This document shows, piece by piece, positions 1-36,516 of a stretch of 36,516 bases of DNA. The translations under genes were made by a program, and so were the position numbers. The DNA is from a virus. Where the stretch lies: positions 1-36,516 of IMG/VR virus record IMGVR_UViG_3300040856_002461. One strand, written 5' to 3'. A model generated the notes under the pieces. It had not been told where the DNA came from. It did not search any database and saw only the letters and a program-made list of their open reading frames with translations. How positions within the stretch are numbered: the stretch's first letter is position 1; every line of letters begins with the position of its first letter.

Positions 1-1
1 T

Positions 2-553
2 GACCCGCGCGAAGCCAGCAAGACCGGCGAAGACTACAGCATTTGCGGCGATTGCATCATGCGCGGCACCCCGACCGCGGATCCGGCGCGCAAGATTGCC
101 AAGGGCCGCCGCTGCTATGTCAATCTCGGACAAGGCGTCTTGATCACATGGAAAGCGTACAAGCGCGGCGTATACGCGCCCGGCGATGCGCGTGCCATGG
201 GCCGCGGCCGGTTTGTCCGCGTTGGCACGTACGGCGACCCGGGCGCAGCGCCACAGGCCGTTTGGGATGAATTGCTTTCCGAAGCGGACACTTGGACCGC
301 GTACAGCCACCAAAGCGGCTGGAGGCCCGATATCGCCATGCAATCCGCCGATGATCTGGCCATGGCGCAAAGCCATTGGCGCGCGGGCCGCCGGACATTT
401 CGCGTTGTTCCGTCGCTGGCGGATATCGTGCCAAGCCGCGAAGCAATCTGCCCGGCATCAAAAGAGGCGGGGCGCCGCGTGCAATGCACCGCGTGCAAGC
501 TTTGCAAAGGCAGCACGGCCGCGAAATCTATTGCAATCGTGGAGCACCGGTGA
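2..553 (+). CDS. Conserved phage protein with cysteine motifs, 5' end cut by window
   Basis: The frame is open to the left edge, so the N terminus is missing; 183 residues remain. The visible N-terminal part has a SICGDC motif, then CYVNLGQG and a WKAYKRG block; the C-terminal part has CPAS followed by VQCTACKLCKG. The order C-x2-C, CYVN, C-x10 or so, C-x2-C-x2-C resembles a conserved phage protein family of unknown function that I recall from phages of Proteobacteria. The cysteines suggest a metal site, but this is inference. The stop TGA shares one base with the ATG of the next gene, so the two are probably translated together. Confidence 0.75.
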   Translation, partial: DPREASKTGEDYSICGDCIMRGTPTADPARKIAKGRRCYVNLGQGVLITWKAYKRGVYAPGDARAMGRGRFVRVGTYGDPGAAPQAVWDELLSEADTWTAYSHQSGWRPDIAMQSADDLAMAQSHWRAGRRTFRVVPSLADIVPSREAICPASKEAGRRVQCTACKLCKGSTAAKSIAIVEHR

Positions 554-729
554 TGGATCCGGACGCATACATGGGAAACCCCGCCGCACTGGCGGGGTTA
601 ACCCCAGACGAGCTGGATTCCTACATGCTCTGGACATGGGTCAAGGGCCGCAAGGCCGAATACGGCGTCTTCCTGCGCGAGTGGCAGAGGCGCAGCCCCG
701 ACCAGCGAAACCCGCCCCCGGCCGACTAG
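553..729 (+). CDS. Small phage protein of unknown function (58 aa)
   Basis: The start ATG at 553 overlaps the last base of the upstream stop codon, with GGAG eight bases before it. The product is short, soluble and ends in a proline-rich tail (PPPAD). A central WTWVKGRKAEYGVFLREWQRR segment reads as an amphipathic helix. I recognise no domain. It lies at the end of a rightward pair and converges on the leftward nuclease gene. A perfect hairpin (577-599) lies within its coding sequence. Confidence 0.6.
   Translation: MDPDAYMGNPAALAGLTPDELDSYMLWTWVKGRKAEYGVFLREWQRRSPDQRNPPPAD
577..599. terminator. Perfect GC-rich hairpin, possible terminator of the leftward block
   Basis: A nine-base-pair stem AACCCCGCC / GGCGGGGTT closes a five-base loop. 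On the minus strand the stem is followed by GGGGTTTCCC, a weak U tract, so it could end transcription from the small terminase and nuclease genes. On the plus strand no U tract follows. It sits inside a small gene, so it may simply be a coding hairpin. Confidence 0.35.
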
Positions 730-738
730 GCCGGGGCA

Positions 739-766
739 CTTTGCAAAGTTTGCAAAGTTTGCAAAC
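739..766. repeat. Three tandem TTTGCAAAG units
   Basis: The 9-base unit TTTGCAAAG (containing the palindrome TTTGCAAA) occurs three times head to tail in the gap between the convergent genes ending at 729 and 818. More copies occur at 1108-1146 and one near 502-510. See the finding on a possible packaging site. Confidence 0.8.
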
Positions 767-771
767 ACAGG

Positions 772-927
772 CGCAGGGCCACAGGGCCGCAGGGCATAAG
801 TCCAGTTTTCGCGCGCCTTATAGCCAGCGCCGCAGGGCCGCAGAGCCGCAGAGCCGCAGGACCTCAAAAATTTCCGACCAATCATCCAAAAAACATAGGC
901 GCAGGGCCGCAAGACCGCGGTCCTCGG
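772..927. repeat. Degenerate GCAGGGCCGCAG repeats
   Basis: Short units of the form GCAGGGCC, GCAGAGCC and GCAGGACC recur in three clusters (about 772-800, 827-866 and 898-927). The last ends in the 10-base palindrome GACCGCGGTC. The array begins in the intergenic gap and runs into the 3' end of the leftward VRR-NUC gene, where it encodes its leucine/arginine-rich tail. Confidence 0.65.
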
Positions 928-1300
928 TAAGTGTCAGTAAATAAAGGCTTTTGTTTCTCGAACCGCGGTGCGAAGCAAGAACGAAGCTGACCCCTCCCGA
1001 TGAAATTCTCTTCACAGCAAAGGCCTTCTGACTGGGCCGGAGATTTAGCCGATTGAGATTTACTTCAGATAAGTCCAGATCGTCCGTTGGATATAGCCAG
1101 TTTGGAATTTGCAAAGTTTGCAAAGTTTCTGGCGTAGTTTGCAAAGCTTTCAGCTCCACCCACAGATCAATCCCGCCCCACGTCACCAATACGTCAGGCA
1201 TACCCGTGCCGGATCGGTTCTCAATCCTCTGCGCCGTCGCCCCCGTCGGTAAGTTCTTCCGCATCGATGTCCAAAGTCTCGCTTCCGGCGTCTGTGCCAA
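818..1300 (-). CDS. VRR-NUC domain nuclease (160 aa)
   Basis: The protein has the VRR-NUC layout of the PD-(D/E)xK superfamily: an N-terminal glutamate (TPEARLW), a basic stretch RIENRSGTGMPD carrying the first acidic residue, then LWVELKA with the catalytic E-x-K. VRR-NUC enzymes are structure-specific or Holliday-junction-type nucleases, and phage versions usually act in recombination or genome processing. The start is TTG at 1300 because GGAGG lies six bases before it; ATG at 1264 would drop the conserved glutamate. It overlaps the small terminase gene by 80 bases. Its last 35 or so residues are encoded by the degenerate GC repeat array, so the C terminus may be a late extension. Confidence 0.8.
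   Translation of the reverse strand: MAQTPEARLWTSMRKNLPTGATAQRIENRSGTGMPDVLVTWGGIDLWVELKALQTTPETLQTLQIPNWLYPTDDLDLSEVNLNRLNLRPSQKAFAVKRISSGGVSFVLASHRGSRNKSLYLLTLTEDRGLAALRLCFLDDWSEIFEVLRLCGSAALRRWL
1108..1146. repeat. Second TTTGCAAAG cluster, inside the nuclease gene
   Basis: Two adjacent TTTGCAAAG units (1108-1125) and a third at 1138-1146 lie within the VRR-NUC reading frame, where the minus strand encodes repeated LQT. The same 9-mer in coding and non-coding DNA suggests it is kept as a DNA signal rather than for the protein. Confidence 0.75.
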
Positions 1301-1919
1301 TGAATGCCTCCACAGGTGTTTTCGGCGTGATGTCTTTCAAAGACGCAAGCTGCGGGTATCGTTCGAGCAGCGTCTCCAAACGGCCCACGATCTGTTCGCG
1401 GGTCATGTCGTCGATGGTGTTGATCTGTTCGCGACGGTCAACCGTCAGGCCACCCAACACGGACCGAAGCTTTTCAGCATTGATGGCGGCGGAATACTGG
1501 TTCGCCGCTTCTGCGCCATGTGACAGATCAGACAGACGTTTCAGCTGACCCTCCAGCGTCACCCCGTACCTGCGCTGCCGCTGTTCCTGTAGCTCACGGA
1601 TCAAGGCAACCACATGCGGGCTCCGCTCTGGGTCCAAAAGAAGCTGGCCGTATCCAGCCGGAGTGTTTGATTTGTACCCCGCCTCACGAACGCACTGCGT
1701 CAAGGTGTAGATGCCTTCGACATACAGCTCCGCAAACTTACGCATTCGCATCGTCAGATGCCTGCCCGTGTCGATCTCAATCTGCTGTTCTTCGTGCGTC
1801 TTCACACTCAAGGGGACCGGCTCCCTTTTCTTCGTCCCCTCTTTCAGAGCTCGGCCCGCCCCCTTGGGGATGCCCATCTCTTCCATGTCTTCGACAAGCT
1901 TTGTCCTTCGCTTTGGCAT
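1221..1919 (-). CDS. terS: Terminase small subunit (232 aa)
   Basis: The N-terminal 50 residues are charged. A helical DNA-binding region follows, starting LTMRMRKFAELYVEG and including CVREAGYKSNTPAGYGQLLL and HVVALIRELQEQRQ. This is the typical phage small terminase arrangement (Terminase_2-like helix-turn-helix followed by an oligomerisation helix). A segment reading GQLKRLSDLSHGAEAANQYSAA and a long acidic C-terminal tail (DAEELTDGGDGAED) follow. It would bind the packaging site and load the large subunit, which is not in this window. ATG at 1919 has AAGGAGG seven bases before it. A good sigma70-type promoter with an overlapping dyad lies just upstream. Confidence 0.85.
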   Translation of the reverse strand: MPKRRTKLVEDMEEMGIPKGAGRALKEGTKKREPVPLSVKTHEEQQIEIDTGRHLTMRMRKFAELYVEGIYTLTQCVREAGYKSNTPAGYGQLLLDPERSPHVVALIRELQEQRQRRYGVTLEGQLKRLSDLSHGAEAANQYSAAINAEKLRSVLGGLTVDRREQINTIDDMTREQIVGRLETLLERYPQLASLKDITPKTPVEAFIGTDAGSETLDIDAEELTDGGDGAED

Positions 1920-1938
1920 GACCTGCCCTCCTTCTTCG

Positions 1939-1957
1939 CTTGTGTTATATCAACAAG
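1939..1957. promoter_or_regulatory. Operator-like dyad A upstream of terS
   Basis: CTTGTG-TTATATC-AACAAG: two six-base half-sites separated by seven bases. It covers the predicted -10 of the terS promoter and overlaps the last codons of the upstream 111-residue gene. The same 6-7-6 dyad occurs at 2789, 8483 and 10636. Confidence 0.7.
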
Positions 1958-1973
1958 CTTCAAGGTCTGGCAA
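1944..1973 (-). promoter_or_regulatory. Predicted promoter of terS
   Basis: On the minus strand, TTGCCA (1973-1968) and TATAAC (1949-1944) are 18 bases apart. Transcription would start near 1937, followed by AAGGAGG and the ATG at 1919. The -10 sits inside dyad A, at the same offset as the -10 within dyad B. Confidence 0.6.
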
Positions 1974-2285
1974 CTTCATGTGTGCAAGAAGATAATGCGC
2001 ATTGGTGCCCCGTTCGAGAATGCCTTTGCGCTGATCCTCAACGGCCTCCTCCAAAGTTTCACAAGTGCTGTAATAAGTCTCACGTCTGCCGCGAACATCT
2101 GGTGGCAGGTAGACTTTGAATTTGCGCATGTATGTGCCTTGCGTGGGATGCTTATCCCAGAGCTCGTATATGTACCGGTATCCGGTGGCTGAGTACCTCA
2201 CCATGTCCCGGGACGGTTTGTGAAATCTCGGTCTCGGAAGATTGGGGTTTATCTCGCCGTGCTCATCGAATAAAATATCAGCCAT
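1950..2285 (-). CDS. Unknown phage protein (111 aa)
   Basis: No family recognised with confidence. The protein is basic and aromatic, with a strand-rich middle (YRYIYELWDK, YMRKFKVYLPPDVRG) followed by TYYSTCETLEEAVEDQRKG, which looks like three strands then a helix. That outline vaguely recalls small AP2-type DNA-binding domains, but I do not claim it. The ATG at 2285 has only a distant GGAG. It is the first gene left of the iteron-like region, divergent from the early operon; its end overlaps the terS control region. Confidence 0.6.
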   Translation of the reverse strand: MADILFDEHGEINPNLPRPRFHKPSRDMVRYSATGYRYIYELWDKHPTQGTYMRKFKVYLPPDVRGRRETYYSTCETLEEAVEDQRKGILERGTNAHYLLAHMKLPDLEAC

Positions 2286-2457
2286 CGGGCCGTTGCTCCA
2301 TGTGGTTCGATCTGGGGGTCGGGCGTTACAGCGCCGCGGCCCCCTTCTTTGTTACACACGGGGCTGTCAAAAGCAATTCCCCTATAGTCCCCCCACCGTT
2401 TTTCCCCTCGTTTTTCACGTAAAATCGAACGTTTTCAGGAGGCACTAGAGAGGGGGG

Positions 2458-2746
2458 TGTTTACATGGAGTTTGAGATTTACATGAAAAACAGAGGGTGT
2501 TTACAAATAGGGGGGTAAAAATATGTAAACATTTACATGACGAAAACCAAGAATGTAAACACTAAAACATAGAAAAAACAAGGGGTTACAAGAGATGTTT
2601 ACGTGTTTACATGGAAATCGCAAGAATAAAGAAAAAAACATGAGAGCGAAAATCCCAGAAACGGTTCTATAGGTAAACACGTAAACACCGGTCCGAGGTC
2701 CGCGGGCCGTAAACCGCTGCCCCTGATGTAAAGCGTTTTGTAAACC
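2458..2746. repeat. Iteron-like array of TGTTTACA sites (candidate origin or multi-site operator)
   Basis: About twelve copies of TGTTTACA(TG) or its complement occur in 290 bases: forward-type at 2458, 2477, 2498, 2531, 2596 and 2604; reverse-type at 2524, 2554, 2672, 2681, 2709 and 2740, some degenerate. The pair at 2523-2538 forms a perfect inverted repeat ATGTAAA-CA-TTTACAT; 2596 and 2604, and 2672 and 2681, are spaced 8-9 bases. The region has no convincing gene and is more AT-rich than its surroundings. It lies between divergent gene blocks. The preceding stretch 2286-2457 holds G/C runs but no feature I can name. Confidence 0.7.
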
Positions 2747-2773
2747 CGTCGGACACTAAACTCTGAAATCGTC

Positions 2774-2802
2774 TTGACCTCCCCGCTTCTTGTGCATTAT
2801 AC
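2774..2802 (+). promoter_or_regulatory. Predicted promoter of the early operon
   Basis: TTGACC (2774-2779), a 17-base spacer and TTATAC (2797-2802) make a sigma70-type promoter reading right. GAGGAGG at 2821 and the ATG at 2833 follow. The -10 is embedded in dyad B. Confidence 0.65.
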
Positions 2803-2807
2803 ACAAG
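2789..2807. promoter_or_regulatory. Operator-like dyad B over the early promoter
   Basis: CTTGTG-CATTATA-CACAAG is a perfect six-base inverted repeat with a seven-base spacer. It covers the -10 element, so a bound dimer would block RNA polymerase. It is the best-conserved of the four dyads. Confidence 0.75.
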
Positions 2808-2832
2808 TTGTTGGAAACCAGAGGAGGTCGCC

Positions 2833-3069
2833 ATGTGTGACGGAATACCCCCAGAGAAGAGAGAGCTTGCGCGTTGCTTCCATGCAGCGTCGGATCAGCT
2901 GCCCAGCAAACTGTCGATCATGGACATGTCTGTGTTCTTCTGCGGTTTGATGGACGGCTACGGTCTGACATTTCCTGAGAAGAAGGATTTGATCCTGCTG
3001 ATGGCGAACGCGATTGCTGCGCGAAACGAGATGGAAGAGGGAGGGTCTCAAAATGAAAAGCTTCACTGA
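2833..3069 (+). CDS. Unknown early protein (78 aa)
   Basis: First gene of the early operon. ATG at 2833 is preceded by GAGGAGG at a good distance. The product is small and mostly helical (KRELARCFHAASDQL, MDMSVFFCGLMDGYG, KKDLILLMANAIAARNEM). No domain recognised. Its 3' end overlaps the next gene by 17 bases, which points to translational coupling. Confidence 0.75.
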   Translation: MCDGIPPEKRELARCFHAASDQLPSKLSIMDMSVFFCGLMDGYGLTFPEKKDLILLMANAIAARNEMEEGGSQNEKLH

Positions 3070-3841
3070 TTTGGCACAGCACTTGAAGGGCCAAGGGCCG
3101 CGGTCCGCGGACCGTGTATCGACGTCTGAGAATGAGGGGTCTTCGCCCCGTGATTTGTCTCCTGCGGTTTCCCGTGGGTTGGCGTCGATGGCTGCGCAAT
3201 TTTCGTTGGACGAGCCTGTGATCCGGCGTGGTGTTGTGGAGTTGGTTCACAAGGGTGGCAGTGCGTTTGCGGTTTTGGGTTCGGGTGACACGGTATTTGT
3301 GACCCGTTCGATTGCGCGTCGTTTGGGTTTGTCTGAGGGTGATGTTTTGGAGATGACGATTGTTGGCAACTACAAGGATTCGGCTACGGAGAATGTTCCG
3401 TACCGTGCGTTGTTTGCGGTTCGGTCATCGGCACCTCTGCATCGTGAGGAGGCTGTGGTTTCGCCTGTGCAGTCGGAGATGGAGCTGACGGCCCCGGAAC
3501 CAGCGCCTGCCCCTTCTGTCCCGCCTGCCCCTCGCCTGCCGGGCCTGAAGCCGGGGAGCTTCGCGGATCACATTGGCCCGGAGATGCTGGCGATGATGAA
3601 GCCGGAATTCCTGTATCGGGCGCGCGACTTTGCGCATCTTGTTCCGGAGAACCATTCGAAGAAGCTGACCAATGTTCTGGAGGCTCTTCTGGCCATTGGC
3701 CGCGTGCAGCGGATCTCGTTGCATTCTTCGCCGGACAAGAAGGCGGGTCGTTTGTACTGGTGTTTGGCGTCCCAAGGTCCGCGGATCTTGGAGGGTGTGC
3801 TTGCGAACGACGGTGACGATGAAGAAGGTTCAGATGACTGA
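3053..3841 (+). CDS. Putative two-domain DNA-binding early protein (262 aa)
   Basis: Three parts are visible. The N-terminal 55 residues look disordered. Residues of about 57-125 form a strand-rich domain (VELVHKGGSAFAVL, DTVFVTRSIARRLGLSEGDVLEMTIVGNY, VPYRALFAV) that reads like a small OB-type barrel. A proline-rich linker (about 135-170) leads to a C-terminal helical segment with a winged-helix outline (KKLTNVLEALLAIGRVQRI, then a strand ending GRLYWCLA), followed by an acidic tail. The fold calls are inference. The gene sits just after the iteron-like array, so an origin- or operator-binding role is possible. ATG at 3053 has GGGAGGG upstream. Codon use is rich in TTG and GTT compared with neighbours. 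Confidence 0.7.
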   Translation: MKSFTDLAQHLKGQGPRSADRVSTSENEGSSPRDLSPAVSRGLASMAAQFSLDEPVIRRGVVELVHKGGSAFAVLGSGDTVFVTRSIARRLGLSEGDVLEMTIVGNYKDSATENVPYRALFAVRSSAPLHREEAVVSPVQSEMELTAPEPAPAPSVPPAPRLPGLKPGSFADHIGPEMLAMMKPEFLYRARDFAHLVPENHSKKLTNVLEALLAIGRVQRISLHSSPDKKAGRLYWCLASQGPRILEGVLANDGDDEEGSDD

Positions 3842-3980
3842 TCTGGAGCGCATTTTGGATGAGCTCGGGGTCCGGGAGCCGCGGTTCGAGGATCGCGGCA
3901 CACCGTCTCGGGTATGTGGAACGAAGAGCCCGGGTAATTCCCCGGCATGGTATAAGGAGGGTTTGGAATGTCCTTTCTGA
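3834..3980 (+). CDS. Small unknown protein (48 aa)
   Basis: ATG at 3834 overlaps the previous stop and follows AAGAAGG; ATG at 3819 in the same frame is an alternative. The product MTDLERILDELGVREPRF... ends in WYKEGLECPF. It overlaps the next gene by 13 bases and carries that gene's AAGGAGGG ribosome site in its sequence. No domain recognised; a single helix at the N terminus is likely. Confidence 0.5.
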   Translation: MTDLERILDELGVREPRFEDRGTPSRVCGTKSPGNSPAWYKEGLECPF

Positions 3981-4360
3981 GGATTACGGATTTGGAAGCA
4001 ATTCCTGCGGAGGAGTTGCGGTCGGCGGCGCAGGTTGAGGCGCGGGCGGCGTTGATGGCGCACAGGGGCCACGCGCGGCGTGCGGCGGCGGCATTGGGTT
4101 GGAAGCCCCAGAAGGTGTACGACATCATTCATCGTTGGCGGAGCCACGGGGCGCTGCCCCCGCCCCCGCCTCGGTGCCCTGTGCAGCAGCGCATCTACCA
4201 CCGTTCGATGTCCTTCGGGCGGACCTACCCGGCGCTGTCGCGTTCATCATTTGAGCTGCGCGCGTGGCTGGCCAAGGAGGTGCCGGAGGGCGGTACGCTG
4301 GTGGACTTCCTGATGGCGCTGGCCGAGGACCACGTTGTGGAGATGGAGGCCCAGAAATGA
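3968..4360 (+). CDS. Putative helix-turn-helix protein (130 aa)
   Basis: Residues of about 20-60 (RSAAQVEARAALMAHRGHARRAAAALGWKPQKVYDIIHRWRSHG) resemble the Fis/NtrC-type or resolvase-type helix-turn-helix, where a helix with HARRAAAALGW is followed by a recognition helix KVYDIIHRW. A proline run (PPPPP) separates it from a helical C-terminal half. It may regulate phage genes; no target is visible. AAGGAGGG lies before ATG 3968. Its stop overlaps the next start as ATGA. Confidence 0.7.
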   Translation: MSFLRITDLEAIPAEELRSAAQVEARAALMAHRGHARRAAAALGWKPQKVYDIIHRWRSHGALPPPPPRCPVQQRIYHRSMSFGRTYPALSRSSFELRAWLAKEVPEGGTLVDFLMALAEDHVVEMEAQK

Positions 4361-4566
4361 GCCAGATGGGTAATCACGTTCTGCATTTGTCGGAGACGTA
4401 CAACATGGTCGATTGTCCGCGGTGCGCGGGCCTTGGGTCGTCGTCGGAGTGTCCGATGTGTGAGGGTCGTGGTCAGGTGCGGCAATGCTGCCCTGCCTGC
4501 GGCGAGGAGATGAGCAAGTGGGAGGCCCTGCAGGCCATGGTCTGCACGGAATGCATGGAGGGATGA
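4357..4566 (+). CDS. DnaJ-type zinc-finger-like small protein (69 aa)
   Basis: Three CxxC pairs are visible: CPRCAGLG, CPMCEGRG and CCPACGEE, plus a late CTEC. The first two match the CxxCxGxG unit of DnaJ zinc fingers, and the last two could make a further zinc ribbon. Small phage proteins of this type are common and of unknown role; binding of zinc is inference from the cysteines. It is coupled to both neighbours by ATGA overlaps. Confidence 0.75.
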   Translation: MSQMGNHVLHLSETYNMVDCPRCAGLGSSSECPMCEGRGQVRQCCPACGEEMSKWEALQAMVCTECMEG

Positions 4567-4727
4567 CGATGGGAAAGAAGCATGCGCTGGCGCGGCTGAT
4601 GAAGCTGGAGGCGTGGCTGGACACCGACGAGGAGGTGCTGGCGGCGATGAACGAGGAACAGAGGTTGGATCATGAGTTCATCCTTGTTCAGGTGCGGAAG
4701 GCGATTGAGGAGTTGAACGATGGCTAA
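4563..4727 (+). CDS. Small helical protein (54 aa)
   Basis: ATG at 4563 overlaps the previous TGA; a second in-frame ATG lies at 4569. The product (MTMGKKHALARLMKLEAWLDTDEEVLAAM...) appears to be two charged helices. No family recognised. It overlaps the next gene by eight bases. Confidence 0.65.
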   Translation: MTMGKKHALARLMKLEAWLDTDEEVLAAMNEEQRLDHEFILVQVRKAIEELNDG

Positions 4728-4926
4728 GTGGAACCTGACCCTGTGCGACATGCACCGCGTGGAGGCCCAGCACCTGCTCGACAGGCTGCGAATTGCGATG
4801 GCGGCGCTGGATGTGGTCATCAAGATCGGCCGCGGTGCGGAAGGGGAGACGGATGTGGCGGAGGAGATTGCTGCCATGACGGTTGCGGCGGAGCGGGCAT
4901 TGGCGAGGATTGAGGGCGATGAGTGA
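4720..4926 (+). CDS. Small helical protein (68 aa)
   Basis: The product is almost wholly helical: a heptad-like RVEAQHLLDRLRIAMAALDVVIKIG segment, then DVAEEIAAMTVAAERALARIEG. No catalytic motif. It overlaps both neighbours by eight bases. Confidence 0.65.
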   Translation: MAKWNLTLCDMHRVEAQHLLDRLRIAMAALDVVIKIGRGAEGETDVAEEIAAMTVAAERALARIEGDE

Positions 4927-5176
4927 GGTTGCGAGGATCGGCCCTGCCGATGACGGGGTTCAGCGGTTTTACCGACTGTATGCGCGGAGGTCCGCAGACT
5001 TCGTGGTTTTTGAGTCCGACTTTTGCTGCCGCACCTTGGGTGGTGCGGCTGCGGAGAACCAAGCCAGAAAAGAGGCAGAGTGGTTAATGAAAACTTGCAA
5101 GCCTGCATACGATCAGGTCCGCATCACCCTGCACGTTGTCCATCCAATCATGGAGAAGGGGTTTGAAGATGAGTGA
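4919..5176 (+). CDS. Unknown early protein (85 aa)
   Basis: ATG at 4919 overlaps the upstream stop. The product has an aromatic N-terminal half (VQRFYRLYARRSADFVVFESDFCCRTLGG) and a helical C-terminal half. Not recognised. Its last eight bases overlap the first member of the coiled-coil paralogue cluster. Confidence 0.6.
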   Translation: MSEVARIGPADDGVQRFYRLYARRSADFVVFESDFCCRTLGGAAAENQARKEAEWLMKTCKPAYDQVRITLHVVHPIMEKGFEDE

Positions 5177-5558
5177 CGATCTTGTCGAACAGTTGGATAA
5201 GCTAGCTCGGAGAGCGGAGACCTCGAACATCCATGTGCAGGAGTTCCGCATGATGCGGTCCGAAGGCGTGGCTGACATAATTTACGAGGCCAAGTTTCGC
5301 ATCGAAGAACTGGAGGAACGCCTCAAGGCGGCGACAGATGACGCCAAGGAAGCCGAGGCTTATGCGGCGGAGATGGAGGAAAAACTGGCTGAGATTTACT
5401 TCCGAGCCGACCGCATCGAAGAACTTGAGGCGAAGCTGGCGAAGGCGGTGGAGGCTTTGGAGGGTATGATGATGCACATGCCAGACTTTGCAGACACAGT
5501 GTGGATTGATGCCCGCACCACCCTCGCAGAACTGAAAGGGGAGACCGATGCAGCCTGA
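5169..5558 (+). CDS. Modular coiled-coil protein 1 (129 aa)
   Basis: First of four tandem paralogues. It starts MSDDLVEQLDKLARRAE, has two coiled-coil segments (RIEELEERLKAATDDAKEAEAY; RIEELEAKLAKAVEALEG) and ends ARTTLAELKGETDAA. The same start, coiled-coil and ending modules recur in the next three genes in different combinations. Small proteins of this style are common in Rhodobacterales and their phages, with no known function. It overlaps the next gene by 11 bases. Confidence 0.75.
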   Translation: MSDDLVEQLDKLARRAETSNIHVQEFRMMRSEGVADIIYEAKFRIEELEERLKAATDDAKEAEAYAAEMEEKLAEIYFRADRIEELEAKLAKAVEALEGMMMHMPDFADTVWIDARTTLAELKGETDAA

Positions 5559-6006
5559 TTGGGAAAACTTCGCCAAGGCCGTGCTGACAGACTGGCCGAC
5601 AGGTGATCTGGACGGCTCTGTTCTGTTCGACTTGTCGCTGCAATACGGCATGATCCAAGAGGTGCCGGGTGGATATAACTCTGACCACCACATTGACGCC
5701 GATTGCATCTGCCCCGAAGAAGGCGACCCTTGGTATGAATACACCTTCCGAGGCAAAGCTGGGCCTGGGCTGTATTCCATTTCTGACATGACCAAGCGCA
5801 TCCAAGAATTGCATGACGAGAACGCACGGCTTCGTGATGCCGTTTACATTGATGACTTGACTGTAACCTTGCAGGGGAAAGACAGAGCCGTTGCGATTGC
5901 AGGAATGGAGCGGGCTTTAGACTTAATCAATGCAGACCTAACGCAAGAAGCAAAAGTGGCTCTGCGCACCACCCTCGCAGAACTGAAAGGAGAGAAGGAT
6001 GAGTGA
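5548..6006 (+). CDS. Modular coiled-coil protein 2 (152 aa)
   Basis: The N-terminal 85 residues are unique within the cluster (MQPDWENFAKAVLTDWPTG..., DADCICPEEGDPWYEYTF) and look globular. A coiled-coil MTKRIQELHDENARLRDAV follows, and the shared ending RTTLAELKGEKDE closes the protein. Thus a different N-terminal body has been joined to the common C-terminal module. The ribosome site AAAGGGGAG for its start is within the repeat that ends gene 1. Confidence 0.75.
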   Translation: MQPDWENFAKAVLTDWPTGDLDGSVLFDLSLQYGMIQEVPGGYNSDHHIDADCICPEEGDPWYEYTFRGKAGPGLYSISDMTKRIQELHDENARLRDAVYIDDLTVTLQGKDRAVAIAGMERALDLINADLTQEAKVALRTTLAELKGEKDE

Positions 6007-6331
6007 CGATCTGGTGAAGCGGCTGCGTGACGACAGTGGCGACTGGCTGACTGACCTAGCAGCCGACCGCATCGAAGAACTGGAGGCCAAGCTGGATTGG
6101 GTTATCACGGAACGGGACGAGACTTTTGCTTTGATGCTGGACCGTGCACAAACAGCGGAGGCCAAGCTGGCGAAGGCGGTAACTAGCCTACAGCACATTG
6201 CGGCAAATAAGATCACCGATGAACTTACCGTAATTGAGTGGGACACTCATGACACATTTACGGTGTTGGATACGTGTATTTCCAACGCCCGCACCACCCT
6301 CGCAGAACTGAAAGGAGAGAAGGATGCCTGA
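5999..6331 (+). CDS. Modular coiled-coil protein 3 (110 aa)
   Basis: It begins MSDDLVKRLRDDSGDWLTDLAADRIEELEAKL, repeating the start of gene 1 and the RIEELEAKL coiled-coil, then AEAKLAKAVTSLQ and the common ending ARTTLAELKGEKDA. The middle section is unique. AAAGGAGAG precedes the ATG. It overlaps the next start by eight bases. Confidence 0.75.
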   Translation: MSDDLVKRLRDDSGDWLTDLAADRIEELEAKLDWVITERDETFALMLDRAQTAEAKLAKAVTSLQHIAANKITDELTVIEWDTHDTFTVLDTCISNARTTLAELKGEKDA

Positions 6332-6620
6332 TGATATGACACTGGACGATATGACAATGGTCGGCTGTGATGGCATACGGCGCAGCTTTGACGAACATTT
6401 CGATACTATGATGATGGTGGAGCAAGACCCTTCAGGTGCGCACCACGCCATACATAACCAACACGCCCGCATCGAAGAACTGGAGGCCAAGCTGGCGAAG
6501 GCGGTGGAGGCTTTAGAGAAGCTGGCACGGCTTGGCAATGGCGACCGTTATGGCAACAGCGACGGCAACACGATAGCCCGCACCACCCTCGCAGAACTGA
6601 AAGGAGAGAAGGATGCCTGA
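6324..6620 (+). CDS. Modular coiled-coil protein 4 (98 aa)
   Basis: The first 45 residues (MPDDMTLDDMTMVGCDGIRR...) are unique, then RIEELEAKLAKAVEALEKLAR and ARTTLAELKGEKDA match the other members. The 3' 45 bases are identical to the end of gene 3, including the ribosome site and start of the next gene. No function known; the coiled-coil suggests oligomers. Confidence 0.75.
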   Translation: MPDDMTLDDMTMVGCDGIRRSFDEHFDTMMMVEQDPSGAHHAIHNQHARIEELEAKLAKAVEALEKLARLGNGDRYGNSDGNTIARTTLAELKGEKDA

Positions 6621-6819
6621 CAATCGCGGCGTCAACGAAGCGCTGCGGCGGGCGGGGTACAAGTGCCTCCCCGACTGGTGGGTGACTGAAGCAGAGTTTG
6701 ACGTGATCTACCGAATGGCGCACAATCATGAGGAGCATATCAATGAGATCCGAGCATTTTATCGCAACCGGGACCGCGACGATGCCACATCACCAGTACC
6801 TGACGGGGAGCCAGATTGA
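6613..6819 (+). CDS. Unknown early protein (68 aa)
   Basis: It uses the same MPD... start and ribosome site as coiled-coil gene 4, because the repeat covers this junction, but the rest is unrelated: NEALRRAGYKCLPDWWVTEAEFDVIYRMAHNHEEHINEIRAF, probably helical. Not recognised. It overlaps the following gene by 77 bases in another frame. Confidence 0.65.
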   Translation: MPDNRGVNEALRRAGYKCLPDWWVTEAEFDVIYRMAHNHEEHINEIRAFYRNRDRDDATSPVPDGEPD

Positions 6820-6988
6820 TGTCATTGCGAAGCTGATGCCGCGGGTGCAGTACCTGCAAGAACGCGGACTGACGCGTCAGCAGATTATCGACACGCTGGT
6901 AATAGCGGAGGGCTGGTCGCACGGCGCAGTGATGGACACGTTGGATCGGATTAAGCGGACAAACCCCAATCGTGGCACACCCACTTGA
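6743..6988 (+). CDS. Unknown protein, helix-turn-helix-like (81 aa)
   Basis: The start ATG at 6743 is chosen because AGGAG lies seven bases before it, within the upstream gene; ATG 6728 and 6782 are alternatives. The C-terminal half (LTRQQIIDTLVIAEGWSHGAVMDTLDRIKR) has the spacing of a helix-turn-helix, but this is weak. It is the last gene of the early rightward operon and its 3' end overlaps the convergent leftward gene by 38 bases. Confidence 0.55.
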   Translation: MRSEHFIATGTATMPHHQYLTGSQIDVIAKLMPRVQYLQERGLTRQQIIDTLVIAEGWSHGAVMDTLDRIKRTNPNRGTPT

Positions 6989-7142
6989 CCACAAAGGTTC
7001 CCGGCGGCAGCGCCGGGGCCAGCGCATTTGAGATATAGTTCTCGGTGGCCACTTCGCACATTTCCAGCGTTTCGAACGCTGGCGCAGGGGGCGTATGGCA
7101 TTCCCCTGACATAACGCAAATGAGGATTACCGGACTGAACAT
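6951..7142 (-). CDS. Small cysteine-containing exported or membrane protein (63 aa)
   Basis: The N terminus MFSPVILICVMSGECH is hydrophobic, and cysteines recur (ICV, GECH, LEMCEV, VKWVCHDWG). The pattern of C-x-M-x3-EC, F-x-TLE-x-C and a final VxWxCxxWG resembles a small phage and alphaproteobacterial protein family that I recall but cannot name. It is the last gene of the leftward lysis block, 12 bases after the previous gene. The start codon lies in a dyad (7141-7155). Confidence 0.6.
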   Translation of the reverse strand: MFSPVILICVMSGECHTPPAPAFETLEMCEVATENYISNALAPALPPGTFVVKWVCHDWGLSA

Positions 7143-7155
7143 ACCCCAAGGGTAT
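7141..7155 (-). promoter_or_regulatory. Hairpin over the start codon of the 63-aa gene
   Basis: ATACCC-CAA-GGGTAT is a perfect six-base stem with a three-base loop, lying exactly in the gap between two leftward genes. In the mRNA it would pair the GGGGU region and part of the AUG, so it could limit translation of the last gene of the operon. Confidence 0.4.
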
Positions 7156-7355
7156 CACACATCTGGCCAATCACCAAACCAAAGCCGATGGTGCAGCCAG
7201 CTGTTGCGGCAGTGACGCCTACCAAACAGAAGTACAAGGGCCGCGGTTCGCGGCCCTTTGTTCAATCTCCGATGCCATGCCCACGCGCACCAAGAACAGT
7301 TGCGCCCGGTCAAGGCGTAGTGTGTGATCCGGGAAAGGTCAGCTACCCACCGCAT
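7155..7355 (-). CDS. Small basic tryptophan-rich phage protein (66 aa)
   Basis: ATG at 7355 overlaps the o-spanin stop by 13 bases. The order ALTGRNCSWCAWAWHRR, then LLFGRRHCRNSWLHH resembles a small phage protein family with an ALxG...S-RAWR start and a DHCRxSxxxE-type end, found near lysis genes; function unknown. In its middle the codons for KGPRTAA are a GC-rich palindrome (7235-7258), like others scattered in this genome. Without those residues the protein still reads normally, so the palindrome could be an insertion. Confidence 0.55.
   Translation of the reverse strand: MRWVADLSRITHYALTGRNCSWCAWAWHRRLNKGPRTAALVLLFGRRHCRNSWLHHRLWFGDWPDV
7236..7258. repeat. Intragenic perfect palindrome AAGGGCCGC / GCGGCCCTT
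   Basis: A nine-base-pair stem with a five-base loop GGTTC. On the plus strand it is followed by TGTTC, so it could also act as a weak terminator for rightward transcripts. Its core belongs to the dispersed CAAGGNCCGCGG family. Confidence 0.6.
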
Positions 7356-7546
7356 ATCCGTGTGTTGGTCTCGTTGTGGACGATGATGTCTACGAGGAGA
7401 CTACGATCATTTTGCAACAGCCAATCAACGGTGGTGCTGTCGTCAAAATACAGCTTCGAAGCTATATCGCAGTAGCTGTCACTGGTCTTTACGCACCCAG
7501 CGGCGGGCAAGATCAGAAAGACGGGGATCATCCATAGCTTCGACCT
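7343..7546 (-). CDS. Outer-membrane spanin lipoprotein, Rz1-like (67 aa)
   Basis: The start at 7546 gives MRSKLWMIPVFLILPAAGC: a basic N terminus, a hydrophobic core and a lipobox LPAAGC, so the mature protein would begin at Cys19 and carry lipid. The 48-residue mature part has two more cysteines. It overlaps the end of the inner spanin gene in another frame by 68 bases, the classic Rz/Rz1 arrangement. Together the two would fuse inner and outer membranes at lysis. The mature part is not proline-rich as in lambda Rz1, so the assignment rests on lipobox and position. Confidence 0.7.
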   Translation of the reverse strand, partial: RSKLWMIPVFLILPAAGCVKTSDSYCDIASKLYFDDSTTVDWLLQNDRSLLVDIIVHNETNTRICGG

Positions 7547-7715
7547 CATCTGCGGCCTCCTTGGCTGTCTTGTAGTTGTCCAAACGGTTGGCATCGATCT
7601 TCGCCTGCTGACGGGCGATGCCACGCTGAACACCGGACATGTAGACACCGAAGACACCGGCCACGAAGGCCAGTGCCACCAGCAAATACAACTGAACCTT
7701 AGCGCCGACCATCAT
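7479..7715 (-). CDS. Inner-membrane spanin, Rz-like (78 aa)
   Basis: One N-terminal membrane helix (LYLLVALAFVAGVFGVYMSG) is followed by a periplasmic helical segment (GIARQQAKIDANRLDNYKTAKEAADEVEAMDDP) and the ending LSDLARRWVRK. That layout, and the embedded lipoprotein gene, fit an i-spanin. It overlaps the endolysin gene by 17 bases. ATG 7712 is an equally possible start, three bases inside. Confidence 0.7.
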   Translation of the reverse strand: MMVGAKVQLYLLVALAFVAGVFGVYMSGVQRGIARQQAKIDANRLDNYKTAKEAADEVEAMDDPRLSDLARRWVRKDQ

Positions 7716-8391
7716 TCCACGCCTTCAGCCGTTCCCGCATAATCCATAGGGCGAGCAGTGCAACAAGAACGCAGCCTGCGATAGCAATCAGCTGTGCGTT
7801 ACCGTCCAAAGTCGCGACGGCACCAACTCCGCCGCCGATGGCACCGGCAATTTGACCAGCGCTCGCCTTCACCGTGCTGGACTGTGCAGGTTTCTCGCGT
7901 GGCTTGTCAATCTCAACCCTGCCAACGGGCTGGTCGAGGTTGGCCGTGATCAGTGCAGCCTCTGCCTCGCGTCGGCGCGTCAATCCGCGCAACACTTTGC
8001 CGCCCGCTTTGTTCCACCATGTGACAGCTTCGGCGGAACCCTCCACGTCGCCTGCGTTCCAGCGTTTCAATGCTGTGCTCTTGATGAAAGACTGCCAGCC
8101 AATATTATACGATAGGCTAACGTAGGCACCAAATTGGTCTGGGTTCGGTTTGATGGCAAAATGTGGCTGGATATTGCCAGCAAACCGCATCACGCCCTCG
8201 CGCAGCATGTCTTCTGCCTGTTGCGCGGTCCATACATCACCGGGTGATACACCGGGCCCGAAGCCTGCGTCGTTTGTGTACCCGTAACCAATGGTCAAGA
8301 CGCCCACAGGATCGCGGTACGCGTTCAAGCGGAGCCCTTCAAATTCTTTGATCAGTTCCAATGCCTTATCGCTAATCGGCCAAGGTTCCAT
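7699..8391 (-). CDS. GH24 endolysin with C-terminal membrane segment (230 aa)
   Basis: The N-terminal domain is a T4-type lysozyme: the triad aligns as Glu18 (in EFEGLRLNAY), Asp27 (YRDPVG) and Thr33 (LTIGYG). SLSYNIG and LKRWNAGD, followed by GLTRRREAEAAL, are also typical of GH24. After residue 165 or so a linker leads to a glycine/alanine-rich stretch and a strong hydrophobic helix (LIAIAGCVLVALLALWIM) before a short basic end. The enzyme cleaves peptidoglycan glycan strands. No separate holin gene is seen, so the membrane part might tether or help release the enzyme. Start 8391 has AAAGGA eight bases upstream; the longer frame to 8463 lacks support. Confidence 0.88.
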   Translation of the reverse strand: MEPWPISDKALELIKEFEGLRLNAYRDPVGVLTIGYGYTNDAGFGPGVSPGDVWTAQQAEDMLREGVMRFAGNIQPHFAIKPNPDQFGAYVSLSYNIGWQSFIKSTALKRWNAGDVEGSAEAVTWWNKAGGKVLRGLTRRREAEAALITANLDQPVGRVEIDKPREKPAQSSTVKASAGQIAGAIGGGVGAVATLDGNAQLIAIAGCVLVALLALWIMRERLKAWNDGRR

Positions 8392-8482
8392 GTGCCGTGT
8401 CCTTTTCTGCCATCGCCAGAGGTCCGAGGTCATAGTACCATGGGCATATCGGCGTTGCCACAACCGTCAGACAGGCTGGCGA

Positions 8483-8501
8483 ATTGTTGACAATGCACAA
8501 G
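8483..8501. promoter_or_regulatory. Operator-like dyad C before the ribbon-helix-helix pair
   Basis: ATTGTT-GACAATG-CACAAG keeps the 6-7-6 layout. Read on the minus strand, its first ten bases CTTGTGCATT are identical to dyad B. It ends at the AAGGAGG ribosome site of the gene at 8511. I cannot place a convincing promoter around it. Confidence 0.6.
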
Positions 8502-8510
8502 GAGGGCGGT

Positions 8511-8726
8511 ATGGAAAACGAGGAAGCGACAGTTGTGGCGATCAACTGCGTGTCACGTCAGGTGCTGTTGGAAGATGGCACAATGATCCCGATCACAAAC
8601 TTCTTCGACGAAGACGGGGATGACTGTGATCCGGACGACGCGATAGTGATCGTCGCAGGGCGCGAAGGATTTGGATACCTCACCATCGAACTGTTCGATG
8701 ACTTTGAGGAAGTCCTTTTGCACTAG
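8511..8726 (+). CDS. Small acidic protein (71 aa)
   Basis: ATG at 8511 has AAGGAGG five bases before it. The product is strand-rich and very acidic (DEDGDDCDPDDA, LFDDFEEV). No family recognised. It precedes a ribbon-helix-helix gene by 14 bases, so the two form a small operon under dyad C, placed between two leftward gene blocks. Confidence 0.7.
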   Translation: MENEEATVVAINCVSRQVLLEDGTMIPITNFFDEDGDDCDPDDAIVIVAGREGFGYLTIELFDDFEEVLLH

Positions 8727-8740
8727 GAGAAGATCTGCAC

Positions 8741-8935
8741 ATGGCAGACCGCAAACAATTTCGAAACGTGGCACTCTCGCTGGAGGATCACGCCCGCCTT
8801 CGCCAGATGGCGAAGGCGGAGAACCGGTCGATCACTGGCCAGTTGACGTACATGATTTGGAAAGCTCACGATTCCTTTTCGCAAGAAATCTCTTCCGGCG
8901 GGCAATCGTTTTCAGACCGCGCCCGCGAGGCATGA
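8741..8935 (+). CDS. Ribbon-helix-helix DNA-binding protein (64 aa)
   Basis: The N-terminal 45 residues fit the Arc/MetJ fold: strand FRNVALSLE, helix DHARLRQMAKAENRS, then helix ITGQLTYMIWKAHDSF. Such proteins bind inverted repeats as dimers or tetramers through the paired strands. Dyad C lies in front of its operon, and similar dyads cover three other control regions, so autoregulation and wider control are likely inferences. AGGAGA is ten bases before ATG. Its 3' end overlaps the convergent gene by 104 bases. Confidence 0.72.
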   Translation: MADRKQFRNVALSLEDHARLRQMAKAENRSITGQLTYMIWKAHDSFSQEISSGGQSFSDRAREA

Positions 8936-9161
8936 ACACCTTCGGGTCAAGCCTCGGGCGATACTGAAAAGAACCAAGCTCCGCCAAGGTCAGGCACATG
9001 TTCGCTTGGAACAGAACCTCGGCGACCTTTGGTTCAAGACCGCTCCAATACGCGAACTGTCGTAAGGCTTCCTTGCGGTGCAGGTAGCCGCGTCGATACC
9101 AGTAGACGGCTTGATACATCTTCCATTGGATCAGCTTTTCTTCGGCGTTAGCTTCAACCAT
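8832..9161 (-). CDS. Unknown protein downstream of the SNF2-like helicase (109 aa)
   Basis: ATG 9161 lies inside the helicase 3' end with AGGAGG seven bases before it. The N-terminal 60 residues are helical and aromatic (LIQWKMYQAVYWYRRGYLHRKEALRQF, then VAEVLFQANMCLTLAEL). The C-terminal part is very basic (RGRGLKTIARRKRFLAKRNR), so binding to nucleic acid is possible. Not recognised. The C-terminal 34 codons lie opposite the ribbon-helix-helix gene. Confidence 0.6.
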   Translation of the reverse strand: MVEANAEEKLIQWKMYQAVYWYRRGYLHRKEALRQFAYWSGLEPKVAEVLFQANMCLTLAELGSFQYRPRLDPKVFMPRGRGLKTIARRKRFLAKRNRELSKSCTSTGQ

Positions 9162-10600
9162 TCGCGTGCCTCCTCTCCAAGAACAGCGGCGGACATGACC
9201 ATCTTGTTGCGTAGCGCCTGAACGATGCGTTCATCGATGGTGTTGTCCGCAATCAAGTCGATGTACGTCACTGGCTTACGCTGACCGATGCGGTGCGCGC
9301 GGTCCTCGGACTGCACGCGTGTCTCCAGATCGAAGTCGTTGGACACATAGATCACAGTATTCGCTGCCGTCAGGGTGATGCCGTAGGCACCCGTCTTGTT
9401 GCTGACGAAGAACCGAAGCGGATCGTTTGGGTCTTGGAACCGACGCACGATCTCCTGCCGTTCTGGTGTCGGCGTGTCGCCGTAGAACATGGCCGCGGTC
9501 CCCGGGCCGTGGGCCTTCTCCAGCGCATCCTTGAGTGCTTTCATTTCGTACCTGAACCGAGACCACAGAATCACCTTGCCGTCGGTCTCTTCGATGCACT
9601 CCAGCACCGTGTCGATCCGGCGAGTTGGGATGTCGATCATTTCATGGTCGTCGTTTTTCAGGTGACCAGCAAGCACCTGTTGCATGCGCAACATCTTGGT
9701 GATGACCTCTTGCGCTGTGACCAGACCCCCTTCTTCGACGAACGTGAACGCATCGTTGCGCAGTTCGTTGTAGTATTTGATCTGGTCCGGGGTCAGCGGT
9801 ACGCTGCGCGTGGTGTAGATCTTCTCGGGCAGGTCGAGGCACTCTTCTTTCAGCACTCGGTAAGACCACCTGCTGATGCGCTGACTGAGTTCGTCGATGT
9901 TGCGGTAGCCCACGATCTGCTGGAAGCTGTGCGCCCCCATGGTCCGCTTCTTCAGGATCGCGTACCGCGCTTGGAATGCGAAGAAGCTGTCGTACCCCAA
10001 AAGGTTTGGGTCGAGGAACGCGGCCTGTGCGTAGATGTCCAACGGGTTCTTGGTAACCGGGGACCCGGTCAATAGCCGACGGTAGCGAAAGCCTTTGCTT
10101 ATCTTGCATAGGGATTTTGTGCGTTTGGCTTTCGGATTTTTTATGGTGGTGCTTTCGTCGATGCCGATCAAGCCTCGGGCCCCGTACTTGCGGGCAATCC
10201 ACTCGCCTGCCTTCACACCTTTCGGTGTGGAAAACGCTTCGACGTTCATGACGAAGATCGTCAGGACCCCGGGCCGCGGTTCGCGGAGCGCGGACATCTC
10301 CGCCTCCTGCGTTTTATTTGGGTTCGCGTACCACTGTATGACACGGTACGCTACATCATCGCTGAAATGCTCCGGAATCTCTTTCCGAATCCAGTTGCCA
10401 TACACACCTTTCGGCGCAATGATCAGGGCGAAATCTATTTCACCCTCGTTGGCCAGCGTTGCGATGGTGTCGATCAGAACCTTCGACTTGCCTGCGCCCA
10501 TCTCCATGAAGAACCCAAAGTTTTGCTGGGTAATGCTGCGACCGAGGGCCTCTCGCTGATGCTGATACGGCTCGGTCTTAAATTTGTAGTTGACGTCCAT
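9131..10600 (-). CDS. SNF2/DEAD-like superfamily 2 helicase (489 aa)
   Basis: SF2 motifs appear in order: YQHQ (Q-motif region), Walker A MEMGAGKSK near residues 32-40, motif Ia IIAPKGVYGNW, motif II as GIDEST near 147, motif III LLTGSP, and in the second RecA domain ILWSRF, motif V LTAANTVIYV and motif VI QSEDRAHRIGQ. DEST plus AHRIGQ is typical of phage SNF2-like proteins. It would move on or remodel duplex DNA with ATP, probably in replication or recombination. ATG 10600 is chosen because AGGAGG lies five bases upstream; GTG 10606 overlaps that site. Transcribed away from the primase-polymerase operon. Confidence 0.9.
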   Translation of the reverse strand: MDVNYKFKTEPYQHQREALGRSITQQNFGFFMEMGAGKSKVLIDTIATLANEGEIDFALIIAPKGVYGNWIRKEIPEHFSDDVAYRVIQWYANPNKTQEAEMSALREPRPGVLTIFVMNVEAFSTPKGVKAGEWIARKYGARGLIGIDESTTIKNPKAKRTKSLCKISKGFRYRRLLTGSPVTKNPLDIYAQAAFLDPNLLGYDSFFAFQARYAILKKRTMGAHSFQQIVGYRNIDELSQRISRWSYRVLKEECLDLPEKIYTTRSVPLTPDQIKYYNELRNDAFTFVEEGGLVTAQEVITKMLRMQQVLAGHLKNDDHEMIDIPTRRIDTVLECIEETDGKVILWSRFRYEMKALKDALEKAHGPGTAAMFYGDTPTPERQEIVRRFQDPNDPLRFFVSNKTGAYGITLTAANTVIYVSNDFDLETRVQSEDRAHRIGQRKPVTYIDLIADNTIDERIVQALRNKMVMSAAVLGEEAREWLKLTPKKS

Positions 10601-10618
10601 GATCACCTCCTATAGCGT

Positions 10619-10647
10619 GGCATAGCGCATCAAGACTTGTGCGTCAA
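10619..10647 (-). promoter_or_regulatory. Possible promoter of the helicase gene
   Basis: On the minus strand TTGACG (10647-10642) and TATGCC (10624-10619) are 17 bases apart. The -10 is poor and transcription would begin next to the AGGAGG site, so this is tentative. The -35 lies inside dyad D. Confidence 0.3.
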
Positions 10648-10654
10648 ACACAAA
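10636..10654. promoter_or_regulatory. Operator-like dyad D in the divergent replication control region
   Basis: CTTGTG-CGTCAAA-CACAAA, 6-7-6 layout with one mismatch from perfect symmetry. It lies midway between the divergent starts at 10600 and 10674, so one bound dimer could affect both. Confidence 0.65.
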
Positions 10655-10673
10655 CCTGAAGAGGATGTAACTT

Positions 10674-11243
10674 ATGAACGACCTATTCGAAGACATGTTC
10701 GAGGATATCGTGGATGATGCCGCGGCTCTCGAAACATTGGACAAGGCAGACATGCAGACGCTGTCCTCCGCTGTCCGTCGGCTCCGCCAGATCGAACTGG
10801 ATCTGGAGAATGCCGAGAACCACCTGAAGCATCTCAAGCAGCAGAAGCACCAAGTCAGCAGCGAGGTCATCCCGCAGCTGATGGATCAGATGGGTGTGGA
10901 ACGCGTGGATGTTGACGGTCTCACATGCACCAAGAAGCAAGTGGTGCATGCATCGATCCCAAATGATCGCAAGGAAGAAGCGTTCGAGTGGCTGCGGGAG
11001 CAGGGCTGCGACGACATCATCAAGAACGACGTGACCGTTTCGTTCGGTCGCGGCCAAGACAACGAGGTGGGCAACGTCATTGGCCTGCTTCGCGACATGG
11101 GTCACAACCCGGATCAGAAGACACAGGTACACCCGATGACGCTGAAGGCGTTTGTTCGGGAGCGTGTCGAGAACGGCAAGCCCATCGACCTCGACATGTT
11201 CGGGGCCTTTATCTCCAACGTAGCACAGATCAAGAGGAAGTGA
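10674..11243 (+). CDS. Conserved coiled-coil phage replication-associated protein (189 aa)
   Basis: The N-terminal third is acidic then coiled-coil (LRQIELDLENAENHLKHLKQQKHQVSSEVIPQLMDQMG). The rest is a compact domain: VDVDGLTCTKKQVVHASI, EEAFEWLREQGCDDIIKNDVTVSFGRG, HPMTLKAFVRERVENGKPIDLDMFG. I recall this arrangement from phages where it sits beside an SSB-like gene, as here; its function is unknown to me. It is the first gene of the rightward replication operon, with GAGGA before ATG 10674 and only two bases to the next gene. Confidence 0.75.
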   Translation: MNDLFEDMFEDIVDDAAALETLDKADMQTLSSAVRRLRQIELDLENAENHLKHLKQQKHQVSSEVIPQLMDQMGVERVDVDGLTCTKKQVVHASIPNDRKEEAFEWLREQGCDDIIKNDVTVSFGRGQDNEVGNVIGLLRDMGHNPDQKTQVHPMTLKAFVRERVENGKPIDLDMFGAFISNVAQIKRK

Positions 11244-11245
11244 TC

Positions 11246-12061
11246 ATGAGCACCGCAGTTGCAAAAGCAAAAAGCACCGAGTTGTCGGCCGATCTGATGG
11301 ACGACATGATGGAAGACGCAGGCGTCGGCACAACGTTTGACGCCAACGATCTTCTGATCCCGTTCGTTCGTCTGGCACAGAGCCTGTCGCCGCAGGTCAA
11401 CAAGAAGAAGCCCGAGTACATCGAAGGGCTTGAGGTGGGCGATGCCTACAACAACGTGACTGGCGAGTTCTGGAAGGGGGAGGAAGGCTTCAAGGTCATC
11501 CCATGCTACCAGACCACCAAGTATCTGGAGTTCGTCCCGCGTGAAAGCGGCGGTGGCATGGTTGGTGAAATCCACGCCAACGATCCGATCCTGCAGCAGA
11601 CCCGCCGGGAGGGCGGCAAAGAGACGCTGCCCAACGGCAATGAGCTGGTCAAGACCGACCAACACTTCTGCCTGCTGCTGGGAGACGAGGGCATGTTCCA
11701 GCCGGTGGTGGTGGACATGAAGTCCACACAGCTGAAGGTGTCGCGCCGCTGGAAAACGCAGATCACCATGCGGAAGATCAAGCACCCGAAGACCGGGCGA
11801 CTGATGACGCCGCCGCTGTTCTCCTGCATCTGGCACCTCAAGGCGGTGGAAGAGAACAACGACAAGGGCGACTTCTACAACTGGACCGTCAACTTCGACA
11901 GCATGGTCGGAGATGCCGATCTGTACAATGAGGCCAAGTCTTTCCGTCAACAGATTGAAGGCGGCATGGTTAAGACGCAGGAGGATCGTCCTCCCGTGGA
12001 CATGAACGGCAGTGCCGGTGCCCATCGCACCGACGACCTCGGGGAAGATATCCCGTTTTAA
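11246..12061 (+). CDS. SSB-like phage protein (271 aa)
   Basis: The C terminus ends DDLGEDIPF, the acidic tail with terminal proline-phenylalanine typical of single-stranded DNA-binding proteins, which recruit partner enzymes. The body (IPFVRLAQSLSPQVNKKKPEYIEGLEVGDAYNNVTGEFW, VIPCYQTTKYLEFVPRE, FQPVVVDMKSTQLKVSRRWKTQI) is strand-rich and matches a phage protein family I associate with replication modules. The SSB role is inference from the tail and position between a coiled-coil protein and the primase. ATG 11246 is the first in frame after the upstream stop. A strong hairpin follows the stop. Confidence 0.7.
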   Translation: MSTAVAKAKSTELSADLMDDMMEDAGVGTTFDANDLLIPFVRLAQSLSPQVNKKKPEYIEGLEVGDAYNNVTGEFWKGEEGFKVIPCYQTTKYLEFVPRESGGGMVGEIHANDPILQQTRREGGKETLPNGNELVKTDQHFCLLLGDEGMFQPVVVDMKSTQLKVSRRWKTQITMRKIKHPKTGRLMTPPLFSCIWHLKAVEENNDKGDFYNWTVNFDSMVGDADLYNEAKSFRQQIEGGMVKTQEDRPPVDMNGSAGAHRTDDLGEDIPF

Positions 12062-12069
12062 TATCGACC

Positions 12070-12094
12070 GCTGCGGGGGACATTCCCCCGCAGC
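12070..12094 (+). terminator. Perfect 11-bp hairpin between SSB-like and primase genes
   Basis: GCTGCGGGGGA-CAT-TCCCCCGCAGC begins nine bases after the stop. The stem is perfect and GC-rich, but no U run follows, so it is not a textbook intrinsic terminator. It may protect the 3' end of the upstream message or partly reduce expression of the primase and later genes. Confidence 0.5.
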
Positions 12095-12127
12095 ACACTG
12101 CTGTAGCCAACAGAGACAGGAGAGACC

Positions 12128-13675
12128 ATGAGTAGCGTGAAGCGCTTCATGGCTGCTTTCGCCGGATCGGAAGCAGCCCACGGTCAAACCGTCGTTGGAA
12201 GAACCAAGCGGAATGGAAAGGCAGAGGCAAAGAGTTTCATCGTCCGCGAGCCGCTGACGGAGAAGAAAGTTGCGCTGCATTTATCTGGTGGCCAAGGGGT
12301 CGGGGCGATACCGATCAACGTGGAAAACCAGTGCAAGTTTGGAGCCATCGACGTTGACGACTACGACCTAGATCTCCGTGACGTAGTCCGGAGGGTAAAC
12401 ACTTCAAAGGTTCCGCTGGTGGTGTGTCGCTCAAAGTCAGGGGGTGCGCATCTGTACCTGTTCCTTCGAACGTGGGTGGACGCCGCAATCCTTCGAGAGT
12501 ACCTGACCGAGATATCTTCGGCGCTGGGATTCTCAGGCCGTGAGATATTCCCAAAGCAGGACACGGTTCTTTTGGAACGGGGTGACGTAGGCAACTTCAT
12601 CAACCTACCGTACCAGAACGCGGAGAATACGCTGCGGTACGCACTGGACGAGAACGGTGACGCACTGACTTTGGAAGAGTTTCTCGACACCGTTGAGAAG
12701 AAGCGCTGCAATCTCGCCGACCTTGAACCCATTATGCTTCGGAATGCAAAGCAGGACGAGGCGGCGGATATGAAAAACTTCCCGCCATGCATGCAACGGA
12801 TCGTTGCGATGGGCGGGTGGGAACTGAACCGGAACATCGGTCTCTTCCATGTCGGGTGTTCGATGAAGAAAGCCTACCCTGACGCTTGGAAACAGGCGTT
12901 GGAGGAATGGAACACGCGCCACATGAGCCCACCCCTTCCCGCGGAAGAGGTCGCCGTAATCCAGAAACAGCTGGACAAGAAGGACTATGGGTTCAAGTGC
13001 AACGAGAAACCCATGGCGGACTACTGCGACAAGGAGCTGTGCCGACAAGTCAAATACGGTATCGGCTCCGGAGGCATCAGCTTCCCGACCCTGACGGGCC
13101 TGACCATCATGATGTCCGATCCCCGGGTCTACTACGTCAACGTGGACGGCAAGCGTCTGGAGCTGAATGTGAATGAGCTTAACTCTCCCCGGGAGTTTCA
13201 GAAGAAAGCTCTGAACGATCTCAGTATCCGACCCCAGATGATGAAGGATGCTGACTGGGGGATACTGGTCAACAAGCTTCTGGCCGAGGCAGTCGAAATA
13301 GACGTGCCCCCTGAAGCAACAAAGCGCGGTCGGTTCCTTGAGCACCTCGAAGAGTTCTGCACCGGGCGCGTGCGCGCCATGTCCCCGGAAGAGGTGCAGA
13401 TGAACAAGCCTTGGACAGACAAGGGCGAACACTTCTTCAAGATGAAAGCCCTGATGGACTTTCTGAAGAAGAAAGAGTTCGGAGAAATGAACCACGCGCA
13501 GGTGCTTGAAGAACTCAAGCGGATATCTGACGGCGAAGACCCGATGTCACACATCGCCATCCGCAAAGAGGACGGTTCGAGATCAACGGTTCGTGTGTGC
13601 AAGATACCCGCGTTCTCCCACGTGGAGGTGGAAGTGAAGTTGGATGAAACAAGAGGCGGCTTCGTGCCGTTCTAG
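12128..13675 (+). CDS. Archaeo-eukaryotic-type primase (515 aa)
   Basis: AEP motifs are visible: motif I FGAIDVDD with Asp75 and Asp77 as metal ligands, motif II CRSKSGGAHLYLF with His108, and the FINLPYQN segment that contains motif III-like residues. This is the TOTE-type AEP family often seen in phages. After residue 200 or so a helical PriCT-like part follows, then a cysteine patch (FKCNEKPMADYCDKELCRQVKYG) that could bind zinc or an iron-sulfur cluster, and a C-terminal domain. It would lay down primers for the polymerase encoded downstream. AGGAGA precedes ATG 12128. No DnaB-type helicase domain is fused to it. Confidence 0.85.
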   Translation: MSSVKRFMAAFAGSEAAHGQTVVGRTKRNGKAEAKSFIVREPLTEKKVALHLSGGQGVGAIPINVENQCKFGAIDVDDYDLDLRDVVRRVNTSKVPLVVCRSKSGGAHLYLFLRTWVDAAILREYLTEISSALGFSGREIFPKQDTVLLERGDVGNFINLPYQNAENTLRYALDENGDALTLEEFLDTVEKKRCNLADLEPIMLRNAKQDEAADMKNFPPCMQRIVAMGGWELNRNIGLFHVGCSMKKAYPDAWKQALEEWNTRHMSPPLPAEEVAVIQKQLDKKDYGFKCNEKPMADYCDKELCRQVKYGIGSGGISFPTLTGLTIMMSDPRVYYVNVDGKRLELNVNELNSPREFQKKALNDLSIRPQMMKDADWGILVNKLLAEAVEIDVPPEATKRGRFLEHLEEFCTGRVRAMSPEEVQMNKPWTDKGEHFFKMKALMDFLKKKEFGEMNHAQVLEELKRISDGEDPMSHIAIRKEDGSRSTVRVCKIPAFSHVEVEVKLDETRGGFVPF

Positions 13676-13684
13676 GAGGAAGAC

Positions 13685-13993
13685 ATGAGCAAGGACAAAG
13701 GGCGTTTGAAATTCCCAACCATCGACGAACGGCTGATGACGTTGGAGCAGGTCGCTGACTGGCTGTACGTATCACCGTCCACGATCTATCGCTGGGAGCA
13801 GGCCGAGATGATGCCGAGGCGCATCTGTTTGGGCGATCCCGATGACCCCAAAGCAGCGCGCAGGTTCCTTAAGAAGGAGCTGGACGAGTGGCTGATGTCT
13901 CGGCCGCGGGGCGCGGGCCGACTTCCGGAGGAGCTTCGTCCGCAGATGGAAGGACAGCCCAAGGCGGAGACCACCGCGGATGCGGAGGATTGA
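13685..13993 (+). CDS. AlpA/MerR-like helix-turn-helix protein (102 aa)
   Basis: LMTLEQVADWLYVSPSTIYRWEQAEMMPRRICLG is the HTH_17/AlpA pattern: a helix, a turn with SPSTIYRW, then a wing. The C-terminal 35 residues are proline/glutamate-rich and probably disordered. AlpA-like proteins act as excision factors or regulators; no integrase is present here, so a regulatory or replication-accessory role is more likely. AGGAGG is five bases before ATG; it lies nine bases after the primase gene. Confidence 0.8.
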   Translation: MSKDKGRLKFPTIDERLMTLEQVADWLYVSPSTIYRWEQAEMMPRRICLGDPDDPKAARRFLKKELDEWLMSRPRGAGRLPEELRPQMEGQPKAETTADAED

Positions 13994-13996
13994 CGC

Positions 13997-15514
13997 ATGG
14001 ATGTTATCCTCGGTCCTCCGGGCTGTGGCAAGACACACCGCCTAATCGAAGAGGTGAAGAAGGAGCTTGAGTCTGGCACCGCGCCGGAACGCATTGGCTT
14101 TGCCTCGTTTACCAAGAAGGCTGTGGACGAGGCGCTGACCCGGATTTGCACGGAGTTCGGTCTGTCCAAGAAGCGCTTTCCTTTTGTTCGGACACTGCAT
14201 TCCATGTGCTTTGTAGCCCTTGGGCTACAGCGCTCTGATGTCATGGCTCCGTCAGACTGGAAACAGTTTGGCGAGGAGATGGGGTTCGACATGATCGGCA
14301 CCTCGCGGTCTGCCTTGGAGGATGGATTAATCCTTCCGGGTAGTACACGGGAAGGAGACAGGTATCTCTCGGCGATTGAACGGGCGCGCCTGCGCTGCGT
14401 CCCCATCGAACAGGAGATCAACGATACCCGGCAGGGAGATTTGTACGTACCGCTGCTGTACAAGATGCAGGGGCTGATGTTCGAGTACCTGCATCAGATG
14501 GGTAAGTTCACCTTCACCGATATGCTGGATCAATTCTTGTCAGTGGGCGAAGCACCAAAGCTCCGACTGTTGATCATCGACGAGGCACAGGACCTGACGC
14601 CGCTGCAGTGGAAAGTGGTGTTCAAGCTTGCGCGGTCCGCGGACCATGTGATTGTGGCCGGGGACGACGATCAGGCGATCCACCGGTGGGCGGGCGTGGA
14701 GCCGCACCAGTTCACGCACATCGCCCGGCACGCCGAGGTCTTGCGACAAAGTTACCGGCTACCGCAGCCAGTGTTCGATCTTTCGCAGCGCATCGTGCAT
14801 CGGATCCCGGGCCGCGTGCAGAAGCCCTACAGTCCTGCCTCACACAACGGGAGTGTCATGTGGCACAGCGACGTGTATTCTGTGCCACTTGGCGAGGGCA
14901 GCTGGACCTTCATGGCCCGGACCAACGCACAGGTGGCCAACTGGGCGGCCGAAATGAGGGAGCAGGGTTACCTGTTCGAGGTCAACGGGTACAGCTCTGT
15001 GCGCAAGCGGACGGCCCGTGCGCTGCGCCTGTGGGGCATCATACAGCGCGGGGGTTACCTGACCCACAGCGAAGCCATGGCGCTGTACGACGAGCTACCG
15101 AAGCAGGGGGACGCACGGGCGTTCGACGAAGACTCCCCGGCCCGCCTGAAGATGGCAGACCCGGACGACAAGTACACGTACCAGATCTTGTACAAGGACT
15201 ATGGACTGCGACTGAAGCAGGACACGCACCCGCTGGTGGCGCTGGACCTCAGTGTGGAAGACAGGCGGTACGTCGCAGCCCTGCAGCGACGGGGAGAGAA
15301 CCTCGAAGCCCCGGCCCGAATCAAACTCAGCACGATCCATTCGATGAAGGGCGGAGAGGATGACAACATCGTGGTCGATCTGGCCACGACACGCCGCATC
15401 GAAGAGGGTGACCACCCGGAAGACGAGCACCGGGTGTTCTACGTGGGCGTCACCCGCGCCCGCCACAACCTACACATCTTGCAGACAGGAGCACGGTACA
15501 ACTATGGCATATGA
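13997..15514 (+). CDS. UvrD/Rep-like superfamily 1 helicase (505 aa)
   Basis: Walker A GPPGCGKT at residues 6-13, motif Ia FASFTKKAVDEAL, motif II LLIIDEAQDLTPLQW, motif III VAGDDDQAIHRWAG, motif IV region LRQSYRLP, motif V IKLSTIHSMKGGEDDNIVV and motif VI VFYVGVTRARHNLHIL all appear in order. This is a compact SF1A 3'-5' DNA helicase lacking the large insertions of UvrD. It probably unwinds ahead of the polymerase or in recombination, since no DnaB-type helicase is present in the window. GGAGG precedes ATG 13997; it overlaps the next gene by 11 bases. Confidence 0.92.
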   Translation: MDVILGPPGCGKTHRLIEEVKKELESGTAPERIGFASFTKKAVDEALTRICTEFGLSKKRFPFVRTLHSMCFVALGLQRSDVMAPSDWKQFGEEMGFDMIGTSRSALEDGLILPGSTREGDRYLSAIERARLRCVPIEQEINDTRQGDLYVPLLYKMQGLMFEYLHQMGKFTFTDMLDQFLSVGEAPKLRLLIIDEAQDLTPLQWKVVFKLARSADHVIVAGDDDQAIHRWAGVEPHQFTHIARHAEVLRQSYRLPQPVFDLSQRIVHRIPGRVQKPYSPASHNGSVMWHSDVYSVPLGEGSWTFMARTNAQVANWAAEMREQGYLFEVNGYSSVRKRTARALRLWGIIQRGGYLTHSEAMALYDELPKQGDARAFDEDSPARLKMADPDDKYTYQILYKDYGLRLKQDTHPLVALDLSVEDRRYVAALQRRGENLEAPARIKLSTIHSMKGGEDDNIVVDLATTRRIEEGDHPEDEHRVFYVGVTRARHNLHILQTGARYNYGI

Positions 15515-15848
15515 CACGTGCCTTGAAGGCAAAAAACACGATCAGGAAAAAATCCGCATGGACCTTGTTCCGCCGGAGGCGGTCGAGGCACTGGCCACAG
15601 TACTGACCTTCGGCGCCGACAAGTACGGAGACAGAAACTGGGAGCTCGGCATGAGCTGGGGCCGGGTTTTTGGGGCTCTGATGCGCCACATGTGGGCTTG
15701 GTGGAAGGGGGAGGGGGTTGATCCAGAGACAGGCATGTCTCACCTCTGGCACGCGCTGTGCTGCATAGCGTTCCTTGTCGCCTACGAAGAAAGAAACATA
15801 GGCACGGATGACCGTGCCCCTGCCGCGAAGGAGGGCAAAGAACAGTGA
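15504..15848 (+). CDS. DUF5664-type dATP/dGTP diphosphohydrolase-like protein (114 aa)
   Basis: The conserved block reads KIRMDLVPPEAVEALATVLTFGADKYGDRNWELG, then FGALMRHMWAWWKGEGVDPETGMSHLWHALCCIAFL. This is the DUF5664 pattern (KYG-x-RNWE-x-G, RH-x2-A, GE-x2-D-x-E-x-G-x2-H-x2-HA), which databases call the N-terminal domain of dATP/dGTP diphosphohydrolase. The acidic and histidine residues would hold metal. The enzyme may shape the nucleotide pool or remove unwanted dNTPs; the exact substrate is not known from sequence. ATG 15504 lies in the UvrD gene end; the stop overlaps the next start as GTGA. Confidence 0.82.
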   Translation: MAYDTCLEGKKHDQEKIRMDLVPPEAVEALATVLTFGADKYGDRNWELGMSWGRVFGALMRHMWAWWKGEGVDPETGMSHLWHALCCIAFLVAYEERNIGTDDRAPAAKEGKEQ

Positions 15849-16030
15849 AACCGATGCAATACAAAATTGTTCGGGCCTGTTGGCTTCACGAGTTGGAGCG
15901 GTTGGTACAAGAAACGATGAGGGATGGATGGGTGCCGCAAGGCGGGCCTTTTAAGACTGGCTATAGTGACGTTGCCTTGGGGCAAGCAATGATCAAGACG
16001 GTTGAATCCGGGGAGGCCTCTGATGGTTAA
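15845..16030 (+). CDS. DUF1737 domain protein (61 aa)
   Basis: MQYKIVRACWLHELERLVQETMRDGWVPQGGPF...YSDVALGQAMIK matches DUF1737: a strand YKIV, a helix, a GW-x-P-x-GG turn and a final strand with QAM. Function unknown; the family is common in phages. GTG 15845 shares GTGA with the previous stop and is preferred; ATG 15854 would remove three residues. It overlaps the polymerase start by eight bases and contains its ribosome site GGGGAGG. Confidence 0.8.
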   Translation: MKPMQYKIVRACWLHELERLVQETMRDGWVPQGGPFKTGYSDVALGQAMIKTVESGEASDG

Positions 16031-17933
16031 GGACAGATACGACAGCAGCACCGACGACTTCCTTCTGCGGCACGACCTGACAGACATTGAGGTGGAGTGG
16101 TCCGCGCCGACAGAGCTGCCGGACCTGACCCAGTGCAAGACCATTGCGGTTGACCTCGAAACCCGCGATCCGAGGATCAAGGAGCGCGGCCCGGGGTGGG
16201 CGACAAAGACGGGCGAGATCATTGGGATTGCTGTAGCCGCGGGCGACTTCCACGGCTACTTCCCGATCCGGCACCAGACAGGCCCGAACCTTGACACCAA
16301 GATGGTGCTTCGCTGGCTGAACGATCACATGAAGCGCCCGGAAATCACCAAGGTCTGCCACAATGCGCAGTACGACATCGGCTGGATGCGGGCCGAGGGC
16401 ATCGATGTGAAGGGCAAGATCATCGATACCATGCTGGCAGCGGCTGTCGTTGATGAGAACCGCTGGAGCTACGGTCTGGACAACCTCGGTCGCGATCTTC
16501 TCGGTGCCCGCAAGGACGAGAAGATGCTGCGGAAGGCGGCCCAGCAGTTCGGCGTGGACCCCAAGGCGCAGATGTACAAGCTGCCCGCCCGCTACGTGGG
16601 TGGATATGCCGAACAGGATGCGGTGCTGACACTCAAGCTGTGGCACCACCTGATGGCCGAGATCGACAAGCAGGACCTGTGGTCCGTGTTCGAACTGGAG
16701 ACGCGCGTGCTGCCTGCCCTGATCGACATGCGTCTCCATGGTGTGCGTGTGGACGTAGACGGGGCCGATGCTGCCAAGAAACAACTGACGAAACGGTACA
16801 AAGAGCTGCAGTCTTTTGTGAAGGACCGCACCGGTGTTGAGGTCGAGCCGTGGGCCGCGGACAGCGTGAAGCAGGTCTTTGAAAAGCTGGGCCTGTACTA
16901 CCAGACAACGGAGAAGGGCCAGCCGTCGTTCACCAAAGACTTCATGCGGGACCACCAGCATGAGGTGCCCCGGGCCATCAACAGCATGCGCGAGACGGAC
17001 AAGGCGCGGAACACGTTCCTTGAAAACATCATCAGCTTTTCGAACAAGGGGCGGATCCACTGCGAGTTCCACCAGCTGAAGAGCGATGACGGCGGCACGG
17101 TGACGGGCAGGATGTCTTGCTCCAACCCCAATCTACAACAGATCCCGGCCCGCGATCCGGAGGTCAAGAAGATGATCCGGGGTTTGTTCCTTCCGGACGA
17201 AGGGTGCCGTTGGGGAAGCTTCGATTATTCTTCGCAAGAACCGCGGATGTTAGTTCATTTTGCTGCGCAACTTCCGGACCGGATGCGCCATCCGATGATC
17301 GACACCATCGTCGATGAATACAAGCAGGGAGATGCGGACCTGCACCAGATGGTGGCAGATATGGCAGGCATCAGCCGGAAGCAGGCGAAGACAATCAACC
17401 TCGGCATTATGTACGGCATGGGCAAGGCAAAGCTGGCGGACCAGATGGGACTGTCTGTGGACGAGGCCTCGGCCCTGTTGGAGAAGTACCACGAAGAGGT
17501 GCCGTTCGTGAAAGGTATCGCTGATGTGGCGTCAAAGCAGGCGGACAAGCACGGTCAGATACGAACCATCGGCGGACGTTTGTGCCGTTTCGATCTTTGG
17601 GAACCCTCCAGCTTCGGGTACAATAAACCCATGCGGTATGAGGAAGCTCAAAAAGCATATGGTGGGGTCAACCGCTTGCGGCGGGCGTTCACCTACAAGG
17701 CCCTCAACCGCTTGATCCAAGGATCGTCAGCCGACCAGACGAAGACGGCGTTGGCCGTGGCCTACGAGAGCGGCAAGCTGCCGCTCCTGCAGGTCCACGA
17801 CGAACTGTGTTTCAATGTCTCCAGCGACAAGGACATCCCCGAGATCGTGGAGATCATGGAAAACTGCCTGCCGCTTGCCGTTCCCAGCAAAGTCGATGCT
17901 GACATCCAGAGCAACTGGGGAGACGTAGACTGA
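16023..17933 (+). CDS. polA: Family A DNA polymerase with 3'-5' exonuclease (636 aa)
   Basis: Exonuclease motifs: Exo I VDLET (Asp44, Glu46), Exo II CHNAQYDIGWM and Exo III YAEQDAVLTL. Polymerase motifs: GRMSCSNPNLQQIP, motif A GSFDYSSQEPRMLVHFA, motif B KQAKTINLGIMYG and motif C LLQVHDELCF. There is no 5'-3' exonuclease domain, as in most phage replicases. In motif B the residue equal to E. coli Phe762 is Leu460, a variant known in many phage family A enzymes and thought to favour fidelity over speed and reduce dideoxynucleotide use. ATG 16023 has GGGGAGG six bases upstream; an in-frame TTG at 16002 is not supported. It is the last gene of the replication operon. Confidence 0.95.
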   Translation: MVKDRYDSSTDDFLLRHDLTDIEVEWSAPTELPDLTQCKTIAVDLETRDPRIKERGPGWATKTGEIIGIAVAAGDFHGYFPIRHQTGPNLDTKMVLRWLNDHMKRPEITKVCHNAQYDIGWMRAEGIDVKGKIIDTMLAAAVVDENRWSYGLDNLGRDLLGARKDEKMLRKAAQQFGVDPKAQMYKLPARYVGGYAEQDAVLTLKLWHHLMAEIDKQDLWSVFELETRVLPALIDMRLHGVRVDVDGADAAKKQLTKRYKELQSFVKDRTGVEVEPWAADSVKQVFEKLGLYYQTTEKGQPSFTKDFMRDHQHEVPRAINSMRETDKARNTFLENIISFSNKGRIHCEFHQLKSDDGGTVTGRMSCSNPNLQQIPARDPEVKKMIRGLFLPDEGCRWGSFDYSSQEPRMLVHFAAQLPDRMRHPMIDTIVDEYKQGDADLHQMVADMAGISRKQAKTINLGIMYGMGKAKLADQMGLSVDEASALLEKYHEEVPFVKGIADVASKQADKHGQIRTIGGRLCRFDLWEPSSFGYNKPMRYEEAQKAYGGVNRLRRAFTYKALNRLIQGSSADQTKTALAVAYESGKLPLLQVHDELCFNVSSDKDIPEIVEIMENCLPLAVPSKVDADIQSNWGDVD

Positions 17934-20900
17934 CTACTGTTGCTGCAACCGACGCTGGATTTCAGCGTTACGGGCCTGAGAAATCGGGTCCGCTCCAAGG
18001 AGCTCCAAGGGAGCGGGAGGTTGACCAGCTGGTGTCCGCGGAGGCTGTGGGGCCGCGGGCACTGGCACTGATTCGATAGCGGGCACCGGCGGTGCCGCGG
18101 TCGGTGCCGCCGGTGTTCTCAATTCCAAAAAGGGATTGACCTCGGCCGGTTCTCCAAACAGCTCTGTCTCCTGAACCTCGCCCCGCTGCCGCTGCAGATA
18201 CCGCTCCGGGCTCAAGGTTTCGCCGCGGCGATCCGCGGACATGCGGTTCAATGTTCCCCAGTCTACATCACGTGTGACACGGCGACGGTCTTCCTGCGAC
18301 ATCTGCAGGGCAACCTCTTTCTTGATCTCGCGCGAAGTCGTACCCGGGTAGAACTCGCCCCGCATGATGGCGTTCACTTCCTTCCGGCCGAGGTTCGCTT
18401 TCTGGATCAGATTGCGACGGATCTCTTGATCCGAAAGGCCCAAGGTCCGCGCTGCGAGAATGTCGGCATAAAGCTTCGACTGTTCCCGGTACAGGGCGTT
18501 CAGGTAGTTGTCCCACCCACGCGTGATGTCTTGAGGCGTGCTGTCCGCAGCACGGATGATTCGGTTGGCTGCGGTCTTGGCTTCCGAACGGCGGGGCGCG
18601 TAGGCAAGGCCGCTGAACTCGAAGTCCCGCTTCAGGTTCATCTCCATCGGGGTGAAGCCGGTCACCTGCCGGGCCAATTCCTCGAAGGTGTTGTATTCCT
18701 GACCACGCGGCCCGGGAACCTCTGACATGGCACGGGTCAGGCGGCCCGGCTGCAGTTCCCCGAGGCGCGTGGTTGCACCAAGTTTGAGGTACGCCGGGAC
18801 CAAGCTGTCTGTGACATGCAGGAAACCCTCAGACACCTGCGTGCCAAGGGAGTCGGTGTCGTTGTAGATCTTCGCGCCAGTGCTGGTCTGGCCGCCCCGG
18901 CCAACGCCAAGGCTGGCGAGACCGCCACTGGGCAGCACGTCCCGGACACGTTCGAAGACAATCGATTCAGCTGCGAACGGGTCAAGGAGCGCGGCGAGGC
19001 TGGAGAAGGCACCGGCGGCAATCTGTTCTGCTTCGCTTTTGTCCAGACGACCCTTCTCTTGGTACTGCCGCAGCCCGGCCTGAAGCGCGTCGGTAACAAA
19101 GCCGTACGGTGCGACGTAGCTGAGGTCGATGTACTTGAGGTTACCCTCGCCGTCGTTGTCGATCACAAGAATGTCGTGGCCGTCCATGTACGGAGGCAGC
19201 TGCTGGTACATCGCCTCCATCTGTTCCGGAGATACACCGTTCGCCATCATCGATGCGCGGACCATGGCCTTCGGTGCGATGGCCGCGACAGACAGGTAGC
19301 CCGCCAGCCGCTGCGCACCAAGGGCACGAATTTGACGTTCGAATGTGCGCGCTGCCTGCTCGCCCATGGCCTGCCGGATCTCAGGACTGACCGTGTACGC
19401 CATCTCCTTCAGACCGCGGTCGAGGATGTTGACCGAGTTGCGGATGTTTTCGGAGGCGAACGAGGTAAAGTTCCCGAAGAACGGAATACGATCCAGCTGG
19501 CGCACAGCTTCCCCGACCCGGCCGTAGATAGGCATCGTGTCTTTGACGATGTCGGCCGCCATGACTTCGACCGCGGTCAGCGGTGCGGCACCCGCAGGCA
19601 TCGCACGCTCCAGCGCCTCCGATGTCATACGCTTCCCAAGACCTTGGCTGACCATGTCGCCCAGCAGGGTGGAGTATTGGTCAGGATCAAGGCCCGAGGA
19701 CCGCAGTGCCTCGGTCAGCTTGGCCTCTTCGGCCATGACCGCCACGCCTTTGAAGAAGGAGTCTGATCCCTGCGCCAAGTTTTCCATGAACTGGCTGAAC
19801 TTGGTGAAGGGCTTCAGCATCTTGGTCTCAGCCAGACGCTCGCGTCCCTTCTTGAACGCAGCGGAGGCCCCGACACCCGGTCCCTCGGACACGTAGTCTT
19901 TGATCGCGCTGATCAGAAGGTTGCTGTCCTGTGTCCCAGACAGTTCCAGTTTGCGTTTCAGGCGCGCCAGCCCCGCCTCGTCCAGCTTGGCGAGGTCGTC
20001 CATGAACAACGAGAACATGGTCGGCACGTCCATCTCGCGTGAGAAGTTGGCGTTGCCCATGAGCATGGCGGTGTTGCCGAGGATATCCCGAACACGGGAC
20101 GCTGGGTTGGGAACGATCAGCTGCTTCTGCGAGAAGCCGCGGATCTGGTTGAGTATAGCCAGAGCCTCGGACACAAACCCGGTATTCAGCTGCAATGGCG
20201 CAGTCAGCACACGCTCCAGTTCCGGAGCCACATAGGCCCCGGACAGGGTTCCGTACTTGCCGCCGAAGACAGAGCTTGCGTCAGACTCCCCGAGTTTGAC
20301 GTAGCCCATGTCCGACAGAACCTGCTCCGCCGCCGCGGCCTGATCAACGCGACCCGCGCGGCCCGGGGCAAACCCAGACAGAGCTGCTTCGTACTCCTGC
20401 TGAGTCATGGTTACCGGATCGGGAACCCGTACGACCATGGGCCGACCGCCGTTGCGCAACTGATCCACCGCTCGGGACAGATCGACGGTGTTGCCAGAAC
20501 GGGCGAGCCGTTCGAAGAAGTCAGAAGAAGCGCTGGTCTTGGCAAGCTTTTCAACGGTGGTGACGAAGAGTTCGTCAGGGTCAGTGATCTCGCCCATCAG
20601 TGCCCGAAGGGCAGGGCTCTGATCCACCAGCGGTTTGCGCTTAATAAACATTTCGTCGCTGATCTTTAACAGCGGCGAGTTCTTGGCAAAGAAGTTGCCC
20701 TTTTTGCCAAGCGTCTTCTCCGTGGCGGTGGAGATCAGATTGTCCAAAGCCGTCTTGGGATCAACACCCTGCTTAATACTGGTCAGGCCCAAGATATCCA
20801 GAACTGTGTTGCGAGCCGTTTCTTCCGGAACGATGGTGCTACCCCGGGAAAGATTGGCGCGAACTTCTTGAACCGCCTCTTGAAACTTCGGAGAGTTGAG

Positions 20901-22259
20901 GAGGTCTTCCTTTTGGAAACCTTTGTAGAAAGACACCGGGTCTTCGTACACTTGGAACAGGCGGTTCAGGTAGCCCTGCTCTGCCTGCATGCTGCCGCGC
21001 ATGTCCTCTAGTGCAGCTCTTGCAAGGTCCGCGCGCGACTGGCCAACACCCGTGATGATGGTGTCGTCCATCCCGCCAAACTGCGCGGCCTCGCCAACGG
21101 TGGGTCGCTGGGCAACACGCTCCAGTTCGGACATCATCCGGTCCTGCATTTGAACGCGCAGATCAATCAGGCGATTGGCAGCGTCAATCGCCTCTTGTCC
21201 GTACGGGCGAAGAGCATCCTCGTTGCCCATCAGGAAACGACGGAAGTCCTGCTTCGCGGTCTCCTTGTCGATGACGGTGCCGTTGCGGGCCATGGCCTTG
21301 ATCGCTTTTTTGGCGACCGTGTCGTACTCTTTCAGAAGGCGCACAGCCTCGCGCTTGGCCGCATCGCCAAGGGTAATGCTGTCTTCGATCTCCTGCCAGA
21401 CACGCGGGTCCGCGCCGCGGCTGGGGCTGAACCCACGCTTCAACGCATCCGTCACCTTGCCTGCGCCGGGCAGGCGGGACAGGCCGGTGCCCATCAGATC
21501 GAAACCTTGAGTGATCCCACGGGCCAAGGTTGAAGTGGCCGAAGAAACACCGGGCACGGTCCCAAGGCCGCGGACCGCGCGGCTTGCCCCAAAGAGCCCT
21601 GCATCGAAGCCCAAGGACATGGCAGAGGCTTCCGCACCTTGACGCAGCTTGTTGCGCATGCGGCGGAAAGCTTCATCCCGGCCCGACAACCCGGTGTCCG
21701 CTTCGGTACGTAGACTATCAGGAAGGAACGTGAAGCTGTCGGCCATGGTCGAACGGCCGTCGGGGGATACGACGGTTTCAAAAACTCCCGCCGCGCCAGC
21801 AGTGGTCCCGAACAGCTTGGCCTTGTTGCCAAGGACCGCCTTGCCTGCAGCACTTTCCCCGAACCGGTCGGCCGACTTCATGAAACGACTGCGCGCAGTC
21901 CCGACCCGTGCGCCTTTGGCGGCAAGGTTGGCGCGGTTAAGCCATCCTGCAATCGGAATGAACCCGAGGCCGAAGGACAAAATCTCTTCGGTAGCCTTGC
22001 CTGCCCCACCCTGCGGCACCGCACCGAGGAACTCCTTGGTGCCTTCGAAGAAGTCCGTCACGTCCCGGGAGGTGTCCGTGTCGAGGGCACTGTCCAAACC
22101 AAGAGCGCCGAGTTCCACAACACCCTGCACAAGAGAGATGGGCGCAGCAACTACGCCGCGCCCAACATCAGCAAGGGCCGAGGTCTGAGGTTCTTCTTCG
22201 GCCGGGACGCCAAACAGACCTTGGTCTTCTACAGGTTCCCCAAAGAGCTCTTCAGCCAT
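17934..22259 (-). CDS. Very large internal virion (ejection) protein (1441 aa)
   Basis: The size, leftward structural operon and composition match the large DNA-ejection proteins of podovirus-like phages. The N-terminal 150 residues contain hydrophobic/glycine stretches (VGRGVVAAPISLVQGVVELGALG, GFIPIAGWLNRANLAAKG) that could insert in a membrane. A long helical middle follows (VAKKAIKAMARNG, LIDLRVQMQDRMMSELERVAQRP), and the C-terminal 100 residues are proline/alanine-rich, ending in a glutamine-rich helix. I see no clear lysozyme or transglycosylase motif. TAGGAGG lies four bases before ATG 22259. Its stop directly abuts the polymerase stop on the other strand. Confidence 0.75.
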   Translation of the reverse strand: MAEELFGEPVEDQGLFGVPAEEEPQTSALADVGRGVVAAPISLVQGVVELGALGLDSALDTDTSRDVTDFFEGTKEFLGAVPQGGAGKATEEILSFGLGFIPIAGWLNRANLAAKGARVGTARSRFMKSADRFGESAAGKAVLGNKAKLFGTTAGAAGVFETVVSPDGRSTMADSFTFLPDSLRTEADTGLSGRDEAFRRMRNKLRQGAEASAMSLGFDAGLFGASRAVRGLGTVPGVSSATSTLARGITQGFDLMGTGLSRLPGAGKVTDALKRGFSPSRGADPRVWQEIEDSITLGDAAKREAVRLLKEYDTVAKKAIKAMARNGTVIDKETAKQDFRRFLMGNEDALRPYGQEAIDAANRLIDLRVQMQDRMMSELERVAQRPTVGEAAQFGGMDDTIITGVGQSRADLARAALEDMRGSMQAEQGYLNRLFQVYEDPVSFYKGFQKEDLLNSPKFQEAVQEVRANLSRGSTIVPEETARNTVLDILGLTSIKQGVDPKTALDNLISTATEKTLGKKGNFFAKNSPLLKISDEMFIKRKPLVDQSPALRALMGEITDPDELFVTTVEKLAKTSASSDFFERLARSGNTVDLSRAVDQLRNGGRPMVVRVPDPVTMTQQEYEAALSGFAPGRAGRVDQAAAAEQVLSDMGYVKLGESDASSVFGGKYGTLSGAYVAPELERVLTAPLQLNTGFVSEALAILNQIRGFSQKQLIVPNPASRVRDILGNTAMLMGNANFSREMDVPTMFSLFMDDLAKLDEAGLARLKRKLELSGTQDSNLLISAIKDYVSEGPGVGASAAFKKGRERLAETKMLKPFTKFSQFMENLAQGSDSFFKGVAVMAEEAKLTEALRSSGLDPDQYSTLLGDMVSQGLGKRMTSEALERAMPAGAAPLTAVEVMAADIVKDTMPIYGRVGEAVRQLDRIPFFGNFTSFASENIRNSVNILDRGLKEMAYTVSPEIRQAMGEQAARTFERQIRALGAQRLAGYLSVAAIAPKAMVRASMMANGVSPEQMEAMYQQLPPYMDGHDILVIDNDGEGNLKYIDLSYVAPYGFVTDALQAGLRQYQEKGRLDKSEAEQIAAGAFSSLAALLDPFAAESIVFERVRDVLPSGGLASLGVGRGGQTSTGAKIYNDTDSLGTQVSEGFLHVTDSLVPAYLKLGATTRLGELQPGRLTRAMSEVPGPRGQEYNTFEELARQVTGFTPMEMNLKRDFEFSGLAYAPRRSEAKTAANRIIRAADSTPQDITRGWDNYLNALYREQSKLYADILAARTLGLSDQEIRRNLIQKANLGRKEVNAIMRGEFYPGTTSREIKKEVALQMSQEDRRRVTRDVDWGTLNRMSADRRGETLSPERYLQRQRGEVQETELFGEPAEVNPFLELRTPAAPTAAPPVPAIESVPVPAAPQPPRTPAGQPPAPLELLGADPISQARNAEIQRRLQQQ

Positions 22260-22267
22260 GTTGCCTC

Positions 22268-23728
22268 CTACGGCTTACGGCGCTTTTGACCGTTCTGAAT
22301 GAACTCAGCCCCGGAAGGAAGTGCGTCAAACTCTTCTCTGGTTGTGATCACTGGAAGCTCCGTGCCCGGAGTACCAACCACAGGGGAGACAGCGCCTCCG
22401 GCCTGCGCGGAAGGAGCTTGCGGCGCAGCGGTGACTGCGGCGAGCCGTGCGTTGGCCAGCGCCGCCTGCACGTTTCCGGGGTTGTTTTCCAACTCCGCAC
22501 TCAGGGTTGTTCGAAAGACGTCGTTGTACAGGTATTCCTGCCGCTGCTTCTCGCCCTCTGGGGTGTCTTCCCGGGCCTCGTTTTTCATGGCCTGAAGTAT
22601 CATCTCCGTTTCGCGGTCATACGCCCTTCCGGCTGCGCGTGCTTCGGCATCGGCCGCAGCAGCTTCGCTGGACATCGCAGCTTCAAGGGCCGCGGTCTTC
22701 AGGTCCCGCTGCTCCTGACGGCGAGCCTCGGCAGACTCGGACATGCTCTTCAGCCCGGTCAGAGCACCCTGTGCAAAGTTCGTCAGGGGGTTCGGGCTCT
22801 GCCCTGCGGCGATGGCAAGAAACATCATGGCAAGAGACATCATTTTGTCCCGGGCCCGGTCCTCATCGTCGATGCCATAAATCTCTTTGAACAGCGCAAG
22901 ATTTTCCGTGTACCGCGACCGCAAGTCTTTCTTGGATTTGGGCTCGGGATCCTGAAGCTGCCTGTCGGTGGCCGCGGCGATCTTGCGAGAAAGATCTTCC
23001 GGGGCGGCGGCATCGGCGCTCATCTTTTTGTCGAGGACTGCGTCCGCGGCCTTTTTTGCAAGTTCTTCATCGGCCCGCTTTTCGCGGCCCAAAGCACCGC
23101 GATCACGAGGTCCCGAAGGCATACCTCCGCCAAGGTTGCTGAGATCACGGGGCTCTTGTGCTCCGCCCGTTGCTTCCGTGCGGATACGCATTTCGTTGAT
23201 AACGTCGTCGCGATAAATTACCGGAAGCTTGGAAAGCTCAGAAACACTCATCCCTTTGATTTTACGAAGAACCTCGGGGTCTCTTAGACCCTCCTGTTCA
23301 AGGATCCCCTCTATAGCAACAACAGGGGCAGGTTCATCTTTAAGAGGACGTGTAGCGCCCGGAGCAGCCTGCGTCCTGAACCCGGCACCCATTGCCGTGT
23401 CGAAGGGCGGCATCTTTTTGTTCTTGTCCGCAAGACCCATGCCTGCCCGCATGCGGTCAAAGTACATTGACCCACCAACCGCACTTTCTGGATACCCCAA
23501 AGTCCCGAGCGTTTGCCGGGACGGCGCAGCGCGGCGGATCAATTCAAAGCTTGGATAGTCCAAACCCTCTTCACGGACCGCGGACCGCATGGCCGGAGTT
23601 TGAAGATCGTACCCCGGAGCATAGGTGCGACCCGAGAGTCGCTCCTCCACGGCGCGTATCAGCTCAGGCGACGATGCCATGATGCCGCCCATCGAACGGA
23701 GCCTTCTTCGTGCGTCCTCGGTTGCCAT
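22268..23728 (-). CDS. Internal virion/ejection-cluster protein (486 aa)
   Basis: The protein is rich in charged and alanine residues. It has a helical N-terminal part (EDARRRLRSMGGIMASSPELIRAVEERL), a central segment RSRYTENLALFKEIYGIDDEDRARDKMMSLAMMFLAIAAGQSPNPLTNFAQGALTGL with a hydrophobic helix, a coiled-coil with alanine-rich repeats, and a low-complexity C terminus. The position between two other giant virion genes supports a role inside the particle. ATG 23728 with GGAG seven bases upstream is preferred over GTG 23731. It ends eight bases before the 1441-residue gene. Confidence 0.65.
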   Translation of the reverse strand: MATEDARRRLRSMGGIMASSPELIRAVEERLSGRTYAPGYDLQTPAMRSAVREEGLDYPSFELIRRAAPSRQTLGTLGYPESAVGGSMYFDRMRAGMGLADKNKKMPPFDTAMGAGFRTQAAPGATRPLKDEPAPVVAIEGILEQEGLRDPEVLRKIKGMSVSELSKLPVIYRDDVINEMRIRTEATGGAQEPRDLSNLGGGMPSGPRDRGALGREKRADEELAKKAADAVLDKKMSADAAAPEDLSRKIAAATDRQLQDPEPKSKKDLRSRYTENLALFKEIYGIDDEDRARDKMMSLAMMFLAIAAGQSPNPLTNFAQGALTGLKSMSESAEARRQEQRDLKTAALEAAMSSEAAAADAEARAAGRAYDRETEMILQAMKNEAREDTPEGEKQRQEYLYNDVFRTTLSAELENNPGNVQAALANARLAAVTAAPQAPSAQAGGAVSPVVGTPGTELPVITTREEFDALPSGAEFIQNGQKRRKP

Positions 23729-23740
23729 CACATCTCTCCG

Positions 23741-26161
23741 TTACTGAAACGCATTGTACAGAGCCGCACCGCCCAGCATCAGACCAGCGGCCTGACTGAA
23801 CGGACTCGGCCCGGGCTGCGTTTGTGTGACCGTCGAACCCATCGGCGAACCCTGAACAACGTCGGACAAGAAGCCGACTTGCTGGTACGGGGCCATGGCG
23901 TTTTGATACTGGGTCAAACGCTCCGCCTCAAGTACGCTCTGGTCCTGCTGCTGGGTCAACGCGCCTGATTGCTGCAACATTGCGATGTCCTGCAGGTTCA
24001 TACCCTGCAGCTGCTGGCCAAGGTTCGCCTGCTGCTGACCGATCTGCGCGGCCGTCTGCCCTGCGGCCAACTCCTGACCGGAAGCACCGAGACCCAACTG
24101 GCCTGCTTGAACACCCAGAGACCCGATGCCCTGACCGATCTGGGCCTGCTGACCCGCACCCTGCAACTGCGTCTGTGCGCCCTGCAGGCCCTGACCAGAG
24201 GCTTGCAGGCCGATATCTGCGGCTGTTTGACCGGCTTGGATGCCCAGCGATGCGCCCTGCATGCCCATTTGGCCTGCGGCCTGCTGGCCCGCAATGTCCT
24301 GTTGGACCTGACCAGCGGCCAGTTGTGCTCCGCTCATAATACCTTGCTGTGCCAACTGTTCCGACGACAGACCTGTTTGTGCGGCAATTTGTTCAGCCGA
24401 CAATCCGGACTGCAGTAGCGCCTGTATGTTGGCCGACTGCTGGCCTGTGGCCGACAACCCGACCTGACCGGAGGCAACACCCAGCTGGCCCGCCAGCTCC
24501 GCGGCCGACAGACCTGTTTGTGCGGAAAGCTGTTCGAGACTCAGGCCGGTTTGCGCCAAAGACTGTGCGTTCGCAGCAGCAAACTGGTCCACACCTATGC
24601 CCAGCTGCGCACCAGAAAGAGCACCGGCTTGCGCCAGTTCTTCCGCGCCAAGACCCAGTGACCCAGCAGCCTGCGCTGCGGCCATCGCAGATCCCGCACC
24701 AGCCTGACCCAGCTGGCCCATCAAACCAGCGGCGGAGAGCTCGCGTTGACGCGCTTGTTCGAAGGCGTTCATTGCAGCCTGCTGCGCCTGTCCAAACCCT
24801 TGGCTGCGAAGTTGACCAGAGGCTCGCGCCTGTGCTTCCAGTATGTTTCTGGCGAGTTCCTGTTCCGCAATAGCACGACGAGACCCGCCAAAGGCTCCAG
24901 CGCCTACAGCCTGAGCACCAATCGACTGCTTTTGGATCTCGCCCTGACGGGCAAGGTCTCGCATTACCTGATCCACAACACCTTGCTCGTAGGGGTCCAT
25001 GAAAGCGCCGATCTGCTCCGGCGAAAATTCACGGCCAGCACCCTCCAGTGCAGATAGGCCCGAAGTTGCCGCACCCATGCCGAACTCGCCTGCCTGCCGC
25101 AGCTGTTGTGAAGCCTGTTCTGAGAACAGACGCGCGCGATCAGCGGCCGTGGCAACACTTTCTTGCCCCGCCATCGCCTGCCGCAAAGCGTTTTCCTGTG
25201 CGGCTGTGAGACTGCCGGAAAGTGCGCTTCGTATTGGAACACCTGCGCGCCGCGCCGCATCCGCAACTGCTGCAGCGGCTTGGCTTGCCTCCGATGTCTG
25301 TTCGCCCGTGAGACCCGCTTGAGACAAGGCATTAAGCGTAGCTTGGTCCAGCTGTAGACCGCCGCTTTCTACAGCAAGATCAACGCCTTGCCGAGCCGCG
25401 CCAGAAATACCCCCCAACGTGCCCTGTTGCGCCTGCAACTGCTGCATTGCGGCGGCGATAGCAGCGTCATCATCGCCCAGAGCACCAAGCATACCAGACC
25501 GTGCCGCAGCAGCGTCAGACACGCCCCGCTCCCCGGCAGCAGTTACGGCGGCAAGACCCTGCTCCGCAGCAGACCGGCCAGTCCCCAAAAGACCCGGGAT
25601 GCCCTGTACAATGTTGCCAGTGGTCCCCGCGCCTTGGCCCATGAACCCCTGACCTTGGTCAATAAGTCCCTGCGCCTGTTCCCCGAACCCACCCAAAGGA
25701 TCAAGGCCCGCGGCCCGCGCAGCCTCTAGCGCTTGCGCGGTAGTGGCCTGACCAGTCAGGAGGCCTTCTTGACCAAGGCCTGCCGATGACTGCGCAAGCT
25801 GAATGGCCTGCAGCTGTTGCGGCGACAACCCTGCAACTAGATAGTCCGGGAGATTGAGCGGTGCAGCCGCAAGCGCCTGCGCCGCTTGGATCGTACCCAG
25901 CGGGGATTGGGGAATGGCGTACTGCTGACCGCCGATAAGGCCGGTGGGCACGCCACCGCCACCGCCACCGTCGCCACCGTCACCGTCGCCGTCGCCACCG
26001 GTAATCGGATCGTTCGATCCGCCAAATCCTATTGTTCCAAGGCTGAGTCTTGCCAAGTTTGCCTGCATCCGAGAGGAGAAAGGACCCGAGACCTGCTGTC
26101 CCGTAGTTGTTTCCCAAACCGAAAAGCCGTTTTCCTCATTGCCCTTTACGACGTACGCCAT
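23741..26161 (-). CDS. Repetitive Ala/Gln/Gly-rich internal virion protein (806 aa)
   Basis: After a short N-terminal domain (MAYVVKGNEENGFSVWETTTG) comes a Gly/Asp linker, then hundreds of residues of Ala/Gln/Gly. In the C-terminal half short units such as LSAEQIAAQTG, LSSEQLAQQG, LSLEQLSAQTG and LSAAELAGQLG recur about every 11-22 residues, suggesting a long, regular helical stack. LSPQQLQAIQLAQ opens the repetitive part. Such proteins are typical of phage ejectosome clusters and are probably released with the DNA. It overlaps the upstream stop by one base (TGATG). Confidence 0.7.
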   Translation of the reverse strand: MAYVVKGNEENGFSVWETTTGQQVSGPFSSRMQANLARLSLGTIGFGGSNDPITGGDGDGDGGDGGGGGGVPTGLIGGQQYAIPQSPLGTIQAAQALAAAPLNLPDYLVAGLSPQQLQAIQLAQSSAGLGQEGLLTGQATTAQALEAARAAGLDPLGGFGEQAQGLIDQGQGFMGQGAGTTGNIVQGIPGLLGTGRSAAEQGLAAVTAAGERGVSDAAAARSGMLGALGDDDAAIAAAMQQLQAQQGTLGGISGAARQGVDLAVESGGLQLDQATLNALSQAGLTGEQTSEASQAAAAVADAARRAGVPIRSALSGSLTAAQENALRQAMAGQESVATAADRARLFSEQASQQLRQAGEFGMGAATSGLSALEGAGREFSPEQIGAFMDPYEQGVVDQVMRDLARQGEIQKQSIGAQAVGAGAFGGSRRAIAEQELARNILEAQARASGQLRSQGFGQAQQAAMNAFEQARQRELSAAGLMGQLGQAGAGSAMAAAQAAGSLGLGAEELAQAGALSGAQLGIGVDQFAAANAQSLAQTGLSLEQLSAQTGLSAAELAGQLGVASGQVGLSATGQQSANIQALLQSGLSAEQIAAQTGLSSEQLAQQGIMSGAQLAAGQVQQDIAGQQAAGQMGMQGASLGIQAGQTAADIGLQASGQGLQGAQTQLQGAGQQAQIGQGIGSLGVQAGQLGLGASGQELAAGQTAAQIGQQQANLGQQLQGMNLQDIAMLQQSGALTQQQDQSVLEAERLTQYQNAMAPYQQVGFLSDVVQGSPMGSTVTQTQPGPSPFSQAAGLMLGGAALYNAFQ

Positions 26162-26739
26162 CAGCCACGCCCCTCAAATCGGCGCATCATCTCGTACATG
26201 CGCGCAGCCCCAGCCTCACGGTCCCCGTTCCCCGCTCCGCGGACGGCACGTTCGGTCATCACGAACTCACCGTCAGACAGCGCGGCGTCCTGAACAGGCA
26301 CCCCGTTCTGATGGATGGTTGCAGGAATGGAATCGCTACGCCCGGTCCCCGGGCCTTGGATATATCCGCCCCGCGCATAGCCAGTCATACCACCCTGCTG
26401 CGCACCCTGCGCCATGTAGTAGGACAAGGCCGGAGAACTGAGGTCCAGAGGGTTGAACTGCGGAGAAGGCATACCCGGGCGAGCCATGCTCATCGGCGGC
26501 ATGCCCTGCGGACCGCGGAGCGCCACCATCGCCTGCCGAGCCTGCGGCATCGAACCAATGCCCGCGGACACCGGGCCGCCGACCGCGAACCGGGGCTGAA
26601 TGCCATAGTAATCCATCAACGCCTGCTGCTCGTTTTGGAACGCGGCACTTGTGACGTCAGAACCCTTGGTCGCCTGAATAATGTGCTTCGGGATCTCGGT
26701 TTTCTGCGTAACTTCTTGCTTTTTTGAGCTGCCGCCCAT
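26161..26739 (-). CDS. Small internal virion-cluster protein (192 aa)
   Basis: Starts MGGSSKKQEVTQKTEIPKHI. The C-terminal 80 residues carry a block common in phage virion genes: GYIQGPGTGRSDSIPATI, VQDAALSDGEFVMTERAVRGAG and AARMYEMMRRFEG. A RFAVGGPV segment is shared in style with the next upstream protein (FAAGGPVMSDQE). Function unknown; likely structural or ejected. ATG 26739 follows the upstream stop by three bases. Confidence 0.7.
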   Translation of the reverse strand: MGGSSKKQEVTQKTEIPKHIIQATKGSDVTSAAFQNEQQALMDYYGIQPRFAVGGPVSAGIGSMPQARQAMVALRGPQGMPPMSMARPGMPSPQFNPLDLSSPALSYYMAQGAQQGGMTGYARGGYIQGPGTGRSDSIPATIHQNGVPVQDAALSDGEFVMTERAVRGAGNGDREAGAARMYEMMRRFEGRG

Positions 26740-26742
26740 GGC

Positions 26743-27585
26743 TTAAACCCCCATACCTTGGAACATCGGCCGGTTGCCAACGCCCATACGCGCAAGGATC
26801 ATGCGCTCTTGATCGCTCATAACCGGACCACCTGCGGCAAAACCGGGGCGATACGCATAACGGCGAACGTCCGGGGTCATAGATGTTTGAACCGGGGACG
26901 GCAAAGGACCGGCCGGTTGAATCGGCACGGTCGGAAGCATAGGCATGTTCGTCGCAGGGCTCATCTGCTGTACAGGCGAGGCCATCGGACCCGGGGCCGC
27001 GCCTGCCGGGGCTGTTCCAAGACCGGTTCCCAGAGCGGGAACACCCATCGGCATGGACAGGCGTTCTTGCGGCTGTTGGCGGGGAGCTGGCATCGGTGCC
27101 GCCACAGGCTGCTGTTGTCCTCCTCCGCCACCGAAAGCGCCTACAAGCTTTGCGATTTTTCCAAAGTCGAGGCTTTGCGCTGCCGTGCTTGCCGCCGCGG
27201 GTGCCGACCGGGCGGCGGCATCGGCCGCAACTGTTGATGCAGCCATTTGTGGGGCTGCAGCGGAAGCCGTTTGTGCCGCTGCCTGCGCTCCGGCCTGACC
27301 CGCTGCCTGCCCAGCTTTCGCGCCCAAGCTCCCAAGTCCGCCGAGTGCCGCGCCGCCGACCCCGCCGAGAACCGCGTTCTTTGCAGCCTCGGCCAAATCC
27401 CCGCCCGCTGCCAGTGTGCCGACCGCAGAACCAAGGGCAGCAGGTGCTGCCGCCGCGATCTTAGTGGCCAAAGCACCGCCGCCCAACAACGAAGCTATGC
27501 CGCCCGTTATCCCTGCGGTAGCAGAGGCAGGCAGCAATGTCGCAGCAAGCGATCCAAGCAAGGGGGCAAGAAGAGGCACAGGCAT
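26743..27585 (-). CDS. Ala/Gly/Pro-rich virion protein with hydrophobic N terminus (280 aa)
   Basis: The first 100 residues are hydrophobic and glycine-rich (LLAPLLGSLAATLLPASATAGITGGIASLLGGGAL; NAVLGGVGGAALGGLGSLG), a pattern of membrane-active or scaffold-like phage proteins. A proline/methionine-rich linker follows, then YAYRPGFAAGGPVMSDQERMILARMG. ATG 27585 is preferred, as AGGAG lies seven bases before it; GTG 27588 is three bases earlier. Its start overlaps the stop of a hidden 34-residue gene by one base. Confidence 0.7.
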   Translation of the reverse strand: MPVPLLAPLLGSLAATLLPASATAGITGGIASLLGGGALATKIAAAAPAALGSAVGTLAAGGDLAEAAKNAVLGGVGGAALGGLGSLGAKAGQAAGQAGAQAAAQTASAAAPQMAASTVAADAAARSAPAAASTAAQSLDFGKIAKLVGAFGGGGGQQQPVAAPMPAPRQQPQERLSMPMGVPALGTGLGTAPAGAAPGPMASPVQQMSPATNMPMLPTVPIQPAGPLPSPVQTSMTPDVRRYAYRPGFAAGGPVMSDQERMILARMGVGNRPMFQGMGV

Positions 27586-27689
27586 CACAGGTCTCCTAAC
27601 GATGTGGGGCTGCGCCGGTCAAACGACGTTTGAGCCACCATATCAGATGTTTTCAAAGGTTTCCACACCATGTCGTGAATTCCCAGCAT
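27585..27689 (-). CDS. Hidden small gene in the virion operon (34 aa)
   Basis: ATG 27689 has AGGAG five bases before it (AGGAGAGGGCATG on the minus strand). The frame reads MLGIHDMVWKPLKTSDMV and ends RRSPTSLGDL; its TGA overlaps the next ATG by one base, and it begins nine bases after the upstream gene ends. It thus fills exactly the only long gap in this part of the operon. No similarity recognised; the ribosome site and coupling are the evidence. Confidence 0.65.
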   Translation of the reverse strand: MLGIHDMVWKPLKTSDMVAQTSFDRRSPTSLGDL

Positions 27690-27697
27690 GCCCTCTC

Positions 27698-27925
27698 CTA
27701 CAATACGATCTTCAACGTGCCGCTGTCGTTCCACACGGAACCAGACTCAAGACCAGTGGACGAGGTCGGCAGGTTCGTCAGGACTAACGTTGTATTACGG
27801 CCTTCTCCCGGGTTTTGAACCAGTTCAAGGGCCAAAGAGAAGGCACGGGTAAGCTCAGCCATGTATTCCGGACTGTACTCACGTGGGGGGACTGGAAATA
27901 ATGGAATAGGTACACTACGCGACAT
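27698..27925 (-). CDS. Small virion-operon protein (75 aa)
   Basis: MSRSVPIPLFPVPPREYSPEYMAELTRAFSLALELVQNP begins with a proline-rich strand and a helix, then TTLVLTNLPTSSTGLESGSVWNDSGTLKIVL. The N-terminal pattern (P-x-FP-x2-P-x-EY-x5-EL-x-R-F) and the G-x2-WND-x2-LKIV ending are familiar from short phage structural genes placed after a tail protein. Role unknown. It overlaps the upstream stop by one base. Confidence 0.7.
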   Translation of the reverse strand: MSRSVPIPLFPVPPREYSPEYMAELTRAFSLALELVQNPGEGRNTTLVLTNLPTSSTGLESGSVWNDSGTLKIVL

Positions 27926-29781
27926 TACCTACCTCCATCCTGCTGGATGTCCACTCGTGGCGAACCAAGACGCCACTGAACATTCCTCATGTCTGACGCA
28001 ATGCGAACACGCATTTGCCGACCACGAAGCCTGAAGTACAGCTGGGAAGAACGGTCGTTCGTGGCCGAAGGGTTGTACGTGTAACCCTGTGTCTCAACCT
28101 TGTGGTACACACCGTCATTGTAGTTTCGAACACTGAGAGTAAAGTCCACCGCAGGGGTGGGCTCAGTGGACTGCATGAAAGACACATCCGGGAGTAGGCG
28201 GCGGACAAACATAAGTCGGTCGCCCTCGCCAATGTCGAACGGGCTTGACTCAATATACGAGCTGATGGGCACAGAAGGCTCCTGACTTCCGTCGTTCAAG
28301 CCAAACTCGTGCTGGTAAAGGTAGCCGTCTGAGGATGCAGAGATAGGGTAGTCAAAGACACTTTGATCTATCCATGCGGTTCTGGACAGAGATCCATAGG
28401 CCCAAGTGTTTTCTTCGTAGTTGTAAAGGACGTACTTATCCACAGACCCGCCGCCAGACACAGACGGATAAAACCACCACACCTCAGAGTGTGTGGAGTT
28501 GATGCCAGCGAATGCCTTAACAGACTGAGTCCTATTCAGGTCATCGAACACGTAGTCCCGCACAGAACAGGGGATCTTCTGGACTGCACCAGTGTAGGCG
28601 TAGAAACCGTTTTCGCCCATCCAGAACACCCTGTCCTGAACCGCAACTGCAACTCGGGGAGAAAGGATGGACGTGTTTTCGCTTATGGCCACCGCGCCAA
28701 ACGTAAAAGGCGGTCCAAGGAACTGTATGTTGTACAGCGTTGTGTCTGTGAATACCAAGATCTGCTGTCTGGTTTCTACAGCGCACACAATCTCGGACCC
28801 AGAGCCAAGGCGCAACTCGCCTGCTGTGTTCGTGGCGCGGCTTTCCCAATCCGTAAGGCTTTCTTGGCTTGAAAAACGGATGATCATGGGGTCCTGAACG
28901 CCGGGGTTACTTTCCGGATCGCAGCCAAAGGCGAGTATGTGCCGGTCCCGGTCAGACACCAAGATCTGCTTTGCTATCGTCGGGGTGCTGTTGGCACCTG
29001 AAAGGCTTGAAAGCTCTACGGCCCTCGCGTTCAAACCCGCACTGAAATCCCAATAGTAGATCCCTTGATCCCGGATATTTATAAGAAGGTCTTCGCCGTA
29101 GTTGTCCTGTGTCCATGTTCTGGGGCCACCGAGCAAAAGGGCAGAGGTCGAAGCTTCACCCCAGCCACCTTCACCCCACCCACCTGCACCCCACCCAGTG
29201 CCGTTCGCGAAGGTGTCGTAACCAACATTGATCTGATAAACGGCATCCACTGCGCCGCCGTTGCCGGTATCAGACGCATTGGCTTCAACAGACAGTGTGA
29301 TCTGGTACTGCGAGTCAGACAGCACTGCTGTGATCTGGTGCTCCGCGTTCAAAATATCTGCTGTAACAACCCCGCCAAGGCCTGTAGCCCCCACAAAGGT
29401 CACGAAGTCGTTTATGTTGGCCCCGTGCGAAGCGTGCGTGACGGTTAGAAGAGCACTTCCACTAGACGCTGAGAAAGGACCGCTAAGGCTGACCGTCGCA
29501 CGGATTGGGGTGATGTCATAAAACGCTCCCCCATAATTGACATAGTACTTCAGATGGGTGCCCACACCCAAGTAGGAATCCCCAACCAAGGAGTTCCACG
29601 GAAACAGAGAGCGACAGGTTCCCAGAAACGTGCTGCTGGAATACCTAGCCCATCCACCAATCTGTTCCGGAAACCCTTTTGTAAAACGAACCTTGTCACA
29701 GTCGAACCATCCCCCCTCATTGCTGTAGGGGGTGATTTCCCTGTTAATACCGGGGCGAAACTGGAGCTTTTGCAGAGGCAT
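27925..29781 (-). CDS. Beta-rich tail or stabilisation protein (618 aa)
   Basis: It starts PLQKLQFRPGINREITPYSNEGGWFDCDKVRFTKGFPEQIGGW, a conserved opening of a phage virion family in which the N terminus binds the tail tube or portal. The rest is strand-rich with regular turns (TWTQDNYGEDLLINI, ILVSDRDRHILAFGCDPESNPGVQDPMIIRFSSQE, AVAVQDRVFWMGENGFYAY), consistent with a propeller-like body, as in P22 gp10-type stabilisation proteins or tail tubular proteins. The exact equivalent is inference. ATG 29781; 57 bases separate it from the heme-oxygenase-like gene. Confidence 0.7.
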   Translation of the reverse strand: MPLQKLQFRPGINREITPYSNEGGWFDCDKVRFTKGFPEQIGGWARYSSSTFLGTCRSLFPWNSLVGDSYLGVGTHLKYYVNYGGAFYDITPIRATVSLSGPFSASSGSALLTVTHASHGANINDFVTFVGATGLGGVVTADILNAEHQITAVLSDSQYQITLSVEANASDTGNGGAVDAVYQINVGYDTFANGTGWGAGGWGEGGWGEASTSALLLGGPRTWTQDNYGEDLLINIRDQGIYYWDFSAGLNARAVELSSLSGANSTPTIAKQILVSDRDRHILAFGCDPESNPGVQDPMIIRFSSQESLTDWESRATNTAGELRLGSGSEIVCAVETRQQILVFTDTTLYNIQFLGPPFTFGAVAISENTSILSPRVAVAVQDRVFWMGENGFYAYTGAVQKIPCSVRDYVFDDLNRTQSVKAFAGINSTHSEVWWFYPSVSGGGSVDKYVLYNYEENTWAYGSLSRTAWIDQSVFDYPISASSDGYLYQHEFGLNDGSQEPSVPISSYIESSPFDIGEGDRLMFVRRLLPDVSFMQSTEPTPAVDFTLSVRNYNDGVYHKVETQGYTYNPSATNDRSSQLYFRLRGRQMRVRIASDMRNVQWRLGSPRVDIQQDGGR

Positions 29782-29838
29782 GGCGGGTTCCTGTTCATCA
29801 CGGCCAGTCTACATCACAAAGAAAATTCTGACCAGTAA

Positions 29839-30330
29839 TCACCGAAAGGCTATCTCATCCATGACAGTTAAGAGGCAACCAAAGGTCCGACGCGCAAGTT
29901 CGGTGTCTTCTTCGCTGCTACGCGCCTCGGTCAGCCACCCTCTAACCGCCTTCCAGTCTTTGTAAACCGTATGCGCAGACGGCAGTCCGCGTTTTGCCAA
30001 CGTCGGAGCCATAACCCGCCCCCCGGAACAGTGCGCCCCGTGCAGGACATATGCGGCCCCCACAACTCGCTGCCCCACAAGCTGCTGTGCAAACTGAAGT
30101 GCAGCGGCGCTGGGCCGTGGCGTAGGAAGAGCGCGAAGGTCCGCGCGCAACGCATCGTCTCGGCAAAAGTCGGCGGGCAGATCAAGGTCCACAACGCTGT
30201 GCAGCGCCTTGAAAGACCAGAGCCAATCTGCCCACTCCTGCTCCGTCACATTGCCTTGCGACATGCGAGCGCCGAAAGGGTGCTGTTCGCATGCGTGGTG
30301 CAAGTCCTTTGTGGCGTCGTAAAGGGACAT
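29839..30330 (-). CDS. Heme-oxygenase-like protein (163 aa)
   Basis: The N-terminal part (LYDATKDLHHACEQHPFGARMSQGNVTEQEW) aligns by eye with the start of heme oxygenases (L-x2-AT-x3-H-x3-E-x3-F, then G-x-VT). This puts His11 at the position of the proximal heme ligand, His25 in human HO-1. Residues 91-104, GAAYVLHGAHCSGG, resemble the distal-helix motif G-x2-YVLEGS-x-LGG, but with one extra residue and Ser/Leu changes. The protein is all-helical and shorter than typical bacterial enzymes (about 190-220). The reaction would be heme to biliverdin, iron and CO; activity is uncertain because of the changed distal motif. ATG 30330 follows the upstream TAA by two bases; a TTG at 30342 is the longer choice. 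Confidence 0.68.
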   Translation of the reverse strand: MSLYDATKDLHHACEQHPFGARMSQGNVTEQEWADWLWSFKALHSVVDLDLPADFCRDDALRADLRALPTPRPSAAALQFAQQLVGQRVVGAAYVLHGAHCSGGRVMAPTLAKRGLPSAHTVYKDWKAVRGWLTEARSSEEDTELARRTFGCLLTVMDEIAFR

Positions 30331-30332
30331 GA

Positions 30333-30836
30333 TTATGGCCAATACACACTTAGATCATAGTCCACCGGAATAGGGTCCATCGCCTCAAGCACATCGGAAG
30401 CTGCGCGGATCGCCGCGATCTGGTTCCAGATAGCTTCACCCGCCGCCCATGCAGCCGCCTCTTCCGGTGTCCAGTTGGCCTCACCCGTCTTGGCAAGTTG
30501 CGCTGCCTGAGCCGTCAGATTGCGCTGCTTCCACTCAGGGCAGATCGCAATGATGCGGCGAAATGCTTCTGCTTTGACCATTTCAGGCGTTGCCGGAATG
30601 TCTGCCACTGTCCAGCCGAGGGTCCAGACGCCATCGACAAGTGTTGGCAGGTCATTGCGTGTGGCGCGTTGCCATTTATCAGTGGCTGGTCGATCCAGAA
30701 CTGTCACCGGATAGACATTATATTCCGCCAAGCGTTCATCAGGTATGTTCTTGGGGAAAGAGATGTTCGGGTTATCACGACGCAGTTGCCCGATTGTGTA
30801 ATTCTCGGGGTGGCCGTTTGTTACTCTCACGTACAT
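30333..30836 (-). CDS. Tail-fibre assembly-like protein (167 aa)
   Basis: The N-terminal part reads YTIGQLRRDNPNISFPKNIPDERLAEYNVYPV, the usual opening of phage fibre assembly or fibre-tip accessory proteins (a strand, then SFP-x2-IPDE-x-LA-x-YNVYPV). A helix-rich C-terminal half follows (EMVKAEAFRRIIAICPEWKQRNLTAQAAQLAKTGEANWTPEE). Such proteins act as chaperones for trimeric fibres. It lies directly after the beta-propeller protein gene, its ATG abutting that stop, with AGGAG upstream. Confidence 0.75.
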   Translation of the reverse strand: MYVRVTNGHPENYTIGQLRRDNPNISFPKNIPDERLAEYNVYPVTVLDRPATDKWQRATRNDLPTLVDGVWTLGWTVADIPATPEMVKAEAFRRIIAICPEWKQRNLTAQAAQLAKTGEANWTPEEAAAWAAGEAIWNQIAAIRAASDVLEAMDPIPVDYDLSVYWP

Positions 30837-32948
30837 CTACAAGTCTCCTATGCTGATCCTGCCGGACCACGAAAGCGTAATCAGTTTCGTAGAATTTGCA
30901 AAGACGCTCGGTGCAATACCAAGAGACCCGGTATCAATAACGGACTGATCAACCAGACCTGTCACCCGGTTCCACTTCGCTGCTCCGAAATCTTGAGCGC
31001 CCAGTGTTGTGAACGTCTCACCGTCTGGGTGCAGGAGGAATGTCCTAGCCACCAGTGACGCATTGAACGCTGAGAGACCGTAGGAGTTGGCCCCAGACGC
31101 GTATACGAAGGCTGGTGCGCTGGGCGTAGACACGTCAACTCTAAGCATCGCGTACTCGTCGCCGTGCGGTATTGTGGTGAATACCTCGTCTCCGGTCTTG
31201 GTTATACAGTAGGCGACCGGAATTTGTGAGCCGGACAGGCTAGCCCCGGTATAAAGGGATGCAATTGGTGACAACGCACTTCCCTGAGTGCGGCCCGCCA
31301 GATTGTAGACCTCGAAGTACATGCTACCAGAACCACTTCCGTTCGAGCCGGAAACGGTGTACAGATAGTCTCCATCAAGCAGGGCCGTGCTGGACTCGGA
31401 CGTGTTTGTAGTGAGGTGCGAGGGGCTGGCGGGGTTCGTGACGTCAACCTCCCAAGAATACTTATACCCGAAGGCAAACACAGAGTTTCCGTACTTCAGC
31501 ACTTGGTCGGCGTAGAGTTGCGTGGACGGAAAATCGACGCTCCCTGCAATCGTCGGAGTGCTACCGCTGATGTCGAACACGTACAGTCTGGTGGTCGTAC
31601 TAGTAGGTGCAAGCGTCGTGTAGAGGTAGTTCCCGTCGATCACTGGTTTCCCGACGGAATAGTTCAAAACCCCCTCGCTCACAGTTAGATCGCCCGTCCG
31701 ACCCAAGAGTGCGGGGGATGCTTTGTTCGTGACGTCATACTTCGCCAAGGTCAGCAGGCCGTTCGTAGCGTCTAGCTCGAAAGCGTAGAGTGTGTTTCCG
31801 TCCGCGCTTACAGCTATCTCTTCGATCCTGATGCTGGCGTACCCGACGCTCCCCACCAGCGACAAGCTACTCAGATCAGACGCGTCAAAAATCTTCGTCG
31901 TGTTGTACTCGGGCATGAAGATGTACTGGCCCCTGACGTCCGCCGGAGTATTGACGAAAGTACCCTTCCATTCGCCTTCTGGTGTAGCTGGAACAATCCC
32001 CTCAGACGATCCAGTAAGTATGTCGAACACCTCGTAAGACGAGTCATATCTATTCGTCACATACAATTTTTCGTTCGTGGCGTAGGAGTGTGGCGTGTAA
32101 GCGAAAGTCACCGAATTGATGTGCGTGATGCTGCCCGGTGTAGACACGTCGAAGACATGAGCGGTGGTATTGGAGGACATGTAGAGTTTGCCGTCCCGAA
32201 CGTGCTGGGAAAATTTCACGAGGCCGGGGTAACCCGAAAATATATGTCTGTCGGTCTCTGCCCCAGTGTTCAGATTGATTACGGCAGTTACAAAATCTCC
32301 AGTCGAAGAGTCACGATATGTGAGGTAGGCATAGGTTCCCGTACTCTCTATCGCGATCCCTTGGTCGTAGTTCATAGTGCTGACAGGCGCACTCTTTGAC
32401 TCTTCTTGCTGCACTCTACCGCTATTTAGACGGAAGCGGCGCGCATAAATCCGATCATCAACGTGGTTGAAATACGCCACCCACTCGCCTGCGGAGGCGA
32501 CGTTATTCCTGACGTTGCTGAGCCCGTTTCCCAGATTTAAGAGGTACTGATCCTCCTCGTCGATTACCTGCTCCGGGGTGTTGACCACAAGATACTGTCT
32601 ATTGTCGTCGCTGTCATAGATCGCCGCTGCGACAGCTTCTTCCCCCGTTGTCAGAACGAAAGCAGCCATCTCCGCATTGAGAAAGGTGATAACAGAACCA
32701 TCGACCTGATCGAGCACAGCGACCTTCGCACCCGGCGAACCTGTGGAGACGTCAATAGCCGAAACCCGGTAGTGGTGAACATTCAGGTCGTCGTTCCGGT
32801 AAACAGGCTCAGTGAAATAAACGTACTTTTCCCCGACAGCCCAGCGTTTGTAATAAGCAGGAGGGACAAGGGAAAGGGCAAACGACTGACTGCCCCCACC
32901 GCCACCACCAACGGTCCCGCCCGCACCTTGAGCCTTGTGCCACAGCAT
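30837..32948 (-). CDS. Beta-propeller virion protein (703 aa)
   Basis: ATG 32948 overlaps the fibre stop by one base (TGATG); the open frame extends further upstream but inside the fibre gene. After a Gly-rich start (GGTVGGGGGGSQSFALSLVPPAYYKRW) the sequence is a run of about 45-residue strand-rich units with recurring LYVFDIS, VFDVSTPGSI, YDVTNKASPALLG and WEVDVTNPASPSHL segments, typical of LVIVD-type propeller blades. It probably decorates the distal tail and may bind a host surface molecule. Confidence 0.72.
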   Translation of the reverse strand: MLWHKAQGAGGTVGGGGGGSQSFALSLVPPAYYKRWAVGEKYVYFTEPVYRNDDLNVHHYRVSAIDVSTGSPGAKVAVLDQVDGSVITFLNAEMAAFVLTTGEEAVAAAIYDSDDNRQYLVVNTPEQVIDEEDQYLLNLGNGLSNVRNNVASAGEWVAYFNHVDDRIYARRFRLNSGRVQQEESKSAPVSTMNYDQGIAIESTGTYAYLTYRDSSTGDFVTAVINLNTGAETDRHIFSGYPGLVKFSQHVRDGKLYMSSNTTAHVFDVSTPGSITHINSVTFAYTPHSYATNEKLYVTNRYDSSYEVFDILTGSSEGIVPATPEGEWKGTFVNTPADVRGQYIFMPEYNTTKIFDASDLSSLSLVGSVGYASIRIEEIAVSADGNTLYAFELDATNGLLTLAKYDVTNKASPALLGRTGDLTVSEGVLNYSVGKPVIDGNYLYTTLAPTSTTTRLYVFDISGSTPTIAGSVDFPSTQLYADQVLKYGNSVFAFGYKYSWEVDVTNPASPSHLTTNTSESSTALLDGDYLYTVSGSNGSGSGSMYFEVYNLAGRTQGSALSPIASLYTGASLSGSQIPVAYCITKTGDEVFTTIPHGDEYAMLRVDVSTPSAPAFVYASGANSYGLSAFNASLVARTFLLHPDGETFTTLGAQDFGAAKWNRVTGLVDQSVIDTGSLGIAPSVFANSTKLITLSWSGRISIGDL

Positions 32949-35749
32949 CAGGAACCGTCCCCGACCAGCGCGCCGTAGAGCGTTGTGCCGACCTTCCAGA
33001 TCGCAATGACCGTGTAGCCAGTAGTCGCAAGCGTGGGTGCTACGCCACCGTTGTTGACCCAAGTCATTGTGGGCCATGTGATCGTGTAGGCTGTACCATC
33101 GTCAACCATCAAGGTGATCGCCTCGCCAGCGGACAGGCTGTCAGTTGGCGTCGAATTGCCTGTCAGCGTCCACGTCTGGATGGAGCCATTTGAGGGGTCC
33201 AGAGCGGGGGTGGTGCCGCTGACCGTGTAGACATCCTCAAGAATGGTGCCCGTGATGGCAGGATCGACTAGGGTCTTGTTCGTCAACGTCTGAGTGCCCG
33301 TCAGGGTGACATCCCCGGCCCCGGCAGTGATCCAGTCGTAGTCTGTTCCTGTCCAAGACAGCACCTGACCGGAAGTTGCAGCGGAGGTGTTGAGGTGAGC
33401 GTCCACCGCAGCGTCGTCATAACCGCTTGACACCGCGATCCAGTCGTAGTCTGTTCCTGTCCACGACAGCACCTGACCGGAAGTTGCAGCGGAGGTGTTG
33501 AGATGCGCGTCCACCAAAGGATCGACATTTGCCGCATCCGTGACATCAGCCCCCGCCTCAATTCCAGACAACTTACTTGCCTCGGCTGTGGTGTAACCTT
33601 GGTAACCTGCGGAATACGTAATCGCCAAAGTGCCAGAGGCCGTAATAGGCGAACCTGAAACCGAAAAGCCCGTAGGCACTGTGGCGGCAACAGATGTGAC
33701 GGTGCCACCCCCGTCTGTAATCCAGTCGTAATCACTGCCTGTCCACGACAGCACCTGACCGGAAGTTGCAGCGGAGGTGTTGAGATGCGCATCTACAGCG
33801 GCGTCGTCGTAAAGCGTCGGTTTGTTTATCAGGTCCGTATAAGACCCACTGGTCGCGACAGCAGCGAGCGTAGGTGTGTCGCTCAGGTCCGTATAAGACC
33901 CACTGGTCGCGACCGTCGCCAGTGACGATGTCAGAGTGTAGTTGTTCTCAAGGTACGTCTTGACCGCATACTGTGTCGGGGCCGTGTTGCCATCTGCAAC
34001 CCCCGTGGAGGCGTTGAGGTCTGTGTTGTTACTGACTTCCAGCAACTGCACACCAACTGATGTTTGACCGCCGTCTCTGGAGAACGGGCCAATCGCATTC
34101 AAGCCGGAGATATTGAAGCTGTCCGTGTTGATCGTCACCTCACCAGTGGTGCCGTTCACAGAGAACTGCTGGCCAACGCGGAAATTACCCAGCTGGTCGG
34201 TGCTTGAGTAGAACACCCGCCCACCGTTTAGCTCAACAATCTCATTGGCTGGAATGGGTTCACCGCCGTTAAACGGAAGCGCCAGATAGTTGGTCCCAGC
34301 ACCGACATATTCCATCGTGTGGCCAGAGGTGGAAACCTGACTGCGTTGGTAAAAAGAGACCGTCTCGCCACCAGATAGCGCCCCGCTCAATGTTGGGTAA
34401 AAGGTGACCGTATAGCCGCCCGTTGTCGGAGCTGCGCCGGTAATGGTGTACGTGTTGCCGTCAACAACAAGCACCTGACCTTGAGCGGGACGGTTTGAAC
34501 TGCCGATAGTGTTCGTCGTAAGAGCGGTAACAACGAAGTTGTTCTCATCCGCAGACTGCGCAGACGCAGTGCCGGTATAGATGGCCGTTGGAGACTTCCC
34601 GTCCGCCACAATACCCTGCGTACCAAAGTCCGTGGTCGAATTGGACAGGTTGACCTGACCGCCGTTCGCTGCCTTGACGTGAAAGCTGCAGAAAGTTCCA
34701 AAGAACGAAACCAACTGTGCGTACGCATTGTTCGTCACCAAGCAACCCGGACCGTCGAGGTTGATCTGTGTGTAGCTGTCAACGACCATTGAGCGAATGG
34801 GTGAGTTAGACGCGCACTCGTCGCCATCCACCAGCATACCGCCGCCGGTGGTGCCGTCAGATGTTGATCCAGCAACACCAGAGTCATCCTGAGCGGTGTA
34901 GCTTGTGCAGTTTTGGATATATGGAGACTTGAATATGTATGCCCCTGCGTCTGCCGCACCAATGCTGGTATTGTCCGCAGAAGCGTTAAACCGCACGGCC
35001 CACGCCCCAGCCTGATGGCCTGCGAATGTCATGCCGGTCAAATACGCACCAGAGTCGACCAAGAACATGCTGTTGGTGTTCGTCGCCAAGGTAGGCTCAA
35101 TCTGCGTCACGCGGAGACCGGCACCAATTATGCTCACGTCACGTGGAACAACCATCGGGCAGACTTCAGAGAACGTTCCGGGTCCGACACTCACCACCCC
35201 ACCTTGCGCAACCAAGGAAAGGGCGTGCTTTAGTGTGCGAACAGAGGTGTACGGCTGGAAGCCGTCGTTCGTGTCATCACCATCCACAGACACCCAAATC
35301 AGGCTGCTGCTATTCAGTCCAAACTGCAAGGTAGAGGAGTCTGTGACATTGACGACAGCGGCCCCTGCGCCGCCGCCATTGGCGTACACGATGGCACTCT
35401 TGCCTGCCGAAAGCGTTACGTTGCCACCAGAGCCCTGTGTCAGAACCACTGTCTGGTCAGTGGTGTTTTTGACAACGAAGGTCTTCTGCTGGTCAGAAGG
35501 GCTAATCGTGACAGTGTTCGTCCCACTGGGCGACCCTGCAAAAACCAAAACAGCGTAATGACCGTCTGACAGACTGCCGTCCACCGTGTTCAAAGTGTGG
35601 GTCGTTCCAGATAGCGTGATCGTTCCCACACCATTGGTCATACGGTCGATGATCTGAATGTTGGTGTTGGTTGTATCCCCCCAGAGGCCAGCCTGTTCCC
35701 CTGTGGTGATCAGCTCAAGACCGCTGTTCGACGTGTATGTGCTCGCCAT
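32948..35749 (-). CDS. Tail fibre protein (933 aa)
   Basis: The start STYTSNSGLELITTGEQAGLWGDTTNTNIQIID is the usual N terminus of marine phage tail fibres, which anchors the fibre to the tail. A pectate-lyase-like stretch follows (WVSVDGDDTNDGFQPYTSVRTLKHAL, VSVGPGTFSEVCPMVVPRDVSIIGAG), suggesting a right-handed beta helix. The C-terminal third has direct repeats DAHLNTSAATSGQVLSW and SGSYTDLSDTPTL. It would determine host attachment. ATG 35749 lies 11 bases after the upstream stop. Confidence 0.85.
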   Translation of the reverse strand: MASTYTSNSGLELITTGEQAGLWGDTTNTNIQIIDRMTNGVGTITLSGTTHTLNTVDGSLSDGHYAVLVFAGSPSGTNTVTISPSDQQKTFVVKNTTDQTVVLTQGSGGNVTLSAGKSAIVYANGGGAGAAVVNVTDSSTLQFGLNSSSLIWVSVDGDDTNDGFQPYTSVRTLKHALSLVAQGGVVSVGPGTFSEVCPMVVPRDVSIIGAGLRVTQIEPTLATNTNSMFLVDSGAYLTGMTFAGHQAGAWAVRFNASADNTSIGAADAGAYIFKSPYIQNCTSYTAQDDSGVAGSTSDGTTGGGMLVDGDECASNSPIRSMVVDSYTQINLDGPGCLVTNNAYAQLVSFFGTFCSFHVKAANGGQVNLSNSTTDFGTQGIVADGKSPTAIYTGTASAQSADENNFVVTALTTNTIGSSNRPAQGQVLVVDGNTYTITGAAPTTGGYTVTFYPTLSGALSGGETVSFYQRSQVSTSGHTMEYVGAGTNYLALPFNGGEPIPANEIVELNGGRVFYSSTDQLGNFRVGQQFSVNGTTGEVTINTDSFNISGLNAIGPFSRDGGQTSVGVQLLEVSNNTDLNASTGVADGNTAPTQYAVKTYLENNYTLTSSLATVATSGSYTDLSDTPTLAAVATSGSYTDLINKPTLYDDAAVDAHLNTSAATSGQVLSWTGSDYDWITDGGGTVTSVAATVPTGFSVSGSPITASGTLAITYSAGYQGYTTAEASKLSGIEAGADVTDAANVDPLVDAHLNTSAATSGQVLSWTGTDYDWIAVSSGYDDAAVDAHLNTSAATSGQVLSWTGTDYDWITAGAGDVTLTGTQTLTNKTLVDPAITGTILEDVYTVSGTTPALDPSNGSIQTWTLTGNSTPTDSLSAGEAITLMVDDGTAYTITWPTMTWVNNGGVAPTLATTGYTVIAIWKVGTTLYGALVGDGS
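33330..33913. repeat. Direct repeats in the tail fibre gene
   Basis: Three near-identical copies of about 70-90 bases (starting near 33330, 33436 and 33720) encode the VDAHLNTSAATSGQVLSWTG module. Two identical 31-base copies at 33829-33859 and 33883-33913 encode VATSGSYTDL. Such repeats allow the fibre to change length by recombination. Confidence 0.8.
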
Positions 35750-35760
35750 GGATTACACCC

Positions 35761-36195
35761 TCATGCAATTCGGACAACGGCTGTGGACGAATCCGCTGTC
35801 GGCATAACAACAGTAAAGTTCGAAGCCGACGTGCTTTTGTCCGCGCCAAAATCAAGTACGGCCACAGCAGGATTGCCCGCAGCCGATGAGTTATAGATCA
35901 GCGCACCTCGGGCCGTGATCGTTGCCGATGCCCATGTCACGTCAGCAAAGTCAGCAAACGCCGTGGTGCCCGTGGATGTGGGATCTACATTTGTCAGCGC
36001 CGCACCGCCCGCCGTGTACCCTGTGCCACTTATCTCGTTTGTCGAAGAATAGGCCGTTGTTGTGGCGTCCAACGTCGCTGCGCTTGTGTACAGCGCTATC
36101 TTAAAGGTATCCCCGCCAGACGCCGAAAAGTTATGAACGCCCTTCAGGAGTTCCACCTTAAAGGAGGTGCACATATAGTTGCCGGAGAAAGCCAT
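35761..36195 (-). CDS. Phage structural protein (144 aa)
   Basis: The pattern FKVELLKGVHNF, TFKIALYTSAATLDATTTAYSSTNEISGTGYTAGGAALT, ALIYNSSAAGNPAVAVLDFGADKS is a well-conserved small virion protein of many phages, all beta, often next to the tail fibre. It may be a fibre-base or decoration protein; no function is proven to my knowledge. It ends 11 bases before the fibre gene starts. Confidence 0.78.
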   Translation of the reverse strand: MAFSGNYMCTSFKVELLKGVHNFSASGGDTFKIALYTSAATLDATTTAYSSTNEISGTGYTAGGAALTNVDPTSTGTTAFADFADVTWASATITARGALIYNSSAAGNPAVAVLDFGADKSTSASNFTVVMPTADSSTAVVRIA

Positions 36196-36207
36196 CTCGT
36201 CGTTTCC

Positions 36208-36516
36208 TTATGTACGCGGCGTCCGCAACCTGCCGTCACGATAATCTGTAGACGGCTCAAGGCCCTCACCAAGATTCTTCATTCGAAGCAAGGCTTCCAT
36301 AAACCGGTTGTTGTACAAACCAACCATGTCAGGTTCCCCCTTCATGAAAGTATACGCCTCCACAAGCGAGCCGTACAGTAGTGCCATCTCAGCATTTTGA
36401 CTTAGCCAAGTCGTGCCGCTGTCTGCGTCAGCAGTCAAGCTGGTGGGCCGGTACAAGTACTGCAGATCAGCGGTGTAGGCTGCGTCAGGAGTGGGCGACA
36501 AAATGAACGTGCTAAC
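36208..36516 (-). CDS. Head-tail adaptor-like protein, 5' end cut by window
   Basis: The frame is open to the right edge; 102 residues remain (VSTFILSPTPDAAYTADLQYLYRP...). LSPTPDAAYTADLQYLYRP, TTWLSQNAEMALLYGSLVEAYTFMKGEPDMVGLYNNRFMEALLRMKNL match a phage adaptor family in which strands are followed by two long helices. It would connect portal and tail. A TTG at 36501 is not a credible start because the reading continues upstream with coding character. Confidence 0.72.
   Translation of the reverse strand, partial: VSTFILSPTPDAAYTADLQYLYRPTSLTADADSGTTWLSQNAEMALLYGSLVEAYTFMKGEPDMVGLYNNRFMEALLRMKNLGEGLEPSTDYRDGRLRTPRT

Follow-up and report, generated by a model that had tools for sequence, protein, structure and literature searches.

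A divergent heme oxygenase-like protein family encoded mostly beside tail-fibre and lysis genes of bacterial viruses

The window analyzed here, the whole 36,516-base stretch of DNA in an IMG/VR virus record, comes from a marine-type bacterial virus. Its genes for polA, helicases and a primase lie to one side of the structural genes. Among the structural genes, on the same minus strand as the surrounding tail genes, lies a gene for a heme oxygenase (HO)-like protein of 163 aa, designated here as P0001 (29839..30330). The annotation is based on a sub-threshold Pfam match, family alignments, an AlphaFold2 (AF2) model and PDB matches. As proposed in a preliminary description of this DNA, the reading frame is complete, running from an ATG at 30330 to a TGA stop codon at 29839-29841; a TTG could serve as an alternative start and would add 4 aa. 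The G+C content is 60.6% in P0001 and 57.9% in the window.

Directly upstream is a gene for a 167 aa protein (30333..30836, minus strand), which within the window shows only a weak match, to phrog_4998 of unknown function (E 2.4e-5). A fibre-related role is suggested because the same slot in relatives matches tail fibre or fibre assembly families. This gene stops 2 nt ahead of the P0001 start codon (TAA-TC-ATG), which is consistent with translational coupling. Further upstream on the same strand are a putative tail fibre/adhesin-like protein of 746 aa (30837..33077; weak LVIVD/kelch-like matches), whose true start is probably further in, and a tail fibre protein of 933 aa (32948..35749; PHROG tail fibre matches down to 3e-53). 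On the other side, a virion protein of the "stabilization protein" type (27925..29781, minus strand; phrog_3287, E 1e-72; 41% identity to a protein of phage DSL-LC04) begins at 29781, 57 nt past the P0001 stop codon, and with this distance no coupling is visible. Of the coupling to both neighbours suggested earlier, the 2-nt gap to the fibre-assembly-like slot upstream is consistent with it, and none is visible on the side of the virion protein gene.

The similarity to HO is weak when P0001 is used alone. Single-sequence searches revealed no match in NCBIfam, PHROGs, PDB (phmmer) or the INPHARED phages, and the Pfam HO profile PF01126 scored 16.9 bits (E 0.006), under its gathering score of 23 bits. 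Relatives were found from viral contigs, 25 with P0001 as the query and 121 with the alignment (profile) as the query, and 68 distinct family sequences with 36-98% identity to P0001 were analyzed. PF01126 matched 12 of 20 family members (best E 0.0059). In the kind of profile search that had been proposed as a check, all 17 PDB sequences listed for the family profile were HOs (best E 0.007), and the profile-profile comparison with 14 bacterial HOs reached a probability of 98% with P 2.9e-13. In pairwise BLASTP, the HO of pelagiphage Mosig (E 3.5e-6) and that of cyanophage P-SSM2 (E 1.8e-5) were recognized.

The structure predicted by AF2 from the 68-sequence family is an all-helical HO fold with pLDDT 96 and pTM 0.91. 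The best 50 PDB chains in Foldseek were all HOs. VIA-align superimposed 162 of the 163 residues on rat HO-1 with bound heme (Z 19.0, 2.2 Å), and this fit of the model is far above the level of accidental matching between helical bundles. No diiron oxidase or TenA-type fold was seen among the Foldseek and VIA-align matches listed. Structure prediction thus returned neither a different fold nor an unrelated virion family. The possibility of a spurious reading frame was excluded by 22 residues shared without exception by the 68 distinct relatives, and membership in an unrelated virion family was rejected, as no PHROG match (best E 0.3) and no match from isolate phages or plasmids was obtained.

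The predicted heme pocket was mapped with the HMMER alignment to human HO-1 and with the end points of the structural superposition, which agree. The invariant residues are T7, H11, H12, C14, E15, H17, G20, W36, H44, D48, D64, Y94, V95, A99, H100, G103, G104, H120, R137, F150, L154 and M157. The N-terminal histidine motif recognized in the preliminary description is present as T-x3-H-x3-E: the proximal helix T7-x3-H11-H12-x-C14-E15 (30286..30312, minus strand) is invariant in the 68 sequences, and T7, H11 and E15 correspond to T21, the heme ligand H25 and E29 of HO-1. H44-x3-D48 (30187..30201, minus strand), also invariant, occupies the positions of Y58 and E62 in the distal hydrogen-bond network. 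In the alignment to HO-1, the distal helix Y94-V-L-x-G-A99-H100-x-x-G103-G104 (30019..30051, minus strand) corresponds to Y134, G139, D140, G143 and G144. R137 (29920..29922, minus strand) is the counterpart of the heme propionate arginine R183 and is invariant in all 68 sequences. From the end points of the rat HO-1 match, the last helix from F150 to M157 (29860..29883, minus strand) provides the pocket-lining positions: F150, L153 and M157 stand for F207, N210 and F214.

Conservation was then compared at 20 heme-contact positions known from HO-1 structures. Fifteen of the 20 reach at least 90% conservation, compared with 39 of 163 positions in total (hypergeometric p 3e-7), and 12 of the 20 are invariant (p 1e-7), among them the proximal His and Glu, the Tyr and Arg at the propionates, and the Gly-Gly of the distal helix. 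A basic residue (K/R8) is kept in the family at the position of K22. This concentration of conservation on heme-contact positions indicates that selection is focused on the heme pocket. Together with the profile and fold similarity, it strongly supports the claim that the protein is HO-like. Some contacts differ from HO-1: the propionate contacts K18 and K179 are absent from the phage family, and R136 and N210 are replaced by Leu in P0001 (L96 and L153).

The distal motif GAHCSGG named in the preliminary description is also present in P0001, and A99-H100-x-x-G103-G104 is invariant in the family, with Asp140 of HO-1 replaced by His. This change had been taken as a possible sign against catalysis. 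That interpretation is not supported, since active plant HO1 has the same Ala-His; the Ala149-His150 pair of soybean HO-1 builds a different hydrogen-bond network, and Arg23, Tyr144 and Arg188 bind the propionates there (PMC7948506). K/R8, Y94 and R137 seem to be the counterparts of these three residues.

H12, H17 and H120, together with C14, are invariant in the family and have no counterpart in HO-1; a second metal site or a contact with a redox partner is possible. The bacterial relative L090 lacks H12, C14 and H44, and another divergent relative, L091, lacks H17 and H100, indicating that the wider clade does not need all of the extra His and Cys residues.

The HO gene is usually positioned behind tail-fibre genes and ahead of tail-tip or lysis genes. 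In 19 of 58 loci, its start codon and the stop codon of the upstream gene share a 4-nt overlap (ATGA). Among 55 upstream neighbours, a tail fibre family is the PHROG seen most often (15 members), followed by further fibre families; among 53 downstream neighbours, tail assembly proteins (10) and endolysins are the commonest. The family spans siphovirus-like, podovirus-like and T4-like contigs. A GTA-like prophage of Aliiroseovarius (L086) shows the order DUF2460-type, fibre, fibre, fibre-assembly-like, HO, DUF2163-type, NlpC/P60 and gp15-type host-specificity genes, where the family names beyond PHROG matches are our own reading of the sequences. The T4-like group shows another arrangement, with the HO gene beside tRNA-like sequences and no fibre gene; probable tRNA genes directly downstream of the HO gene were recognized by eye in one member (L066:6485-6720).

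The isolates DSL-LC04 and CRP-901 are related to the window through the downstream virion protein, and their equivalent slot is filled by holin, peptidase, lysozyme or chitinase genes with no HO annotated. The HO gene therefore looks like an optional passenger among late genes. The fibre cassette of DSL-LC04 (L125, 908-1528) includes a 2OG-Fe(II) oxygenase, another iron-dependent enzyme beside fibres. Collagen-like GPTGPTG fibres and a glycosyltransferase gene are found upstream of the HO gene in five loci (L003, L011, L016, L053 and L055; phrog_13126 in L053). Iron-loaded HxH fibres were considered as a reason for the fibre linkage and rejected, as just 3 of 55 upstream proteins have the HxH motif.

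No relative was found from isolate phages (INPHARED, tblastn with family members) or from the plasmids searched. Only three relatives were found from bacterial genome contigs: Aliiroseovarius sp. S1123, a Rhodobacteraceae MAG and Roseovarius sp. TE539. Screening of 296 genomes from the same family as Aliiroseovarius and 385 from the same class revealed two divergent relatives, L090 and L091, plus two marginal matches. All isolate-linked relatives come from Rhodobacteraceae/Roseobacteraceae genomes, and these groups include aerobic anoxygenic phototrophs. In the open-licence literature, no description of this phage HO family was found.

In trees with 13-14 bacterial HOs, the phage family separates from these as a clade (98-100% bootstrap), although with long branches and an uncertain sister group. 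It is likewise a clade of its own (97/91 support), again with long branches, when the P-SSM2 and Mosig HOs are included, which form another clade. The bacterial L090 falls within the phage clade or next to it. Its gene is located directly before a bacteriophytochrome fragment on the same strand (PAS_2 E 9e-16), and the fragment ends near a DDE/IS transposase gene. The locus (L119:8871-10650; G229, C1 ~29.4-31.2 kb) possibly represents host capture of a phage HO gene as bphO, or the reverse. This bphO-bphP-like pair is an independent, single-case support for biliverdin production by this branch.

Partner genes were surveyed in 30 phage records including the window, some of which may be fragments. 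With this scope, bilin reductase (PF05996; PcyA/PcyX/PebS), 2Fe-2S ferredoxin (Fer2) and the phytochrome PAS_2 domain were each absent from all 30. With no ferredoxin gene travelling with the HO gene, electrons would have to come from the host. One downstream neighbour labelled "ferredoxin" by PHROG was examined as an electron partner and rejected, as it turned out to be an endolysin. This protein (phrog_5115; L016:6847-7371) is endolysin-like and lacks the CX4CX2C motif, and the label is probably an error.

Compared with HO-1 and HmuO (PF01126), the phage proteins share the fold, the proximal His/Glu, the propionate Tyr/Arg and the distal Gly-Gly, while they show ~19% identity and are 40-50 residues shorter. 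Gly-Asp is replaced by Ala-His, Tyr58 by His, and Arg136 and Asn210 by Leu, and extra invariant His residues are present. Plant HO1 (Arabidopsis HY1 and soybean GmHO-1) shares Ala-His in place of Gly139-Asp140, within an A-H-x-x-G-G-R pattern (PMC7948506). Its structural match to the phage model is weaker (Z 13) than that of HO-1, and the phage family keeps the equivalent of E29, whose place is taken by a backbone contact in plant HO (PMC7948506). BphO shares the YVL-x-G...GG signature and the T-x3-H-x3-[ED] start, but the phage family has one residue more between Tyr94 and Gly-Gly and belongs to a separate clade; adjacency to a bacteriophytochrome is seen only for the bacterial L090.

HOs are also encoded by other phages, such as HO1 of cyanophage P-SSM2 and the vHemO proteins of pelagiphages and freshwater phages (Mosig, CB_2). 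The P-SSM2 and Mosig proteins retain GDLSGG, in contrast to Ala-His here, and show significant pairwise similarity to P0001. Known phage HO genes occur with a bilin reductase gene and sometimes alaS (PMC11480375), whereas the family described here has no bilin reductase in the 30 records and is usually located by tail fibres. For a freshwater phage whose bacterial host is presumably not photosynthetic, the HO was shown to be active, and the authors regard it as still enigmatic what purpose the HO and bilin reductase genes serve in such phages (PMC11480375). Two proteins of uncultured Caudovirales in BFVD, A0A6J5RJ96 and A0A6J5KN38, annotated as "heme oxygenase(-like)", resemble the phage model in predicted fold (TM 0.85-0.87) with 17-18% identity. 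Until now, phage HOs have been accounted for by a supply of bilin pigments to photosynthetic hosts. As phage HOs including an active one are already described (PMC11480375), what is new here is a phage-specific branch with no pigment partner genes in the 30 records.

P0001 is probably (about 0.7) a true, if divergent, heme oxygenase that originated in phages and that would act late and open host heme with host electrons. Catalysis is likely. Points against this reading are the lowered activity of human HO-1 with D140H (PMC7948506), the Leu residues at the R136 and N210 positions, the loss of the K18 and K179 contacts, the extra invariant His and Cys residues, the sub-threshold Pfam score and the missing ferredoxin gene. 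Heme would lie between the proximal helix, where H11 ligates the iron and E15 holds this His, and the distal helix kinked at G103-G104, and its propionates would be held by K/R8, Y94 and R137. The distal network may consist of A99-H100 and H44-D48, the latter at the Y58-E62 positions of HO-1, in place of Gly-Asp/Tyr-Glu, in the way that plant HO1 uses Ala-His. Host ferredoxin or flavodoxin systems would supply electrons, and the products of heme opening would be biliverdin, CO and ferrous iron. Co-transcription of the gene with late tail-fibre and lysis genes is probable, and its position among them suggests action late in infection. The most likely benefit would be iron freed from host heme, while biliverdin may be a host signal. 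Our first choice for the role is iron release late in infection, followed by biliverdin/CO signalling and then by a virion role.

That the enzyme serves a biliverdin or CO signal to the host, for example to host bacteriophytochromes or respiration, instead of supplying iron, is considered unlikely. The bphO-bphP-like pair of the bacterial relative and the linked hosts, Rhodobacteraceae/Roseobacteraceae, are in its favour, but the pair is a single case with bphP truncated close to a transposase gene, and no phytochrome is present in the 30 phage records. The same bacterial pairing argues against a protein that binds heme without degrading it, at the fibre tip or baseplate, in the spirit of the "Ferrojan Horse" use of heme/TonB-type receptors. 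The conserved heme pocket and the usual slot behind fibre genes and ahead of tail-tip or lysis genes, in many loci with the 4-nt overlap upstream, would fit such a virion or assembly protein. So would the distal His, as the artificial change D140H lowers the activity of human HO-1 (PMC7948506), but the plant enzymes with Ala-His are active. P0001 is a bare HO domain with no extension for docking to the tail, and the T4-like relatives have the gene by tRNA-like sequences, away from fibres. This reading is quite unlikely, and the new structural role suggested in the preliminary description has gained no positive evidence.

A non-heme metalloenzyme of the HO-like diiron oxidase type, with a fibre residue or a sugar or other small molecule as its substrate, is very improbable. 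The invariant H11, E15, H44, D48 and H100 would be its metal ligands, several His, Asp and Glu residues are conserved beyond the HO set, and glycosyltransferase and sulfotransferase genes occur in the same cassettes, and the 2OG-Fe(II) oxygenase gene occurs in isolate DSL-LC04. Against this, the heme-specific positions are kept (the propionate Arg and Tyr, the basic residue 8 and the Gly-Gly kink), and the PDB matches listed, by sequence and by fold, are all HOs. A broader proposal is highly doubtful: a phage-evolved HO class with a His-based distal network, used for tail-fibre or virion assembly or for receptor use involving heme or heme iron instead of pigment, from which a bacterium recruited a gene as bphO. 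With a clade of stand-alone HOs found mostly in tail-fibre and lysis cassettes, iron release, signalling and virion roles become directly testable.

With its distal His in place of Asp, the family provides a natural example of this design outside plants. A further natural variant of the distal network is seen in a divergent relative (L120:9480-10004; G552), which has GGATLMGG with Thr in place of His100 and adjoins fibre-like genes and a PIN/HTH pair.
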